A stretch of 64,000 nucleotides of DNA from Tepidimicrobium xylanilyticum (lineage in GTDB: Bacteria > Bacillota > Clostridia > Tissierellales > Tepidimicrobiaceae). The notes below the pieces were generated by a model, which searched no databases, was not told where the DNA came from, and saw only the letters and a program-made list of their open reading frames with translations. Both the position numbers and the translations under genes were made by a program. This document shows, piece by piece, positions 1 through 64,000 of this stretch (positions within the stretch are counted from its first letter, which is position 1; each line of letters begins with the position of its first letter). The stretch lies in assembly GCF_900106765.1 (NCBI RefSeq), contig NZ_FNNG01000007.1, positions 76,999 to 140,998 on the forward strand, written 5' to 3'.

Positions 1-94
1 ATTCTATTAGGTCCTTCTTTCTATTATCATGAGCGATTAGGGCTATGCGTTTTTGTTTCTTCATCTTTATCTTGGTCATTTCTCTTCTAACCAT
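1..94 (-). CDS. mgsA: Methylglyoxal synthase, N-terminal fragment (cut by window edge)
   Basis: Leftward gene of which only the first 31 codons are inside the window. After a basic extension (MVRREMTKIKMKKQKR) it reads IALIAHDNRKKDL, the first strand and loop that open methylglyoxal synthases (family pattern IALIAHDxKK). The enzyme makes methylglyoxal from dihydroxyacetone phosphate in the cytoplasm. A GGAG ribosome binding site lies 8 bases before the ATG at 94; internal ATGs at codons 6 and 11 are alternatives that would shorten the extension. The call rests on a single motif, so it is good but not certain. Confidence 0.75.
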   Translation of the reverse strand, partial: MVRREMTKIKMKKQKRIALIAHDNRKKDLIE

Positions 95-229
95 ATAACC
101 AACTCCTTCATTTTGCTACTATTACTTTATACAATTTTCAATCAAATAACAATCCTAATATAGAATTTATTTGAGATTAACCATGGATTTTGGTAAAATT
201 ATACTAACTAAGAAAGGAGGAATGGTTGC

Positions 230-1678
230 ATGGATTTTAAAATCGGTAAGGGTGGAGAAGTAAAACTAATACCTGTATTTAAAGGCAGTGAAAAAATAGA
301 TGATTTTGATGGACTATATCAATTTTTAAAGGAGAAAGAAATATTTTCAGCAAAAGTTGGAGAAGTATATGCTGATATAGGATATAAGGGGGATAAGGTA
401 GTATTAATAGGATTAGGTGAAGAAGAAAAGCTTACTGTAGACTCCATTAGAAAGGCCTATTATCAGGCTGGAAAAGAGCTTATGAAGTTTAAAGTTGAAA
501 GTATCCAAGTTGAAGTACCTGAATTTAAAAACATCTGCTATATTGATGAAATTCAAGGAATGATAGAAGGGTTGTTACAATCTGAATACAGCTTTGAAAA
601 ATACCTAAGCCAAAAGAAGATAAAACCCAGCGTAAGAGAAGTTTACTTAAATATAATAGAGGGTAAGAAGGCAGAAGCAATTGATAAAGCCATTGAGGAA
701 GTTAAAAACATCATAGATGGTGTATTCTTAGCAAGGGATTTAGTCAATGAACCTGCTATGACCATGACTCCTAAAATACTAGCAGAAAAGGCTAAGGAAG
801 AATTAGAAGGATTAGGAGTAGATGTTAAAGTTTATGGCCAAGAGGAAATAGAAGAATTGGGTATGGAGGCCTTCCTAGCCGTTTCCAAGGGTTCTGCTCA
901 GGAACCTCAATTGATAGTGATGGAATACAAGGGCAATGAAGAAGCCGAAGAAAAGTTAGCCTTAGTTGGTAAAGGCCTAACCTTTGACTCTGGTGGCTAC
1001 TGCATAAAACCAGGAGATAGCATGAATACCATGTTCACCGATATGGCAGGGGCTGCGGCAGTAATAGGTGCTATGAAAGCCATTGCCAAATCTAAGCTAG
1101 ATAAAAATGTGGTAGCGGTAGTAGCTGCTTGTGAAAACCTAATATCTGGCACTGCCTATAAACCTGGAGATATCATCGGCTCCATGTCAGGAAAGACTAT
1201 AGAGATTTTAAATACCGATGCAGAAGGAAGGCTTACACTGGCCGATGCCTTATGGTATGCTGTAAAAAACCTAAAAGCAAATAAGGTTATAGATGTGGCA
1301 ACATTAACTGGTGCTTGTGTGGTGGCCTTAGGAAATATAAATACGGGAGCTATTACCAATAATGAAGACTTTATGGAAGAGGTTAAAAAGGCAAGCCAAA
1401 TAGCAGGAGAGCCAGTTTGGGAGCTTCCAAACAATGAAGAATACAAGGAATTAAATAAAGGGGATTTTGCAGATTTAAAGAATACTGGCGGCAGAGGAGC
1501 AGGAACCATAACTGCTGGCCTATTCCTAGGAGAATTTGTTGACAGTACTCCATGGGTTCACTTGGATATTGCCGGAACCTCCTATAGCAGCAAGGCTCGA
1601 GGATATCTACCTAAAGGGGCTACAGGAGTGCCAGTAAAGACTCTATATTATCTAGCAAAGAATTTTAAAAATTACTAG
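230..1678 (+). CDS. pepA: Leucyl (cytosol) aminopeptidase, M17 family
   Basis: Cytoplasmic di-metal aminopeptidase that removes N-terminal residues from peptides. The 482-residue protein has the usual M17 two-domain size: a variable N-terminal domain to about residue 165, then the catalytic domain. The catalytic domain carries LVGKGLTFDSGG (about 244-255, catalytic Lys and first metal ligands), FTDMAGAAAV just after it, and the family signature NTDAEGR (about 328-334, metal-binding Asp/Glu and catalytic Arg). The ATG at 230 has AAAGGAGG 9 bases upstream; an ATG at 222 is out of frame. The gene stands alone, followed by a hairpin and then a tRNA gene. Nothing unusual is seen; the call is secure. 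Confidence 0.95.
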   Translation: MDFKIGKGGEVKLIPVFKGSEKIDDFDGLYQFLKEKEIFSAKVGEVYADIGYKGDKVVLIGLGEEEKLTVDSIRKAYYQAGKELMKFKVESIQVEVPEFKNICYIDEIQGMIEGLLQSEYSFEKYLSQKKIKPSVREVYLNIIEGKKAEAIDKAIEEVKNIIDGVFLARDLVNEPAMTMTPKILAEKAKEELEGLGVDVKVYGQEEIEELGMEAFLAVSKGSAQEPQLIVMEYKGNEEAEEKLALVGKGLTFDSGGYCIKPGDSMNTMFTDMAGAAAVIGAMKAIAKSKLDKNVVAVVAACENLISGTAYKPGDIIGSMSGKTIEILNTDAEGRLTLADALWYAVKNLKANKVIDVATLTGACVVALGNINTGAITNNEDFMEEVKKASQIAGEPVWELPNNEEYKELNKGDFADLKNTGGRGAGTITAGLFLGEFVDSTPWVHLDIAGTSYSSKARGYLPKGATGVPVKTLYYLAKNFKNY

Positions 1679-1683
1679 TATGA

Positions 1684-1724
1684 TTGTTAACGCTCTTCTC
1701 TAGTATAGGAAAGGGCGTTAACAA
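1684..1724 (+). terminator. Hairpin after pepA
   Basis: A 14-base stem (TTGTTAACGCTCTT paired with AAGGGCGTTAACAA, one G-U pair) around a 13-base loop, six bases after the pepA stop. The following run is only moderately T-rich, so it may be a weak terminator or a 3' end stabiliser. Confidence 0.6.
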
Positions 1725-1730
1725 TTCCTA

Positions 1731-1759
1731 TTGAAATCCCATTCGAAATATGCTAGAAT
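1731..1759 (+). promoter_or_regulatory. Sigma-A type promoter of the tRNA-Val gene
   Basis: TTGAAA at 1731-1736 and TAGAAT at 1754-1759 are separated by 17 bases, close to the vegetative consensus, and the predicted start falls a few bases before the tRNA at 1772. Confidence 0.6.
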
Positions 1760-1771
1760 ATAAATAGCCTT

Positions 1772-1847
1772 GGGCGATTGGTTCAGGGGTTAGAGCGCCA
1801 CGTTGACATCGTGGAGATCATTGGTTCAAATCCAATATCGCCCACCA
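1772..1847 (+). tRNA. tRNA-Val (anticodon GAC)
   Basis: The 76-base gene folds as a cloverleaf: acceptor stem GGGCGAT pairs with ATCGCCC, the anticodon stem CCACG/CGTGG encloses loop TTGACAT with anticodon GAC, and the T arm contains GGTTCAAATCC. The 3' CCA is encoded. It has its own promoter and terminator and stands alone between pepA and the DUF445 gene. Confidence 0.95.
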
Positions 1848-1852
1848 CACAA

Positions 1853-1884
1853 AAGGAACTAAGGATATCCTTAGTTCCTTTTTT
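1853..1884 (+). terminator. Rho-independent terminator of tRNA-Val
   Basis: A perfect 14-base palindrome (AAGGAACTAAGGAT and its complement, 1853-1880) runs into six T residues at 1879-1884, five bases after the tRNA CCA. It could also serve the leftward DUF445 gene, whose stop is at 1888. Confidence 0.85.
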
Positions 1885-1887
1885 ATA

Positions 1888-3348
1888 TCAATAAAGCATC
1901 GTAAGTATTGGGGTTAATAAGCCTATTATCCCACCTAATAGGCCTCCTAACCAGGTTATGGCTTTTAGCTCCCTGTTAGCAATCTCAAGTATAAGTTCTT
2001 CTGTAAAGGCTACATCAAAACCATTTATCTGGTCTTCTACTATCTTGGAAATATTGAAAGCCTTCACCATATTAGGCAATTGATTTTTTATTAAATTTTC
2101 TATTATAATCTTCAAAAAATTAACTATACTTAAAATGTCATCTTCATTAATATTAACTATTAAGGATGATATGGGCCTGTTTAAAATGCTTTCAATCGCA
2201 TTATTTACAATAAAAAGTATATAATTATAAAAGTTATTAGAATCTAAGAACTTCTCTAACTCTCCCCTTATAAAAGCTAATAGACATCTCTTAATATTTT
2301 CTTCTTCAGATTTTAGCCTTTCCTCTAGTTTATCTATTATTTTATATTGATTATATTCCTTCAAAATACCTTGGATAATAAATTCAGAAACCAGCAACAT
2401 ATCCTCTTCTTTTAGCTCTTTTGTAAGGCCTCCAAACACATATCTAACTTCCTTTTTAAGAACTTTATCTACGACAAGCAATATAAAGGATATGATATCC
2501 TTGTTCCTATCAGGATTATTTATATATTCATCCAATAGGTTTACTATTCTATCCGATATAAGCTCTGGACTAATAAATATGGCAATTAGTTTATTCATGT
2601 TATGAGAAAACATTTCAGCAATCCACTTTTTTAATTGGTTCTGTATCTTTGGATTATCCAATACATCCTTCAGTGATGTAATTATAACCTGTTCATTCTG
2701 AATGATTGTATCCTTAAGCCTACTGATAATCTCTTCTGGAATAACTTCATATAGGGTTCTTTCATCTTGTGCAAATTGATTAATTTTCTCCATCAATAAA
2801 ACATTTAATTCCCTTTTAACTTCCTCCGACTTAACCAATAAATTGAACATATTTTTTAGTATTTCTCGCATGATTCCATATATACTACCCTTAGAATCTA
2901 TAAATATATATTCATCGATCAAATTAATCAGTCCATCTTTAAATTGGTCTTTACAAAATTGTAAAACTATTATATCGGCTAACTTTGTCTTAATACTTCC
3001 CTTTAACTTTTCAAATTCACCATAGTTTAAGCTTAAAATTATGCTTTTTAAAGTTCTATCATCAGTCTTAAGCTTCTTCATATAATTTATTATAAGTTTA
3101 TCTATAGAACCATCATCCTTAAGCAATGAATTTACTACTATCTCTGGCGAAAGCAAATACTCTCCTACCGCCTCCCCTATACTTTTAGCAATCCTATTCT
3201 TCTCCTTTGGGATTAGACCTGGAGTAAAAGGGATGGGTATATTAAATATTCTCTTCTCATAATGAGGCCTAAATAGCATCTTTATGGCAATCCAATTGGT
3301 AATATATCCTATAACTGCACCTACTATTACTGGTATTATATAATTCAC
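1888..3348 (-). CDS. DUF445 family membrane protein (YheB-like)
   Basis: About 486 residues. The N terminus (IIPVIVGAVIGYITNWIAIK) is one membrane segment, followed by the family's conserved block MLFRPHYEKRIF and IPFTPGLIPKEKNRIAKSIG. A long helical middle follows, and a second hydrophobic segment closes the C terminus (GGLLGGIIGLLTPILTML). This two-ended anchor is typical of DUF445 proteins of Firmicutes, whose biochemical role is unknown. I place the start at the GTG at 3348 because AGAGGTG lies just upstream and the resulting N terminus matches the family; an in-frame ATG at 3417 would add 23 atypical residues. Single gene, stop four bases from the tRNA terminator. Confidence 0.85.
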   Translation of the reverse strand: MNYIIPVIVGAVIGYITNWIAIKMLFRPHYEKRIFNIPIPFTPGLIPKEKNRIAKSIGEAVGEYLLSPEIVVNSLLKDDGSIDKLIINYMKKLKTDDRTLKSIILSLNYGEFEKLKGSIKTKLADIIVLQFCKDQFKDGLINLIDEYIFIDSKGSIYGIMREILKNMFNLLVKSEEVKRELNVLLMEKINQFAQDERTLYEVIPEEIISRLKDTIIQNEQVIITSLKDVLDNPKIQNQLKKWIAEMFSHNMNKLIAIFISPELISDRIVNLLDEYINNPDRNKDIISFILLVVDKVLKKEVRYVFGGLTKELKEEDMLLVSEFIIQGILKEYNQYKIIDKLEERLKSEEENIKRCLLAFIRGELEKFLDSNNFYNYILFIVNNAIESILNRPISSLIVNINEDDILSIVNFLKIIIENLIKNQLPNMVKAFNISKIVEDQINGFDVAFTEELILEIANRELKAITWLGGLLGGIIGLLTPILTMLY

Positions 3349-3417
3349 GTCTTCACCTCTTACATTATTTCCATATTCTAATAATATTTTAATTGAATAT
3401 TTACCCATGTCAACCAA

Positions 3418-3465
3418 TAATATTAAAGACCAACCAAAAAACGAAATGGTTGGCCTTTAATATTA
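3418..3465 (-). terminator. Terminator hairpin between two leftward genes
   Basis: A near-perfect 19-base inverted repeat (arms 3418-3436 and 3447-3465) overlaps the stop codon of the glucosaminidase gene. Its sequence is mirrored around a 10-base A-rich loop. It should end that leftward transcript, although the downstream T-run is short. Confidence 0.75.
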
Positions 3466-5574
3466 TATATCTATTATATCCAATTTCTCCAATTCATATT
3501 GTTTAATAATTCTTATTAATTTCAATGCATATTCAGGGTCTGTTGCATATCCAGCCCTCTTTAAAGCCCAGGCACCCTGATAGCTATTGTGCATTACTTG
3601 TCTAAAGGGTTCATATCTATCTGAATTTAACAATAGACTCTTGTGATCATTCCAGCTTTCTTCTACACTATTATATGCTCTAAACTCTGCATCCACATAA
3701 TAAGTTTGACCATTATATACTTCCCAGGTATTATAGATTACCGATCCAGCCGGACCTTTTCCTTTTATTCCAAACAGATTATAGGATACTTTACCACTAT
3801 ACTTATCCACAGGTACGCTTTGTCCCCATCCAGTTTCTAAAATGGATTGGGCTGTCTGTAGTGCTGCAGACATACCAGTCTTCTCCCAGGACTTTTTGGC
3901 CAATCCCGATGCTAGGCTCAAAAATTTTTCCTTCTCTATTATAGGTACTGATTTATGGATTTCACCTAGATAGACTCTAAAGGGAATTTCATCACTAATA
4001 ATTTCCTTACCCTTTAACTTACCAATAGCCACCAACTTCCAATAACCAGTATCTTCTTTCTTAGGCGTATAAGACTGCTCAGACTGAGCATCTACATCGT
4101 TTGCAATTACCTTCTGTTTATTCGTATTCTTATTAATTAGTACATAACTTACACTTTCTAAATCCACATTACTTCTAACCCTTAATTTAACTGTATCCCT
4201 AATAACCTGATTTGGTCCTATTCCATCTAATAGTATTATAGGTTTTCCTGTGGTTTTAATCCTTATAGGTTCACTTTCATGGACTTGTCCCCTTGTATCC
4301 TTGACTCTAACTAATAATTCATTTTCCCCTGATATTTCAGGACCTGGAAACCACCTATAACTACCATAAGGTATGACAGCAAGTACTTCTTCAGCTTTAG
4401 ATATTGGATCTCTTAATATATATTGGGTCTCACTTGCATCAAAATTTCTAGATGCCAATAGATTTACAGGCTTATCTATAGTTTGTCCTTGAGCTACCCC
4501 TGACAAGCTCAATTTAGGCATAACTTCAATCTTTGCAATAATCTCATTGCTCTCATAGGAGTTATTTTCCATGTCATATACTATTGCCTTAAAGGAATAA
4601 TTGCCATTATCCTTTAAATTAGGTATCCATCTATATTCACCATAAGGGTCAATAGGTGTATCTTCACCAAATATTTTAGTTTCTCCTTTGTCCAAATTGG
4701 TAATTTGGTATTTTACTCGAGAAGCTACAAAGCTGGTATCAACCATTAAATTTACTACATCATTTAAAACTTCCCCTTCTTTAACCCCCATTAAAGAAAC
4801 TTTTGGAGTCACTTCTAAATAAACTTGAACTGCATCACCTGCTATAAACTGTTCCTCTTCATCGTATATAGCTGCTACTAACACCCTTTCTCCTTTATCC
4901 TTTAAATTGGGAATCCAACTATAATTACCCTTTAAGTCTTTACCTCTAGCAACTACATATCCTTTTCTTGTTTCAGGATTCAATAAGAGGTATTTGATCT
5001 CTTTGCCATCAATTGAGTCCTCTCCAAGGAATTCTACCCCCAATTCTGTCTTTCCCTTTATGGTTTGTCCAGATTCTAAACTGCTAATCTTTATAGGGAA
5101 AAAGGACTCTATCTCGGAAACTTTATTGGAATCAATTCGTACTATCCTATTTTCTTCATCCCACTCTATTCCAACACCTAAGGCATTGCTAATTAAACGT
5201 AAAGGCACATAGGTACGGTCATCTATGATTTTAGGAGTAGTATCGCTTAAAATATAGTTCTTTTTTTCGTCCTTACTCATAACTAAATAACTATCAATTT
5301 TAAGATCTACCACTTGTTGTCCTTTTTGAATGATAACCTTTCGGTCCTCATGAATCCAACTTACCTTTGCTCCTAATTCCTCAGCAACAAACCTTATTGG
5401 CACTAAAGTTCTTCCCTTTTCGATTATGGGACTAGCCTTTGAAGTGATATCCTTTCCATCTACCAACAATCTAATAGGTTTTGCTGCTAAAGGATATAAA
5501 CTAAACCCTAGTGGTAGGATTATTGCTATTATAAGTATTAAGAATATCAATTTTTTTATTCCTTTCATATTCAC
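3463..5574 (-). CDS. Exported glucosaminidase with copper-amine-oxidase-like wall domains
   Basis: A 703-residue secreted protein, probably a cell-wall hydrolase. Order: signal peptide (hydrophobic core about 8-28); copper amine oxidase N-terminal-like stalk domains (about 32-150, with GRTLVPIRFVAEELGAKVSW and DRTYVPLRLISNALGVGIEW); three or four beta-rich repeats (about 155-535) carrying the recurring motif Y(S/R)W(I/F)P; and a C-terminal mannosyl-glycoprotein endo-beta-N-acetylglucosaminidase/FlgJ-type domain (about 545-700) with the likely catalytic Glu in QSILETGWGQ. The GTG at 5574 is preferred because AAGGAG lies 7 bases before it; an ATG two codons later is also possible. It is a single gene with its own terminator. 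The natural wall substrate is not determined by sequence. Confidence 0.85.
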   Translation of the reverse strand: MNMKGIKKLIFLILIIAIILPLGFSLYPLAAKPIRLLVDGKDITSKASPIIEKGRTLVPIRFVAEELGAKVSWIHEDRKVIIQKGQQVVDLKIDSYLVMSKDEKKNYILSDTTPKIIDDRTYVPLRLISNALGVGIEWDEENRIVRIDSNKVSEIESFFPIKISSLESGQTIKGKTELGVEFLGEDSIDGKEIKYLLLNPETRKGYVVARGKDLKGNYSWIPNLKDKGERVLVAAIYDEEEQFIAGDAVQVYLEVTPKVSLMGVKEGEVLNDVVNLMVDTSFVASRVKYQITNLDKGETKIFGEDTPIDPYGEYRWIPNLKDNGNYSFKAIVYDMENNSYESNEIIAKIEVMPKLSLSGVAQGQTIDKPVNLLASRNFDASETQYILRDPISKAEEVLAVIPYGSYRWFPGPEISGENELLVRVKDTRGQVHESEPIRIKTTGKPIILLDGIGPNQVIRDTVKLRVRSNVDLESVSYVLINKNTNKQKVIANDVDAQSEQSYTPKKEDTGYWKLVAIGKLKGKEIISDEIPFRVYLGEIHKSVPIIEKEKFLSLASGLAKKSWEKTGMSAALQTAQSILETGWGQSVPVDKYSGKVSYNLFGIKGKGPAGSVIYNTWEVYNGQTYYVDAEFRAYNSVEESWNDHKSLLLNSDRYEPFRQVMHNSYQGAWALKRAGYATDPEYALKLIRIIKQYELEKLDIIDI

Positions 5575-5717
5575 CTTTTCACTCCTTCCATTTTGTCCGA
5601 AACAACTATACTTCTATTATAACTTATATGTCCCATCAACTTAATTAAATCTATATTAAATTCATATTACAAATTTAATCTGAAAAACTGCTATAATAGA
5701 TCTAATTGATGATATAA

Positions 5718-6872
<1,155 letters not shown>

Positions 6873-6891
6873 GAAAATTTTCGATTCTAAC

Positions 6892-6920
6892 TTGACAATT
6901 TATTGACTTGATGATACCAT
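6892..6920 (+). promoter_or_regulatory. Promoter of the lysine-riboswitch leader
   Basis: TTGACA at 6892-6897, a 17-base spacer and TACCAT at 6915-6920 make a good sigma-A type promoter. Transcription would start near 6927, about 30 bases before the aptamer. Confidence 0.6.
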
Positions 6921-6956
6921 ATATGAAAACTTAATAAAAATCCTCATCCTCCATGG

Positions 6957-7136
6957 GTGAGGTAGAGGCGCGGTTACTAAGAGTATCTATACTAAAGCCG
7001 GAAGCTGATGATGTATAGAGAAAGGAGTCGCCGCCGAAGTGTCAGATATCCAAAATCTGATGCTGGGACTACATCGAATAGGTGTAGGACTGTCATCATA
7101 GTATTAGCCCGGTGCTATGATGTTGTGCTATCTCAC
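6957..7136 (+). ncRNA. Lysine riboswitch (L box) aptamer
   Basis: The leader carries the conserved lysine-aptamer blocks in order: AGAGGCGCG, AAGAGTAT, AAAGGAGTCGCCGCCGAAG, TGCTGGGAC, GGACTGTCATCA and GTGCTATCTCAC. Helix P1 is formed by 6957-6965 (GTGAGGTAG) and 7128-7136 (CTATCTCAC). The block spacing resembles the Bacillus lysC leader. A terminator follows at 7187, so lysine binding should switch off the downstream permease and amidohydrolase genes. The identification is by recognition of conserved cores, not by a covariance search. Confidence 0.92.
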
Positions 7137-7186
7137 TTTGGGCCAGAAGGGAGCGAGAGGAATGTCGTTAGCTTTGCTATTGTCAA

Positions 7187-7217
7187 GCGTTTGACATTGC
7201 CTGTCAAATGCTTTTTT
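7187..7217 (+). terminator. Riboswitch expression-platform terminator
   Basis: GCGTTTGACA (7187-7196) pairs with TGTCAAATGC (7202-7211, one G-U pair) and runs into a T-tract from 7212. Sequence just before it (TTGTCAAGCG) can compete for the same arm, as expected for lysine-controlled attenuation. Confidence 0.85.
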
Positions 7218-7273
7218 ATTTTTTTGATTTAAAATTATGTAGTAGCAAAATTTTAGCATAGGAGGTAATAAGA

Positions 7274-8659
7274 TTGATAAATGAAATTAATGAGCTAAAT
7301 ACTACAGTGAATTCTAGTGATTCAACAAATTCAGGCTTTAGAAAGGAAATTGGACTCTTTGGGGGTATAAGTATTTTAGGCGGAATAATGGTTGGTTCTG
7401 GAATTTTCTATCTAGGTTCCTATGTTTTAATGCGATCCGGTATGAGTTTGGGATTGGCTTTAATAAGCTGGATTCTGGGCGGTTTAGTGTCGCTACTAGG
7501 CGGTATCTGTTATGCAGAGCTAGGGGCTTCCGATCCTCGTGCTGGTGGAATGACAGTATATTTATCTAAAGCCTATTCACCTATTGTTGGCTTCTTAAGC
7601 GGGTTTACAGGTTGGTTAATTGGTGGACCTGGCTCGATTGCTGCTCTAGCATTAGCACTATCAAGCGTTTTATCATTAATTATTCCAATGGGCGAATGGA
7701 CCATTAAGCTAGTAGCCATCGGGTTGATTATAGGATTAACCATCGTAAATTATATTGGGGTTAAATCTGGATCAAAATTACAAAACATATCCATGGTTGC
7801 TAAATTAATCCCTATTGGAATTATAATGGTTTCAGGTCTTATATTCGGCAAAGTAAATCCTGATTTAAGTTTAGTACCTAAGACAACAGATGCAAGTTTT
7901 AGCTCCGTAATTGGCATGGTAGCTTTTGCAATAATTGCCAGCTTATGGGCTTATGAAGGGTGGACTAACCTAAATTCAGTAGCTGAAGAAGTAAAGAATC
8001 CAAAAAGAAACTTACCACTTGCTATCATAATATCCATAATTTCAGTAACTATATTGTACACCCTATTTAATTACTCCATATATAAGGTCATCCCTTTTAG
8101 CGAGATTGAAAGCCATATAGCTAATAATGAATACTATCTGGGAAGTTATGCTGCTGAAAAATTGATGGGGAAAAGTGGTAGCCTTTTGGTAACTATAGGC
8201 ATGATAGTAGCAATGTTTGGATCTTTAAATGGATGTATATTGGCTTTTCCAAGGGTACACTATGCCATGAGTGTTGAAGGTCATTTCTTCAAAAGCTTTG
8301 GTAAATTGCACCCAAAATATAAGGTTCCCCATGTTCCACTAATCGTCCAATGTGTTATTTCAGTAGTATTGGTACTGTTAAGAAATCTTGACCAATTAAC
8401 TTCCTTAGTAGTATTTTCAGGAATGCTATTTAACACCTTGGGAGTTTTTGCAGTAATAATTTATAGAAGGAAATTCCCCGATTTAAATAGACCCTATAAG
8501 GTAATTGGTTACCCAGTTACCATTATATTAACAACTCTAATATTTATGGGTTTGATGATAAATACCTTTATAGAAGACCCACAAACTTCTATAATAGGCC
8601 TGTTAATTCCAGCAATAGGTATATTGTTCTACCTATACTTTGATAAACAAAATAAGTAA
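7274..8659 (+). CDS. APC-superfamily amino acid permease, lysine-riboswitch controlled
   Basis: A 461-residue membrane protein with about 12 hydrophobic segments. The APC hallmark is near residues 26-95 (GIMVGSGIFYLGSYVLMRSG and later SWILGGLVSLLGGICYAELG), where the unwound helix with GSGIF binds the amino acid backbone. It starts with a TTG at 7274, seven bases after AGGAGGT; the ATG at 7281 is out of frame and soon stops. The lysine aptamer upstream implies that lysine, or a compound converted to lysine, is the cargo, but the protein alone resembles broad-range LAT/YfnA-like carriers. It is co-transcribed with the amidohydrolase 24 bases downstream. Transport direction is not evident from sequence. 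Confidence 0.88.
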   Translation: MINEINELNTTVNSSDSTNSGFRKEIGLFGGISILGGIMVGSGIFYLGSYVLMRSGMSLGLALISWILGGLVSLLGGICYAELGASDPRAGGMTVYLSKAYSPIVGFLSGFTGWLIGGPGSIAALALALSSVLSLIIPMGEWTIKLVAIGLIIGLTIVNYIGVKSGSKLQNISMVAKLIPIGIIMVSGLIFGKVNPDLSLVPKTTDASFSSVIGMVAFAIIASLWAYEGWTNLNSVAEEVKNPKRNLPLAIIISIISVTILYTLFNYSIYKVIPFSEIESHIANNEYYLGSYAAEKLMGKSGSLLVTIGMIVAMFGSLNGCILAFPRVHYAMSVEGHFFKSFGKLHPKYKVPHVPLIVQCVISVVLVLLRNLDQLTSLVVFSGMLFNTLGVFAVIIYRRKFPDLNRPYKVIGYPVTIILTTLIFMGLMINTFIEDPQTSIIGLLIPAIGILFYLYFDKQNK

Positions 8660-8683
8660 TGATAGATGAAGGAGATGATTTTA

Positions 8684-10282
8684 TTGGCAACAATACTCAT
8701 TAACGGTAAAATCTATGTTGAAAAAAACAATTTTGTAGAAGCTTTGCTTATTGAAGATGGGATAATTAAACAGATTGGTTCCAATGAAGAAGTTTTGAAA
8801 AATAATGCAAATGAAATAATTGACCTAGGAGGAAAAACCGTATTACCAGGCTTTAACGATAGTCACCTGCATCTAATTTACATAGGTGCAGTCATGTCCT
8901 GCTGTAATTTAAATAGTGCAAAATCTATAGATGAAATTATCCAAATCGGAAAGGAATTTTTGGAAAAAAACGAGGGTATCACAGCCTTATACGGTCGAGG
9001 CTGGAACCAGGATTACTTTATAAGCGGTGAAAAAAGGCTTTTAAACCGTCATGACCTAGATAAAATATCCTCTGAAATCCCAATAATATTCGATAGGGTA
9101 TGCGGACACGTTGCAGTCGGTAATACTAGGGCTATAGAGTCGTTGGGAATCGATGGAAATACTGTAGTAGATGGAGGAACTATCGAACTAGATGAACAAG
9201 GCAACCCCAACGGAATTTTTAATGAAAATGCAGTTAGCCTAATTAAATCAGCAATTCCTGAAAAAAGCAATGAGGATATAGAAGGAGAATTTTTAAAAGC
9301 AGCTAATTATGCCCTAAGCTTGGGAATAACCTCCGTCCAATCCTGCGATGTTTCCAATAAAGAATTTAAAAATATGTTTAAAATTATTCATAATATATAC
9401 GATAATAGGAAAACTAAATTAAGGTATGGGGCTCAATTTAATTTCCAAGATATAGAAGACTTTAGAGAATATCTGGAAACTGAATTTAAAGAAGGCCAAT
9501 ATGATGAAAAATTCCTCTCTAAGGGAGCTCTAAAACTATTTAAAGATGGATCCTTAGGGGCTAGAACTGCTCTAATGTTAAAGGATTATGAAGATGCTGC
9601 TGGCATAAGAGGAGTTGAAGCATTAACTGATGAGCAATTGGAAAGCTTATGTAACTTGGCAACAGAACATGGAATTAGAGTTGTAACCCATGCCATTGGA
9701 GATGGGGCTGTAGAAAGTGTTATCAAGGCCTACGAAAAGACTATGACTGATGGTGAAAATCCTCTCCGTCATGGAATAGTCCACTGTCAAATTACCAGCA
9801 GAGAACAATTGGAAAGGATTGCTAGATTAAACATACCTGTAATGTATCAACCTATATTCTTAGACTACGACCTAAAAATAGTAGAATTCCGCGTTGGTAA
9901 AGAACTGGCAAGTACATCCTACGCTTTCAATACACTATATAAACTAGGAGCCCCCATAAGCTTTGGTACCGATGCACCAGTAGAAGATTGTAATCCCTTC
10001 CCAAATATCTACTGTGCCCTAACTAGAAAGGGATTAGATGGCAAACCTGAAGGTGGTTTCTATCCACAGGAAAGAATGGAATTAGAAGATATAATTGATG
10101 CTTATACAATTGGCAGTGCCTATAATGAATTTAAGGAAAATTTTAAAGGAAGATTAAAGCCTGGCTATGTAGCAGATTTAATCGTATTAGATAGAGATAT
10201 ATTCACAATAGATGAATCTGAGATTAAGGATATTAAAGTAGAAAAGACTATGGTAGATGGAGAATTTGTTTACGAAGTATAA
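8684..10282 (+). CDS. Amidohydrolase family 3 protein (YtcJ-like)
   Basis: About 532 residues. The protein has the composite amidohydrolase fold: an N-terminal beta part (ILINGKIYVE), metal-binding GFNDSHLHL near residue 66, a His in VVTHAIGDGA near 340, the Asp motif SFGTDAPVE near 434, and a C-terminal strand closing the small domain. Members hydrolyse cyclic or acyl amides and are poorly characterised. I choose the TTG at 8684 because AAGGAGA lies 8 bases upstream; an in-frame ATG at 8666 sits upstream of that RBS. Being second in a lysine-riboswitch operon, it may release or process a lysine-related amide, but this is inference. A strong terminator follows. Confidence 0.85.
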   Translation: MATILINGKIYVEKNNFVEALLIEDGIIKQIGSNEEVLKNNANEIIDLGGKTVLPGFNDSHLHLIYIGAVMSCCNLNSAKSIDEIIQIGKEFLEKNEGITALYGRGWNQDYFISGEKRLLNRHDLDKISSEIPIIFDRVCGHVAVGNTRAIESLGIDGNTVVDGGTIELDEQGNPNGIFNENAVSLIKSAIPEKSNEDIEGEFLKAANYALSLGITSVQSCDVSNKEFKNMFKIIHNIYDNRKTKLRYGAQFNFQDIEDFREYLETEFKEGQYDEKFLSKGALKLFKDGSLGARTALMLKDYEDAAGIRGVEALTDEQLESLCNLATEHGIRVVTHAIGDGAVESVIKAYEKTMTDGENPLRHGIVHCQITSREQLERIARLNIPVMYQPIFLDYDLKIVEFRVGKELASTSYAFNTLYKLGAPISFGTDAPVEDCNPFPNIYCALTRKGLDGKPEGGFYPQERMELEDIIDAYTIGSAYNEFKENFKGRLKPGYVADLIVLDRDIFTIDESEIKDIKVEKTMVDGEFVYEV

Positions 10283-10292
10283 AGTGAATAAT

Positions 10293-10332
10293 ATAAGCAT
10301 GGAAGGTTGTATCAATTCCCTTCCATGCTTAT
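10293..10332 (+). terminator. Terminator of the permease-amidohydrolase operon
   Basis: ATAAGCATGGAAGG (10293-10306) pairs perfectly with CCTTCCATGCTTAT (10319-10332), 11 bases after the stop codon. The tail is T/A-rich. Confidence 0.8.
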
Positions 10333-10376
10333 ATTAAAATATTTTATATATCATGTAAATACAAATTGTGTTCTTC

Positions 10377-10682
10377 CTATGAAGTTTGAAAATATTTTTC
10401 CTCTATATCTTCCAGGTGATTGAATATATGGACTAGATCTTTACCAAAATTCAACAAAGAATAATAGGTGTTGGTCCCATTTGTCCTCTTTTCAATAACC
10501 TTTTTTTCGATAAGGATTGATAATTTTCTGTTTAACTCTGTATGGCTTATATAAGGAATACTCGTTAATATTTCACTATAGCGTTGGTTTCCTAATTGGA
10601 TGGACTTTAATATTTCAGGAACCCATCTAAGCTTTATTAGATCTTGAACAATCTGAAATCCGTTAATAACTTTGTTTTCCAT
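10377..10682 (-). CDS. HxlR-family winged-helix regulator
   Basis: A 101-residue protein that is almost entirely the HxlR DNA-binding domain. RWVPEILKSIQLGNQRYSEI corresponds to the family's KWxxxIL..L..G..RFxEL block. It is followed by IPYISHTELNRKLSILIEKK (recognition helix region) and a wing (VIEKRTNGTNTYYSL). The N-terminal Cys used for redox sensing in some members (HypR, YodB) is absent, so the signal is unknown. It is divergent from dps with about 160 bases between starts, which makes dps a possible but unproven target. RBS GAGGTG precedes the ATG at 10682. Confidence 0.82.
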   Translation of the reverse strand: MENKVINGFQIVQDLIKLRWVPEILKSIQLGNQRYSEILTSIPYISHTELNRKLSILIEKKVIEKRTNGTNTYYSLLNFGKDLVHIFNHLEDIEEKYFQTS

Positions 10683-10840
10683 AGTATCACCTCTACTAAC
10701 AAATTTGTGCCTTTTTGTTTCTTATATTGTACCATATAATAATATATAGAAAAAGAATGTTTGAATAATAGATAGAAAAAAGAATACTTGGGTATATAAG
10801 TAATGTGTATACTATTAGCTAAATAATAAGGAGGTATAAA

Positions 10841-11275
10841 ATGAAACATATTAACTTGTTACAAAAATATTTATCTAACTTAGCTGTATTAAATGTTAAG
10901 CTACACAATATCCACTGGAATGTGGTAGGCACACAATTTTTAAATGTTCATAATTTTACAGAGGAAATCTACGATGACTTATTTGAAAAGTTCGACGAAG
11001 TAGCTGAATTATTAAAAACTAAAAATGTAATGCCTCTATCTACTATGGCAGAATATCTAGAAAACGCAACTATCGAAGAAGTAAAGGCTAAAGAATTTAC
11101 AATAAAAGAGTCCTATGAAATCATTAAAAAGGATTTAGAAATTATGAAAAACTTAGCAACTGAAATTAGAAATACTGCTGATGAAGAAGGCGATTTTGAA
11201 ACAGTTGCCATGTTTGAAGATTTCGTTTCTGAATTGAGTAAGAATATTTGGTTTGTTGATGCTATGCTTAAATAA
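10841..11275 (+). CDS. dps: Dps/ferritin-like iron-storage and DNA-protection protein
   Basis: A 144-residue ferritin-fold protein of normal Dps length. The ferroxidase region is clear: LHNIHWNVVG (about 21-30) supplies His ligands and FTEEIYDDLFEKFDEVAELL (about 39-58) the acidic ligands contributed by the neighbouring subunit. Dps shells oxidise Fe(II) with peroxide and store the iron, protecting DNA. RBS AAGGAGG is 8 bases before the ATG. Single-gene unit with a strong terminator. The promoter region contains AT-rich partial palindromes but no PerR box I can defend. Confidence 0.93.
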   Translation: MKHINLLQKYLSNLAVLNVKLHNIHWNVVGTQFLNVHNFTEEIYDDLFEKFDEVAELLKTKNVMPLSTMAEYLENATIEEVKAKEFTIKESYEIIKKDLEIMKNLATEIRNTADEEGDFETVAMFEDFVSELSKNIWFVDAMLK

Positions 11276-11293
11276 TAAGCAAATAATAATTTT

Positions 11294-11328
11294 GAAGCAT
11301 CCCTATATACCTAGGGATGCTTCTTTTT
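11294..11328 (+). terminator. Terminator of dps
   Basis: GAAGCATCCCTA (11294-11305) pairs with TAGGGATGCTTC (11312-11323) and is followed by seven to nine T residues. Confidence 0.9.
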
Positions 11329-11376
11329 TTGTATTTTTATTTTTGTATTTATGTTCTCAAAAATTCTACCTCCAAT

Positions 11377-11407
11377 TGTAACATAACTTTTTGTACATGC
11401 ATACTAT
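11377..11407 (+). promoter_or_regulatory. Possible sporulation-sigma promoter of the small-gene cluster
   Basis: CATACTAT at 11400-11407 resembles the -10 element shared by sigma-E/G/K promoters, and ACATAA at 11381-11386 or TGTAAC at 11377-11382 could be a -35. No good sigma-A promoter is visible here. The match is weak and by eye only. Confidence 0.25.
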
Positions 11408-11437
11408 GTACTACCAAAGAGGAAGGGAGGTTAAGAA

Positions 11438-11593
11438 ATGGCAGATAGAATACTGGCATCAGTAGTAAATCAAAAATCTGTAACTCAAATACAACTACAA
11501 GTTCTAACAATAATTGCTGCTCAAATAGCAAGCGTAATTGAAGCTCAAATAGGCGCTGCACTACAATTTGATGATGATTTAATAGACGTTTAA
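11438..11593 (+). CDS. Small protein A of the 11.4-13.9 kb cluster (51 aa)
   Basis: Unrecognised 51-residue protein with an excellent RBS (GGGAGG 8 bases before ATG). It starts MADRILASVVNQKSVTQIQL, continues as a strongly amphipathic or hydrophobic helix (VLTIIAAQIASVIEAQIGAA), and ends with an acidic tail (DDDLIDV). No signal peptide or export motif. The VNQ segment followed by a hydrophobic stretch resembles the ANQ/SNQ core in proteins C, F and G downstream. First gene of the cluster, 57 bases before protein B. A coding gene is supported by RBS, spacing and context; function is unknown. Confidence 0.7.
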   Translation: MADRILASVVNQKSVTQIQLQVLTIIAAQIASVIEAQIGAALQFDDDLIDV

Positions 11594-11650
11594 TATAAAT
11601 TAAACTGCTTCTAAGAATAAGTCCTATAAATAATAGAAAGGGGCGAGAAA

Positions 11651-11869
11651 ATGAAGATAGGATTTTCAAAAGATGGCTTAACATTTAACTCAAAGAAATT
11701 TAACCCTTTAAATATTCCTATAAAAGGAATTACCTTAGAATCCGATATACCAGTAGAACAACCTGATCCAGCTGAAATATTATCTGCATTTCAACAACCT
11801 GATATTAGGAATGTTAACAGGATGCAGGGAATAGATTTGTTAAAATCAATGATAGAAAAAGCTAGATAG
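11651..11869 (+). CDS. Small protein B of the cluster (72 aa)
   Basis: Unrecognised, soluble-looking 72-residue protein; AGGGGCG precedes the ATG. The first half is beta-prone (MKIGFSKDGLTFNSKKFNPL), the middle is proline-rich and acidic (DIPVEQPDPAEILSAFQQPD), and the C terminus is a basic helix (GIDLLKSMIEKAR). No Cys, signal peptide or membrane segment. Followed by a terminator at 11886, so A and B form the first transcription unit. No family assigned. Confidence 0.7.
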   Translation: MKIGFSKDGLTFNSKKFNPLNIPIKGITLESDIPVEQPDPAEILSAFQQPDIRNVNRMQGIDLLKSMIEKAR

Positions 11870-11885
11870 CCTAGATTTAAATAGA

Positions 11886-11921
11886 GGACTGCCTTAAAAA
11901 AACATTAAGGCAGTTCCTTTA
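11886..11921 (+). terminator. Terminator between the two units of the small-gene cluster
   Basis: GGACTGCCTTAA (11886-11897) pairs with TTAAGGCAGTTCC (11905-11917) and leads into a T-rich tail, separating genes A-B from genes C-I. Confidence 0.8.
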
Positions 11922-11992
11922 ATTTATAAATTGTAACTGTTTCATGATTATTTCATAAAATATAATATAAAACTAAAATGGAGGTAAGTTGC

Positions 11993-12157
11993 ATGTCGAA
12001 AAAAATTCAAAAATCATTACCTGAAGAAAAGCAAAGTACCTATATGGGCGCTAAAATTGCAAATCAAATAAATACCAATCAGCAATCTAATATGCTCCTT
12101 TCCGCTTATAGTGTAGTAACTCAAAATTCTACAACGGTTAATATAAATTTAGAATAA
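11993..12157 (+). CDS. Small protein C of the cluster (54 aa)
   Basis: Unrecognised 54-residue protein with TGGAGG 8 bases before the ATG. It begins with a charged segment (MSKKIQKSLPEEKQ) and continues with GAKIANQINTNQQSNMLLSA and a Thr/Asn-rich beta-prone end (VVTQNSTTVNINLE). The ANQ block followed by a hydrophobic strand resembles the SNQAN block of proteins F and G, suggesting a minimal version of the same domain. First gene of the second unit; the stop is 15 bases before gene D. Function unknown. Confidence 0.65.
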   Translation: MSKKIQKSLPEEKQSTYMGAKIANQINTNQQSNMLLSAYSVVTQNSTTVNINLE

Positions 12158-12172
12158 GGGGAGGTTAAATCT

Positions 12173-12481
12173 TTGGAGACCATGGACAAAAGGAATAATC
12201 AGTGGATTATAATAAAGTTTAAGAAAAAATCGGATAGACTTCCTAATGAGTTAAGAATTGATATGGATGGTAGCGTATATGTAGATGGCGAGTTGTATGA
12301 TGAAAAAAATTCTAAATATAGTAACCTAAACGTGGATGTAGAACATCACAATAGGCTAAGCTCTGGAGAAGAAACTCAAAAAATAATTGAACAAAGTAAA
12401 AAAGCTAAGAAAGGTGAAATCATCACTATTAAAGAAGAGGAAGGCCCTGACAAAAAGGAGATTACCACTGTTAAATTCTAG
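12173..12481 (+). CDS. Small protein D of the cluster (102 aa)
   Basis: Unrecognised 102-residue, highly charged soluble protein. It starts at TTG 12173, with GGGAGG upstream; an ATG three codons later (12182) is the alternative. The first 45 residues look beta-stranded (NQWIIIKFKKKSD, MDGSVYVDGELYD), and the remainder is Lys/Glu-rich (KKAKKGEIITIKEEEGPDKK). No membrane segment, no Cys. It sits in the same short-spaced array as genes C and E (spacing about 15 bases). No family assigned. Confidence 0.7.
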   Translation: METMDKRNNQWIIIKFKKKSDRLPNELRIDMDGSVYVDGELYDEKNSKYSNLNVDVEHHNRLSSGEETQKIIEQSKKAKKGEIITIKEEEGPDKKEITTVKF

Positions 12482-12497
12482 TAAGGGAGGTAATGAT

Positions 12498-12722
12498 TTG
12501 GATAATCAAGAAGATAAGGATATATTAAGAGATAAAATCAACACGATGCCAAATTATAAAAAAATAACAACCGATAATATGGAAATAACCCTTTTCATTA
12601 AAAAGCAAAAAAACCCTGCAGAACTTCTAGAAAAATTATATATTTTGCGAAATAATGACAAATTAAGTAACCAAGAAAAAAATGAGATAGCAAAAAAGAT
12701 AATGATGGATTTTATGAGGTGA
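12498..12722 (+). CDS. Small protein E of the cluster (74 aa)
   Basis: Unrecognised 74-residue, mostly helical and charged protein. The TTG at 12498 is chosen because GGGAGG is 7 bases upstream; a longer in-frame version from 12387 would overlap gene D by 95 bases. It has the pattern MEITLFIKKQKNPAELLEKL followed by a second charged helix ending KKIMMDFMR. No Cys or membrane segment. Six bases separate its stop from gene F. Function unknown. Confidence 0.65.
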   Translation: MDNQEDKDILRDKINTMPNYKKITTDNMEITLFIKKQKNPAELLEKLYILRNNDKLSNQEKNEIAKKIMMDFMR

Positions 12723-12728
12723 TTCATA

Positions 12729-12995
12729 TTGGAAAAAGTCAAACATTCGCTACTACTTAACATATCAAATCAAGCTAATACTATCCGTTGTAGAAAAACT
12801 AATCTGTCTCAGTTTAATTTCATCGTCATTCTAGGTCTTGAATACTTGAAATCATTAGATAAATCTAAAGGCATACCAATTTCTATTAATATAGATGAAG
12901 AAGGGGATTTATCCATCAATGGAATTCCAGGAGAAGTGATTGACGATAGAAACATCTATATCTACACGGATAAAAAAATTACTGAAAGCGATTAA
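12729..12995 (+). CDS. Small protein F of the cluster (88 aa), paralogue of G
   Basis: Unrecognised 88-residue protein starting at TTG 12729, with GAGGTG 8 bases before it. It contains LLNISNQANTIRCRKTNLSQ, then a hydrophobic strand (FNFIVILGLEYLKSL), then INIDEEGDLSINGIPGEVID. The same order (SNQAN, ..SQ/TQL, hydrophobic FIVI, YI/YL..L, alternating beta strands, NNI/NGI) occurs in protein G, so F and G are paralogues. No signal peptide. Function unknown; a structural assembly role is conceivable but only inferred. Confidence 0.7.
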   Translation: MEKVKHSLLLNISNQANTIRCRKTNLSQFNFIVILGLEYLKSLDKSKGIPISINIDEEGDLSINGIPGEVIDDRNIYIYTDKKITESD

Positions 12996-13031
12996 TTAGT
13001 ATTTGAATGAATTTCATATGGGGGGATTTTA

Positions 13032-13349
13032 GTGGTAGATATCGATAAATCGGAAGAATTCTTTGCAGAAACAGTCGACGATAGTGATAATAAAATATAT
13101 AATTTTATGATAAATGCATCAAACCAAGCTAATTTAACAAGCAATAACAATATTTCTCCAACACAACTAAGTTCCATTTTTATTGTTATTAGTCCATATT
13201 ATATAGAAAAGCTCAATATAGAAGGGTTAGATTTAGATATAAAAGTAAGTGAAAATAATACGGTTACAATTAATAATATAGACTATGAAATGGTAGAAAT
13301 TAACCCAGGAGTTAAAATATTTGGATTATGTAAGCATAATAAGGAGTGA
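13032..13349 (+). CDS. Small protein G of the cluster (105 aa), paralogue of F
   Basis: Unrecognised 105-residue protein starting at GTG 13032 with a GGGGGG-type RBS. An acidic N terminus (VDIDKSEEFFAETVDDSDN) precedes FMINASNQANLTSNNNISPT, then QLSSIFIVISPYYIEKLNIE, then beta-prone VSENNTVTINNIDYEMVEI. This parallels protein F segment by segment. Its TGA stop overlaps the RBS of gene H. Function unknown. Confidence 0.7.
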   Translation: MVDIDKSEEFFAETVDDSDNKIYNFMINASNQANLTSNNNISPTQLSSIFIVISPYYIEKLNIEGLDLDIKVSENNTVTINNIDYEMVEINPGVKIFGLCKHNKE

Positions 13350-13351
13350 AA

Positions 13352-13591
13352 ATGATGAATTCAAAAAATAATAAGGATATTAAATCTATAAAAAGAAAAC
13401 TAGATAGGCTACTTACAGATGAAGAAAAAGTCCTATATAAAAAGGTGTTAGAAGATATAGCAAAAAATGAGGACTTTTATAACACAAGTTCTCCTGAAGA
13501 AATTACCGCCCATTTAGTTAATAATTGTGGTTTTGATAAGATCAGCATTTATAAATTATTCAAAAAAATAACCCTTATAAGTGAGGAGTGA
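13352..13591 (+). CDS. Small protein H of the cluster (79 aa)
   Basis: Unrecognised, all-helical, Lys-rich protein of about 79 residues. AAGGAG at 13341-13346 serves ATG 13352 or ATG 13355; both are in frame and I cannot separate them. The body reads IKRKLDRLLTDEEKVLYKKV, then SSPEEITAHLVNNCGFDKIS and IYKLFKKITL. One Cys. No membrane segment. Translationally coupled to gene G. Function unknown. Confidence 0.65.
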   Translation: MMNSKNNKDIKSIKRKLDRLLTDEEKVLYKKVLEDIAKNEDFYNTSSPEEITAHLVNNCGFDKISIYKLFKKITLISEE

Positions 13592-13597
13592 ATCTGA

Positions 13598-13858
13598 ATG
13601 TCCAATGATGAATACAGTAATGAATATCCAATAATAATGAGCAATGAAATTCCCTTATTTAATAGTCAAAAAGAAAAAGCAAATAAGGAATTGTCCAAGA
13701 AAAATAAAGAACATATTGAAAAAGAAAAACCTGAAGTTGAAAAAAAGCAGGAAGAAAATAATAAAGAAACTAAAAATGCTGGTCTAGATATGGCTATCAA
13801 AATTGTAGATGAATTCACCAAAATATATATGAATTATTTTGAAAATAAAAGGGACTAA
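13598..13858 (+). CDS. Small protein I of the cluster (86 aa)
   Basis: Unrecognised 86-residue protein with GAGGAG before its ATG. The N terminus is Asn/Glu/Ser-rich (MSNDEYSNEYPIIMSNEIPL), the middle is a long Lys/Glu helix that may be a coiled coil (about 25-62), and the C terminus is an amphipathic helix (AGLDMAIKIVDEFTKIYMNY). Last gene of the array; a terminator begins inside its stop region. Function unknown. Confidence 0.65.
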   Translation: MSNDEYSNEYPIIMSNEIPLFNSQKEKANKELSKKNKEHIEKEKPEVEKKQEENNKETKNAGLDMAIKIVDEFTKIYMNYFENKRD

Positions 13859-13883
13859 GAATAATATATTAGGCCCTTTTATG
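13847..13883 (+). terminator. Terminator closing the small-gene cluster
   Basis: AAAAGGGACTAA (13847-13858) pairs with TTAGGCCCTTTT (13869-13880, one mismatch). The A-rich left arm and T-rich right arm let it work in both directions, so it may also end the leftward dusA transcript (stop at 13895). Confidence 0.75.
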
Positions 13884-13894
13884 GTTTCCAGCAG

Positions 13895-14920
13895 TTAAAT
13901 AATTCTAGGTCTCTCATCTAATACATCTTCAGGAAGTAGGTCCAATGCTCTTTCCAATATTTCCTTAGCACCATATCCTGCTTCCCATGGAGGAGATATA
14001 AGTTGCCTCCATATTCTACTTCCTCTTTTATTATGAAAGAGACCTATAGTATTTTTTATAGCATGGTAACCTCTTTTATCATCCTCCCCGAGTTTTTTAA
14101 CATAATTTATTAATTCCTCTATGATTTCTCGCCTAGAAACATTATTGACTTTGCCATTATCATAAAATCGGTCTACTTCAGATAATAAAAATGGATTTTC
14201 ATAAGCCACCCTACCTAGCATTACTCCATCTACATGGCGTAAATGATCCTTTATAGAATTTATAGTTTTTATGCCCCCATTTATTTCGATAAATAGATGG
14301 GGGAAATTCTTCTTTATTCTATATACCTCATCATATCTAAGAGGAGGAACTTCTCTATTTTCTTTAGGGCTTAACCCTTCTAATATAGCAATACGAGCGT
14401 GAATTATAAAATGATTTACTCCCGTTTCAGCTATTATTTTCACGAACCTTTCTAAATCTTCATATTTATCCAATACGACCTTTGGTAAGTCCTTAGGTAA
14501 TACGTTGGTTCCATCAATTCCAATCCTATGCTTTACAGTAATTGGCTTATTAGTTTCTCTTTTCATAGCATAGATTATTTCAGCAACTAACTCTGGATAC
14601 GCCATTAAAGTTGCTCCCATCTGATTTCCCGAAACTCTATCCGAAGGACAACCTAGGTTTACATTAATTTCATCATAATCCCAATCCTCTGCAATTTTAA
14701 CTGCTTCAGCCATCTCTTTCTTATCATATCCTGCAATTTGCAAAGCTATAGGTTTTTCCACTGGATCAAAATCTAAAATTTTATTCCTATCTCCATATAT
14801 GATAGCGCTACTTGTAATCATCTCTGTATATAAAATAGCTTTCTTAGTTAGTAGTCTACAAAAATATCTAAAATGTCTATCCGTAATATCTACCATAGGT
14901 GCAATACTTATTCTAGCCAT
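13895..14920 (-). CDS. dusA: tRNA-dihydrouridine synthase, DusA type
   Basis: FMN-dependent enzyme that reduces uridines in the D loop of tRNA. The 341-residue protein begins ISIAPMVDITDRHFRYFCRL and continues LYTEMITSSAIIYG, the DusA-subfamily opening. The catalytic Cys is in VNLGCPSDRV (about 90-99), and the FMN-phosphate loop region INGGIKT is near 216. RBS AGGAGG is 8 bases before the ATG. Single leftward gene, converging on the small-gene cluster. DusA is typical of Proteobacteria but also occurs in Clostridia; DusB is the more usual Firmicutes form. Confidence 0.92.
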   Translation of the reverse strand: MARISIAPMVDITDRHFRYFCRLLTKKAILYTEMITSSAIIYGDRNKILDFDPVEKPIALQIAGYDKKEMAEAVKIAEDWDYDEINVNLGCPSDRVSGNQMGATLMAYPELVAEIIYAMKRETNKPITVKHRIGIDGTNVLPKDLPKVVLDKYEDLERFVKIIAETGVNHFIIHARIAILEGLSPKENREVPPLRYDEVYRIKKNFPHLFIEINGGIKTINSIKDHLRHVDGVMLGRVAYENPFLLSEVDRFYDNGKVNNVSRREIIEELINYVKKLGEDDKRGYHAIKNTIGLFHNKRGSRIWRQLISPPWEAGYGAKEILERALDLLPEDVLDERPRII

Positions 14921-14992
14921 CCTATTACCTCCTATTAAGCTTAATTATAATATACGATATATTATTCCTCAAAACTATACATAATCATAAAA

Positions 14993-15045
14993 AATTCTCC
15001 TTTCCAGTTTTAATCATATTTTGATTACAGCTAGAAAAGAGAATT
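14993..15045. repeat. Dispersed 53-bp hairpin repeat, copy 1
   Basis: Outer arms AATTCTCCTTTCCAG and CTAGAAAAGAGAATT pair almost completely, with an inner TAATCA/TGATTA stem. The same 53-base element, about 80 percent identical by eye, recurs at 60028-60080, and a decayed copy lies at 36487-36534. In the leftward reading each copy contains AAAGGAG. Confidence 0.7.
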
Positions 15046-15132
15046 AGTTTTTCAATATAAGATATTTATATATCTTAAATAAATTCAATATTCATAGTAA
15101 TTATGATTATAAAAAAAACTAATTTTATGTAG

Positions 15133-15555
15133 TTAAGACCATATGATTCTCATCAATTTGGGATATTCCTCTTCAATAATATTCAACATGCCCAATATTA
15201 TGTCCATTATTACTTCACTTCTGAAATTATTATCAACTAGTGTAAAAGCTTGAGCCATAATAGAATCATTTTGGAATACAAATTTTAAATATGTATACTT
15301 CATATTTAACTCATTTATAGCCTCATATACATAATCCCTTTTTACAGGATTAATTCCATTTATAAAATCTCCCCCGTAAACGCTAACCAATGAGTCAGTT
15401 TTGTTGAAAACAACTAAAATTCTAATATTTCCTCCTGTTTTTAAAGTTTCCCTAATTACTACAGTTGTAGATCCATCGTTTTCCTCATTAAATTGCAAAT
15501 TGATATTTTGGCTTTGTAAATAACTTCTAAATTGCTGCGCATTACTAGTTAACAT
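15133..15555 (-). CDS. YbjN-like domain protein
   Basis: A 140-residue soluble protein resembling the YbjN/type III chaperone-like fold: DGSTTVVIRETLKTGGNIRI (central sheet), VYEAINELNMKYTYLKFVFQ (helix and strand), and a C-terminal helix (SEVIMDIILGMLNIIEEEYP). Members are proposed accessory or sensory proteins of unknown biochemistry. I use ATG 15555, 8 bases after GGAGG; an ATG at 15570 overlaps that RBS. Single gene with about 430 bases of sparse sequence on either side. Family call is moderate. Confidence 0.6.
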   Translation of the reverse strand: MLTSNAQQFRSYLQSQNINLQFNEENDGSTTVVIRETLKTGGNIRILVVFNKTDSLVSVYGGDFINGINPVKRDYVYEAINELNMKYTYLKFVFQNDSIMAQAFTLVDNNFRSEVIMDIILGMLNIIEEEYPKLMRIIWS

Positions 15556-15683
15556 CTGAATGACCTCCATTTATGAAATATAATTTAATTATATCATTCC
15601 TAATGGAATCGTACAACTCCCTTATTTTCTAACTTGGAGACTTTGATAACAAAAGTATCCTAAATGATTGTGAATTTAAATAA

Positions 15684-15710
15684 AAAAAGAGGATGTTTTA
15701 TCCTCTTTTT
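15684..15710 (-). terminator. Terminator of the PfpI-like gene
   Basis: AAAAAGAGGAT pairs with ATCCTCTTTTT around a four-to-five-base loop. The leftward reading ends in seven T residues. Confidence 0.85.
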
Positions 15711-15735
15711 ATGGCTTTATCCATACTTTATTACT

Positions 15736-16248
15736 CTAAACGTCATTTAGCTTTTTAATAATTGCTTTCAAAAATGAAGGCAGGTCCTTTGGTGTTCTAG
15801 AAGTAATTAAGTTGCCATCAATTACTACTTCTTCATCTAAGTACTCAGCCCCTGCATTAATCAAGTCATCCTTTATTGAAAAGAAGGATGTTACCTTTTT
15901 ACCTTTAAGATCGCATGCTGATGCCATCATCCAAGGTCCATGACAAATTGCAGCAACTAACTTATTAGCCTTATACATTTCCCTAACAAATTCTACAGTT
16001 TCAGGACATCTTCTCATATTGTCTGGTGAAAAGCCTCCTGGTATAATGACTGCATCATAATCCCTAGCTAAAACTTCCTTAGATGAATGGGTGCTCTTTT
16101 CTTTTAGTCCAGATTTAGATACATAGACTGTATCCTTATCAGTACCTACTAAGTCTACTTTATAACCCTCTTCTAACAACCTAAAATATGGATATATGAG
16201 TTCCCTTTCATCAAATAGGTCTTCTATTAGAATAGCTACTCTTTTCAT
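15736..16248 (-). CDS. DJ-1/PfpI family protein (deglycase/protease-like)
   Basis: A 170-residue class I glutamine-amidotransferase-like protein. VAAICHGPWMMA (about 93-104) holds the nucleophilic Cys-His of the PfpI/YhbO group; AVIIPGGFSPDNMR is the preceding oxyanion loop, and an N-terminal Glu (ILIEDLFDERE) fits the Glu-Cys-His triad. Relatives act as general stress proteins or glyoxal-related deglycases; the exact substrate is uncertain. ATG 16248 is chosen because AAAGGGGAT precedes it; a longer start at 16278 would remove that RBS. Single gene, terminator downstream. Confidence 0.88.
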   Translation of the reverse strand: MKRVAILIEDLFDERELIYPYFRLLEEGYKVDLVGTDKDTVYVSKSGLKEKSTHSSKEVLARDYDAVIIPGGFSPDNMRRCPETVEFVREMYKANKLVAAICHGPWMMASACDLKGKKVTSFFSIKDDLINAGAEYLDEEVVIDGNLITSRTPKDLPSFLKAIIKKLNDV

Positions 16249-16320
16249 AACTATCCCCTTTCTTAAAAAATTTCTCACACTATACTTACCCTAAAAAATT
16301 TAATATAACAATTAATAACC

Positions 16321-17022
16321 TTATCTCTTTCTTAATACTTCGAATTTCCTTTTACCAATTTTTTGTCTCTCTAGCTTGATAAATTTATCATTTTTTACCT
16401 TCTGCTTTTTATTCATGGAGAGGCCTATTATTGTATCCGAAGTACAAGCTCCATAAAGAACATCCAATAATCTATTTACAAGGCCTTCTCCGCTACCCTT
16501 CCAGTCCACCAATTGGTCATAAGGAACATCTGTTATTATAATATCTGGTTTAATTTCAAGTTTAATCTCCTTTAATGCATCAGCTTGAAAAACTTCATAT
16601 TGAATAGGGGTTTTAATCATACTTCTTAAAATAATTGCACTTTCCTTTGCCATTGCATGGGATTCTTTATTATAATTTACAATCATATTATCTATCTCTT
16701 TTATCCTGTTGTCCATCCCTTCTTCGCTCAATAAGGATAAGTTCTTCTTCGCAACTTCAAGTAGTTCTAAATCTATATCGCTTCCAATTATTCTACTTAT
16801 GGTATTTTGATTTAAAAAACCCAGTACAGTAACTAGATATCCTCCTCCACAACAACAATCATATAAACAAATATTATTCTTTTTACGAGAGTATTCTATA
16901 CATCTTCCATATATCTCCTGAGCTAACCTTACTGGAAAGTTAGTCATACCGCTTATATGATATAGAACACGCCCACTTGAAAAATCCTCGTAATTAATAT
17001 TTTTTCCATATCTATATTCCAT
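16321..17022 (-). CDS. AviRa-like 23S rRNA (guanine) methyltransferase
   Basis: A 233-residue SAM-dependent methyltransferase whose whole layout matches AviRa, the avilamycin-resistance enzyme that methylates G2535 of 23S rRNA. GRVLYHISGMTNFPVRLAQE opens it. LYDCCCGGGYLVTVLG (about 53-68) is the SAM-binding loop, followed by IIGSDIDLELLEVAKKNLSL. ITDVPYDQLVDWKGSG (about 163-178) is the catalytic (N/D)PP(Y)-like block. It is shorter than I recall for AviRa by a few tens of residues at most. RBS AGAGAGG precedes the ATG. It stands alone between the PfpI and MFS genes. Function as a resistance enzyme or as housekeeping rRNA modification cannot be decided here. Confidence 0.8.
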   Translation of the reverse strand: MEYRYGKNINYEDFSSGRVLYHISGMTNFPVRLAQEIYGRCIEYSRKKNNICLYDCCCGGGYLVTVLGFLNQNTISRIIGSDIDLELLEVAKKNLSLLSEEGMDNRIKEIDNMIVNYNKESHAMAKESAIILRSMIKTPIQYEVFQADALKEIKLEIKPDIIITDVPYDQLVDWKGSGEGLVNRLLDVLYGACTSDTIIGLSMNKKQKVKNDKFIKLERQKIGKRKFEVLRKR

Positions 17023-17119
17023 AAAACAACCTCTCTATGTAATACCAAGTTATTCATCTTAAGCATATTTATTTTAATAAATCTAAGGCCATGATATCAA
17101 ATTCTTGATGTGGATTCAA

Positions 17120-17162
17120 TAAAACCCTTAAAGCATCCAAACAAGATACTTTTAAGGGTTTT
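17120..17162 (-). terminator. Terminator of the MFS gene
   Basis: AAAACCCTTAAA (17121-17132) pairs with TTTTAAGGGTTTT (17150-17162), giving a T-run in the leftward direction about 35 bases after the MFS stop. Confidence 0.8.
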
Positions 17163-17197
17163 AAAGTCCAATTCAATTCTTAAGTATTTACTGACTT

Positions 17198-18475
17198 CTA
17201 CTGAGTATAGATATTCTCACATTTAGTTTCTTTAGATAATAATGCAAATATTAGAGCTACAAAAGAAGATATTGCAGGAACTATAAAAGCATTTGTATAA
17301 GCCATATCCATAGGTAACCCCTTAGAAAGATTGATGTCTATGAGCTTTCCACAGATTACCTGAAGAAGGGCTGCAAAAAAGAATCCACTAACATTTACTA
17401 TCGATATTGACATTCCCGCAAGTTTTGGGTCACTCACTTCTTTCCCTAATGACCAACATAATACTCCAATAGAGGATGAAATGCCAATTAAAACTACAAA
17501 TACAAACATAAACCACAGGGGTGGTTTCAAAAATACCAATATTCCCCACCCTATTACTGCTGCCACAGCAAGCACTAATAAAGGCCCTTTTCTTCCTCTT
17601 AAAGTATCTGAAATCTTCCCTATGAATAAATTTGCTATACTGGAAACAACTAAAAGCATGGAAACCATATTAGCTGCTAAAATTTTGTTCACCTCATAGA
17701 CAATTGCAATATATGAAACCCCAAAGGTTCCTGCAAAGAGCATAAATCCTCCATTTATACCACCAAAGGTAATAGAAGGCGCCCAAATTCTAGGATTCTT
17801 TATTATAGCAAATAATTGAGATAGAATGTTTTCTTCTCTTTTACTTGCTTGGATCTGTTGTGGGTTAATTTCAGGTAAGCCCATTTCAGTAGGAGTATTT
17901 TTAACGAATATTAAAGTTAAAATAGCAAATACAAAAGTTATAATTCCTATGAGACGAAAGGAATTTCTCCATCCCATTAGACCTACTACCATCAAAAGAG
18001 GTCCTTGAGCAAGAACTCCTCCTAACCCGCCTATAAAACTGGTAAGGCCACTCATTGTAGCAAATTTTTCTGCAAGAAACCAGTTTGATTGAATCTTTAG
18101 TACACATAAAAATATTACCGATACCCCAAGCCCAACTAATAACCTACCTACGTATGCCATTGGTACATTAATGGCAAAGGAAAATATCCCTGAACCAATG
18201 GCAGCAACTATACAACCTATTATAGCTGTCTTCTTAGGCCCTAAATAGTCTGCCAAAATGCCAGATGGAATTTGCATTATTGTATAGGCATAAAAATACA
18301 TAGAACCTAAATTTGCAATTTGTGTAGCGCTCATTCCAAAGGTACTGACAAGGTCCTCTGCAATTACCCCAACTGATAATCTATGAAAAAATACAATCAA
18401 ATAAATAGATACTAATATCCCCCAAACCACCCATCTATAGGGGCTTAGCTTTTGTTCATTCGGTGGCAAAGTCAT
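17198..18475 (-). CDS. Major facilitator superfamily transporter
   Basis: A 425-residue, 12-helix membrane transporter. The cytoplasmic loop between helices 2 and 3 reads PSGILADYLGPKKTAIIG, the MFS motif A, and helix 4 holds GRLLVGLGVSVIFLCVLKIQ. The sequence resembles the anion:cation symporter/nitrate-oxalate type of MFS (WFLAEKFATMSG loop, GWRNSFRL), so an organic anion is a reasonable guess. AGGAGG serves ATG 18475 (9 bases) or TTG 18478 (6 bases). Single-gene unit. Substrate unknown. Confidence 0.85.
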   Translation of the reverse strand: MTLPPNEQKLSPYRWVVWGILVSIYLIVFFHRLSVGVIAEDLVSTFGMSATQIANLGSMYFYAYTIMQIPSGILADYLGPKKTAIIGCIVAAIGSGIFSFAINVPMAYVGRLLVGLGVSVIFLCVLKIQSNWFLAEKFATMSGLTSFIGGLGGVLAQGPLLMVVGLMGWRNSFRLIGIITFVFAILTLIFVKNTPTEMGLPEINPQQIQASKREENILSQLFAIIKNPRIWAPSITFGGINGGFMLFAGTFGVSYIAIVYEVNKILAANMVSMLLVVSSIANLFIGKISDTLRGRKGPLLVLAVAAVIGWGILVFLKPPLWFMFVFVVLIGISSSIGVLCWSLGKEVSDPKLAGMSISIVNVSGFFFAALLQVICGKLIDINLSKGLPMDMAYTNAFIVPAISSFVALIFALLSKETKCENIYTQ

Positions 18476-18912
18476 CAACTTATTCCTCCTAAATAATACT
18501 TTTAAAAATTATATTTATATTTTTACCCAATACATTTTGTCCCTATAAAAAAAGATAAAATTATTATTTCATTGAAATCAGTACTTACTTCTAAATTAGT
18601 ATTATTTTTTTCGATACTTCAAACTTTATTCATAACCAGTCACTATCCAAATAAATACCAAAAATATATAAAATTATTCATATTATAATAAAATTTTTTC
18701 TTATTCTATCCATTTATATAAGGATAAGATGACAAAATATTAACCTTTTTCATTAGAAGAAAATATTCATGAAATTAATTAATAGTTAAGTTTTAATCTA
18801 TAGATAAAATTAGTTTCTCATTAATTGGAACATATGGTATAAAGTACTTGATGTATCAAAAGATGTATATGTTAGTTTGTTAATTTCCATCAATTATATA
18901 AGAGGTGATACT
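18476..18912. other. Intergenic region between divergent MFS and ABC-importer genes
   Basis: Very AT-rich, no open frame of note and no riboswitch I recognise. It must hold both divergent promoters. The only distinct structure is the RBS (AGAGGTG, 18901-18907) of the rightward permease gene. Confidence 0.5.
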
Positions 18913-19920
18913 TTGGAAAATGTACAAAATTTAACAAGAGAAGATATTTTAAAATTAGAAGCCAAATCAAAATCAGAAAAAATCCTTGACTATATTATAG
19001 CTCTTTCACCTACATTATTTGGGATAATTCACCTATTAGAATATCTGTTAGTCCCAAATTATGGGATCAATAAACATACTACTACATACGCCTATTTTAT
19101 TGGTCTTTTAATTACTGGCGTATTCTTTTTCTTTATAGGTGGATTATCCAATAAAAAGATATTTGCCAAGCTTAGATTTAAAGCTCCTTTTTACTCATTT
19201 GTATTCTTATTATTGATGACTTATGATTATCTAACTTTAAAAACTGGAATCCTAATTCTCCCCTATTTCCCATGGGTAGATTTAGTTATAAATGCAGCAT
19301 GGGCTGATAGAGTTTATTTATTGGATTGTGTCAAAAACTCTTTAATATTATTATTTACAGGATATTTCATAGGAGCGATTATAGGTCTTGTAACCGGAAT
19401 ACTATCTGGCTATAACAAAAAAGTACATTATTGGATAGCTCCTTTCATGAAATTACTAGGCCCTATTCCTTCTACAACTTGGATACCAGTGGTAATGGTT
19501 ATAGCTTCTAGTTTATTCAAAGGCGCCGTATTTATTATTGCATTGGGAGTATGGTTTTCGGTAACTCTTGCCACAATGACTGGAATTCACAATGTTAACA
19601 ATGATTATTTCGATGCTGCAAAAACTTTAGGTGCAAAGAATACTCAATTAGTTACTAGAATTGCTCTCCCAGCTGCTCTTCCGAATATTTTACAAGGATT
19701 AATACAAGGGATGAGTTCCGCATGTACAGCACTGCTTGTTGCAGAAATGTTAGGTGTTGAGTCAGGATTAGGTTGGTACATTTCTTGGCAAAAATCATGG
19801 GCTGAGTACTCAAAAATGTATGCAGCCATAATAATTATCTGCATTACATTTATAATAGTTAATTGGATACTTACAAAAGTCAAAAGAACTGTAATAAAGT
19901 GGAAGGAGGAGGTGACTTAG
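18913..19920 (+). CDS. ABC importer permease, NitT/TauT type
   Basis: A 335-residue permease of the BPD-transport family. It has three extra N-terminal membrane segments before the common core, whose EAA loop reads AAKTLGAKNTQLVTRIALPA (about 229-248) and contacts the ATPase. I start at TTG 18913, five bases after AGAGGTG; upstream codons to 18877 are in frame but lack an RBS. The TAG stop overlaps the GTG start of the ATPase. First gene of a three-gene importer operon. The extra N-terminal helices distinguish it from ordinary SsuC/TauC (about 260 residues). Confidence 0.85.
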   Translation: MENVQNLTREDILKLEAKSKSEKILDYIIALSPTLFGIIHLLEYLLVPNYGINKHTTTYAYFIGLLITGVFFFFIGGLSNKKIFAKLRFKAPFYSFVFLLLMTYDYLTLKTGILILPYFPWVDLVINAAWADRVYLLDCVKNSLILLFTGYFIGAIIGLVTGILSGYNKKVHYWIAPFMKLLGPIPSTTWIPVVMVIASSLFKGAVFIIALGVWFSVTLATMTGIHNVNNDYFDAAKTLGAKNTQLVTRIALPAALPNILQGLIQGMSSACTALLVAEMLGVESGLGWYISWQKSWAEYSKMYAAIIIICITFIIVNWILTKVKRTVIKWKEEVT

Positions 19921-20681
19921 TGGCTGAAGAAAGTAATTATACTTTACAGCTCAAAGAAATTTGTAAATCCTACATAAGAACTGATGCTCAAGGAGTTACA
20001 GTTGCTTTAGAGAATGTTAATTTAAATATTAAAGATGGTGAATTTGTAACTATTGTAGGACCATCGGGTTGTGGTAAATCTACCCTATTAAGGCTTGTTG
20101 CAGGTCTAATTCCTCCTACTAAAGGAAGTATCTTGCTCAACGGCAAGCCCATAAAGGGCACAAGTCCAAATAGAGGCATCGTTTTTCAAGAACCCACTTT
20201 GTTCCCTTGGCTTACCGTTGAAGATAATGTATCTTTTAGTCTGAAAGTACAAGGTAAATATAAGGAAAAAAAAGAAGAGGTTGATAGACTAATTAATATC
20301 ATTGGACTTGATGAATTTAGAAAATCTTATCCTCATCAATTGTCCGGAGGTATGGCTCAGAGAGTAGCACTAATTAGAACAATGATTAATGAACCCGAAG
20401 TATTTCTTTTAGATGAACCTTTGGGCGCTTTAGACGCCTTTACAAGAATGAATATGCAAGATGAACTTTTGATTATGTGGAAATCAAATCGCCACATTAT
20501 GATTATGGTAACCCACGACATTGACGAGGCTATTTATATGAGTACCAGAGTAGTAACCATGGCTCCAAGACCAGGAAAAATAAAAAAGGACATAAGAATA
20601 GATTTGCCTTATCCGCGCAATAGAATGAGCGATGAATTTATAAATTATAGAAAAGAGATTATGGAAAATCTAAATTATTAA
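19920..20681 (+). CDS. ABC importer ATPase, NitT/TauT type
   Basis: A 253-residue ATPase with Walker A GPSGCGKST (about 48-56), Q-loop VFQEPTLFPW, signature LSGGMAQRVALIR, Walker B FLLDEPLGALD and the H-loop His in MVTHDIDEA. The Q-loop and signature match the SsuB/TauB subfamily. The GTG start at 19920 shares a base with the permease stop (TAGTG), and AAGGAGGAGG lies in the permease end, so the two are translationally coupled. Works with the permease and the lipoprotein downstream. Confidence 0.92.
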   Translation: MAEESNYTLQLKEICKSYIRTDAQGVTVALENVNLNIKDGEFVTIVGPSGCGKSTLLRLVAGLIPPTKGSILLNGKPIKGTSPNRGIVFQEPTLFPWLTVEDNVSFSLKVQGKYKEKKEEVDRLINIIGLDEFRKSYPHQLSGGMAQRVALIRTMINEPEVFLLDEPLGALDAFTRMNMQDELLIMWKSNRHIMIMVTHDIDEAIYMSTRVVTMAPRPGKIKKDIRIDLPYPRNRMSDEFINYRKEIMENLNY

Positions 20682-20697
20682 TCAGGGGGATATAAAA

Positions 20698-21771
20698 ATG
20701 AAAAAAATAATTACTTTAGTAATATGTATTATGTATTTAAGCTCAGTTTTAACAGCTTGTTCAAACAATGTACTTAAAGATAATTCAAATATTACCTCTT
20801 CAGAATTAATCAATGAACTCGATAAACCAGAAAAAACAGAAGAAGAATTGTGGAAAGAGGAACCAATGTATGGAAAAACTATTAAAATAGGTTATAATGG
20901 TGGATTTTGTACTTCAGCACCTGGAATTGCTAAAGTATTAGGATATTTTGAAGAAGAAGGTATTAATGTAGAAATAACTTCTGTTAATCAAGCCATAGAC
21001 GCTACTGGCACTAATCAGGTACAGGTCACTACAGGACATATAGCTGCACTATTAGTGCCTACTATAAATGGGGTCAATATGATATTTACTTCAGGTGCCC
21101 ATACAGGGTGCAAGTCGCTATATGTATTAACCGATGGTAATATTAACAGCACTAAGGACTTAATAGGAAAAACCATTGGAGTTCCTGATGGAATAGGTAG
21201 TAGTGACCACAATATAGGACTAAGATTTTTGAATCATGACAATATTGATATAAATGAAGTAAAATTTAAACCAGTAGAATCAAGTGCTGTAATCCTAGCT
21301 ATGGAAAGTGGCGAAATTCAAGGTGCCATTTTATCAGACCAATTTGCTGAGAAATTTATAAAAGAAGGAAAAATAAAGTACATTAGATCGTTAACTTACG
21401 ATGCAGATTTTCAAACGGAAGCATGTTGTGTTCATGCATTAAATGGTGATTTTGTAAAAGAAAATCCAATAACTGCAAAAAAGGTCACTAGAGCAATTAA
21501 AAGAGCAGCAAGATGGATGGAAAAAAACAAGAAAGAAGCTACTGAGTTATTATTTGAAAACAACTGGGTATCAGGCGAATTCGATTTGGTGTATAAATTG
21601 ATGGATGCATGTTATTTTGGCATAGAAGATGAACTGACAGAAGCAACTCTCATAAACATAATAAATGACTATAAGAAATTTAATATTATTAATAGCAATG
21701 AAGATACTCAGGAATTATTGAATCGAGTATGGCACCCTATTTTGGGTGAAGAGGATAATGAGATTAAATAA
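20698..21771 (+). CDS. Cys-rich ABC substrate-binding lipoprotein (NMT1/SsuA-like)
   Basis: A 357-residue lipoprotein: signal peptide with lipobox LTAC (lipid-anchored Cys21), an acidic linker to about residue 58, then a type 2 periplasmic-binding fold starting TIKIGYNGGF. Residues that would line the cleft include Cys71 (GGFCTSAPG), Cys138 (GAHTGCKSLYV) and the Cys243-Cys244 pair (TEACCVHALNG). Such cysteines are not part of the ordinary nitrate, sulfonate or thiamine-precursor binders of this family, and they suggest a thiophilic metal or organometal ligand. That is inference. Third gene of the importer operon; a terminator follows. Confidence 0.85.
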   Translation: MKKIITLVICIMYLSSVLTACSNNVLKDNSNITSSELINELDKPEKTEEELWKEEPMYGKTIKIGYNGGFCTSAPGIAKVLGYFEEEGINVEITSVNQAIDATGTNQVQVTTGHIAALLVPTINGVNMIFTSGAHTGCKSLYVLTDGNINSTKDLIGKTIGVPDGIGSSDHNIGLRFLNHDNIDINEVKFKPVESSAVILAMESGEIQGAILSDQFAEKFIKEGKIKYIRSLTYDADFQTEACCVHALNGDFVKENPITAKKVTRAIKRAARWMEKNKKEATELLFENNWVSGEFDLVYKLMDACYFGIEDELTEATLINIINDYKKFNIINSNEDTQELLNRVWHPILGEEDNEIK

Positions 21772-21795
21772 AAGTAGTAAAGACTATAAATTAAC

Positions 21796-21831
21796 AATCA
21801 GGCTTGAATTATTTATAACTCAAGCCTGATT
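21796..21831. terminator. Terminator after the Cys-rich importer operon
   Basis: AATCAGGCTTGA (21796-21807) pairs with TCAAGCCTGATT (21820-21831). A second small hairpin (ATAAGAAC/GTTCTTAT) follows at 21839-21860, so the region probably separates both converging units. Confidence 0.75.
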
Positions 21832-21948
21832 CCATACAATAAGAACGTATTTGTTCTTATAATATAAATGTTCTGTAACAATTATAAATATGATTATGAC
21901 CATTGATATTTTAACTATAATATCAAGGTGAAATTTTAACATCTTTGT

Positions 21949-22806
21949 TTAAATATTTAAAATCATTTCATACTGGTCTATAAAATTATCAAAACCTAAT
22001 CTTTGAAGAAATTTAATGTTACTAACACACTTATCATCAATATTAAGAAAGTTCAAGTTCTGTGATTCAGTACACTGTATTAGTCTTTTCAAAATATTAT
22101 GACCTATTCCTTTGCAACGATAATCCTCATGAACTGCTAACTGAGGTATATCACCAGTAATTCTATCAACTATTCCATATCCAACAGTCTTTTCATCAAC
22201 TTCTGCAATAATTACTTCAAATAAATCAGAAACAGCCATTATGGAATCAATTGAGTTTTGCCAAGAAGGTTCAAAATCCCAAAAAGATTTAAATAACTCC
22301 CAATCTATTAGCTCAATATCATATGACTTATAGTTTATAGAAGAATCAGGAGCTTCTTTGATAAAATCCTTATCAATTCGAAAGCATGAAAGAGTTCTTG
22401 TAATCATAAAACCTTGCTTCTTGTAAAGATTAACTGCAGGTTCGTTAGATTGAATTACTTCAAGTAAATAATGCTCTATATTATTCTCATGAAGAAGACT
22501 TAAAACCTTGCTAAACATTTTACTCGTAATCCCTTGTTTTCGATATTCAGGGATTACTCCTGTTCCACAATCATAAACAGTAGTTTTGCCCCTCCAATTG
22601 CGAACTCCATTAAAAATAAATCCTATTAGCTCGTCACCTTTAAATGCACCTATAGAAAATCTAGACGAATAACCTCTTCTCTGTAACATATTATTAAACT
22701 TCCATAAAGGTAATTTCATTTCTACCTGATAGTCTGAAAAAGCCTTTATAAATGCAGAGTGTAAAATTTCAATATTCATATCTTCTAGCATTTTATAATT
22801 TAGCAT
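21949..22806 (-). CDS. Tandem-domain GNAT acetyltransferase
   Basis: A 285-residue protein made of two GNAT folds. The first (about 1-150) carries the acetyl-CoA loop in GVIPEYRKQGITSKMFSKVL; the second (about 165-285) carries VHEDYRCKGIGHNILKRLIQ. Both have the (R/Q)xxGxG/A-type pyrophosphate-binding pattern, RKQGIT and RCKGIG. Such double-GNAT proteins N-acetylate small molecules or antibiotics; the substrate here is unknown. ATG 22806 is used because GGAGG lies 7 bases upstream; a longer frame to 22917 lacks an RBS. Confidence 0.85.
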   Translation of the reverse strand: MLNYKMLEDMNIEILHSAFIKAFSDYQVEMKLPLWKFNNMLQRRGYSSRFSIGAFKGDELIGFIFNGVRNWRGKTTVYDCGTGVIPEYRKQGITSKMFSKVLSLLHENNIEHYLLEVIQSNEPAVNLYKKQGFMITRTLSCFRIDKDFIKEAPDSSINYKSYDIELIDWELFKSFWDFEPSWQNSIDSIMAVSDLFEVIIAEVDEKTVGYGIVDRITGDIPQLAVHEDYRCKGIGHNILKRLIQCTESQNLNFLNIDDKCVSNIKFLQRLGFDNFIDQYEMILNI

Positions 22807-22829
22807 ATGCGATCCTCCCTGCTTTAAAT

Positions 22830-22955
22830 CTATTTGAATTTCATACCTTTTAAATTTGTCTGATGAAGTATAACAGTAGGAATTACTCCACATATTATAG
22901 GATACATGACCATCCAAGAAGTTGCAATTCTAATGCCGATTGTAGTTAAATTCAT
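22830..22955 (-). CDS. Putative 41-residue single-membrane-segment peptide
   Basis: Short leftward frame with a plausible RBS (AGGGTGAGG before ATG 22955). It is largely one hydrophobic stretch (ATSWMVMYPIICGVIPTVIL) ending in a basic tail. It lies between a response-regulator relic and the GNAT gene, so it may be a leftover of a lost membrane protein rather than a working gene. I do not recognise it. Confidence 0.3.
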   Translation of the reverse strand: MNLTTIGIRIATSWMVMYPIICGVIPTVILHQTNLKGMKFK

Positions 22956-23007
22956 ATCCTCACCCTTTCGCAAAATACTGATTTTCTTCTCTGCCATGCC
23001 TTTAACT

Positions 23008-23199
23008 CTATTCACACATATATTCTATACTTTCATATGGAAATCTTCTTTGACGTTGTAGTATTTTGAACTCATTTTTGGTTAGCTCTATGTTTTCTCC
23101 ATTATAAGTGAGAGTTCCGTCGTTTATATTTAAAATAGCTCCTTTACATTCAATTATCTGTCCATGGCTTGTCCAATTGTAATATTCTAGATTTTTACC
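23008..23199 (-). pseudogene. Relic of an OmpR-type response regulator (BceR-like)
   Basis: The leftward frame reads a linker (IIECKGAILNINDGTLTYNG) followed by ENIELTKNEFKIL, the opening of the OmpR winged-helix domain as seen in BceR/GraR-type regulators. The frame then loses the family pattern (QRQRRFPYESIEY) and stops at 23008. Upstream it is closed by a TAA at 23200, so the receiver domain is gone. Only a decayed fragment remains; no partner kinase is adjacent. Confidence 0.65.
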
Positions 23200-23287
23200 T
23201 TAAAATCCTTCCTTTTGATAATATTCCCCAATATTATTTCACAATTCTATACATGCCAATATCGGGAAAACTTCCCGATGACTATAC

Positions 23288-23740
23288 TCAGGTATTGCAA
23301 ATAGTTTTATACATGGTAAAAAAATTTTGGGCTGCTTCTAGCTCTTCATCTGATAGTTGATTTGTAGATTCTATTTCCTTATATTCTTTCTCTTCATCCT
23401 CAAAGATATTCTTAGACCTAAATATATATACTAAATGTATGGCTTCATCTCTATTTAAATTTAAAGCCTTGAAAAATTTGATTCTATCGTTAATATAATA
23501 ATTTGCTATTATGTGGGCAAATTTTTCAATATAAGCACCTGATATATTGTTATACAGGGATAGTGTTTTCGACATTTCTTGAATTCCCAAATCGTCAGAC
23601 GACAAATGTTCAAATATTATATCAATATCCTCCAAACTTAATTCATTCCAATCGGCCCAATATAACTCTTCTAGTATCTTAAGCCTATCTTTTAAGGATA
23701 GATTAGTTTTATTTGAGAGTTCCGATATTTTTTTGCTCAT
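23288..23740 (-). CDS. Hypothetical acidic helical protein (150 aa)
   Basis: Unrecognised 150-residue cytoplasmic protein with a strong RBS (AAAGGAGAG) and ATG 23740. Predicted to be nearly all helix, with an acidic C-terminal half (SDEELEAAQNFFTMYK at the end). No Cys cluster, membrane segment or known motif, though TYKTICNT ends it. A small hairpin (ATCGGGAA/TTCCCGAT, 23261-23279) follows as a possible terminator. Its neighbours, a hydrogenase and a GNAT protein, do not suggest a role. Confidence 0.65.
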   Translation of the reverse strand: MSKKISELSNKTNLSLKDRLKILEELYWADWNELSLEDIDIIFEHLSSDDLGIQEMSKTLSLYNNISGAYIEKFAHIIANYYINDRIKFFKALNLNRDEAIHLVYIFRSKNIFEDEEKEYKEIESTNQLSDEELEAAQNFFTMYKTICNT

Positions 23741-23816
23741 AGATAGCTCTCCTTTATTTTTTTATTAATGATTTATATATATTTTACCCATTGCTTTAGC
23801 AACATCTTTCACAAAC

Positions 23817-23843
23817 AAAAAACGCTAGAATTACCTAGCGTTT
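23817..23843 (-). terminator. Terminator of the hydrogenase operon
   Basis: AAAACGCTAG (23819-23828) pairs with CTAGCGTTT (23835-23843), overlapping the hydrogenase stop codon. In the leftward direction it is followed by a T-tract (TTTTTTGTTTG). Confidence 0.8.
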
Positions 23844-25337
23844 CAGATCTTCACTTATCTTTTCATTTTCTAAAGGTGTAGCATAATCTGATTGTTTTTT
23901 AAATTCTGCTACAGCCTTCTTGACTCTATTATATGATGCTAATGTTCCCGGACCTCCTATACATCCATTAGGGCATGCCATGCCTTCAAGAAGATATCCA
24001 TCTTTCAATCCAGCCTTAGCAAGCTTCATTAGTTTTACACAATCATGAAGATTAGATGCAGACTCTATTTTTATTTCTCTAGATGGTTCGAGCAAACGTG
24101 CTGTTTCCTTTACAGCTTCAGCTACACCACCTGCTACTGCATATCCTCTACCTAGGCTAGAGGCATATTGAATTTCTTCATCGATTTCTATTTCAGATAA
24201 TTCAATATCTTTAGCAACAAACATACCCATAAGTTCCTCAAAAGTTATAACGAAGTGTACATAATCTTTTACATCATCCCTCAAAGCTTCTAATTTCTTA
24301 GAAATACATGGTCCAATAAATGTGATAATTGCATCTGGATCCTTTTTCTTAATATACTTAGCTGTTTCTACCATAGGAGATGCAGAGTCAGATATATATT
24401 TATATTGTTCAGGAAACATTTTTTCTACCATCATCGTCCAGGAGTTACAGCAGCTAGTCCCCATAAAAGGATTTTCATTTGGAACTTTTTCTAAAAACTC
24501 CCTAGCCTCACGAAGGGTAGTTATATCAGCACCGAGGCTAACCTCTACTACATCCTTAAAACCAAGTTTTTTAATTCCTTCAAATATTTGCATAGGGCTT
24601 GCCAGTACTCCAAATTGACCTATAAATGATGGCGCAATAATTGCATACACATTATCTTTTGATTTTAAAGCTTTAATTAATTGAAAGATTTGTGATTTAT
24701 CAGCAATTGCTCCAAAGGGGCATTGAGTAATACAACGACCACATGAAACACACTTTTCCTCATTTATCTTAGCTCTACCTAGTTCATCACTTTCAATAGC
24801 ATTTACCCCGCATACCTGTGCACAAGGTCTATGATATTCAACAATAGCGCTATATGGGCAAGCTTCTTTACATTTTCCACACTTAATACATTTTTCCTTA
24901 TCTATAATAGCTCTATCCTTGCTAATTGAAACAGCATTTACAGGGCATACATATGTACACGGATGAGCCAAGCATTTTCGACAATTATCTGTTACTACAA
25001 ATGCTCTCTCAGGACATGCCTCACAAGCAAAAGTAATAACATTTACCAGAGGAGGAATAAACATCATTTCATCTACATTTACTTCTTCAATTCCATCGGT
25101 TACTCTGGTAAATTCACTTAAATGTCTTGCATCAAGTCCCATAGTCAATCTTAATCTCTCTTCAATAATTGCTCGTTCCCTAAATATATTTTCTCTGTAC
25201 TTAGCTACCTCTCCAGGTATTATCTTATATGGAATTTTTTCTAATTCATTAAGATCAATATCATTATAAGCTATCCTTGCTATTTCAGCAAAAACCATTC
25301 TTCTAATATTTACAAGCTCAACATAACTTTCCTTCAT
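23835..25337 (-). CDS. Monomeric [FeFe] hydrogenase, group B-like
   Basis: A 500-residue iron-sulfur protein. After a helical N terminus come clustered Cys motifs for several [4Fe-4S] centres (CRKCLAHPCTYVC, CIKCGKCKEAC, CVSCGRCITQC). The H-cluster motifs follow: TSCCNSW (about 293-299) for L1, GPCISKK (about 342-348) for L2 and GMACPNGCIGG (about 452-462) for L3. L1 and L2 differ from the classical TSCCPxW and MPCxxKK of group A, fitting the group B lineage of anaerobes, whose physiological direction is uncertain. RBS and ATG at 25337 are good. It forms an operon with the [2Fe-2S] protein 45 bases upstream. No HydE, HydF or HydG maturase is in the window. Confidence 0.88.
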   Translation of the reverse strand: MKESYVELVNIRRMVFAEIARIAYNDIDLNELEKIPYKIIPGEVAKYRENIFRERAIIEERLRLTMGLDARHLSEFTRVTDGIEEVNVDEMMFIPPLVNVITFACEACPERAFVVTDNCRKCLAHPCTYVCPVNAVSISKDRAIIDKEKCIKCGKCKEACPYSAIVEYHRPCAQVCGVNAIESDELGRAKINEEKCVSCGRCITQCPFGAIADKSQIFQLIKALKSKDNVYAIIAPSFIGQFGVLASPMQIFEGIKKLGFKDVVEVSLGADITTLREAREFLEKVPNENPFMGTSCCNSWTMMVEKMFPEQYKYISDSASPMVETAKYIKKKDPDAIITFIGPCISKKLEALRDDVKDYVHFVITFEELMGMFVAKDIELSEIEIDEEIQYASSLGRGYAVAGGVAEAVKETARLLEPSREIKIESASNLHDCVKLMKLAKAGLKDGYLLEGMACPNGCIGGPGTLASYNRVKKAVAEFKKQSDYATPLENEKISEDLKR

Positions 25338-25382
25338 TACTCGTCCTCCAAATCCATTTTTCTTCTGTAGATTCCTATTATA

Positions 25383-25649
25383 TTACTTGCTTTTTTGTTT
25401 TAATATTTTCTCCATAACTATTTGACCGGTTGCATTATATACTACTTCATCATCTATAACTACAACAGGTGAAATATTACCCTTTGATTCTTTACAATAA
25501 CCTAGGCATTTAACAACTTCAATATCAAGCTCCCTATCATTATACTCATCATCCCTACTAGTAAGCTTTTTCAAATCCTCAATCTGATCTAATAGATTCA
25601 TAGCACCCAGTAGGGTACAATTGGAGCCCATGCACACTTTTACTTTCAT
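25383..25649 (-). CDS. Thioredoxin-like [2Fe-2S] ferredoxin (NuoE C-terminal-like)
   Basis: An 88-residue protein with the four-Cys pattern of thioredoxin-fold ferredoxins: VKVCMGSNCTLLG gives the first pair (CxxxxC) and VVKCLGYCKES the second (CxxxC). It resembles the small subunit or NuoE-like part of electron-bifurcating hydrogenases and likely passes electrons to or from the hydrogenase encoded next. ATG 25649 follows a GGTGGAG site; an upstream in-frame ATG at 25682 lacks an RBS. First gene of the two-gene operon. Confidence 0.85.
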   Translation of the reverse strand: MKVKVCMGSNCTLLGAMNLLDQIEDLKKLTSRDDEYNDRELDIEVVKCLGYCKESKGNISPVVVIDDEVVYNATGQIVMEKILKQKSK

Positions 25650-25686
25650 TACTCTCCACCTCACATATAATTCTATGTTCATTGCC

Positions 25687-25709
25687 TATATATATATATA
25701 TATATATAT
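25687..25709. repeat. TA dinucleotide tract
   Basis: Eleven consecutive TA units directly upstream of the [2Fe-2S] protein gene. A length-variable AT tract here lies in the promoter region of the hydrogenase operon and could affect its expression. Confidence 0.8.
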
Positions 25710-25864
25710 GAAATTTTTACTTATAATTTTATTATACAATATTCTAAATCGTCTTTCTAGTAATAGAATACTAATTTCTGGCAAGAGTCAAAGCATCTAA
25801 TATCTTCAAATTTAGGGTCACTGAACTTATCAGCTTTTAACAATGGTGAACATAATTTTATATA

Positions 25865-25890
25865 AAAAACCCCTTGATTTAAGGGGTTTT
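25865..25890 (-). terminator. Terminator of the nitrogenase-like operon
   Basis: AAAACCCCTT pairs with AAGGGGTTTT around a five-base loop, overlapping the stop of the last gene. The leftward tail is T-rich. Confidence 0.85.
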
Positions 25891-27135
25891 AATTCTATTC
25901 CTCTCCAATTCAATTAGGCATTGGATAATATGCAAAACGCCATTATATCCTACAAAGGGAGTATAAGGATATATGTTGTATTTTGAAAAATTAGGGTTGG
26001 CAATTTGTAGATGAAGTTTAGATTTGTTATCTAATTTTAGTGTAGCTCCATCTGCTAGCAACAAGTATGAAGGAGTTGAACTTAAGTATTCTTCCAACCT
26101 TCTTTCATTTAAATCAATCTTAATTATATCCTTCCATTTTTCAGGTATTAAATTTTTAACCTCTTTACTTAGCTTATGTTTGACTATTATGCCTTCTACT
26201 TTAAGTCCCAATTCTTCAACTAAATTTGCTAATCCTATCACCACATCATAGTCTCCAACCAATATAACTGACTTATTTTTTATTTCTCTAACCATAAATT
26301 TATAGCTTGTTATATGTTTTCTTAATTCTTTAGTTTTTTTGTTGATATAATCTTCATTTGCAGTAATTCCCAACATTTTTTCAATTTCTCTTAACCAACG
26401 AGTAGTTCCTTCTAAGCCATAAGGTCTTCCATAATAATAATTCATATTGTATTCTTTTTGAAGGGTTGTAGCTGCTTTTAATCCTTCCCTCCTTAAAACT
26501 AAGTTTATTTGTCCTTCTGTTGTTTTCTCTATTTCATCTATGGAGGTATAGGCAGTAAATATAGTATTTATATTACAATCAAAAACATTTTTCATCAAAC
26601 GCTTAATTTCCTCTGCATCGGACAAAAAATTAAAGGTATCTGCATTATTCCCTATAATATTATAACTTTGTAACTTCTTATAATTAGGCTCCTTCACAAT
26701 TTCCTTACAAAGCATATTTAAAGTATTTTCTATCCCCAATGTATGGTTTCCGTTAAATCCTCCAGTGGTTATAGGTATTAGCTTTGAATTCACCTTAGGC
26801 TGCATTTCAAAGCAGATACTTTCAATATCTGTACCTATAATGGATGATATTGAAGATGCCATAACGAATATATATTTAGGTCTATATTGATTATCTATTT
26901 CCAATATGGCCTTTTCTAATCTATCCTGCTTCCCAAAGGCAATATCGGTCTCACTAATATGAGTTGTATATATATTAGCGTTATGGTCTGCATTTAACTG
27001 CATAAGTCCTTCTACAGCAAAATGGGTGGTTCCTGCTGGCCCAAACTCAATAACATACGCATCCTTTATGGTGCTCAATGTCCATATGGTACCCATTCTA
27101 TCTGACGGTGTTGGAAAAAATTTGCATAACTCCAT
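25879..27135 (-). CDS. Nitrogenase component 1-like subunit, beta (BchB/NifK-like)
   Basis: A 418-residue member of the oxidoreductase/nitrogenase component 1 family, last gene of the Fur-box operon. Its opening (MELCKFFPTPSDRMGTIWTL) and IEFGPAGTTHFAVEGLMQL parallel the start of BchB/ChlB. The position that is Cys in NifK or Asp in BchB is Thr/His here (GTTHF), and the later ligand position is Ser (ASSISSIIGTD). The only early Cys is Cys4. Thus it probably does not give the usual cluster ligands. The C-terminal third shows Rossmann-like KSVILVGDYDVVIGLANLVE. Overlaps the upstream subunit by 38 bases with AAGGGGG before ATG 27135. Its true substrate is unknown. Confidence 0.82.
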   Translation of the reverse strand: MELCKFFPTPSDRMGTIWTLSTIKDAYVIEFGPAGTTHFAVEGLMQLNADHNANIYTTHISETDIAFGKQDRLEKAILEIDNQYRPKYIFVMASSISSIIGTDIESICFEMQPKVNSKLIPITTGGFNGNHTLGIENTLNMLCKEIVKEPNYKKLQSYNIIGNNADTFNFLSDAEEIKRLMKNVFDCNINTIFTAYTSIDEIEKTTEGQINLVLRREGLKAATTLQKEYNMNYYYGRPYGLEGTTRWLREIEKMLGITANEDYINKKTKELRKHITSYKFMVREIKNKSVILVGDYDVVIGLANLVEELGLKVEGIIVKHKLSKEVKNLIPEKWKDIIKIDLNERRLEEYLSSTPSYLLLADGATLKLDNKSKLHLQIANPNFSKYNIYPYTPFVGYNGVLHIIQCLIELERNRIKTP

Positions 27136-28447
27136 GTCTGTTACCCCCTTTTGCCATTAAGTTCATCATCTTTTCTTTTAGCTCTTGGTGTTCCCTTAAG
27201 GACAATAGTATTTTCTTTATTGAATCTATTGGTATTTCATAGCCAAGTTTTTTAGTTACTTCATCTAGGGTAACCTGAACAATATCTCTTTTTGCTAAAT
27301 TCACTGGATTTTCATGACCTAAATAAAAATTTGGACTACACTCATCATATATATATTGCATAGGTGCTATATTGGCTATTCTGCTAACAAAAGGATCATA
27401 GCCGTAGGATTTTATTTCCCTCATGTAAATATGGTCATTTTCATACAGTTCTCTAACTTGTATCAAAATAGGCTCCATTCCTAAATCACATAAAAAACTG
27501 CTTACTTCAAAGGCCATCATAGGAGTGTTACCATATATAAATGTTTTACCTTTTAATTCAACTTTTGCTTCTTCAATTAAGCTTTTTAGTTCTTCTTCCT
27601 TATGCTTTAATTTTGATAATAAATCCACATTTAGAGTCTTCTCTATTTGTGAGTATTTTTCCCTTATTCTTTCTATGGTTAAATGCCTATCAAAATATAC
27701 ATAAGGTATATTAAACTTTTCTTTCATTTTTTTAGCCATAGATAAGGCTACAAAATCCGTAACTATATTTAAACTAGCCTTTGGTGCAAACTTCAACTCC
27801 TCTATTGTAGTTTTTGATGGTATTACAGAGTTTATTTTTATGTCTTCCTCAATTAGAAGCTTCATTAATTCAGTATTTTCAACCCCATACTGCCTATGCC
27901 CTAATATATTTATAGTATTTTTTTCTTGTTTACAATCTTCCATAAGGGTTATAAGCTCTTCTAATGTCCTTTCCATTCCTGGAATATGGCTATTACATTT
28001 AAAGTGTTCTGTTGGGACAACTAATATTTTTGCGTCTACTTTATCTTGTACTTCCTTACCTAAAGAAATAAAATCTTCCCCTATTACTTCTAGAACACAA
28101 GTAGAAACTATCATTATTCCTTTAGGTTTTATAATTTTATCAATTTCAAAAATAGCCTCTTTTATCTTTTGACCACAACCAAAAGTAATATCATGTTTGT
28201 TGGCTACAAGGGAATAAAAATTGTCCCTACCACATTGTCTTTGATAGGCAAAATCCTTTGCGTAATATGTACACTCCTGCGTTCCAACTACTATCACAAC
28301 TAAATCCTCAATAAAAGATGCTATCATTGCTACTCCAAATAAAGGGCAATGAGTCCCTGGAAATATTGCATGGGATAAAGACTGTATATCTTCAGACTTC
28401 TCTATCTGAGATAATCTGGACAAATTGTCTATGCTAAACAGCTTCAT
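27098..28447 (-). CDS. Nitrogenase component 1-like subunit, alpha (NifD/E/BchN-like)
   Basis: A 449-residue nitrogenase-family protein. Three cysteines fall where NifD and BchN hold their cluster: Cys34 in PGTHCPLFG, Cys59 in VGTQECTYYA and Cys117 in VSTCVLEVIGED. The middle contains VPTEHFKCNSHIPGMERTLE and the C-terminal half KTFIYGNTPMMAFEVSSFL. No pattern for FeMo-cofactor binding (NifD Cys275/His442 region) can be seen, so nitrogen reduction is not supported. Start at ATG 28447, overlapping the ATPase gene by 14 bases with RBS AAAGAGGTG. Likely forms a heterotetramer with the downstream subunit and takes electrons from the NifH-like protein. Confidence 0.87.
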   Translation of the reverse strand: MKLFSIDNLSRLSQIEKSEDIQSLSHAIFPGTHCPLFGVAMIASFIEDLVVIVVGTQECTYYAKDFAYQRQCGRDNFYSLVANKHDITFGCGQKIKEAIFEIDKIIKPKGIMIVSTCVLEVIGEDFISLGKEVQDKVDAKILVVPTEHFKCNSHIPGMERTLEELITLMEDCKQEKNTINILGHRQYGVENTELMKLLIEEDIKINSVIPSKTTIEELKFAPKASLNIVTDFVALSMAKKMKEKFNIPYVYFDRHLTIERIREKYSQIEKTLNVDLLSKLKHKEEELKSLIEEAKVELKGKTFIYGNTPMMAFEVSSFLCDLGMEPILIQVRELYENDHIYMREIKSYGYDPFVSRIANIAPMQYIYDECSPNFYLGHENPVNLAKRDIVQVTLDEVTKKLGYEIPIDSIKKILLSLREHQELKEKMMNLMAKGGNRHGVMQIFSNTVR

Positions 28448-29246
28448 ATTTACACCTCTTTCTAAAACTTTTGCACACTCCTATAGGATGTATTATTATT
28501 TCTCCATTTAATAAATCCTTACAAACACAAACCTCAACATTATAAACATATCTAATTAAATCTTCTGTTAAAATTTCAAAAGGCTTACCTTCCGCTACTA
28601 ATTTGCCTTCTTTTATAACAAGCAATCTATCGCTGTATTTTGCTGCCTGACTTAAATCATGTAATACCATAATAACAGTTAACTCCAGCCTTTTATTTAG
28701 TTCTTTAACCAATTCCATAACCTCTAATTGATGACAAATATCAAGGTAAGTAGTAGGTTCATCCAATAATAAAATCTTTGACCTTTGAGTTAGGGCCATA
28801 GCAATCCAAACCCTTTGTCTTTCTCCCCCTGATAATTCGGAAACCCTTTTATCCTCATATCCCTGTAGAGATGTATGAGTAATTGCCCATTTCATAATTT
28901 CATCATCTTCCTTGGTTCTTCTTTCATACCATTTTTTATGGGGAAGCCTTCCATAATATATTAGCTCTCTAACTGTAATATCCTCTGGATTTCTATTGTG
29001 TTGAGAAAGTGAAGACATCTTCTTAGCTAAATTCTTTATACTTATAGTGTTCATATCTTCCTTGTCTAAAAAAATAACGCCCTCTTTTTGCTTTATTAAT
29101 TTAGATATTGTTTTAAGAATAGTTGATTTACCTGACCCATTTGGACCAATTATTGATACCATTTCTCCTTTTTTGATATGAAAAGAGAAATCATCTATTA
29201 CTACTCGTTCCTCATAAGCTATTTTTAATTTTTTTGCCTCTACCAT
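28434..29246 (-). CDS. ABC importer ATPase, FecE/HmuV type
   Basis: A 270-residue ATPase with Walker A GPNGSGKST (about 34-42), signature LSGGERQRVWIAMAL, Walker B ILLLDEPTTYLD and switch His VLHDLSQAAKYSD. The sequence pattern (TTYLDICHQ) is typical of siderophore, heme and cobalamin importers. The tail holds two unusual Cys (VEVCVCKDLLNG) that are not needed for the family function. Its start overlaps the permease stop (ATGA-type coupling at 29246). Fifth-from-end gene of the Fur-box operon, energising the uptake half. Confidence 0.92.
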   Translation of the reverse strand: MVEAKKLKIAYEERVVIDDFSFHIKKGEMVSIIGPNGSGKSTILKTISKLIKQKEGVIFLDKEDMNTISIKNLAKKMSSLSQHNRNPEDITVRELIYYGRLPHKKWYERRTKEDDEIMKWAITHTSLQGYEDKRVSELSGGERQRVWIAMALTQRSKILLLDEPTTYLDICHQLEVMELVKELNKRLELTVIMVLHDLSQAAKYSDRLLVIKEGKLVAEGKPFEILTEDLIRYVYNVEVCVCKDLLNGEIIIHPIGVCKSFRKRCKYEAV

Positions 29247-30244
29247 TATGCCCTTCTCCTCCTTAATAAATATAAAAAGAATGGACCACCTATAACTGAC
29301 ATAATAACGCCAACTGGCAATTCTACAGGTCTTGCAATAGTTCTTGCAAAGGTATCTCCTAATAGTAATAAATTGCTTCCCAAAATAACACTTAAAGGCA
29401 ATAAATATTTATAATCAGAACCTATCAAAAGCCTTGATATATGAGGAACTATTAACCCTACAAATCCAATAATTCCAACTATGGCTGTTGATATGCCTGC
29501 TAAAAATACGGCCACCAATGATATTAATAATCTATACTTATTTATATCTACTCCTAAATTAGATGCCATTTCATCTCCTAGCTGCAATATGTTAGCTTTT
29601 CTAATACAAAGGATGCCTAAAATTATGCCAATAAAACTGTATAGGGCTAAAACTCTAACATCCGCCCAGGTCTTCCCACTAATACTGCCATTTACCCACA
29701 TAAGGACTCCTTGAATCCTATCTGAATATAAAATAGAAAGTAGAGATGTGCCTCCACCTAAAATAGCATTAACCGCAACCCCAGCTAGTACAATCCTAAC
29801 TGGCTTTATCCCATTTTTCCAAGCCAAGCTATATACTAGTGCACAGGCAATAGCTCCACCTAAAAAAGCTACCATTGGAACTAAATAAGTATACTGTGGA
29901 AATATGAGCATAATTATAATTGCAGCTAAACTAGCTCCAGAAGAGACCCCGGTTAAACCAGGATCTGCTAATGGATTTTGCATAACTGATTGAAGGAGGC
30001 ATCCTGCTACAGCTAAGTTAGCACCTACAATTCCAGCAATTATAATTCTTGGTAATCTGACATTATACAAAATATTTTTATATGTTGTCATTTCATTGCT
30101 GAATAGTACTCTTAATATTTGAGAATAAGTATATTCAACACTTCCCATTCTTATGGATAATAAAGATATAAATAACAGGAAAATCAAACCCGCTAGGATA
30201 AAAATTCTCTTATCAATTTTCCTTATTTTAAAAATACTTTGCAT
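29246..30244 (-). CDS. ABC importer permease, FecCD type
   Basis: A 332-residue permease with about ten hydrophobic helices and the FecCD pattern: VRLPRIIIAGIVGANLAVAG near the N terminus, QNPLADPGLTGVSSGASLAA (about 89-108), and GIIGFVGLIVPHISRLLIGS (about 258-277). This family moves ferric siderophores, heme or cobalamin. It begins at ATG 30244, five bases after the binding-protein stop, and overlaps the ATPase start by one base, so all are coupled. Confidence 0.92.
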   Translation of the reverse strand: MQSIFKIRKIDKRIFILAGLIFLLFISLLSIRMGSVEYTYSQILRVLFSNEMTTYKNILYNVRLPRIIIAGIVGANLAVAGCLLQSVMQNPLADPGLTGVSSGASLAAIIIMLIFPQYTYLVPMVAFLGGAIACALVYSLAWKNGIKPVRIVLAGVAVNAILGGGTSLLSILYSDRIQGVLMWVNGSISGKTWADVRVLALYSFIGIILGILCIRKANILQLGDEMASNLGVDINKYRLLISLVAVFLAGISTAIVGIIGFVGLIVPHISRLLIGSDYKYLLPLSVILGSNLLLLGDTFARTIARPVELPVGVIMSVIGGPFFLYLLRRRRA

Positions 30245-30249
30245 GAGTA

Positions 30250-31203
30250 TTACTCCTTTTCATACAATATTTTTGCCATTTCCTCTAAAGCTTTCATCAC
30301 CTGCATATTTGCTGTTACACCAAAATATGTTGGATCTAGGTCATATACATTCCCACTCTTAACAGCATCTAAGTTTACCCAAAATCCTTTAGAGAATTCT
30401 GCATCAAAGGCTTTTTTACTTTCCTCTGGGTTCGCATGAGTAAGTCTTAATATTATATCTGGATTGAGTTCTGCTACTGTTTCTAAACTAAACGAAATAT
30501 ATGGTGCTGGACTTTGAGCCAGTGATGAAGCTATATTAACTCCACCTAATTTTTCAACTAAGCTTCCTGTATATGAATACTGTGTGGCTATCATAAAACT
30601 TTCTGGTGTACCAAATATTATTAATACTTCTGGCTTATCATCCTTCACTTTTGTTAATATTTCAGCTTCTCTATCTCTCATTTCCTTTATTAATTCATTA
30701 GCTTTCTCTGTCTTTCCTAGAGCTTCACCAAGCATTTCAATATTCTTGAACACATCTTCATAGGAATTGTTAGTTAAAAATATAAGCTCAATACCTTGAC
30801 CCTTAAACATCTCTTCTATAGTTTCTTTAACATTTGCATCTGATATATATATGTCGGGTTCCACTGAAACTACTGCTTCCAAATCAGGCTTCATAGGATT
30901 TCCTATTCTTGGAAGATCCTTGTATCTTTCTGGTAAAGCTTTAGATGAAGTTGGTACTCCTACTAAATCAACTTCAAGGGCATCAAGTAATTCCGTTGCT
31001 GCGACCGTTCCAGCTACTATTCTTTTTCCTTCGACTTCCGGCACCTCTGTTACATCTTCTGATGCTGTTTCTTTTTCTTCACTAGCACCTGAAACTGCTT
31101 CAGTATTTTCATCTGATGCTTCCTCCATTTTATTACTCCCACATCCTACTAATAAAAGTGACATAATTAAAATTAATCCAATAATGAAATTAAATTTTTT
31201 CAT
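30250..31203 (-). CDS. Metal-chelate ABC substrate-binding lipoprotein (FecB/BtuF-like)
   Basis: A 317-residue lipoprotein. Signal peptide and lipobox LLVGC (Cys21), then a low-complexity acidic linker (about 22-58), then the two-lobed type III binding fold with the backbone helix. Motifs: KRIVAGTVAATELLDALEVD, RIGNPMKPDLEAVVSVEPDI, and VEKLGGVNIASSLAQSPAPY. Such proteins capture iron siderophores, heme or cobalamin outside the cell. It follows the NifH-like gene by one base. The ligand cannot be read from sequence; lack of obvious heme-binding Tyr/His pairs leaves siderophore or corrinoid open. Confidence 0.9.
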   Translation of the reverse strand: MKKFNFIIGLILIMSLLLVGCGSNKMEEASDENTEAVSGASEEKETASEDVTEVPEVEGKRIVAGTVAATELLDALEVDLVGVPTSSKALPERYKDLPRIGNPMKPDLEAVVSVEPDIYISDANVKETIEEMFKGQGIELIFLTNNSYEDVFKNIEMLGEALGKTEKANELIKEMRDREAEILTKVKDDKPEVLIIFGTPESFMIATQYSYTGSLVEKLGGVNIASSLAQSPAPYISFSLETVAELNPDIILRLTHANPEESKKAFDAEFSKGFWVNLDAVKSGNVYDLDPTYFGVTANMQVMKALEEMAKILYEKE

Positions 31204-31204
31204 A

Positions 31205-31954
31205 TTACTCTACCTCCATAATTTTTTTTGCTAAATCCATGTAAATTGTTGCCATATCTGAATCCTTAAATCTTTCTATTACAGTTTGGCCATTGTTTTC
31301 TGCTTCCTGTACTAAGTAACTTCTCGGTATATAATGAAATATATTTGTATCAATCTCTTTACACAATTTTTCAACTAATTCTATTTCGTTTTCTACATTC
31401 TTAGCATTTAGTATTAAGCCCTTTAGTTCTGCATATCCTCTTGATTTAAATTGTCTTACAGCATTAGATATATTAGAAGCTGCGTACATGGACATCATCT
31501 CTCCAGAAGTTACTATATAAACTTCTTTTGCATACTGATTTCTAATCGGCATTGCAAAGCCTCCACAAACCACATCCCCCAATACATCATATATAACAAT
31601 GTCAGGCTTATATTTTTCAAAGGCCTCTAACTCCTCTAATTTTTCAAAAGCAGTGATAATCCCTCTTCCAGCACAGCCTAATCCAGGTGTAGGACCTCCT
31701 GCCTCTACACATAATACTCCATTGTATCCCTCAAATACTATGTCTTCCAGTTGAATATCATCCCCCTTATCCCTTAACACATTTAAAACAGTTGGTATAA
31801 ATTCCCCTTTCATAAGGTTTTTTGTTGAATCCGCCTTAGGGTCGCATCCTATTTGCATAACCTTATAGTTTAGGTTTGATAGGGCTGCTGATAAATTAGA
31901 TACTGTTGTTGACTTTCCTATACCGCCTTTACCATAGATAGCAATTTTTTTCAT
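31205..31954 (-). CDS. NifH/BchL-like ATP-dependent reductase
   Basis: A 249-residue homodimeric iron-protein homologue. It shows the P-loop GKGGIGKST (8-16), the cluster ligands Cys94 (PGLGCAGRG) and Cys130 ([11 protein letters not shown]), and switch motifs around CDPKADST. It would bind a [4Fe-4S] cluster between subunits and pass electrons with ATP hydrolysis to the component 1-like pair. It is somewhat shorter than NifH (about 290) because the C terminus is trimmed. RBS AGGAG precedes ATG 31954. Second gene of the operon, 12 bases after the flavodoxin gene, which is a sensible electron source. Confidence 0.93.
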
Positions 31955-31966
31955 TAAAAATCTCTC

Positions 31967-32479
31967 CTACATATAGTCTTTTATAATGTTTTTTACAAAT
32001 TCTTGTGCATTTTTAAAGTCCTTTTCATCCGGATGACTTGCAGCATCCTTATGCTTTTTAATTCTTTCCTTTGTCATCATATGGACACCAGTTGGTCCCC
32101 CACTTTTTATAAACATTTCAGTTATTTGGGGATTGATTCTTCCCTGACAAAGGAAATTTCCTAAAACTTCGTTTTTATCATTTAAAATATTATTAGTGTT
32201 TTTTATAGTCTCCATTGCATGGGGAGAATCTGGATAGGCTCCTAAGGTACCGAAAGTAATTACTTTTTTTCCCTCTAGCCTTTCCATAAACTCATGCATT
32301 TCTTTATTAGGTTTTGCTCTATCAACCCAATAACCTAAAACTAAAAGCTCATCGTCTATTTCATGATTTAAATCTTTTAAATCATATATATCTGTACCTT
32401 CAGGCATTACCTCTAAAATCCGGTATGCAACCTTCTTCGTATTTCCTGTCAAAGAAGAAAATACTATGCTCATTTTCAT
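31967..32479 (-). CDS. Flavodoxin-family protein
   Basis: A 170-residue FMN protein. SIVFSSLTGNTKKVAYRI (about 4-21) is the phosphate-binding loop, LLVLGYWVDRAKPNKEMHEF (about 46-65) the second FMN loop, and KVITFGTLGAYPDSPHAME (about 73-91) the third. Layout fits the Flavodoxin_3/BilS-like group of anaerobes. First gene of the Fur-box operon, with GGAGG 9 bases before ATG 32479; iron-starved cells often replace ferredoxin by flavodoxin, so it is a natural electron donor to the NifH-like reductase. That link is inference. Confidence 0.87.
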   Translation of the reverse strand: MKMSIVFSSLTGNTKKVAYRILEVMPEGTDIYDLKDLNHEIDDELLVLGYWVDRAKPNKEMHEFMERLEGKKVITFGTLGAYPDSPHAMETIKNTNNILNDKNEVLGNFLCQGRINPQITEMFIKSGGPTGVHMMTKERIKKHKDAASHPDEKDFKNAQEFVKNIIKDYM

Positions 32480-32500
32480 CTGATTTTACCTCCATATTAT

Positions 32501-32515
32501 TGATAATGATTATCA
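32501..32515. promoter_or_regulatory. Fur box of the nitrogenase-like operon
   Basis: TGATAATGATTATCA, an exact 7-1-7 Fur consensus, lies 22 bases upstream of the flavodoxin ATG and just downstream of a TAATAT -10-like element on the leftward strand. Binding of iron-loaded Fur here should block transcription. Confidence 0.9.
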
Positions 32516-32626
32516 GTTTCGCTTAATATATTACACGAAATCTTAATAAGTTTCTCAAATATTTTTCTTTTTTTTCAAATTTATTTCTTATTTATTTTTT
32601 CACATGGATATGATATCATTATTTGT

Positions 32627-32641
32627 TGATAATGATTATCA
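32627..32641. promoter_or_regulatory. Fur box of the AraC regulator gene
   Basis: A second exact TGATAATGATTATCA, flanked by further matching bases, 20 bases before the preferred TTG start of the AraC gene. Its position inside the frame that starts at 32604 argues against that longer start. Confidence 0.9.
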
Positions 32642-32660
32642 TTATAAAGGAGTGTATCCA

Positions 32661-33398
32661 TTGACTAATAATATGTTTCATAGCCTACACTATCCCAAAC
32701 CAAATTTAGATAATATCTATAATGTCTATGACTTTGAACTTAATTTCATTGAAAACATATTAGATGGAAAAATAAATAAATCATTAAAACTATATGAAGA
32801 TTTCTTCTGTAAACATTCTGCTTACAATGTTATAGATATTAACAATCTTCAAAGTTTAAAAAGTTATATAATATCCCTTTCCCTTTTGATTTGTCACAGT
32901 GTTATAAAGCAGGGAGTATCTCCCTATAGCGCAAAAGCTAAATATCATGCTTTTTCTAATTTGATCGAGAAAAGTTTATCAAGAACTGAAGTTATTGATA
33001 TAGGCAGGATCATGATACATGGATACATAGAGCAGGTAAGACAATATGCTATTTCTATTGACAATATTCATATTAGAAAAGCTGTTGACTACATTCATGA
33101 TCATTTAGGAGAAAATTTAACTCTAGATGATGTAGCAAACCATGTGGGATTGAGTAAATGTTATTTCTGTACTCAATTTAAGAAGTGTATAAAAATAAGT
33201 TTTACAGATTATCTTACTCATGTACGCATTCAAAAAAGCAAATACCTATTATGCAATACGGATAAATCCATTCTGGATATAGCTATAATGGTAGGTTTCA
33301 ACAGCCAAAGTTACTTTACAAGCCAATTTAGAAAACATACTGGACTTTCTCCTAAGGAATTTAGAAATAAAAAAGGTGCTATTGAGTCAAAAGTATAG
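32661..33398 (+). CDS. AraC-family regulator of the iron operon
   Basis: A 245-residue regulator. The N-terminal 140 residues form a ligand or dimerisation part without a clear cupin. The C-terminal 100 residues are the double helix-turn-helix: LTLDDVANHVGLSKCYFCTQ and SILDIAIMVGFNSQSYFTSQ followed by FRKHTGLSPKEFR. I choose TTG 32661 (AAAGGAG 8 bases upstream) rather than ATG 32604, which overlaps the Fur box. It diverges from the nitrogenase-like operon. By analogy with PchR, YbtA and Btr it may sense the imported chelate and activate the operon. Terminator at 33401. Confidence 0.88.
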   Translation: MTNNMFHSLHYPKPNLDNIYNVYDFELNFIENILDGKINKSLKLYEDFFCKHSAYNVIDINNLQSLKSYIISLSLLICHSVIKQGVSPYSAKAKYHAFSNLIEKSLSRTEVIDIGRIMIHGYIEQVRQYAISIDNIHIRKAVDYIHDHLGENLTLDDVANHVGLSKCYFCTQFKKCIKISFTDYLTHVRIQKSKYLLCNTDKSILDIAIMVGFNSQSYFTSQFRKHTGLSPKEFRNKKGAIESKV

Positions 33399-33400
33399 AA

Positions 33401-33434
33401 GAAGCCCCTTTTAATTTTAATAAAAAGAGGCTTT
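33401..33434 (+). terminator. Terminator of the AraC gene
   Basis: GAAGCCCCTTTT (33401-33412) pairs with AAAAAGAGGCTTTC (33421-33434, minor mismatch), just after the stop codon. Confidence 0.75.
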
Positions 33435-33468
33435 CTTAATACTGTACTGGAATTTACTTGTTTATCCC

Positions 33469-33913
33469 CTATTCTTCTGCTGTTCCCGATTCATTGATTC
33501 TAAACTTTTTATTGTCACAATCTATCTCAGCTTCAACACCATAGGCTAGAATAAACATTAGTACTGTATGTCCAAAATTCATATTATACATTATAGGGAG
33601 ATCATCTCCTTTTACTTTATCTCTCATTACATTTAAATATTCCGCTTTATATTTTTCATCCTGAATCTTACCAATAATTAGACCATTTATTCTCTCAAAT
33701 ATACCAAGAGCACTAAAAACTCTTAGATACCATCTTATATAATCTGGTGAACGTTTATCTTCACTAGTCTCTAGAAATAATATTTTATTCTCCCATTCTT
33801 TTTTTGCCTATCTCATATCGATATCTAAAATCTTTATCTCCTGCACCACCCCAAGATAAACTCAAAGTCGCTGCTGTATCCCCTCTTTTTAACTTTTTTA
33901 ATTTGATCATCAT
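33469..33913 (-). pseudogene. S66 LD-carboxypeptidase/MccF-like gene with internal deletion
   Basis: The N-terminal part (start ATG 33913) reads LKRGDTAATLSLSWGGAGDK and FRYRYEIGKKRMGE, then stops; it matches the opening of S66 peptidases. A few bases on, another frame reads LFLETSEDKRSPDYIRWYLR, RINGLIIGKIQDEKYKAEYL and MYNMNFGHTVLMFILAYGVE, the C-terminal third of the same family, ending at 33469. The middle of about 200 residues with the catalytic Ser is missing. So the gene was broken by a deletion plus frameshift. S66 enzymes recycle murein peptides or destroy microcin C-like peptides. Confidence 0.85.
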
Positions 33914-34067
33914 TAGGTTTTGCTTCCCTTTTAATCCCTTCTTTTTAGCAATGTCTACATAACAAAAATATATAAAATTTTACTATCCCTAAATTAAAAT
34001 ATGAAATAAGGTGATACAAACCCACCCCTTTGCATGTTCGCCTTTTATTGACTTTGGCTAAAAAAGC

Positions 34068-34991
34068 TTACTCTAAGGACCAATTCCTCCATTTATATAT
34101 CTCCTTATTCCTCATAGCTCTCTGATCATATTCTTCTAAAGCCTTATTTATTTTATTGAGCAATATATCCTTTTGTTCTGGTAATTTCCCTTTTAATATC
34201 AAGGCATTAGTCTTATGGGTTGCATTGAATATAGTATTTCTCATGTGTAAGTTTTCTAACAATATCTTTTCTTCCTTAATAGAATCCAATACGCTTAATC
34301 TTTCAAATTCTCCATTCCTTATCTTTTCTACTAATTTTGCACCTTTAAAGCTCACTAAAGTAACCACTATAATCACCTGTGGATTAACCATTGACAATAA
34401 ACTAGCTGTGTCTATAGCATTTTCCTTGCTAAGTCTTTTCCCACCAAGGCCTAACATAATATAGGTTGAATAACTTATATCACATTCCTCTAGTTTAATT
34501 AAAGCCCTGTAGTTTTCCTCCCTAGTAATTCCTTTATTATGAAAAGCTAGTACTCCATCATTACCTGATTCTACTCCTATGGACAATTCTCCCATGCCAA
34601 ATTTTTTTAGCTCCAATAGCTCATCCTTGCTCTTTCTTAAAATGTCATCAGCTCTAGCAAAACTACTAATATTCTTTACCTGAGGAAAATATGTTTTTAT
34701 CAAATGGATTATTTCTATTAAAATATCGGTATCCAAACAAAAAGGATTCCCTCCCGCCATAACAACCCTTTCAACAGGCTTTTTTCTGTTTGAATAAAAT
34801 TTATTTAAAATCTTTAACCTATTCTCTATTTCTTCCAATCCAAAAAACTTAAACCTATTCCCTTGATTCAAATCACAATACAAGCATTTATCCCAACTAC
34901 ACCCCAGTGTAACAGGAACGGCTACACTATACCCCTGGGTCATTGGTACATAGAAGTATTCTCCATATTCCTTATATACCTCATCTAGCAT
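34068..34991 (-). CDS. Radical SAM protein with CX4CX2C cluster motif
   Basis: A 307-residue B12-independent radical SAM enzyme. TLGCSWDKCLYCDLNQGNR (about 29-47) holds the [4Fe-4S] ligands spaced CX4CX2C instead of the commoner CX3CX2C. RVVMAGGNPF is the following GGxP-type SAM motif, and LSIGVESGNDGVLAFHNKG fits the Elp3/HemN-like fold. The C-terminal part has no extra cluster. Relatives in anaerobes are annotated only as radical SAM proteins, so the reaction is unknown. RBS AAGGAG before ATG 34991. Stands alone; a terminator-like hairpin precedes it. Confidence 0.87.
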   Translation of the reverse strand: MLDEVYKEYGEYFYVPMTQGYSVAVPVTLGCSWDKCLYCDLNQGNRFKFFGLEEIENRLKILNKFYSNRKKPVERVVMAGGNPFCLDTDILIEIIHLIKTYFPQVKNISSFARADDILRKSKDELLELKKFGMGELSIGVESGNDGVLAFHNKGITREENYRALIKLEECDISYSTYIMLGLGGKRLSKENAIDTASLLSMVNPQVIIVVTLVSFKGAKLVEKIRNGEFERLSVLDSIKEEKILLENLHMRNTIFNATHKTNALILKGKLPEQKDILLNKINKALEEYDQRAMRNKEIYKWRNWSLE

Positions 34992-35057
34992 CTTACCACT
35001 CCTTAACTTCTAAAAATGATTATATCTAAATAAAAAATTATATGTAATTACGTAAAA

Positions 35058-35099
35058 AATATCTGTATAGGGACTTTTAATTACTGCCCTACAGATATT
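35058..35099 (-). terminator. Terminator-like hairpin upstream of the radical SAM gene
   Basis: AATATCTGTATAGGG and CCCTACAGATATT pair with a two-base bulge; the leftward reading ends in six T residues. It lies 67 bases before the radical SAM start, so it either ends a lost upstream transcript or acts as a leader attenuator. Confidence 0.6.
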
Positions 35100-35510
35100 A
35101 TGTTCATCATATACTTCCATACATTAGTACTATACTGATTTCTTATTTAATTTCAGATCTTTGAATTTAAGTTTACCATCAATAGTGCATTGGTTCAATA
35201 TTTTGCTTGCTATATAAAAAAGAAAAATATGCAATACTAATCAATAAAATTTAAATATGAGAAAATTATGTGCTATAATAAGATTGATGAGATATCAAGA
35301 GGTTCATCTTTACATAGTAGCTAATTCTCTTTATAAATAATATATCAGAAAATATTATCACATACCCAAACGAAAGGGAAATAAAAGCTACTACTATTAA
35401 AGCTACCCATACCTATGATGAAAGCACTTTTAAATCAAGCTGGTTCTATAGAAATGCTACTTATATAGCAGGGTATGGAAATAGTTCACAATCAATGATC
35501 AATTACATAT

Positions 35511-35548
35511 TATATAAAAATGCTACCAATTTGGTATCATTTTTATAT
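35511..35548. terminator. Bidirectional terminator after the kinase relic
   Basis: ATATAAAAATG-TACCAA pairs with TTGGTA-CATTTTTATAT, giving T/A-rich ends on both strands. Confidence 0.7.
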
Positions 35549-35559
35549 AATATGTAAGT

Positions 35560-36225
35560 TTAATCTAAGTACTGTATCCTCCATTTGATTGGTATATTGA
35601 TTTTTTCATCAGTTATACTGACATAAATATTATGACCCATTTGCTCAACTAACTCTCTGGTTATTGCCAAACCTAGTCCAGTACTTTTATCACCCCTTGA
35701 AACATCTGCTGTAAAAAAACGGTCAAATATATGGTTAATATAGTCTTCATTAAGATTAGATGCATCATTTATAAAAGTAGTTACGATATAACCTTTATCT
35801 TCTACTAAGGTATATGCACATACATTTTCCCATATTTTAAAGCATTTTCTATTAAGTTTAAAGAATCCTTCTTACTGCACATCAACAATAGTTGTCGGTA
35901 TATTCTCTTCAATATCAATTTTAGATTCAATCTCTTTATATATAAAATCCACATAAAGTAAGGCTAAGGTGTCAGAAATTATATTGCTTAAGTTTATCGA
36001 TTTTAGCTCAAATTTGTACTCCCCTGCTTCAAATCTAGATAAATCGTAAAAATTGGATATTAATCTTTGTAAAGATTTCACCCTTTTTTCAATAATATCT
36101 AATTATTTCTTTTTTCTAATGCCAGATTTTCATCTTCAAGTAATTGCATATAGCCAAGTATAGATGTAAGGGGTATTCTTAAATCGTGAGACATATTAGC
36201 AATAGCACACCTTAGCTCCAATTCC
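35560..36225 (-). pseudogene. Decayed sensor histidine kinase
   Basis: Three pieces of one histidine kinase lie in order in different frames: ANMSHDLRIPLTSILGYMQL (phosphoacceptor His, near 36190), then SLQRLISNFYDLSRFEAGEY and the following helix (about 35872-36081), then DRFFTADVSRGDKSTGLGLA with ITRELVEQMGHNIYVSITD (ATP-binding G2 box, ending at 35560). Frameshifts and a stop separate them, and most of the N and F boxes are missing. The sensing region upstream is gone. Confidence 0.85.
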
Positions 36226-37009
36226 ATGTTTCTATAAGGTATAAGTAATTCTATGCTTTAAAGAAAATTGGTTATATCTAACCTGACGAGAAATCTTTAA
36301 CCGTATAATAATACTTTTATACCTTGATTTTATGTTTGGTAAAACTATTCTATGTATTAATTAATTGGATTACAGACTTTAATCAAGTCTATAAGGCTAA
36401 AGCCTATAACCTGGGTTTTCTTTCCGTTTTCAAGTTTCATACTTAATCATTTCTCTTAATATCTCCCTAGAAAATATTTGCATAAAAATGCTCCTTTCTA
36501 GTTTAAATTTCATTCTGATTCTTGCTAAAAAGTTAAATAATCATAACTTTGAATTAATCCTTTATCTTTCTTTAAGCCCCTAACCTAAACCATCGGTTAA
36601 TGGTATTAGGTATTAAATTATTCTGGATATCTCTTTCCTCAATTTGAACAACCCACTATTAGTTTTTACTAAATTAGTGTTTGATTGTCCAAATTGATTA
36701 GGCTTAATAGTAAACAATTATACAGAGCAATAGAAGGATAAGCAGATATATTATAGACAATTATGTGGATTGATAATTAACAAATATATCAATAAATAGG
36801 ATAGAAATAGTCGCTATATTGTAATATAATTGGTATGTTAAATAAATAACAAAGTAAGGTAAATCCATTATTCCTCACGGATAAGTATTTAATGAATAGT
36901 ATTTTATTATTAATGGAAATATATTGTATAAACCCCAGTAATATCTTACATATTTAGAAAGTTATAATGAAAAGTTTAAATAAATATTTACAAATAAAGG
37001 AGGTAAAAA
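36226..37009. other. Gene-free region upstream of the SDR gene
   Basis: AT-rich with no intact gene. It contains hairpin-repeat copy 2 (36487-36534), a short leftward frame after that copy (MQIFSREILREMIKYET then stop) that might be a transposase start relic, and a perfect-looking palindrome ACCTAAACCAT/ATGGTATTAGGT at 36583-36611 of unknown role. Confidence 0.45.
36487..36534. repeat. Dispersed hairpin repeat, copy 2 (decayed)
   Basis: CTCCTTTCTAGTTTAAAT matches copies 1 and 3 closely, but the 3' arm is eroded (GCTAAAAAGTT instead of CTAGAAAAGAGA). Read leftward it gives AAAGGAG seven bases before an ATG. Confidence 0.6.
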
Positions 37010-37768
37010 ATGAAATTAAAGGATAAAGTTGTAATATTAACAGGGGCAAGCTCTGGCATGGGAAGGGCAGGAGCTTTAAAATTTGCAGAAGAAGGAGCAA
37101 GAGTCGTAGCAATTGCTAGAAGAAAAGAAAAATTAGAGGAATTAGTAGAGGCTTCTAAAAATCTAAGTGGCCAGATTCATGCTTTACCAGGAGATGTATC
37201 AATTGATGAGGATATAAATAGAATAGTGAAAAAAACAATAGGGAAGTTTGGAAGAATCGACGTTTTGGTAAATAATGCAGGTATATTAGATGATTATCTT
37301 TCTGCAGATAATATGACGGATGAAATGTGGAATAAGGTCTTAGATGTAAATTTAACTGGTCCAATGAAATTAATAAGAAGTGTAATAAATTATATGATTG
37401 ATCAGGGATCTGGTAATATCATAAATATAGCTTCTATAGGAGGCTTATACGGTGCCCGAGGAGGCATGGCCTATGTTACATCTAAGCACGGAATGATAGG
37501 AATGACTAAGCATATTGGCTATATGTTCCAAGATAAAGGAATAAGATGCAACGCCATAGCTCCAGGTAGTGTAAAGACTGAAATTGGAGACTCTGTAGGA
37601 AATCCAAATAAGGCAGTATTAGACAAACTGATGACAGGTCTTCAAATCCTTCCAGTAGCCGGTGAAGCAGAAGATATTGCTAATATAATGGTATTTTTAG
37701 CTTCTGATGAGTCACGGTTTATAAATGGAGCAACAATTGTAGCTGACGGAGGATGGACTGCTTTTTAA
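37010..37768 (+). CDS. Short-chain dehydrogenase/reductase (FabG-like SDR)
   Basis: A 252-residue classical SDR. It has the cofactor loop TGASSGMGRAG (about 11-21), NNAG (about 87-90), a catalytic Ser in NIASIGG, and Tyr-x3-Lys in YVTSKHG (about 154-160). The C terminus reads FINGATIVADGGWTAF, typical of FabG-like oxidoreductases. ARRKEK after strand 2 suggests NADP preference. No acyl-carrier or fatty-acid genes are adjacent, so the substrate is open. RBS AAAGGAGG, single gene, strong terminator. Confidence 0.9.
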   Translation: MKLKDKVVILTGASSGMGRAGALKFAEEGARVVAIARRKEKLEELVEASKNLSGQIHALPGDVSIDEDINRIVKKTIGKFGRIDVLVNNAGILDDYLSADNMTDEMWNKVLDVNLTGPMKLIRSVINYMIDQGSGNIINIASIGGLYGARGGMAYVTSKHGMIGMTKHIGYMFQDKGIRCNAIAPGSVKTEIGDSVGNPNKAVLDKLMTGLQILPVAGEAEDIANIMVFLASDESRFINGATIVADGGWTAF

Positions 37769-37793
37769 TGATAAAAAACTAATCTTTTTCAAT

Positions 37794-37834
37794 AGTTGGG
37801 GCGGGATTACGAAAATCCCGCCCTAACTGTTTTT
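37794..37834 (+). terminator. Terminator of the SDR gene
   Basis: AGTTGGGGCGGGATT pairs with AATCCCGCCC-TAACT (37794-37828) and is followed by GTTTTT. It is the most GC-rich stem in the window. Confidence 0.9.
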
Positions 37835-38170
37835 AACCTTAATTTTGCATCTATTTAATCCCCGCCCTTTTACAATCAAGCACTAATTCTGTAAAGTAAA
37901 ACCAATGGAATTTGTCTAAAAGGAATAGTAGAAACGTTAGTAGAAAAATATTAACATTTTACCTTAAACAAGGGTAAAATAAAAGCCTATGATAATGGAA
38001 AATCAGTGAGTTTTGGTCCAAAAAACAAAATGTTAATCCGATATTGTTATCCAATAGATTCACAGCTTTGCAGATTTTTATGTTAAAATATTATTAAAGA
38101 TATATTTTACTTTTACTCTGGGATTTTAAAAAGGGGTATTAGACGGAATTAACTGAGGAGGACAGAAAAT
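37835..38170. other. Intergenic region before the MATE gene
   Basis: No intact gene. A short frame (AYDNGKSVSFGPKNKMLIRY) around 37985-38050 may be a gene relic. The MATE promoter should lie near 38080-38140; GAGGAGG at 38155-38161 is its RBS. Confidence 0.4.
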
Positions 38171-39505
38171 TTGACAGAAGGAAAAATTTCAAAAAAAATA
38201 ATATTATTCGCATTCCCAATCTTTTTAGGTAGGCTGTTTCAGCAACTTTATAACGTTGTAGATTCCCTTGTAGTTGGTAATGTGCTTGGTAAGGAAGCGC
38301 TTGCAGCAGTAAGTTCTACAGGCAGTCTTATTTTTTTAATCGTAGGATTTATTAATGGAATCTTTATAGGATCATCAGTTTTGATCTCTCAGTACTTTGG
38401 TGCAGATGACAAAAAAAAGCTTTCTACTGCAGTCCACACCACTATTGCCTTTGGATTTATAGCTGGAATTATAATTACAATCATTGGAGTAGGATTTACG
38501 CCATTGTTTTTGAGATTAATGGGCACTCCAAATGATGTGTTTAGAGATGCAGTAACATATCTGAGATTATATTTTGCTGGGGGAATAGGAATTGTTATGT
38601 ACAATGCCTGTATGGGGATATTTCAGGCAATTGGTGATAGTAAACGACCACTATACTATCTGATAATAGCTTCAATTGTAAACGTAGTGTTGGACCTATT
38701 ATTTGTAGCTGTATACGATTTTGGTATAGGAGGTGCAGCTATTGCGACAGTAATTTCCCAATTTGTTAGCCTAATTCTTGCATTTGTAAAACTGACAAAG
38801 GTTGATAGCTGTTATAAGATATACATAAAGAGTATAAAAATTGACTATAATATGCTCAAAAGCCTAATAAAAATTGGCTTTCCTACGGGAATCCAAAATT
38901 CAGTAATTTCTTTTGCTAATGTAGTAGTTCAGACAAATATTAATAGCTTTGGATCCGTTGCTATGGCAGGTAGTGGCAGTTATTCAAAACTTGAAGGATT
39001 CTCTTTTTTGCCTATTACTAGCTTTAGCTTAGCTCTTACAACCTTTATTGGACAGAATCTTGGGGCTAAAAAATATGATCGAGCTAAAAAAGGTGCTCGC
39101 TTTGGAATAATAGTTGGAGTATCTTTAGCAGAAATTATTGGTATTTTTATATGGATATTTGCCCCTAAGCTAATAGGGTTCTTTAGTTCTGACCCAGAAG
39201 TTATAAGATATGGGGTCATGCAAGCAAGAACCATAAGCTTCTTTTACTTTTTATTGGCACTTTCCCATTGCATTTCTGGAATACTCCGTGGAGCTGGTAA
39301 AACTAATGTCCCTATGTTAGTAATGTTAATAAGCTGGTGTTTAATTAGGATATCCTACATAACCATAATGGTTAAAATAATAGCAGACATAAGGGTTGTT
39401 TATTGGGCATATCCTCTTACTTGGACTATTAGCTCGATAATTTTTATCATCTACTATAAAAAAACTAACTGGATGATGCCACATAAAGATTCACAGCTAA
39501 TCTAA
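38171..39505 (+). CDS. MATE family efflux transporter
   Basis: A 444-residue membrane protein with 12 helices in two related halves. FAFPIFLGRLFQQLYNVVDS (about 13-32) and LVVGNVLGKEALAAVSSTGS open the first half as in NorM/DinF-type MATE exporters; IGFPTGIQNSVISFANVVVQ starts the second half. These pumps export drugs or metabolites using sodium or protons. TTG start at 38171, 10 bases after GAGGAGG. Single gene. Substrate unknown. Confidence 0.9.
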   Translation: MTEGKISKKIILFAFPIFLGRLFQQLYNVVDSLVVGNVLGKEALAAVSSTGSLIFLIVGFINGIFIGSSVLISQYFGADDKKKLSTAVHTTIAFGFIAGIIITIIGVGFTPLFLRLMGTPNDVFRDAVTYLRLYFAGGIGIVMYNACMGIFQAIGDSKRPLYYLIIASIVNVVLDLLFVAVYDFGIGGAAIATVISQFVSLILAFVKLTKVDSCYKIYIKSIKIDYNMLKSLIKIGFPTGIQNSVISFANVVVQTNINSFGSVAMAGSGSYSKLEGFSFLPITSFSLALTTFIGQNLGAKKYDRAKKGARFGIIVGVSLAEIIGIFIWIFAPKLIGFFSSDPEVIRYGVMQARTISFFYFLLALSHCISGILRGAGKTNVPMLVMLISWCLIRISYITIMVKIIADIRVVYWAYPLTWTISSIIFIIYYKKTNWMMPHKDSQLI

Positions 39506-39675
39506 ATCAATTAACTTTTCTTTAACCCATATAGCTTATACTATACTGAGATTGGACTATCAATTTTATCAATAATAAAGTTGCTTCTATAAAGATATAC
39601 TATTATTCCTAATCATATTTAATGATATAATTAAGAGTAGTCAAATAGCTAATGGATTCGATAAGGAGGAAAAGT

Positions 39676-40482
39676 ATGGATATTAAACTCAGTGTGGATA
39701 TAATTGAATCGTATTTAGATTTAGACCGTAAACCAGTAGGAGTTAAATTTTTTTTCGATAAGGACGAATTCAAAAAATTTGATGTTCCTCAAAGAGATCG
39801 CAAAGTAACCTATTGTAACTCAGTACAACTTGCAAGTAAAGGTAAATCTATGAAGCTAACTAAAGAAAATCAAGCATGTCCTAATGGAGCAATGGCTCTA
39901 AAGATGAGAGAAATACCCGAACCAATGGCAAGTGGTAAAGCAAGGTTTAGTAAAAACATCTATCACGACATAGAAATATCAAAAAGCATTAGCGATAGCA
40001 TGTTATTCTTAAAAGAAGAACCTGTTGGATATGCAGTTATGCCCCTTGATGACTATGAAGAAGCACCCCATGTTGTAATTGTAGTAAGCAGCCCATATAA
40101 TATCATGCGAATGATACAGGGACATGCCTACTTTAATGGTTATACATCTAACTTAAGGACTTGTGGGCTTCAAGCAGTTTGTCAGGACTTGACTACCTAT
40201 CCATATAATACTAAGGATATCAATATTACGTTATTATGTCCTGGAACTCGCTTAGTTGCAAACTGGAAAATTAATGAAATAGGAATTGGCATTCCTTTCG
40301 AAAAATGGTATGAGGTTGTAGAAGGCGTTAAAGAAACAGCTAACCCATTTGAAAGAAATAATATGAAGGAAGGTATTGTAGAGAGATTAAAAGAACGCGG
40401 ATTAGATGCTAGCGTTATAAGATTCAATGAAAATTATGATGATGGATCTTATTCTGGGGGGAAAATCGAGATTAAAGAATAG
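39676..40482 (+). CDS. DUF169 family protein
   Basis: A 268-residue cytoplasmic protein of the DUF169 family, common in anaerobes and archaea, function unknown. Recognisable blocks: LDRKPVGVKFFFDKDEF near the N terminus, YCNSVQLASKGKSMKLTKEN with Cys, then NQACPNGAMAL, EEPVGYAVMPLDDYEEAPHV, and LRTCGLQAVCQDLTTYPYN. Four conserved-looking Cys could bind a metal or cluster. ATG 39676 follows AAGGAGG; an upstream in-frame start at 39652 lacks an RBS. Stands alone, terminator downstream. Confidence 0.85.
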   Translation: MDIKLSVDIIESYLDLDRKPVGVKFFFDKDEFKKFDVPQRDRKVTYCNSVQLASKGKSMKLTKENQACPNGAMALKMREIPEPMASGKARFSKNIYHDIEISKSISDSMLFLKEEPVGYAVMPLDDYEEAPHVVIVVSSPYNIMRMIQGHAYFNGYTSNLRTCGLQAVCQDLTTYPYNTKDINITLLCPGTRLVANWKINEIGIGIPFEKWYEVVEGVKETANPFERNNMKEGIVERLKERGLDASVIRFNENYDDGSYSGGKIEIKE

Positions 40483-40547
40483 CATTATACAATAGAATAT
40501 ATAACACTATATACTCCCATTACTTAGCAATAAACTATTACAGGAAT

Positions 40548-40584
40548 AAAATCAAGTGGTATTTACACCACTTGATTTTTTATA
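40548..40584 (+). terminator. Terminator of the DUF169 gene
   Basis: AAAATCAAGTGG (40548-40559) pairs with CCACTTGATTTT (40568-40579) and runs into T residues. Confidence 0.85.
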
Positions 40585-40759
40585 CTTATGTTAATTATCT
40601 ATTCTGTCTAGTCAATGGTTCCACCCTTTATTCTCCGCATATTATCAAACTTTCCTGCTATTTCTATATCTTGAGTTGCTATGACCTTGTAGGAATCTTA
40701 GTTTGATGTATGTTCATAGTCTGCTCTATAATTTCCTTCAATTATTTGTCCTAATAAAC

Positions 40760-41398
40760 CTACTTTTTCAAGAACAAATCTTTCCTCTTTAACCCATTTA
40801 ATTTAACTGTCTTTCGCCATCCTATTTCTGCAGCCAGTTTATATAGAATTCTTGGGAAGTTTGGTGTAATGAATAGATCTTCCCCTGATGAACCTTTTAA
40901 TATGTTTCTTGCAAGTTTTTCAAAGGCTAGCCCTAAATTTTTCTTAGGTCCATGACCAATTGGTACATTTTTTACTGCTGTAATCATACCACCTGCACCA
41001 ACTCCGATACCCTGTCCCCACCCCAGTCCTGCTTTTTTGCACCAATTCTTCATCATTTCAATTGCCAAAGCATTCTGATGACCTTCATAAAATCCGCAGT
41101 TTATAATAGAATAGACAATAATATTCTTTTCTTTTATAGTTGAAAAAAAGCCTTCTAACTGAATAAGACAATTCAACATATGGGATGGGATGCCATCTAC
41201 ATATATGGGAAAAGCAAACACTAGAACATTATTTTCTGCCAGTGTCTCCATTTCTTCTCCATCCAATTGCGGTTTTCTAAAGTGATATTCAGAAATTGAA
41301 ATATCATCATGGTCTAGAAAGCTCCTCAGCTCATAGAGGAGACAAGCTGAAGCGCTATCTTTAACTTTGGAGCTTCCGTTTATAAGGGCAATTTTCAT
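40760..41398 (-). CDS. NAD(P)H-dependent FMN reductase/flavodoxin-like protein
   Basis: A 212-residue flavodoxin-fold protein. IALINGSSKVKDSASACLLY (about 3-22) is the FMN phosphate loop and NNVLVFAFPIYVDGIPSHML (about 55-74) the conserved FP(x)Y/VDGIP region. The C-terminal half (GLGWGQGIGVGAGGMITAV) fits multi-meric NADPH:FMN reductases. Downstream partner of the Fe-S flavoprotein, overlapping it by four bases (ATGA), in a TetR-controlled operon. Electron acceptor or substrate unknown. Confidence 0.83.
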   Translation of the reverse strand: MKIALINGSSKVKDSASACLLYELRSFLDHDDISISEYHFRKPQLDGEEMETLAENNVLVFAFPIYVDGIPSHMLNCLIQLEGFFSTIKEKNIIVYSIINCGFYEGHQNALAIEMMKNWCKKAGLGWGQGIGVGAGGMITAVKNVPIGHGPKKNLGLAFEKLARNILKGSSGEDLFITPNFPRILYKLAAEIGWRKTVKLNGLKRKDLFLKK

Positions 41399-41898
41399 AA
41401 TATTTTTCCCTCCATTTCGGTGATATTATCAACAAATATAACTCTATATACATTACAATCTAAGTTTATAGCATTTGCTTTTACCAATCTTAAAGCAGTT
41501 TGTTTTTCATCTTCTGTAATGCTTTCCCCATAAAACCATACCTGCAAGTTAAAGATATTATCATATCGTCTTCTATGATGCATTTCTCCATTCCTTATTA
41601 CAAAATAAGGATGGATGTAGGAAATACTTCGGTCTAATACATTTTTTACAAATGGACTAAATCCACCATAACAGCATTTACTAATAATAATTACATCTTT
41701 ACATTTTGATAAATACTCTCCCATATCTCCATACTTATCCCGGATTACACAGGCTGCAGGTGTCTTTACCCAACAACCAAAGCACCCTATGCAATGATGT
41801 ATTGTTCCATCATCTGAAATAACCATTGTGTCACTTAATAAATCAGGAAATAACTTTTGAAAATCCTCTGTTTCTAAATCATGTATAACTAATCTCAT
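41395..41898 (-). CDS. Iron-sulfur flavoprotein-like NAD(P)H oxidoreductase
   Basis: A 167-residue flavodoxin-like protein with a Cys cluster (HHCIGCFGCWVKTPAAC, about 34-50) inserted after the first loop, as in iron-sulfur flavoproteins of clostridia and methanogens. VIIISKCCYGGFSPFVKNVL follows. It would shuttle electrons between ferredoxin-type donors and FMN. ATG 41898 is chosen from GAGGTG spacing; ATG 41904 and 41940 are in frame. Middle gene of TetR, Fe-S flavoprotein, flavodoxin-like reductase. Confidence 0.83.
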   Translation of the reverse strand: MRLVIHDLETEDFQKLFPDLLSDTMVISDDGTIHHCIGCFGCWVKTPAACVIRDKYGDMGEYLSKCKDVIIISKCCYGGFSPFVKNVLDRSISYIHPYFVIRNGEMHHRRRYDNIFNLQVWFYGESITEDEKQTALRLVKANAINLDCNVYRVIFVDNITEMEGKIL

Positions 41899-41946
41899 TT
41901 TCATCACCTCTTTTATACATAATAACCCCTCATTAACCACAATTTT

Positions 41947-42516
41947 TTAAAGCTTCCCCTTCTTCCACAATCTTGATATGATAACATCTTGCCCCATTTC
42001 CATAAGGATTTCGATAAAATATTCATTAGTTTTATCTTCAAGGATACCAGCACAAAGAAAAGCAGAAAGCCCATGGGTAAAGATATGCATTTTATTAAGA
42101 ATCTGCTTTAATTCCATATCATCAAAATCTTTCAAAGTTTCCTCCATCTTCATCAATTTTATATTCCTATCTTCAAAGCTTTCAAAAAGGGATTTGTATT
42201 TGCTGTTTTCCATAAAAAGAGTCTTATAAATCATGGTATAATCCCTTGCAAAGCAAAGAAGGCCAACTCCTATATTTAAAAACTTGTTTTCCGTGTATTC
42301 CTTTTCTGTATATACTCTCAATATGTCAAATGCATTCTCCAACACCTTCTGTTTTAACTCGTCCATATTCTTAAAGTTTGCATAGATAGGTGCAGTGGAA
42401 CATCCCATATGGGATGCTACATTCCTGGCAGTAACACTATCTATGCCTTTATTTTTAAATATATTGAAAGCAGCTTCAAGGATTTCTTCCCCTGTAAAAA
42501 CAGTTTTTCTTGCCAT
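41947..42516 (-). CDS. TetR-family regulator
   Basis: A 189-residue repressor-type regulator. The N-terminal helix-turn-helix reads ILEAAFNIFKNKGIDSVTAR and NVASHMGCSTAPIYANFKNM; the C-terminal two-thirds is the variable ligand-binding helical domain. It leads an operon with two flavoproteins and an imperfect palindrome lies just upstream, so autoregulation is likely. The inducer is unknown; a quinone, nitro or other electrophilic compound handled by the flavoproteins would fit, as an inference. RBS AGGAGG before ATG 42516. Confidence 0.88.
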   Translation of the reverse strand: MARKTVFTGEEILEAAFNIFKNKGIDSVTARNVASHMGCSTAPIYANFKNMDELKQKVLENAFDILRVYTEKEYTENKFLNIGVGLLCFARDYTMIYKTLFMENSKYKSLFESFEDRNIKLMKMEETLKDFDDMELKQILNKMHIFTHGLSAFLCAGILEDKTNEYFIEILMEMGQDVIISRLWKKGKL

Positions 42517-42558
42517 ACTATCCTCCTAAAAGCAGTGTTTATAAAATGAACATTTTTA

Positions 42559-42588
42559 AATAACATACGTTATGTAACATATGTTATT
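42559..42588. promoter_or_regulatory. Probable TetR operator
   Basis: AATAACATA (42559-42567) is mirrored by TATGTTATT (42580-42588), with a second internal repeat (ATACGTTATGTAACATAT). It sits 43-72 bases before the TetR gene start, the usual place for an autoregulatory operator. Confidence 0.65.
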
Positions 42589-42731
42589 TTATCACTAGCA
42601 AAAACTTCTGTCAATAATTGTTTTATCTTTTCCAAACATTTTGAAAAATTATAAATATGTTAAATTCATCATTGTAATTTAACCATCTTTTGTTGGTCTG
42701 AGGAAATAAATACAAGGCAAAAAATTTAAAA

Positions 42732-42752
42732 ACAGTAGACTAAATCTACTGT
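42732..42752 (-). terminator. Terminator of the second FecBCD-type operon
   Basis: ACAGTAGA pairs with TCTACTGT around a five-base loop; the leftward reading continues TTTTTAAATTTTTT. Confidence 0.8.
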
Positions 42753-42753
42753 C

Positions 42754-43518
42754 TTAAATAGAAAAAATATATTGGCTTTGGCCCTTTTTATCCATATTTA
42801 CTTCCTCGCACTTAACTTGGAATACTCGCTCTATTTCTTTACTACTATATACAGCCTTAGGAGAATCAAATATTACTATTTCTCCCCTATCCATTAAACA
42901 GACTTTATCTGAAATGCTAAGGGCACTGTTTAAATCGTGAATGACCATGATTACTGCCTTTCCCATTCTCTTCAACTCTTTTATAATATCCAGTATCTCC
43001 AGCTGGTGGTTTATATCCAAATAGGTGGTTGGTTCATCTAAAAATATATAATCCGTATCCTGGGCAAGGACCATTCCAATATATACTTTCTGCCGCTCTC
43101 CTCCTGATAATTCCCTAAGCTTTTTATCTTTGTATTTTTTAATTCCCAACTTCTTCATAGCCCTTTCAACCATGGCCCTGTCTTCAGCTTGAGGAATTCT
43201 AGGAAAACCTAAATAGGGAAATCGGCCGTGCATAACCAGGTTATAAACGGATATGTTAGGGGCATTCCTCATTTGGGGAAGGAAAGATACCTTTCTTGCT
43301 AACTTCTTTTCAGGAATATTATAGATACTTTCGCCATTGAGTATAATATCACCAGAGAAGGGCTTAAGTAACTTAGATGCTGTTTTTAGTAAAGTAGTCT
43401 TACCACAGCCATTCTTTCCAATTATGCTAGTAATACTTCCTTTCTCAAAGGATATGTTGATATTTTTTATTACCTCAATCCCATTATATCCAGCAGTAAT
43501 ATCCTTTAATTTAATCAT
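42754..43518 (-). CDS. ABC importer ATPase, FecE type (second importer)
   Basis: A 254-residue ATPase with Walker A GKNGCGKTT (about 34-42), signature LSGGERQKVYIGMVLAQ, Walker B YIFLDEPTTYLD and H-loop VIHDLNSALSISD. The TTYLDINHQ motif marks the siderophore/heme/cobalamin class. It starts at ATG 43518 and overlaps the permease stop by eight bases. Last gene of a three-gene importer operon, with a terminator two bases downstream in the leftward direction. Confidence 0.92.
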   Translation of the reverse strand: MIKLKDITAGYNGIEVIKNINISFEKGSITSIIGKNGCGKTTLLKTASKLLKPFSGDIILNGESIYNIPEKKLARKVSFLPQMRNAPNISVYNLVMHGRFPYLGFPRIPQAEDRAMVERAMKKLGIKKYKDKKLRELSGGERQKVYIGMVLAQDTDYIFLDEPTTYLDINHQLEILDIIKELKRMGKAVIMVIHDLNSALSISDKVCLMDRGEIVIFDSPKAVYSSKEIERVFQVKCEEVNMDKKGQSQYIFSI

Positions 43519-44575
43519 CTATAAGCCTCCTCTTTCGCTTAAACAATAGATATATGAAGAAGGGTCCTCCCAAAAATGACATGATAATCCCAACGGAAAC
43601 TTCGTAGGGAGCAAATAAGGTCCGAGCCAATATATCACAAAATAGGGTAAATAAGCTGCCTAGCAAGGCTGAAACAGGAACAAGTAGCCTATTATCATAT
43701 CCTATAATAAATCTAGCTGCATGAGGAACAATTAGTCCTACAAAGCCTAGTAATCCAGCAAAGCTTATTGCACTACCTGAAAGTAAAGATGAAAGCAGGA
43801 TAAATATAAAGCGATAGCTGGAAACCTTTAATCCTAAGGATTTAGCCGTTTCATCCCCTAAGGATAAAATGTTCATATCGTAGCTAAGTATAAAAGTTAA
43901 TATAAAGGATATAAATATAAGCACTCCGGGTAATTTAATACCATCCATGGTAACACCAGCTAGTCCACCAATTAAAAAGCTGGTCCTACCTATGGCAGTA
44001 TCTGGCCAGAGGGTTAAAATGGTATCGGTAATAGCTCCAATAAAGCTTGATACTGCTACACCAGACAGTACTATTGTAACCCTTGATGCTCCAGTTTTCT
44101 TTGCTATAGAGTAGACCAATAGTGTGGCTATAAGGGCCCCAACAAAAGCTGCTAAAGGTATTAAAGCTATATAATAAGGAAATAAGGCCATAATCAGGGT
44201 GGTAAACAAGCCTGCCCCTGAATTGACTCCTATAATACTTGGCCCTGCCAGGGCATTATTAAGAACCGTTTGTAATATTAGCCCCGATAAGGATAAAGCA
44301 CAGCCAGTCAATATGGCTGCTAAGGTTCTGGGTATCCTAACATAGTGTATAATCTGAAATTCCTTTGTAATTTCATCTCCTTTGAATAGAACAGAATATA
44401 CTTTCGACAATGGTATGCTGGATGATCCAATGCTTATACTCAATGCTATTAAGAATAGCAATAGAATAGCTAATAAAGCTATAACAAAAAAGTTATAGCT
44501 TTTAGTATTCTTAATTAAAAATTTCTGGGTAGATAATTTCTGCAAGGTATCTATAGCTTTCACCCCATTTTGCAT
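43511..44575 (-). CDS. ABC importer permease, FecCD type (second importer)
   Basis: A 354-residue permease with about ten helices: VRIPRTLAAILTGCALSLSG, QTVLNNALAGPSIIGVNSGA and GLLGFVGLIVPHAARFIIGY are the family signatures. The N terminus carries an extension of about 25 residues relative to the partner permease at 29246, and the start is uncertain because ATG 44575 overlaps the binding-protein gene by 65 bases and has no clear RBS; an in-frame TTG at 44545 is possible. Transports the chelate delivered by the upstream lipoprotein. Confidence 0.88.
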   Translation of the reverse strand: MQNGVKAIDTLQKLSTQKFLIKNTKSYNFFVIALLAILLLFLIALSISIGSSSIPLSKVYSVLFKGDEITKEFQIIHYVRIPRTLAAILTGCALSLSGLILQTVLNNALAGPSIIGVNSGAGLFTTLIMALFPYYIALIPLAAFVGALIATLLVYSIAKKTGASRVTIVLSGVAVSSFIGAITDTILTLWPDTAIGRTSFLIGGLAGVTMDGIKLPGVLIFISFILTFILSYDMNILSLGDETAKSLGLKVSSYRFIFILLSSLLSGSAISFAGLLGFVGLIVPHAARFIIGYDNRLLVPVSALLGSLFTLFCDILARTLFAPYEVSVGIIMSFLGGPFFIYLLFKRKRRLIDD

Positions 44576-45467
44576 TTGGTTTGTAGTGGAACAATTCCTT
44601 AGGTAGTATTATATATCTGTCATTTTTGACAGCAGTTAAGTTATTCCAAGCTGGATTTTTTTCAATTCCATTTTTTAAGGCTTCAAGGGCTTTTTCAGTG
44701 TTCCCCATAGTGGTAACAAATATATAATCTGGGTCTTCCTCGATTATCTCTTCCATACTCAATTCTTCTAGTAAAGATGGATGCTTATTAGCAATGTTTA
44801 CAGTTCCTAAATCTTCTAACATCTTACAAGTCAAATTGTCATCCTTTTTAGCCTTTGCTCCACTGGAAAAGGCACGGACAAACAATACAGCGGGCTTTTC
44901 TTGGGCTTTGTCCTCCACTTTAGATAATATGTCATCTATTTCTTCCTTAACCTTCAGTCCATTTTCCTCATATAAGTCCTTCTTCTCTGTAATATCCGTA
45001 CAAATATACAACATATTTAAATAATCCTCAAAATACTCTACCTTAAAATAGGCATGAGCTATGTTGGCATCATTGAGTATTTCAGACATCTTTAATTGAT
45101 TTTCTATATCTGGGGATAGTATTACAAAATCTGGGGATAAGGACAATATTTCCTCTACACTGGGGTCCTTTACAGTACCTACAATACTAATTTCATCCGA
45201 TACCTCAAATCGATTTTCTTTAACCACATCATCAGTTGCTCCTATTATTTCCCCTCCAGCCAACATCCATGTCTCTGCATAAGAACCTACTAAAGATACA
45301 ACCCTTTCCGGTTTCTTTTCTAATATAACTAAATTGTCAAGGGAATCTATAAAGGTATAATATGCTTCTTGATTTTTACTATCTATATTGGCACTTTTGT
45401 TACTACATCCAGTTAATGCAAGAATTAACAATGCTAATAATATTAGAGCTTTTCTTATCAATTTCAT
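44511..45467 (-). CDS. Metal-chelate ABC substrate-binding lipoprotein (second importer)
   Basis: A 318-residue lipoprotein with signal peptide and lipobox LALTGC (Cys21), then a type III binding fold: LEKKPERVVSLVGSYAETWM, VGTVKDPSVEEILSLSPDFV, and later DLGTVNIANKHPSLLEELSM and FVTTMGNTEKALEALKN. It belongs to the ferrichrome/iron-chelate binder class. No Fur box lies in its promoter region; instead a copy of the palindrome found beside the LysR gene does. First gene of the operon, with AGGAGG-type RBS before ATG 45467. Its cargo is therefore not necessarily iron. Confidence 0.88.
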   Translation of the reverse strand: MKLIRKALILLALLILALTGCSNKSANIDSKNQEAYYTFIDSLDNLVILEKKPERVVSLVGSYAETWMLAGGEIIGATDDVVKENRFEVSDEISIVGTVKDPSVEEILSLSPDFVILSPDIENQLKMSEILNDANIAHAYFKVEYFEDYLNMLYICTDITEKKDLYEENGLKVKEEIDDILSKVEDKAQEKPAVLFVRAFSSGAKAKKDDNLTCKMLEDLGTVNIANKHPSLLEELSMEEIIEEDPDYIFVTTMGNTEKALEALKNGIEKNPAWNNLTAVKNDRYIILPKELFHYKPNAKWGESYRYLAEIIYPEIFN

Positions 45468-45570
45468 ACCTCCTAATTGTGGTCCATATTATTTACAGCA
45501 CGTTAATCATTCTACATTGTATGGTATCATTTTATAAATCTAATTTAAAATATAATAATATAATCACAAT

Positions 45571-45587
45571 TATAGGTTTTACCTATA
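45571..45587. promoter_or_regulatory. LysR-type palindrome upstream of the second importer
   Basis: TATAGGTTTTACCTATA, 104 bases before the binding-protein start. Its 15-base core ATAGGTTTTACCTAT recurs exactly at 46578-46592 between the LysR gene and the persulfide-reductase gene. Confidence 0.65.
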
Positions 45588-45596
45588 TAAGTAAAA

Positions 45597-45617
45597 AAGA
45601 CTTCCATAGGAAGCCTT
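45597..45617 (-). terminator. Terminator of the LysR gene
   Basis: AAGACTTCC and GGAAGCCTT form a short stem with a three-base loop; the leftward reading ends in six T residues and overlaps the LysR stop. Confidence 0.7.
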
Positions 45618-46540
45618 CATTTTATTAATCTACTTTCCGAGTCAGTTTTTATACGAGTGGATTTATTTTTATAATCCCTTATAATTTCTATTAAACTTTC
45701 CATTCCCTTAGTTAACACCTTGTCCTTATGATACACTATGCTGAAATATCTATCCCAAGCTCCCTCTGCACATTCGATAATATGAATTTGGGAGTTCTTT
45801 ACTTCCTCCTCTACTAAACAGATGGAGATTACTGCTAAATAGTTATTGTTTATTACTTCTTTTTTTATAGCCTCTGGGCTATTGCCCTCAAAGGCAATTT
45901 TTATATCTAACCCATTTTCAGCCATATATCTTTCAAATAACTCTCTTGTTCCGCTTCCCTTTTCCCTCATAGCAAAGTTTTCATTTGCAAGTTCTTCTAA
46001 TTTAATGGTCTTCTTCCTTGCAAAGGGATGTTTAGTGCTGCAGATGAGGACCAGATAGTCATTAACTTCTGGAATGGAAATTAAATCGGAACTCTTTATT
46101 TGCCCTTCTACTATTCCAATATCTATTTCAGACTTTAAAAGCTTATTCTCAATAAGCCGAGTATTATTCATATAGGAATATACCTCTATATTGGGCTCTT
46201 TTTTGTTAAATCTATTTATTACATCACTTAATATGGCCTCACCTACAGTTATGGTTGCCCCTATTCTTATTTTTTCTTTTTTACTTAGATTGAACATCTT
46301 TTCCTCTAAGTCATCAAATTGTTTTACTAGGCTTTTAGCATAGGTAAAGAGCCTTCTCCCTGCATCGGTAATATATAACCTCCTATTTAAGCGCTCAAAT
46401 AATAGGACTCCGTAATGCTCTTCTAATTCCCTAATAGCTTGACTTACTGTAGGTTGGGAAATATAGAGTTTAGCTGCTGCTGCATTCATGCTCTTATTTT
46501 TTACTACTTCTAAAAAAATCCTTAAATGCCTAATGGTCAC
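45617..46540 (-). CDS. LysR-type transcriptional regulator
   Basis: A 307-residue LysR regulator: winged helix (IFLEVVKNKSMNAAAAKLYI, SQPTVSQAIRELEEHYGVLL, about 8-50), linker helix, then a two-lobed effector domain beginning IRIGATITVGEAILSDVINR. It starts with GTG 46540 after GGAGGG. Divergent from the persulfide-reductase operon, the classical LysR arrangement. The CysL/YwfK-like similarity of the effector domain and the neighbouring genes suggest sulfur metabolism; the effector is unknown. Confidence 0.9.
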   Translation of the reverse strand: MTIRHLRIFLEVVKNKSMNAAAAKLYISQPTVSQAIRELEEHYGVLLFERLNRRLYITDAGRRLFTYAKSLVKQFDDLEEKMFNLSKKEKIRIGATITVGEAILSDVINRFNKKEPNIEVYSYMNNTRLIENKLLKSEIDIGIVEGQIKSSDLISIPEVNDYLVLICSTKHPFARKKTIKLEELANENFAMREKGSGTRELFERYMAENGLDIKIAFEGNSPEAIKKEVINNNYLAVISICLVEEEVKNSQIHIIECAEGAWDRYFSIVYHKDKVLTKGMESLIEIIRDYKNKSTRIKTDSESRLIK

Positions 46541-46577
46541 TTTTACCCTCCTAATATTAAACTCCGATTTATTGTTA

Positions 46578-46592
46578 ATAGGTTTTACCTAT
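46578..46592. promoter_or_regulatory. LysR-type palindrome in the divergent intergenic region
   Basis: ATAGGTTTTACCTAT, an interrupted palindrome with T-N11-A spacing typical of LysR boxes, 38 bases before the LysR start and 96 bases before the CoA-disulfide reductase start. Same core as 45571-45587. Confidence 0.7.
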
Positions 46593-46687
46593 AAACATGA
46601 TTAGATTTTATCATTTTACCAGCTTCCAAACAAGTGTTATATTGTTGATAAGATGATCGTTAATCAATTAGCAAGGAGAGTGGCATC

Positions 46688-48313
46688 ATGAATGTATTGA
46701 TAATAGGTGGTGTAGCTGCTGGTACTAAGGTAGCTGCAAAGCTAAAAAGGGATAATTACGATATCAATGTAACTATACTTACAAAAGAGAAGAATATTTC
46801 CTATGCAGGCTGTGGCCTACCCTATTATGTGGGAAATGTAATCGAAAATCGTCAAGACTTAATAGTGAATACTCCTGAAAGCTTTTCCAAGTTGACAGGT
46901 GTAGAAGTTTTAACCCAAGTTGAAGTAACAAGGGTAGACCCAGATAAAAAGGAAGTAGAAGCTATTGACTTAAAAAATAATGAAAGCAATAGCTATACAT
47001 ACGATAAGCTTGTCATAGCTACTGGAGCCGATCCTATTAAACCTCCAATTGAAGGAACAGAGCTAGAAGGCGTTTACTTTATGAGGACTCCAGAAGATGC
47101 TATAAGTTTAAGGGAAGCCATAGAAGCTGGTAAAATTAAGCGTGCCCTAGTAGTAGGTGGAGGTTTTATAGGCTTAGAAGTGGCTGAAAACTTGGTGGCT
47201 CAAGGAGTTAGGGTTTCTGTAATTGACATGGCCCATCAAATTCTACCTGGCTTTGAGCCGGAAATAGCAAGCTATGTGGAGAACCATTTATCTGACCATG
47301 GAATTATTACCTTTACAGAAACTAAATTAGAAGCAATCCTTGGAGATGAAAGGGTTGAAAAGGTGAAAACCAGTAGAAATACCATGAAGGCAGATGCAGT
47401 TATTATTTCAGTAGGCATAAGGCCTAATACTGGCTTTTTAGCCGATACAGGTATCCAACTAGCAAGAAATAAAGCCATCATTGTAAATGAGCATATGGAA
47501 ACCAATATCAAGGACATATACGCCCTTGGAGACTGTGCCATGGTTAAGAATAAGTTAACAGGAAAAGAAACCTATTCGCCAATGGGGTCTTCTGCAAATA
47601 TTGAAGGAAGAATATTGGCCCAAAACCTTAATGGTAAAGACTTAAGCTATAAGGGTGTTCTTGGAACATCTGTGGTTAAGCTTCCTGGATTAAATGTTGG
47701 AAAAACTGGTTTAACGGAAGAGGCTGCTATCATAGAAGGCTATGATGTAGTAAGCGTTACAGCTGTTGTTGATGATAAGGCCCATTACTATCCTGGAGCC
47801 TCCAATTTTATCCTTAAAATGGTTGCTGATAGAAATACAAAAAAACTATTGGGATTGCAGGTTCTTGGTGAGGGTGCTGTGGATAAGATGGTAGACATAG
47901 CGGTTATGGCCATATCTCTAGGTGCTAGCCTAGATAATATTAAGGATTTAGACTTAGCATATGCACCACCATTCTCAACAGCTATCCATCCTTTTTCCCA
48001 TACCGTAAATATATTATTGAATAAAATCAATGGAGAAATCCAATCCATTACACCTAGGGAATATTTAGAAGGTAAAGCTAAAAGCTACAAAGTAATTGAT
48101 GCATCCTTAAGTCCAAGTATAGCTGGAGCAACCTTTGTGGACTTATCAAAGGTTGACGGAGAACTGCCTGACTTTGATAAGGATGAAGAACTGCTATTAG
48201 TCTGTACTAAGGGAAAAAGAGCCTATATGTTGCAAAAACGATTAAAGGGTTTTGGATATACGAATACATTGGTTCTTGAAGGCGGTACTAGCTTCAATAA
48301 AGTATCATTATAA
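46688..48313 (+). CDS. FAD-dependent CoA-disulfide/persulfide reductase with rhodanese domain
   Basis: A 541-residue flavoenzyme. NVLIIGGVAAGTKVAAKL (2-19) binds FAD; Cys42 in ISYAGCGLPYYVG is the single active-site Cys of the CoADR/Nox family; ALVVGGGFIGLEVAENL (about 154-170) binds NADH; IYALGDCAMV closes the FAD site. The last 90 residues are a rhodanese domain whose loop CTKGKR (Cys506) keeps the catalytic pattern. This is the layout of NADH-dependent persulfide reductases that reduce polysulfide, CoA persulfide or elemental sulfur. RBS AAGGAG. First gene of an operon with a siroheme reductase. Confidence 0.92.
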   Translation: MNVLIIGGVAAGTKVAAKLKRDNYDINVTILTKEKNISYAGCGLPYYVGNVIENRQDLIVNTPESFSKLTGVEVLTQVEVTRVDPDKKEVEAIDLKNNESNSYTYDKLVIATGADPIKPPIEGTELEGVYFMRTPEDAISLREAIEAGKIKRALVVGGGFIGLEVAENLVAQGVRVSVIDMAHQILPGFEPEIASYVENHLSDHGIITFTETKLEAILGDERVEKVKTSRNTMKADAVIISVGIRPNTGFLADTGIQLARNKAIIVNEHMETNIKDIYALGDCAMVKNKLTGKETYSPMGSSANIEGRILAQNLNGKDLSYKGVLGTSVVKLPGLNVGKTGLTEEAAIIEGYDVVSVTAVVDDKAHYYPGASNFILKMVADRNTKKLLGLQVLGEGAVDKMVDIAVMAISLGASLDNIKDLDLAYAPPFSTAIHPFSHTVNILLNKINGEIQSITPREYLEGKAKSYKVIDASLSPSIAGATFVDLSKVDGELPDFDKDEELLLVCTKGKRAYMLQKRLKGFGYTNTLVLEGGTSFNKVSL

Positions 48314-48339
48314 ATAATTTGAAAATAGGAGGATGAAAT

Positions 48340-49293
48340 ATGACTACTTTAAAGGTTACACCAGAACAAGAAAAGGCGGTTAAAGCCTTAGGCTTTTTAA
48401 GAAATAAAGGGACGGATAATTTTAATGGTAGAATAATTACAGTTAACGGGAAAATAACAGCTACCCAACTAAAATGTGTAGCAGAAGCTGCAGAAAAATT
48501 CGGAAATGGAGATGTTCTATTTACTACTAGACTAACTATAGAAGTTCCTGGCATTCCGTACGATAAGATAGAAGACTTTAGAGCCTATATAGCTAAGGAA
48601 GGCCTTGAAACAGGGGGCACCGGCTCAAAGGTGAGGCCAATAGTAGCTTGTAAGGCAACCACTTGCCAATATGGATTGCTGGATGGATATGCTCTATCGG
48701 AAGAAATCCATGAGAGATTTTATAATGGCTATTCCGATGTTAAACTACCCCATAAGTTTAAAATAGGTGTAGGAGGATGTCCAAATAATTGTATTAAGCC
48801 TGATTTAAACGACCTAGGCATTATTGGCCAAATGCTACCAATTTTTGATGAAGAACTATGTAATGGATGTAAGAAATGTCCTGTAGAAGAATTCTGTCCA
48901 ATGGATGCAGCTAAAGTTGTGGACGGTAAATTAAACATCGATAAAGAAATATGCAATAACTGTGGACGCTGTATAGGTAAATGTCATTTCGATGCCATTG
49001 AAGAGGGAAAAGCTAAATTCAAGATTACCATTGGTGGAAGATGGGGTAAAAAAGTTAATAAGGGTATAGCTATAAGCAAATTATTTGAAGATGAAGAGGA
49101 AGTTATGACCACTATAGAAAAAATGATACTAATATACAGAGAACAAGGAATTACAGGAGAGCGTTTAGCAGATACCATAGAAAGGATAGGCTTTGAAAAT
49201 ATTGAAGCCCAGCTATTATCAGATGAAATATTGGAAAGAAAACAGGAAATTTTAGATGCAAAACTCCATCTAGTTGGAGGGGCAACCTGTTAA
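48340..49293 (+). CDS. Siroheme-type sulfite/nitrite reductase-like ferredoxin protein
   Basis: A 317-residue reductase. An N-terminal ferredoxin-like NIR/SIR half-domain (1-75) precedes the catalytic half with siroheme-[4Fe-4S] ligands in ACKATTCQYG (Cys104, Cys109) and VGGCPNNCIKP (Cys147, Cys151). Two ferredoxin clusters follow (CNGCKKCPVEEFCPM and CNNCGRCIGKCHFDA). It is about half the size of classical assimilatory reductases and resembles AsrC-like or small-type sulfite reductases of anaerobes. It may reduce sulfite or another sulfur oxide made in the same pathway as the persulfide reductase 26 bases upstream. Strong terminator follows. Confidence 0.88.
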   Translation: MTTLKVTPEQEKAVKALGFLRNKGTDNFNGRIITVNGKITATQLKCVAEAAEKFGNGDVLFTTRLTIEVPGIPYDKIEDFRAYIAKEGLETGGTGSKVRPIVACKATTCQYGLLDGYALSEEIHERFYNGYSDVKLPHKFKIGVGGCPNNCIKPDLNDLGIIGQMLPIFDEELCNGCKKCPVEEFCPMDAAKVVDGKLNIDKEICNNCGRCIGKCHFDAIEEGKAKFKITIGGRWGKKVNKGIAISKLFEDEEEVMTTIEKMILIYREQGITGERLADTIERIGFENIEAQLLSDEILERKQEILDAKLHLVGGATC

Positions 49294-49321
49294 TCCATAG
49301 ATATATGTAAAATCACAGCAG

Positions 49322-49353
49322 AAGGACGGGAAAATATCTTACCCGTCCTTCCT
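49322..49353. terminator. Terminator between siroheme reductase and CstA
   Basis: AAGGACGGG (49322-49330) pairs with CCCGTCCTT (49342-49350); placed between converging genes, it can serve both. Confidence 0.8.
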
Positions 49354-49366
49354 TAAATCTTTTCAT

Positions 49367-50998
49367 TTATTTTTCAGCTATCTTACTTTCATCCCTCGTG
49401 AACAATATCCTATATCCTTGTACAGCCAGTACTATGGCAAGTATGAATAATAGTACTGGGAATATTACCATTATATAGTTAGTACCTATGAAGTTAGCCT
49501 TAATTAGGAATACTAAAGCAGTAAGGGTTACGATTAGCATGAATATCATTGGAACAGTCAACATGCTAAAGCTCTTTTTAGATTTCTTCAGCCATAATGC
49601 TACAGCCATTAATGCTAATGCTGCTAATAACTGATTTGCAGAACCAAATATTGGCCATATTTTACTCCAGCCTGCAACTGCAAGTAAACAACTTAATGCA
49701 ACTGTTATGGTGGTGGAAACATACATATTTGTAAGTGGGGATTGTTGTTCCTTTTCTGGGTCCTCGAAGTATTCTTGGAAAATAAATCTTGCAAGCCTTG
49801 TTGCTGTATCAAGGGTTGTAAGGGCAAAAGCTGATACTGCTAATGCAACGAAAGTTTTTCCAATGTGAAAAGGAATGCCAAACTTGGTCATGAATGTTCC
49901 TACACCCTCTGCAAAGACGTTGGTAGGCCCAATTTCACTTAATTTTGGTAAGAACTCACTTTGAGATAGGTATGCAGCTGTAATCATTGCTATAACTGCT
50001 AATGCTCCTTCTATTAACATTGAACCATATCCTATAAGCCTTACATCTTTTTCATTATCTAATTGTTTTGACGATGTACCAGAGCCTACTAATGAATGGA
50101 ATCCTGATATGGCACCACAGGCTACTGTTACAAATAGCATTGGGAATAGGTATTGGGTAGCTCCACTTGCTGAGGTTATAGCAAAGGCTGTAACTGCATC
50201 AAGTTGAATTCTCGGGTTATACAAAATAATACCCAACACTGCTCCTGCAATCATTGCATATAATAAGTAGGAATTTAGATAATCCCTAGGCTGTAACAAT
50301 ATCCAAACAGGTGCTGTTGATGCAATCCATATATAAATTGCTAAAATAACTATCCAAGTATTGACACTTAATTCCAATGGGAATACTGTACCTAGCCATA
50401 TTGATAGGAATAAAAGAATAACTCCAATTATAGTTCCGACCTTAATATCCAATCCCCTTCTATACACAGCATATCCAAATAGAATTGCTAGAATCATAAA
50501 TAATATTGAAGATGTAGCTGCCTGTGGAGTATTTGCAAATGTAGTTGCAACAATATTTGCAAATGCTGCTATAACTAATAATAAGGTTAACCATGCAAAT
50601 ATTGCAAATAACTTTTTACCTGTATTCCCCATGGTATCCTTTATTACTTCTCCTATGGATTTACCCCTATTCCTAATAGAAACGAATAATGACCCCATAT
50701 CGTGTGGTGCACCAAAGAATATACAGCCGATCATAATCCACAGATATACTGGAACCCAGCCAAATATTGCCGCTTGAATAGGCCCATTAATTGGTCCTGC
50801 ACCAGCTATTGATGCAAAGTGGTGACCTAATAAAATACCGGGATGTGTAGGAACATAGTCTACTCCATCATTAATTTCATGGGCTGGAGTTTTTATTGTT
50901 GGATCTACTCCCCATTTCTTAGCAAGCCAGGCACCATAAGTAGCATAAGCTATTACAAATATAATTATGCTAGCTAGAATTAATACCAAAGCACTCAT
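49367..50998 (-). CDS. cstA: Carbon starvation protein CstA (peptide/pyruvate transporter family)
   Basis: A 543-residue membrane protein with about 15 hydrophobic helices. LGHHFASIAGAGPINGPIQA (about 57-76) is the CstA hallmark in the second helix; GAPHDMGSLFVSIRNRGKSI and FHSLVGSGTSSKQLDNEKDV follow. Shorter than E. coli CstA (about 700) and of the length seen in Clostridia. CstA-type carriers import peptides or pyruvate during starvation. Start ATG 50998 after AAGGAGGTGAG. The gene 31 bases upstream may be co-transcribed. The exact cargo here is inferred only from family. Confidence 0.92.
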   Translation of the reverse strand: MSALVLILASIIIFVIAYATYGAWLAKKWGVDPTIKTPAHEINDGVDYVPTHPGILLGHHFASIAGAGPINGPIQAAIFGWVPVYLWIMIGCIFFGAPHDMGSLFVSIRNRGKSIGEVIKDTMGNTGKKLFAIFAWLTLLLVIAAFANIVATTFANTPQAATSSILFMILAILFGYAVYRRGLDIKVGTIIGVILLFLSIWLGTVFPLELSVNTWIVILAIYIWIASTAPVWILLQPRDYLNSYLLYAMIAGAVLGIILYNPRIQLDAVTAFAITSASGATQYLFPMLFVTVACGAISGFHSLVGSGTSSKQLDNEKDVRLIGYGSMLIEGALAVIAMITAAYLSQSEFLPKLSEIGPTNVFAEGVGTFMTKFGIPFHIGKTFVALAVSAFALTTLDTATRLARFIFQEYFEDPEKEQQSPLTNMYVSTTITVALSCLLAVAGWSKIWPIFGSANQLLAALALMAVALWLKKSKKSFSMLTVPMIFMLIVTLTALVFLIKANFIGTNYIMVIFPVLLFILAIVLAVQGYRILFTRDESKIAEK

Positions 50999-51029
50999 AA
51001 GCTCACCTCCTTAAAATATTAATTAATAA

Positions 51030-51527
51030 TTACTGAATACTATAAACCTCCCTGACCTCCTTCCCTTTTTTATTCGTTACTATATATTCATCGTCTATAG
51101 TAACCAAAATCAATCTTATGTCCACCCAACCTTTAAAGCCAAAAGCAAATCCCTTGTGGTATTTGAATTTCTTTATAGCATCAATAATTTCTGTGTTTGG
51201 TTTATGTTTTGCAACTAATACCCCTGTAATAATACTTGACATATGATTTTCATCAGGTTTAACCACATCATCAATGGAATTAACCAAAAAATCTATAAAC
51301 TCTTTTAAGCACTTTTCATCTATTTCTTCAAAATGTTTAATAAATATGTGCTCATTATTTTCATAGCCATATACAACAAATTTCTTTGATAATATATATC
51401 TTTCATTTCTAAAATGATATTTAGCATATAAATCCAATTGATAGCCATTTAAATTATAGTTCCTTTCAATATCAAAGTAGCTTTGTAGTTTCCTTTCGAT
51501 ATTATCCAGATATTCTTTATATTCCAT
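51030..51527 (-). CDS. Hypothetical soluble protein upstream of CstA (165 aa)
   Basis: Unrecognised 165-residue protein with RBS AAAGGAG and ATG 51527. Alternating strands and helices: YNLNGYQLDLYAKYHFRNER, then KFVVYGYENNEHIFIKHFEE, IDFLVNSIDDVVKPDENHMS, and VLVAKHKPNTEIIDAIKKFK, ending YIVTNKKGKEVREVYSIQ. No Cys cluster, no membrane segment. The 31-base gap to cstA suggests an operon. Function unknown; a cytoplasmic partner or unrelated gene are both possible. Confidence 0.65.
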   Translation of the reverse strand: MEYKEYLDNIERKLQSYFDIERNYNLNGYQLDLYAKYHFRNERYILSKKFVVYGYENNEHIFIKHFEEIDEKCLKEFIDFLVNSIDDVVKPDENHMSSIITGVLVAKHKPNTEIIDAIKKFKYHKGFAFGFKGWVDIRLILVTIDDEYIVTNKKGKEVREVYSIQ

Positions 51528-51909
51528 TTTTACTCCTTTACAACTGTCATATAATTAAATATATGACAGCAATTATTATTAAATTATCATTAAATGCAAT
51601 TTGTTAAGAAATTGTCAGTGGAATGCGAAATATATTGTTTATGAAAAGTTTAAAAGATGTTGGCTTAGAGCTACGATTTTATAACTCTTGTAAAAATATA
51701 TGGTTGATTGGATTTAGGAAAAGTAATAATAACAATTATAATTTTAGTTGCCTTCTTGTTAATTTCATTATATTGCAAACTACTTTTTTCAATATTTTGA
51801 ATAAAATTTGCATAGCAAAACATCTTCCGCTAATTCTCTTTTAGCTAATTCATAAAATGGATTACAACTCTACTCATTAGTTGCAACCCAGAAATATTTA
51901 ATAACATAA
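51528..51909. other. Intergenic region between CstA operon and flavodoxin relic
   Basis: No convincing gene; a rightward frame of 73 codons (51623-51844) lacks an RBS and has a composition like non-coding DNA. A hairpin GGATTACAACT/AGTTGCAACCC at 51859-51889 may terminate the flavodoxin-like pseudogene. Confidence 0.45.
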
Positions 51910-52606
51910 TTATCTTTTTATCCATCCGCTATCAATCCAATGTTGAGTGTCTGCTGATATAATGTCTTCGGTTTTTAACAAGTTTTTATGCAACATTTTT
52001 GAGATAAAAAAAAACATTCTTACTTTTATATTTTTACTTACAGGTTTTGGTAATAGATATTGCTTAGAAAACTTTCTTAATTTATACTCAACTCTTTTGC
52101 GTCTCTTGTCATTAATTTCATCCCATTTCACTGCACCCATAGTCCCAAAGCCAAACTTCTTTACATCTGATACACCCAGCCATGTCAAACTAGTTTCAAT
52201 ATCTTTTTGTGCAGCTCCATTAGGTGCACCAATACTTTGAGTAATTACCACTGCTCGTTTACCAAACATTTTTTTATCAGGTCTATGCACCATCCAATGA
52301 CATGCAAAATGATCTAATAATGCTTTCACCTGTCCTGGAGTTCTTAATACGTATACTGGATATGCAAATACGATTAACTCTGCATCAAGTATTGCATTCC
52401 AAATAGGCATTACATATTCAGCATGAGGGCATAATAACTCGCTTTTTTAAAAAGCAAGTTTTGCATCCACTACAAAATTTAGGCATATCTTTGGGTAAAT
52501 AGAATTCTATAATATCGTTGCCATTACGTAAGTTTTCCAAAAACAACTCTTTCATACGATAAGTACAACCTTTAACCTCTGTTCCATTGATTACTACTAT
52601 TTTCAT
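51910..52606 (-). pseudogene. Flavodoxin-like NAD(P)H oxidoreductase with homopolymer frameshift
   Basis: The N-terminal part (ATG 52606, IVVINGTEVKGCTYRMKELF, then FCSGCKTCFLKK) and the C-terminal part (MPIWNAILDAELIVFAYPVY, then LLDHFACHWMVHRPDKKMFG) lie in different frames. Deleting one A from the six-A run near 52445-52450 restores one continuous protein of about 230 residues through CPHAEYVMPIW. The family is the iron-sulfur flavoprotein-like NADPH reductases, as at 41395. A real mutation or a sequencing error in the homopolymer are equally possible from this read; the sequence otherwise looks intact. Confidence 0.8.
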
Positions 52607-52716
52607 ATACCAATACCCCCTTTTATATATCCGTAAAATAATTGTTACTATTTTTAATAAAATTGCAACTCTATCTAATATATATTAGTGTATTAATTAT
52701 ATTAGAGTCAGACTAA

Positions 52717-52989
52717 TTAAGCAATTGTCTGTTTATTAATTATGGTGAAATATCTTCTTACTGGCTTCCTTCCAGAAAATATTACCCCTGTTCCACGCAC
52801 TTCTTTTACTAATTGAAATACTTTAATTTGCCCTAAACTCTCAGAAATATTTCTTCCTATTCGAAAAGTATTGTGTTCCTGCATCAGCTTGTATATGACA
52901 TCACCTGTAACTAACTTGCCTAATACCCACTCCCCATATTCACTAACATATTTTAGCCTAAGTATATAATACTTTATCAGCCTAGCCAA
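52717..52989 (-). CDS. Hypothetical basic protein (90 aa)
   Basis: Unrecognised leftward frame starting at TTG 52989 with a weak AGGAA site. The second half (GDVIYKLMQEHNTFRIGRNI, then GQIKVFQLVKEVRGTGVIFS and GRKPVRRYFTI) looks like a winged-helix or RNA/DNA-binding fold, but I cannot name a family. An upstream stop in the same frame limits it, so it may be a truncated gene. It lies in a decayed neighbourhood. Confidence 0.4.
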   Translation of the reverse strand: MARLIKYYILRLKYVSEYGEWVLGKLVTGDVIYKLMQEHNTFRIGRNISESLGQIKVFQLVKEVRGTGVIFSGRKPVRRYFTIINKQTIA

Positions 52990-53079
52990 TGAATTCCTAG
53001 TTCAATATTTATAAAAAATTCAACTGTTAGTTAAAATAATAAATCCTTTAAACTAATTGGTTTAAGGGTCAGATCTCTA

Positions 53080-53298
53080 TTAAACATCCATTCTTTTTTT
53101 TATATTTTTATATCCAATCAGGATAAAAGCAACACATATAATTAACCCTAGTATAGCAGGTAAAATAATGGATTTGCCAGCCTCTCCACCAAATACTACA
53201 CTCCAAGTCACCTTGGCAACAGCTATAAATACAAGCACAAATATTCCAATCCACATACTTCGCTTCCAAAAAGCTATGGCCAAGGCTGTAAGAGACAT
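53080..53298 (-). CDS. Small two-helix membrane protein or fragment (72 aa)
   Basis: Leftward frame with two hydrophobic helices (SMWIGIFVLVFIAVAKVTWS and IILPAILGLIICVAFILIGY) and a basic tail. The frame extends upstream without a start (ESCIIWKHQLSSLVPMS), and surrounding DNA contains stop-broken frames, so this is probably the C-terminal piece of a larger membrane protein. A hairpin (CCTTTAAAC/GGTTTAAGG, 53045-53067) follows. Function unknown. Confidence 0.35.
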   Translation of the reverse strand: MSLTALAIAFWKRSMWIGIFVLVFIAVAKVTWSVVFGGEAGKSIILPAILGLIICVAFILIGYKNIKKRMDV

Positions 53299-53728
53299 AG
53301 GTACTAAAGATGAAAGCTGGTGCTTCCATATAATGCAAGATTCAAATTACTTTACACTACCAATTATGATTAGCAAGCATACGAGTTATACTTCATCCAG
53401 TAACATGGCGGTAATAGGTTTCGCATACAGTCCTGTTACGGATATTAAGCCTACATATTCTAACCGTAACACTTTAGAACAAATCCTATTTGCTTCTCAA
53501 TCAAAAAAATCAGGCCAATCCAGATTGTATTCTACTTCAACTCTCCCACTGTAAGTTTCCTAAGTTTTTCGTCACTCCTATAGATAAAGTTGTTGTTCTT
53601 TTTATTTGACGACATATTATCTTACTACTCAATCTCACATTAACAAAAAAAGACCATAGTACTTGATACTATCACTTATTGGATTAGGTCTAAATATCTC
53701 AGAATAAAGCTATAGGGAAATCGACTTG
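53299..53728. other. Decayed coding region upstream of the two-helix fragment
   Basis: Leftward frames interrupted by stops, for example RVEVEYNLDWPDFFD and VLRLEYVGLISVTGLYAKPI with MLLDEV, suggest one or two dead genes. I do not recognise a family. The rightward frame 53168-53554 is its shadow. Confidence 0.4.
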
Positions 53729-54931
53729 CTAAATAAATGTATATAAAACATAGGCTGCCCATTTTACAGCTTTTAAATATCCTTCAAATAACTTATTAGA
53801 ATCTATCTCTATTATATCAGCATATTTATGTACATCTAGCCAATTTGCCTGTTCATATGCAGTAATCAACTTGAGAATTGGCACCAGATCTCCTTTTTGA
53901 TAAACCAAAGAATCATAAATGGCATCCGATATTAATATCTTCTCTAATGCTTCTTTCATTGATTGGTCAAGCATTGCATCTAATACACTAAATAGACACA
54001 TGGTATAAACTTCGTCTCTTCGATTCCTGTATTTACTATGAATAGCTATGTGTTCACCAAATTTTGCTCGAACTAAGGACATTCTAATCAGTTCAACCGG
54101 CTTATCTTTTGAAATGCTTTGGAGCATTAACACATGGATCCATCTTTCCAATTCTATAAGCCCCATATATTGTAACGCTAATTTTACTGAATTGAATGGG
54201 TCTTTTCTTCTATTGCTCATAACCCGCATTACACGATAAGAAAGATTTACATCTGATACAATAATATTTGCTATCCTGTTAAAAGAAGGCTCTTCCTTTC
54301 TTAATTCTTGTAAAATTCTAGAGTATTGGATCTTTGAATAATTTTTATCATTTGATTTTGCAACAATTTTGGGTTTACTAAAGAAAAAGCCCTGAAACAA
54401 TTGGAATCCCATGTCTACAGCCTTACGGAAATCCTCTTCTGTCTCAACCTTTTCTGCAAGAATAGTTATATGTTGTGATAGTAATTCTTTAACATCGTAC
54501 TTAATTGTATCAAGAGGGGTATTTATGATATCAATTTTTATGATATCCGCAATAGGTATAATTGAACTAAAAACGTCTTTTTTAAAATCATCTAAAGCTA
54601 TTTTATATCCCATTCCCTTTAAATATTTTAATCTTTCTATTAGTGCTTCATCTATTTTTACGGTTTCTAGCACTTCTATTACTAATGAGTCGGAAGGAAT
54701 CAATCCAATGGTATCTGACATAATGAAATCATAATCAAAGTTAACAAACGCTTTCCCATTTCCCACAATCTGGTTTAATCCCTGTTCAAAAAGACCTCCA
54801 AAAACACTAGCTGTAGCAGAAGTTGATGAGACATTTGCAAATTCCTCCGAATTTAAATCTACCCTATATAGAAGCTCATATCCATAAATTTTCATAGATT
54901 TGTTGAATATTGGTTGTCGTGCAATAAACAT
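53729..54931 (-). CDS. EAL-HDOD signalling protein (YuxH/CdgJ-like)
   Basis: A 400-residue cytoplasmic protein. The N-terminal half is an EAL-type domain (IFNKSMKIYGYELLYRVDLN, IEVLETVKID, ALDDFKKDVF, IIKIDIINT, AEKVETEEDF, FQGFFFSKPKI). The second half is an HDOD domain (RIANIIVSDVNLSYRVMRVM and later helices). The EAL signature is EVLE and several metal ligands are conserved, but YuxH-type proteins are usually catalytically weak or inactive on c-di-GMP, so an effector role is likely. RBS AAGGAAG before ATG 54931. Single gene. Confidence 0.9.
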   Translation of the reverse strand: MFIARQPIFNKSMKIYGYELLYRVDLNSEEFANVSSTSATASVFGGLFEQGLNQIVGNGKAFVNFDYDFIMSDTIGLIPSDSLVIEVLETVKIDEALIERLKYLKGMGYKIALDDFKKDVFSSIIPIADIIKIDIINTPLDTIKYDVKELLSQHITILAEKVETEEDFRKAVDMGFQLFQGFFFSKPKIVAKSNDKNYSKIQYSRILQELRKEEPSFNRIANIIVSDVNLSYRVMRVMSNRRKDPFNSVKLALQYMGLIELERWIHVLMLQSISKDKPVELIRMSLVRAKFGEHIAIHSKYRNRRDEVYTMCLFSVLDAMLDQSMKEALEKILISDAIYDSLVYQKGDLVPILKLITAYEQANWLDVHKYADIIEIDSNKLFEGYLKAVKWAAYVLYTFI

Positions 54932-55174
54932 TAGACATCTTCCTTCTCATCATTTATAAGGCAAAATTTCGATATATCTATGACTTTTCCATTTGAATAT
55001 TAGCCAACTTTGTTTATTTTAAAACAAACCAAAATATAATATTGTTCATTTATTATAACTAAAAAACTTACTTTATTTTATTATATACTACAAATAAAAT
55101 TAGTCCATCATTTTTTCTACTAATCAACAAAATCCTACTGATACTGATGCAATAAAATCAAATACTAAAGCAGA
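54932..55174. other. AT-rich spacer upstream of the EAL-HDOD gene
   Basis: About 240 bases without coding sign, holding the leftward promoter of the EAL-HDOD gene. Merges on the right into the ABC exporter relic. Confidence 0.4.
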
Positions 55175-55438
55175 GCAATACTAAAGGATAATCCTATAAT
55201 TTTACTTGATGAGGCTACAGCATCCCTTAATATTGAAAACTAGCTTAAAATGAAACAAGCAATAGTAAACCCCTAAATGTTGAAAAAACATAATAATGAT
55301 TGCTCAACCCTTTCAGCAGTCAAAAATGCAGGTAAGATAATTGTACTTGACCACGGCCAAGTAATAGAACAAGGAACTCATGAAGAACTATTGGAAAAAA
55401 AATACTATTCCATGTGGAATGCGAGAAAACAAGATTAA
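55175..55438 (+). pseudogene. C-terminal relic of an ABC exporter
   Basis: The frame reads AILKDNPIILLDEATASLNI (Walker B of an MsbA-type ATPase), then two in-frame stops, then LSAVKNAGKIIVLDHGQVIE and QGTHEELLEKKYYSMWNARK, the usual end of such exporters. The membrane domain, Walker A and signature are gone, and the H-loop region is damaged. A terminator at 55468 still follows. Confidence 0.85.
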
Positions 55439-55467
55439 GTGTTATATAAATTTGCAGTTCTATAACA

Positions 55468-55500
55468 AATGTTGGGGTAGAAATAATATCCCCAACATTT
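55468..55500 (+). terminator. Terminator after the ABC exporter relic
   Basis: AAATGTTGGGG (55468-55478) pairs with CCCCAACATTT (55490-55500). Confidence 0.75.
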
Positions 55501-55668
55501 ATTTTCTCAAAATATAACACAAAAGGAAAATTGAAAAGAATAGAATTATCCAAAGTATGTCTAGACTTGGTAAATTGAAATGTTTTACGCTAAAATCTTT
55601 AAATCACAAGAAGATTTAAAGGAAAAATAGTTAAATACATTAAATATTACAATAAGTTCGAAATTCTC

Positions 55669-56460
55669 TTACTCATTAACAGCATCAGGAGATTCTGAAT
55701 TAATATCTAATGACAATTCAAATAATGCATTGACCCCTTCATATTCTTCGTTTCTTCTTATTATTCCTGTCTTCTCATCATATGTATATGCACTTGAATC
55801 ATAGAAGGTTGTATCGCTGACACATATATACAATCCATTATCTGCAAATTCCTCAATATTATTACATTCAGCGATTCTATATATAATACCATCCTCTACA
55901 ATTTCAGTATAACCTCCACGCATTGTTATAATATTGAACTCCAACGGATTTTTACCTTTAATTAATGGAGAAACAAAGAACGAAATCTCACCATATTCAG
56001 AGTCTGTAGTATTTGGCATTGGAGTTCCATCTACATTTTCTATAGCTACAACAATATAGGTTCTATTATTTTGCACTATATCATTATGAGCAAATACATA
56101 ATCAGTTAAGTTTTCTCCTGATACAACTCCTAACAATGTTATCTTATAGTTTCCGTATATTTGACTTTCATTAATAGTAATTACATCATCACTTAAAAAA
56201 GCATCAGCTAATTTTTTATCTTCTATAAATTCTGCTACCTGTGATGGTGAAAGATATCTCCAAGCTGCATATATCGAAATACTACCAATAACAAAAATTA
56301 AGGCTACAACCAACGCCGCTGCAGGAATTCTTCTTTTTTTAAATCTTTTCATCTGCTCTGCCTCCCTTATTTGACTTATAATTTTTTCATTTAACCTTCT
56401 ATCTGGCTCTTCAGTTAAAATAAAAGCTTCTTTTAAAATTTCATCTATATTACTCTTCAA
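55669..56460 (-). CDS. Anti-sigma factor-like membrane protein of the ECF pair
   Basis: A 263-residue protein: a cytoplasmic helical N terminus (1-45) that can bind the sigma factor, one membrane segment (IPAAALVVALIFVIGSISIY, about 45-64), and an extracytoplasmic beta-rich domain (about 70-255, resembling DUF4179-type regions). Layout and position downstream of an ECF sigma gene mark it as its anti-sigma factor. Starts at TTG 56460, 8 bases after GGAGGTG, overlapping the sigma gene by 11 bases. The signal is presumably an envelope stress, not identifiable here. Confidence 0.82.
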   Translation of the reverse strand: MKSNIDEILKEAFILTEEPDRRLNEKIISQIREAEQMKRFKKRRIPAAALVVALIFVIGSISIYAAWRYLSPSQVAEFIEDKKLADAFLSDDVITINESQIYGNYKITLLGVVSGENLTDYVFAHNDIVQNNRTYIVVAIENVDGTPMPNTTDSEYGEISFFVSPLIKGKNPLEFNIITMRGGYTEIVEDGIIYRIAECNNIEEFADNGLYICVSDTTFYDSSAYTYDEKTGIIRRNEEYEGVNALFELSLDINSESPDAVNE

Positions 56461-56980
56461 AATAAATCACCTCCAGTTTATCCTTTAATATCTTTCTTGC
56501 TTTGTGCAATCTACTTTTAACAGTTCCTTCAGGAATCTTCAAAAGTTTTGCTATTTCATTTAATGAAAGATCTTCCATATAATAAAGATAAATAGGAATG
56601 CGATATTTATCATTTAATTTTTTTACTTCCTGTTCAACTATATTTTTTTCTTCATTAGCCAATACTCGTTCTTCTAAAAAAGATGTTACACCTGCGACAT
56701 TATTTTTTTGCTTTTCCTCTATCCATCTTTCCATCCTAGCTATTCGTTGCCTCCAGGCATACTTTCTTTTCTTGTTCTTCCAAATTCTTAATGTTATCGA
56801 TAATAAATAACTCTTTGGATTTTGATCCATATGGATATCTTTCATTATTTCCACTGCTTTCAAAAAAGTATCCTGATACAAATCCTCCGCTTCCGTAAGA
56901 TTACATGTCAACTGTTTACAGAAAATATATATATCTTTACCATATGTATTGATACATACCTCTAATTCTTCTATGCTCAT
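56450..56980 (-). CDS. ECF-type RNA polymerase sigma factor
   Basis: A 176-residue sigma-70-like factor. Region 2 reads AEDLYQDTFLKAVEIMKDIH and NPKSYLLSITLRIWKNKKRK (about 28-75); region 4 reads YRIPIYLYYMEDLSLNEIAK and LLKIPEGTVKSRLHKARKIL (about 123-168), which binds the -35 element. No extra domain. It is co-transcribed with the membrane anti-sigma downstream. TGTTACAATG near 57045 could be an autoregulated -35 region. RBS GGAGGTG before ATG 56980. Confidence 0.9.
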   Translation of the reverse strand: MSIEELEVCINTYGKDIYIFCKQLTCNLTEAEDLYQDTFLKAVEIMKDIHMDQNPKSYLLSITLRIWKNKKRKYAWRQRIARMERWIEEKQKNNVAGVTSFLEERVLANEEKNIVEQEVKKLNDKYRIPIYLYYMEDLSLNEIAKLLKIPEGTVKSRLHKARKILKDKLEVIYFEE

Positions 56981-57831
56981 TAATACTCACCTCCATAATA
57001 TAGTCTTCTCTTCACACGTTTTTTGCTCTACACTTATACATTGTAACAATTATAAAATAGGTTCATTAAAATAGTCTAATTTTTTCCTTGTCAGGATAAG
57101 CACCTTGACCATGACTAATTCGGTTTTTAATTAGTTATAGTTCAACTTAACATATGGGGTAAGAAATACTGGAAATCATTCATGAAGGAAATACTGCTTA
57201 CATGCTATTCATAAGTAAAAAAGTTCCATCTTAAAGAAAGTATTTTGGCCTCAGCGATGGGGATATCAATTTATAATATTTAATCAACGGTAGCTTTGCC
57301 ATTCGTTATAAAAAGCAAAAGCATTTCAAATTTGCACTTATATCCTCATTTTTTAAGTATAATGTCGACATCGTATTGTAAAAGATAAAATAAGGTATAT
57401 TGCTACGAAAGAATTATTAACGCCATTGACAATGTTATAGTATTAAAATGTTGAAAGACTAATTCAATTAAAAAAACAACTTGTATTATAATAAACAAGT
57501 TGTTTAAAACACATAAGATTTCAGCTAAATTTTACCTAACTCAATAATTAAGTAAATCCTCTTTTTAATAATTCAGTCATTCTATAGCAGCCATAGTATA
57601 ACTTCCCTGTTTCAATAATTATTAATATATTTTTCTCTATTTGCCTATTGTGAATTTGATAACCACATTTGTTAATTTCTCAACTTCATTTATATCTTCA
57701 ATTTTAAAACTTCTATTAATATTAAATAATGGGTAGATAAACTAAAACTAACAATTTGTCCCATTCTTTGTTCCTATGATGCTTCCAAAATCCATCCAAC
57801 AAACTTCTCTCCAAAACAATTCCCCATTCTA
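56981..57831. other. Gene-poor region between ECF sigma and the first RiPP maturase
   Basis: No intact gene. A hairpin AACAACTTGT/AACAAGTTGTT (57475-57504) could be a terminator. Leftward frames downstream of the maturase (for example SFKIEDINEVEKLTNVVIKF near 57650-57710 and ETGKLYYGCYRMTELLKRGF near 57560-57620) look like relics of one or two dead genes that once followed it. I recognise no family. Confidence 0.45.
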
Positions 57832-59181
57832 TCAATAGGCATTATTTACTGTTTCACTGCTTTTTTCCATAGCTTCTTCCATTTCTTTATAGAATAAAGG
57901 GAGCTCTTTATGCAAAATAGTTTTGATTGAATAACACATAGGTCTGAAAAAATCATCAGTTTCAGCTAATCCTAGTGGACAGCCTCCTCCACAAAGAAGA
58001 GAATATATACAATCTCTACATTCAGGTATTTTTTCTATATTACGGTTACGTATTGAGTTTTCCTTGAACTCAACTAAAGGATAATACTTTCCAACAGAAA
58101 AACGTTCTTTGCCAACACACCCCAAACATGGATAAATATCACCATAGGGATCAAACACCATACCATCAGAATGGGCATAGCAATAGGAATATAAAGGAAT
58201 TATGGGCCTGCCGTACACTAAGTGGTCCAGTATTGAATTTTTTTTAGTTATAAAGTTGTTTATTCTTTGCCTATCCTCGAACGAGTGCTTTGTATCCGAA
58301 CGATATACTTCAGTCAATATATCAATTCGTTCATCATGAGAGTCTTGAAGTAGTGTAGTCAATTCAAACGATAAATTGTCCTTATATCCTGAAAATCTGT
58401 CAAGCAGGTTTTCCCTTAAATCAATTCCGTTCTCATAATTGTTTTTGTCAAGATTCATTCTGATTCGAATATTTATCCCGCTTTCTAAACACCTTTCTAT
58501 ACCATCCATGATTTTTTTGTATGTAGGCTTTCCGTTAGCTAAAACTCTCCTGCTATTGTGAACCTTTTCGCTACCATCTAAAGTGATTAAAACTTGAGAA
58601 ATTTTTAGAGACAAAAGCAAATCAAGGAATTCTGTCAGATAATAACCATTGGTAAAAATTTGATATGTTTTATCGGGAGCTTTATTAAAAAGGTATTCCA
58701 AAGCAGGTCTTGTTTTTGGAAGCAACGGTTCTCCTCCAAAAAGGCATATAGCCTGCAAGCCCTCACCCGCCAGTTTTAAAGCTGCATCAATTTGTTCAGG
58801 AGTTATAACCTCTTTTTTAAAATAAGCATCCCCCTCAAAGCAATAAGGACATCTAAAGTTACAGTCATAAGTCATAACAAAAGCAATAATTCTTTGTTCT
58901 TTTTGCCTTTGAATGTGGTCATTACGCAATACTTTTAAGATTTCATTCTTTATAGCTATTTCCTCTTCGTCATTATTTACTAGATATCCCCTAGATTGGA
59001 GATTACTCAATAACTCTACCTCCAAATCATTTTCTGGTACAATTTCTTCACAAGCCTGCCACTTGGACAAGGTTTTGTAAATAGGGGCATCGATTTCATC
59101 CATAGTACCTGTTAAAGAGTTTATCAGCAGTTTTTTGTCATCGTGTATGTCTACAAATATCATGTGTTTAATTAATTTCAT
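57832..59181 (-). CDS. Radical SAM/SPASM peptide maturase (cassette 1)
   Basis: A 449-residue enzyme. Residues 1-90 form an N-terminal peptide-binding region; Cys107, Cys111 and Cys114 (YDCNFRCPYC) hold the SAM [4Fe-4S] cluster; CLFGGEPLLP and FTNGYYL are further rSAM motifs. The C terminus is a SPASM domain with two auxiliary clusters (YPCLGCVGKE, CRDCIYSLLCGGGC, and a last Cys near 423). This architecture makes thioether, C-C or similar links in ribosomal peptides. The small Cys-rich precursor gene lies 294 bases upstream on the same strand, with a hairpin between. It recalls CcpM/CLI_3235-type maturases, from memory only. Confidence 0.88.
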   Translation of the reverse strand: MKLIKHMIFVDIHDDKKLLINSLTGTMDEIDAPIYKTLSKWQACEEIVPENDLEVELLSNLQSRGYLVNNDEEEIAIKNEILKVLRNDHIQRQKEQRIIAFVMTYDCNFRCPYCFEGDAYFKKEVITPEQIDAALKLAGEGLQAICLFGGEPLLPKTRPALEYLFNKAPDKTYQIFTNGYYLTEFLDLLLSLKISQVLITLDGSEKVHNSRRVLANGKPTYKKIMDGIERCLESGINIRIRMNLDKNNYENGIDLRENLLDRFSGYKDNLSFELTTLLQDSHDERIDILTEVYRSDTKHSFEDRQRINNFITKKNSILDHLVYGRPIIPLYSYCYAHSDGMVFDPYGDIYPCLGCVGKERFSVGKYYPLVEFKENSIRNRNIEKIPECRDCIYSLLCGGGCPLGLAETDDFFRPMCYSIKTILHKELPLFYKEMEEAMEKSSETVNNAY

Positions 59182-59357
59182 TATTCTCCCTCCCTATAGC
59201 TGATTGGTTTGCTAATGGAGTCCATGGCTTCTCAGCAATGGCCTAACTAATGCCCATTATCTCCACCAAGTTTGTAGTACACACAAAATTTCCCAACAAA
59301 TCACACTTCTAAAAATTATAATAAGCTAAATACCTAGCAAAATGTTAACTGTGATAA

Positions 59358-59404
59358 AAACCCTTCTATCACTGATATTTTAGATTGTTGTGATAGAAGG
59401 GTTT
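59358..59404 (-). terminator. Attenuator hairpin between precursor 1 and maturase 1
   Basis: AAACCCTTCTATCAC (59358-59372) pairs perfectly with GTGATAGAAGGGTTT (59390-59404). The leftward reading continues with T residues, so a fraction of transcripts should stop here, giving more precursor than enzyme. Confidence 0.8.
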
Positions 59405-59474
59405 GGTTTTATAGCTTAGCTTTTTTCGAGTTACACATATTAGTAAACGAGTAAGCTAAACTACTTTACTAATA

Positions 59475-59600
59475 TTAGCAAGCACAACACCAGTGGTTTC
59501 CAATCCCTATCATTGGTCCCATTGCACTATCTAGGTTTGACTTCTCATTTGCTATATCTTGTAAATTCCAACCATTTACAATAATTGGCTTCATTTTCAT
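59475..59600 (-). CDS. Cys-rich RiPP precursor peptide (cassette 1)
   Basis: A 41-residue peptide with excellent RBS (AGGAGG 8 bases before ATG 59600). N-terminal leader: MKMKPIIVNGWNLQDIANEK. C-terminal core ends IGNHWCCAC, with three Cys and Trp packed at the very end. The stop immediately follows the last Cys. No Gly-Gly leader cut site or lasso-type motif. Placement upstream of a SPASM radical SAM enzyme, with a hairpin between, is typical of RiPP precursors. The chemical product (thioether or other) is unknown. A second ATG (59594) is in frame. Confidence 0.75.
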   Translation of the reverse strand: MKMKPIIVNGWNLQDIANEKSNLDSAMGPMIGIGNHWCCAC

Positions 59601-59884
59601 TATATTTTCACCTCCTAGCATGGCGTAAAGTTCCGCCTTCTTTTTGAATTATACCATGGTATATGTAAATTATAGTAAATTGTTTTGCTAAAGTCAAGTT
59701 ATTCCATTAATTCCTTTTATCGCATTAATTTACATTTTCTTTCATTTCCTAACGTTTTTTATAAACTCCTAAATACCTCTAAATACTAGGCAAAACCTTG
59801 GACCACTTTATATTAATCTGATTCCTGCAATTTGTAAATTGGTATTACAGTTTTCGAAATACTGGGTCAAACCTATTATTCTCT

Positions 59885-60006
59885 TCAAAATCGGACAGAA
59901 AAACTTGTTTTTCTGAATCTCATCTGAATTATTCTATCCGTTATTTTACTAACCATATCAGCAGGCAATTCAATCCCATGAATACTGTCCCGAATTCCCT
60001 TATAGC
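59885..60006 (-). mobile_element. IS256-family transposase relic
   Basis: The leftward frame reads KGIRDSIHGIELPADMVSKI and TDRIIQM, which corresponds to the IS256 transposase block RDI.DHI..IYGIE.S..MVSKITDRI with a small deletion, then runs off into a wrong frame and a stop at 59885. Only this piece of the mutator-type transposase remains, and hairpin-repeat copy 3 lies immediately upstream in the same orientation. Confidence 0.7.
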
Positions 60007-60027
60007 ATCCTCCTTAATGCATTAAAT

Positions 60028-60080
60028 AATTCTCCTTTCTGGTTTAAATCCTATTTTGATACTTACCAGAAAAGAGAGTT
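60028..60080. repeat. Dispersed 53-bp hairpin repeat, copy 3
   Basis: Arms AATTCTCCTTTCTGG and CCAGAAAAGAGAGTT pair; differences from copy 1 in the stem (CCAG/CTAG here CTGG/CCAG) are partly compensatory, which supports selection for folding. In the leftward reading AAAGGAG precedes an ATG and then the IS256 relic. Confidence 0.7.
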
Positions 60081-60562
60081 CTATCTTCTAAAATCACAAA
60101 TTATTTCACACTACCTTCTATTATTATGGAAACCGTCTTTTGTACTGCTTCTTTATAATCTGTATTCAAATATCTTGTTAATTGAGTTTTTTTTTACTAT
60201 AACATATACTCACTCTTACAAACTTGTCTTCTGTTCTATTTCTTGTTAAGTAAAATACAATTAAAATGCAGAATATTGTAGATATTTCGGGAGATTTTAA
60301 TGTTAAATTTACCCAATTTTTATGATATACTTTGGTATAAGCAATAGAGTAAATATATTTACTATTTTATATTTTATATTTCAAATTGCTTGCTAGACCC
60401 TTAAAAAAAGGGGAAAAAGAGGTTAAGGATTGAAGTGTTAAGCCAATTGAATATTGGATTTATTTTTAAAGAAAACACTAAAATAAACAGTTAATTTGAT
60501 AATTAATCTTCTAGGATTCATAAATATTAATTAATATATTTTTAAGAAAGGAGGTTCAAAAA

Positions 60563-60685
60563 ATGAAAATCAAGGCATTAATACCAGCTATCTTAAAAAG
60601 GAAAGTTGTGCATAGTAATATTTCATTATCCTGTTATTATGCAGGATGTGGGTCTGCAGATAGTTGGCCATTGCATGTGGACTGA
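60563..60685 (+). CDS. RiPP precursor peptide (cassette 2)
   Basis: A 40-residue peptide with RBS AAAGGAGG 8 bases before ATG. The leader is basic (MKIKALIPAILKRKVVHSN), and the likely core is ISLSCYYAGCGSADSWPLHV ending in Asp, with two Cys, two Tyr and one Trp. No similarity to the cassette 1 precursor beyond size. Followed by a perfect hairpin, a SPASM radical SAM enzyme and an ABC exporter, a full RiPP gene order. The product and its modification are unknown. Confidence 0.75.
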   Translation: MKIKALIPAILKRKVVHSNISLSCYYAGCGSADSWPLHVD

Positions 60686-60690
60686 AATTT

Positions 60691-60718
60691 GTACAGTAAC
60701 CCAAGCGGGTTACTGTAC
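60691..60718 (+). terminator. Attenuator hairpin between precursor 2 and maturase 2
   Basis: GTACAGTAACCC (60691-60702) pairs perfectly with GGGTTACTGTAC (60707-60718) around the tetraloop AAGC, five bases after the precursor stop. No strong T-run follows, so it may limit read-through or protect the precursor mRNA end. Confidence 0.8.
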
Positions 60719-60753
60719 GCTAGAATAAATTATAAGTAATGTAGGAGGAAAAA

Positions 60754-62013
60754 ATGTTTCATATTTTTGAGAATAAAGATAAAAAGTATCTATATTTAAC
60801 ATCATATAAGCAATTCTTTGAAATTGATGAGAATACATATCTGATTTTAAAATTTAGCAATGATAATACCGAAATTAATAGAATTTTGAAAGTATATGAG
60901 CAACACGTTAATGAAGAAGATTATTTTGTAAAAAATGATGTTGAAGAATTAAGATATGGCTTGTTTTTATGCATTTCAAATGTATGCAATGCTAATTGTT
61001 CATATTGTTTTGCAAACAAAGGAAATTATGGCAAAGATGAAGGAATAATGAGTATGCAGATCGCTAAAATAGCAATAGATTTCTTTATAAATAAGGTGCC
61101 AACAAATGGGCAAGCCAATATTATTTTTTTCGGTGGAGAACCCCTGATGGCTTATAATCAGCTGGTTTCAACATGTGAGTATATAAAAGAAAGATATACT
61201 AATGAAAATATTCAACTTCACCTAGTTACTAATGGTACGTTGTTAAATGAAAAAATTATTGATTATCTGGCTATGAATAATTTTAGTGTAGGACTTAGTA
61301 TTGATGGAAACGAAAAAGTTCAAAATGAACAACGGCCACTTAGAAATGGAATGAACTCATTTTTAGAAGCTACTAAACACCTAGATTACCTGTTAAAAAA
61401 AGTAAAATCTGTACATGCAAGGGGAACATATTCTAACTATAATAATTCATTAGTAGAAGCATATGATGCCTTGCTAAACCTCGGGTTTAGAGAAGTAAGC
61501 ATACCTCCAGATATTTTAAGCGATAATATGAATAAAAAAATCAATTTATTAGATGAAGAATTGGATAATTTGTACGATTATATTGTAGATTATATAAATA
61601 ATAATGATGATTTTCCTTTTGGTACTTTTATTGAACATATAAGAAGAATTTTTTTACCAAAAACGGATATAAAATATACCTGTGGCCTAGGGGAAGTAAT
61701 TTACTCTGTTGATATTTACGGAGATATTTATCCATGTCATCGTTTTTCATCAGAAAATAATTATAAGCTCGGCAATGTTATGGATCAAGAAAAGGTTAAA
61801 GTCTTTTCTTTTGTGACAGAAGAATGTAATAAATGCTGGAATCAATATACTTGTTCCCATGGCTGTTGTTATAACGACTATATATTGACGGATTCTCTCA
61901 ATAAAAAAAATCCATACTGGTGCGCTTATTCTAAAAAAATGACAGAATTATGTTTGGCTTTAATCCCAAAATTAAGCGAAGAACATTTAAAAAGGATATT
62001 GATGGTGCCATAG
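60754..62013 (+). CDS. Radical SAM/SPASM peptide maturase (cassette 2)
   Basis: A 419-residue enzyme with Cys78, Cys82 and Cys85 (VCNANCSYCF) as SAM-cluster ligands, IIFFGGEPLM and LVTNGTLL as rSAM motifs, and a SPASM C terminus (YPCHRFSSENNYKLGN, CNKCWNQYTCSHGCCYND, and later WCAYSKK). The 70 N-terminal residues form a recognition region distinct from that of the other maturase (no useful identity by eye). Presumably modifies the 40-residue precursor encoded 68 bases upstream. RBS AGGAGG. Followed by an ABC exporter 25 bases on. Confidence 0.9.
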   Translation: MFHIFENKDKKYLYLTSYKQFFEIDENTYLILKFSNDNTEINRILKVYEQHVNEEDYFVKNDVEELRYGLFLCISNVCNANCSYCFANKGNYGKDEGIMSMQIAKIAIDFFINKVPTNGQANIIFFGGEPLMAYNQLVSTCEYIKERYTNENIQLHLVTNGTLLNEKIIDYLAMNNFSVGLSIDGNEKVQNEQRPLRNGMNSFLEATKHLDYLLKKVKSVHARGTYSNYNNSLVEAYDALLNLGFREVSIPPDILSDNMNKKINLLDEELDNLYDYIVDYINNNDDFPFGTFIEHIRRIFLPKTDIKYTCGLGEVIYSVDIYGDIYPCHRFSSENNYKLGNVMDQEKVKVFSFVTEECNKCWNQYTCSHGCCYNDYILTDSLNKKNPYWCAYSKKMTELCLALIPKLSEEHLKRILMVP

Positions 62014-62038
62014 GAAAAAGGTATAAAGGAGGTACAAT

Positions 62039-64000
62039 ATGCTGGATAATTTAAAGAAATTTGTTTTTTTTATGGGAAAAAGATTAGAAGATAAAGATAA
62101 AAGAAAAATAGCTATTCTAGCTTTTATTGCACTTTTAACGAATATATTAATTGTACTGATTCCTTTAATGCAAAAGCATATTATTGATGATATAATCCAA
62201 AAACAAATGTATAAAAGTTCTATATTTACATTTTTAGGGTTAAGCATTTTATTATCAATAACAACATTAATAGAAATATTTTTGTTAAACAGCTTAAAAA
62301 TATCTATTCAAAAAAATATCACTATGGATATGTTAACGTCCATAGTAAAAAAGGAGAATAAAATAGTTCAAACCAGAGGATCAGGTGCATTTATGAGTAG
62401 TATTTTCGGTGATTCTGAACAGTTCAGTATGCTTTTAGAAACAAATTATTTTTTTAGTATAGGTATACTCATTAGTGCTATTATTACCATAATAATAACA
62501 CTTTCTTGGACTTGGAGCTTTCTTTTAATTATACTAACATCTTATATTATAATGGTCTTTGGTATAAAAGTGTGTACTCGGCTTTTCACACAAAATTTCG
62601 CATTGGCTAGAGAAGCGGTTTTTAAATTGAATCCAAAGGTTTTGGAATTTATAGAAAACAGAAAAACTATTATGAATTATAGCAATACACCTCAATACTT
62701 AAAAAAACTAGAGGATCTTATTGATAAAAGAGATGGATATTTTAAAAAAGCGTCTATCTATGATGCTTTAGGTAATACTATTATAGAAAATGTAAAAAAT
62801 ATTGCAATAACAATTTTTTTTATTGTATCAATGGTAGAAATATTAAATTCTAAACTAGATTTATCTTCTTTTATAGCCATGATATCGTATTTTAATATAG
62901 TATTTTTACCTGTATTAAACTTCAAGCAAATTTATGGGGCTTTAAATAAATTTCAAATGCTTTATTCAAGAACTTTCGATACACTTGATATACCTATTAA
63001 GGTTTGCTTACCGAGCAAAAATGAGTTGATAATTAAGAACATAGGTTTTTCATATGATGATGTAACAATTCTTAAAAACATAGATATAAAACTGGATAAG
63101 TTGTATGGAATTGTTGGCATGTCAGGAGAAGGAAAAACCACATTACTAAAATTATTAACTGGACAACTAACTCCAACAAAAGGAGAGATAATATACGGAA
63201 ATCTTGATATTTCCGATATACCTATGAATATGATTTATTCATGTCTTAGATATTATAGTCAAGATATAGAAGTTTTTGATGATGATCTTTTATATAATAT
63301 AACATTGGGTAAAGAAGGTATTTCAAAAAATGAATATTATGAAAAAATTGATATTTATAAGAAATTAATAAATGAAAGCTTAAATTGGCTTATTTCAAAG
63401 CAAAATCCCAATTTAAATGAAAATAAAAATTTTAAAACAATAATAAAAGAAATTTACAATTTAACAGAGGAAGAATGCAAAAACAAAAATATATTGAATG
63501 AAATAAAAAATAGATTAAAGCTTAGCAATTTGGCAGAAACCGTTGACTTTGTTTCTAAAGTATATGTATCAAAAAAATATTACATAAAAGAAAAATATAG
63601 ACTAATTTTATCAGACTTAAAATTAGATTATTTGAAAGGTAGGAACTTTGGGCAGAGGGGGAGCAATTTATCTGGCGGAGAAAAGAACAAAATTGCTTTA
63701 GCTCGCTTTCTATTGCCAGAAATTGATGTTCCCATCATTATTGATGAGCCGTTTACAAATCTAGATTCTATTTCTGAACAGGAAAATCTACAAGTCCTTA
63801 GAAAATATATAGCTGGTTCAAAAGGAATTATTGTATCTCATAAGTTAAATGTAATTAAATTACTATCTGACGAAATAATAGTTATTAATAATAGTGAAAT
63901 AGAGTCTAGAGGACTTCATGATGATTTATTAAACTCTTCATCCCTTTATACTGAATTATATGAAAATTTTTTGGAAAAGAAATCTGCCTTAAACGCATGA
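62039..64000 (+). CDS. ABC exporter with enlarged nucleotide-binding domain (cassette 2)
   Basis: A 653-residue fused exporter: six membrane helices (about 20-310), then an ATPase with Walker A GMSGEGKTT (about 360), Q-loop YSQDIEVFDD (about 405), signature NLSGGEKNKIALARF (about 542) and Walker B PIIIDEPFTNLD (about 564). The Q-loop to signature distance is about 136 residues against roughly 55-60 in MsbA-type exporters, so about 80 Lys/Glu/Asn-rich residues are inserted in the helical subdomain. No N-terminal C39 peptidase is present, so leader removal needs another protease. Likely exports the cassette 2 product. The TGA stop falls on the last base of the window. Confidence 0.9.
   Translation: MLDNLKKFVFFMGKRLEDKDKRKIAILAFIALLTNILIVLIPLMQKHIIDDIIQKQMYKSSIFTFLGLSILLSITTLIEIFLLNSLKISIQKNITMDMLTSIVKKENKIVQTRGSGAFMSSIFGDSEQFSMLLETNYFFSIGILISAIITIIITLSWTWSFLLIILTSYIIMVFGIKVCTRLFTQNFALAREAVFKLNPKVLEFIENRKTIMNYSNTPQYLKKLEDLIDKRDGYFKKASIYDALGNTIIENVKNIAITIFFIVSMVEILNSKLDLSSFIAMISYFNIVFLPVLNFKQIYGALNKFQMLYSRTFDTLDIPIKVCLPSKNELIIKNIGFSYDDVTILKNIDIKLDKLYGIVGMSGEGKTTLLKLLTGQLTPTKGEIIYGNLDISDIPMNMIYSCLRYYSQDIEVFDDDLLYNITLGKEGISKNEYYEKIDIYKKLINESLNWLISKQNPNLNENKNFKTIIKEIYNLTEEECKNKNILNEIKNRLKLSNLAETVDFVSKVYVSKKYYIKEKYRLILSDLKLDYLKGRNFGQRGSNLSGGEKNKIALARFLLPEIDVPIIIDEPFTNLDSISEQENLQVLRKYIAGSKGIIVSHKLNVIKLLSDEIIVINNSEIESRGLHDDLLNSSSLYTELYENFLEKKSALNA

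Follow-up and report, generated by a model that had tools for sequence, protein, structure and literature searches.

The closest described counterparts of the locus reported here are three radical SAM systems. PapA/PapB of Paenibacillus polymyxa, the source of the ranthipeptide freyrasin, pairs a radical SAM/SPASM maturase with a precursor containing Cys-X3-Asp, and PapB is reported to link the Cys of a CX3D motif to the beta carbon of its Asp (PMC9413430). CteA/CteB belongs to the SCIFF group, in which six Cys lie within about 45 residues; a review describes SCIFFs as widespread among Clostridia and lists a quorum-sensing role for them (PMC8326336). QhpD modifies QhpC, the gamma subunit of quinohemoprotein amine dehydrogenase, and is reported to form thioethers between Cys and the methylene carbons of Asp or Glu (PMC8172795). 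On the export side, MsbA-type and C39-containing exporters have membrane and ATPase domains fused in one chain.

The present locus shares features with each of these. Like PapA/PapB, it has a radical SAM/SPASM maturase and a Cys-X3-Asp precursor, but precursors of the present type have one CX3D where PapA has six, and the window precursor carries a second Cys in CX4C spacing. It is found in Clostridia, as are SCIFF systems, and among solved structures its predicted maturase is nearest to CteB; its precursor, however, has two core Cys instead of six, and the cassette, unlike SCIFFs, is rare, with 3 carriers among 249 genomes of the host order. QhpD provides a related maturase model, although its substrate is an enzyme subunit and the candidate substrate here is a short peptide with an exporter gene. 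The exporter has the same domain fusion as the MsbA-type and C39-containing proteins, without the C39 domain of the latter.

Layout and surroundings of the cassette

The window, which is the whole 64-kb stretch of DNA that we analysed, covers C7:76999-140998 of the 3.0-Mb Tepidimicrobium xylanilyticum genome (38 contigs). Three genes lie in line on the + strand at its end. The ORF at 60563-60685 encodes a 40-aa precursor peptide, MKIKALIPAILKRKVVHSNISLSCYYAGCGSADSWPLHVD, which has relatives in three further intact loci; it is preceded by AAAGGAGG (60547-60554, + strand), read directly from the sequence as the likely ribosome binding site. After a gap of 68 nt, containing a hairpin with a 13-bp stem and a 4-nt loop (60690-60719, + strand), follows a 419-aa radical SAM/SPASM peptide maturase (60754-62013), identified from its Pfam domains, its nearest NCBIfam models and conserved Cys. 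Another 25 nt downstream is a 653-aa ABC exporter with fused membrane and ATPase domains (62039-64000), recognised by Pfam and alignment, which ends at the window edge. The radical SAM and ABC domains exceed the Pfam cut-offs, and the SPASM domain scores 42.5 bits against a cut-off of 27. Past the window, a stable hairpin lies 3′ of the exporter (L009 3732-3769, z -6.1), and the next ORF of more than 100 aa is in the opposite direction; because of these two features, we take the cassette to comprise three genes. An Rfam scan of 54000-64000 gave no match over the gathering score and two weak microRNA matches, and a promoter scan gave 3 sites against a shuffle mean of 4.8. The sequence data support the view that precursor, maturase and exporter form a complete, self-contained cassette of putative RiPP type.

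These coordinates confirm the preliminary description, which had placed a 40-residue two-Cys precursor, a hairpin, a SPASM maturase and an ABC exporter in line with gaps of at most 68 nt; the stem of the hairpin it mentioned is unbroken over 13 pairs, including one U-G pair. Another RiPP-type cassette adjoins (57832-59600, divergent). The two had been described as separate and unrelated, the present one with its own exporter, and we agree, as their maturases are 22% identical and have different nearest models, and the three-gene set recurs in other genomes. The suggestion that the region is a special hot spot for peptide genes finds no support in the counts: the genome has nine intact SPASM genes and a broken one, and two of the nine are in the window but three lie together at C3:170955-174544.

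Conservation and distribution of the precursor

Three further intact triplets were found, in G071 (taken to be Ezakiella peruensis; NZ_LT962473.1), G074 and G423, and all four triplets have the same gene order and strand. G074 and G071 carry the same genus label, and G423 has another family label. The precursor consists of a leader (about residues 1-22) and a conserved core, SCYYAGCGSADSWP (residues 23-36). C-X-Y-X-G-C-G-X-X-D-X-W-P is present in 4/4 precursors, and Met1, Lys12, Cys24, Tyr26, Gly28, Cys29, Gly30, Asp33, Trp35 and Pro36 are invariant. Over the six pairs that these four members, and only four, provide, identity is 64-86% for the core (23-36), 19-43% for the leader, 39-54% for the maturase and 33-41% for the exporter. 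Across the same pairs, the pN/pS ratio ranges from 0.14 to 0.40 in the 14 core codons and from 0.37 to 0.67 over 33 codons, and is below 1 in every pair. Each core contains two Cys, and the G074 leader has one extra. Cys29-X3-Asp33 is kept in all four precursors as the single CX3D of the core; for Cys24, the X3 position is occupied by Gly28 and not by an acidic residue. The C-X4-C-X3-D spacing alone is weak evidence for precursor identity; the window has 292 ATG ORFs with 25 aa or more, and among those of 80 aa or less it occurs in two, the precursor and one other. Searches of NCBIfam, Pfam and PHROGs assigned the precursor to no family, and the earlier remark that it resembles none known holds within these collections.

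When the window precursor alone was searched against 249 genomes of the host order, matches at E <= 0.1 were found in six: the host, G074 (6.0e-9), G071 (6.8e-8), G037 (in two places), G106 and G076. The loci in G106 and G076 were read and judged to be chance matches. In G037, both core copies lie in frames that offer no start codon (ATG, GTG or TTG), and the genome lacks a maturase of the window clade (best 213 bits); it was counted as broken and not as a member. The other genome of the host genus (G213) is without the cassette. A profile of the precursors from the window, G074 and G071, run against 391 genomes of the class, gave four matches, namely two profile members, G423 and G348. The G423 precursor, which was outside the profile, was found at 5.9e-6 and is followed in order by maturase and exporter. 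The G348 match (0.009) was considered chance, with no radical SAM gene recognised among its ORFs of at least 100 aa. Runs with four precursors against 392 genomes of the order of G423 and 398 of the phylum returned members and four weak matches only; the loci in G792 and G1361 were read and hold no such core, and the matches in G813 and G987 showed no core motif. We note that the order, class, G423-order and phylum samples overlap.

A profile of the four maturases, with up to 7 candidates scored in each of the 249 order genomes, gave 750 bits in the host (G000), 744 in G071 and 705 in G074, whose scores are raised by their own membership in the profile, and 233 bits for the next. Pairwise identities nevertheless separate the groups in a similar way: the window maturase shares 42-54% of its residues with the other three triplet maturases, and no more than 30% with any of 26 other radical SAM maturases. 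The high-scoring genomes coincide with those that carry an intact precursor. The preliminary description had considered that the precursor might fail to be conserved where the maturase is; this was not what we found, with the precursor present in 3/3 high-scoring genomes.

Scanning genome contigs with the window maturase alone gave 19 pattern matches and no relative. With three maturases, the scan gave at least 306 relatives among at least 592 pattern matches, 80 of which were kept; among the matches listed there was one orthologue (Ezakiella, 54%), and the next match was at 31%. Nearby Cys-rich ORFs were looked for in 61 of the 80 kept loci, and 25 of these were used in the maturase tree. In viral contigs, the core DNA pattern had no match and the maturase profile matched 2 of 92 stretches, both weakly; none of the + strand ORFs listed for the viral stretch L122 resembled the precursor. 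Maturase matches came from 149 plasmid and 44 phage records; no match attained 60% identity, and the rows listed are at 23-30%. The precursor had one plasmid match, at E 0.5 and taken as chance, and none in phages. In the open PMC literature, we found no paper on Ezakiella radical SAM, on Peptoniphilus radical SAM RiPPs, or on the core strings. The cassette looks like a real but rare and uncharacterised family of putative RiPP type with a conserved three-gene architecture.

Maturase affiliation and predicted chemistry

CX3CX2C (C78, C82 and C85) and seven SPASM Cys (C310, C328, C358, C361, C367, C371 and C390) are present in 4/4 maturases. The best NCBIfam models for the window maturase are PapB (225.7 bits), Nif11-type (207.8) and SCIFF (205.7), with a QhpD-type model at 158.5; lower scores were obtained with sactisynthase and cyclophane models (RumMC 72.0, YhhB 89.3). 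Of 68 families, none of the 25 listed reaches its cut-off. Against the PapB model NF047865 (cut-off 340), the four maturases score 225.7, 219.3, 225.8 and 220.7 bits, all below, and relatives from Paenibacillus and Fontibacillus 480.9 and 470.8. Against the SCIFF model TIGR03974 (cut-off 425), the four score 172.4-205.7 bits, again all below. The G074 maturase has the Nif11-type model first (231.7 bits versus 219.3 for PapB). Since the PapB scores are below cut-off and the Nif11-type and SCIFF scores are nearly equal, the linkage is not readable from the family.

In a 30-row tree, the four triplet maturases form a clade of their own (100/100) on a long stem, separate from a clade of the three PapB rows (100/99); a 17-row clade (99/99) holds four SCIFF-labelled rows and excludes the triplet maturases. 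The tree gives no firm order among these clades, and several rows have long branches. The predicted maturase model, built from only four sequences (pLDDT 77.8), has CteB as its best structural match (Z 29.8, rmsd 3.9, 366 residues, range 1-406). Residues 1-54 are predicted to form strands 2-6, 11-15 and 20-24 and helices 26-34 and 38-54, an arrangement in keeping with the beta-beta-beta-alpha pattern of an RRE, and the alignments of CteB and TigE to the full-length model, judged by end points only, start at residue 1. The N-terminus (1-54) is predicted to be an RRE-like domain resembling that of CteB, with a putative leader-binding role.

We propose, with a probability of roughly 60%, that the maturase makes a ranthipeptide-type thioether between Cys29 and Asp33 (CX3D) and that the product is then exported. 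This bond was chosen because PapB and QhpD are among the nearest models and CX3D is invariant. The RRE-like domain would bind the leader, and the 5′-deoxyadenosyl radical would abstract a hydrogen at the Asp33 beta carbon, to which the Cys29 sulfur would be joined, giving a PapB-type S-Cbeta thioether across Cys29-X3-Asp33. Cys24 may form a second radical link (with Gly28 at X3), stay a thiol, or take part in a disulfide. Through the hairpin, the precursor may be produced in excess over the enzyme; the ABC protein would export the modified peptide, and a protease from outside the three genes would remove the leader.

The motif is no proof of the linkage, as accounts of PapB disagree on the X3 spacing: PapB is said to accept X0 to X6 in one report (PMC9413430), and X3 is called strict in another (PMC8172795). 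The same cassette might make another bond, either alpha-carbon links as in sactipeptides or a carbon-carbon link to Trp35 or Tyr26. Examples of such alpha links would be Cys24-Gly28 and Cys29-Asp33. The invariance of Tyr26, Gly28 and Trp35 in 4/4 precursors would suit this alternative, as would the invariant X3 residue of each core Cys (Gly28 and Asp33) and the position of the maturase below every listed peptide-maturase cut-off; we nevertheless consider it unlikely, given that, among the nearest models, PapB, SCIFF and QhpD are reported to have non-alpha thioethers (PMC9413430, PMC8326336, PMC8172795) and that the scores are lower for the sactisynthase and cyclophane models (RumMC 72.0, YhhB 89.3 bits). 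That the small ORF is not a gene at all, or is a coincidental neighbour unrelated to the maturase, is extremely improbable. Its small size and the one chance recurrence of its Cys/Asp spacing in the window could be read in that way, but four homologous small ORFs occupy the same position with pN/pS below 1 in all six pairs, and the co-occurrence of precursor and maturase in the same genomes contradicts it. Our verdict is that the family, with a predicted Cys29-Asp33 thioether, is of the radical SAM thioether-peptide kind and not a separate kind. Its interest lies in its compactness: three genes provide a peptide with a short core and a single predicted Cys-Asp bond, together with one enzyme and one exporter.

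Exporter, hairpin and possible role of the product

ABC_membrane and ABC_tran are the only Pfam domains over cut-off in the window exporter, in which Pfam finds no C39 peptidase domain; the other three exporters align over the full length, with no added N-terminal domain. There is no protease among the three cassette genes. In the four exporters, 174-184 aa separate Walker A from the signature motif, compared with 94, 99 and 104 aa in the three of five control ABC proteins that were measurable with the motif used. Because of this longer spacing, we infer an insertion of roughly 70-90 aa in the ATPase domain. At E <= 1e-25, a profile of the insert, with at most 13 candidates per genome scored, picked out two genomes among 291 of the class; these are triplet carriers and are contained in the profile. 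An AlphaFold model of the exporter was too poor to interpret (pTM 0.42). As judged from sequence, the exporter is of a type of its own, and the cassette offers a small model of how a peptidase-less exporter might recognise a radical SAM product.

The window hairpin has a stability of -20.6 kcal/mol (z -3.5), and 0/200 shuffles were equally stable. A hairpin is found at the same place in 3/4 loci, with z -8.3 in Ezakiella and -6.1 in G423 and none in G074 (z +1.2). These hairpins differ in sequence between loci, and only that of G423 has a T-rich tail; the window hairpin has no T-run, and a scan for terminators found no terminator in the window. The window hairpin is perhaps an attenuator or a transcript-stabilising element.

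Conservation is higher in the core than in the enzymes, which points to a defined biological partner; for this reason, the product is probably a signal or ligand with a fixed partner, and the strict core would fit a signal. The peptide could also be a bacteriocin-like antibacterial, with the chemistry unchanged and the ABC protein serving as both exporter and self-protection. This is a possibility of some weight, though not our favoured one: the cassette has its own exporter and no separate immunity gene among its three genes, its presence is patchy (3 of 249 order genomes), its GC content is low (27.3% versus 32.2% for the window), and further RiPP-type loci are nearby. Against it, the core exceeds the enzymes in conservation across genomes with three different family labels, which is unlike typical bacteriocins. 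A bolder version of the fixed-partner reading is that a near-invariant macrocycle, with its own maturase lineage and a matched exporter with an ATPase insertion, has spread among distant bacteria as a shared extracellular signal or ligand and not as a bacteriocin; taken as a whole, this is distinctly doubtful.

The genomic contexts of the cassettes differ: that of G074 presumably follows a ribosomal protein gene, and that of Ezakiella follows what we take to be a BlaI-like and M56-like gene pair. Flanking DNA in 8 genomes of the host family defined no empty site. In the maturase tree, the window sequence is placed beside G423 and not with its own order; the support is moderate (98/87), and the G423 branch is long. 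The differing contexts, the lack of the cassette in G213, this grouping and the low GC content suggest that the cassette was horizontally transferred.

Surroundings of the main cassette

Beside the main cassette, a second, divergent RiPP-type cassette was recognised on the reverse strand (window 57832-59600) by ORF reading and model search. Its putative precursor, found by ORF reading, ends in a C-terminal NHWCCAC (59475-59600, reverse strand), and its predicted radical SAM maturase (57832-59181, reverse strand), found by ORF reading and model search, is closest to the CefB, TIGR04463 and Clo7bot models, every score being under the cut-off. Between the two cassettes lies a repeat of roughly 94-110 bp (60023-60132), of which the genome holds 11 more copies, some partial, and at least four copies have a contig end about 220-260 bp away. 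No Rfam family scored over threshold at the seven repeat loci checked. Fragments of ABC exporter genes are found on both sides of the RiPP region (window 55277-55438, and L009 6989-7778 in the DNA past the window edge), and are perhaps remnants of earlier cassettes.

Related loci in other genomes

Immediately 5' of the intact triplet of Ezakiella peruensis are regulator and metalloprotease genes (L019 6561-8348), which we take to be BlaI-like and M56-like, respectively. This pair is a possible candidate for a regulator or leader protease of the Ezakiella triplet. No such pair was seen upstream of the triplet in the window or in G074, and the G423 contig starts just upstream of its triplet.

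In G037, a module consisting of a regulator, presumably XRE-type, followed by a broken copy of the main-cassette precursor is duplicated (L018 7269-18026). By our assignment, a cassette of radical SAM, ABC and YcaO-like genes comes after one broken copy and a small halocin-like protein after the second, with an IS3-like transposase in between.

Other RiPP-type genes

On contig C3 of the source genome, three SPASM radical SAM genes in tandem occur together with an ABC exporter gene and an ORF of 53 aa (L118 3854-10462; C3:170853-177461). This ORF (L118 5319-5480, reverse strand) could be a precursor. Also on C3, a SPASM radical SAM gene is broken into pieces (L119 3643-4754), some 3.5 kb away from a transposase pair that we assume to be IS21-like. 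On the conjugative Anaerococcus prevotii plasmid pAPRE01 (L124), four genes annotated as class III lanthipeptide genes share a single stretch with ABC genes and a radical SAM gene.
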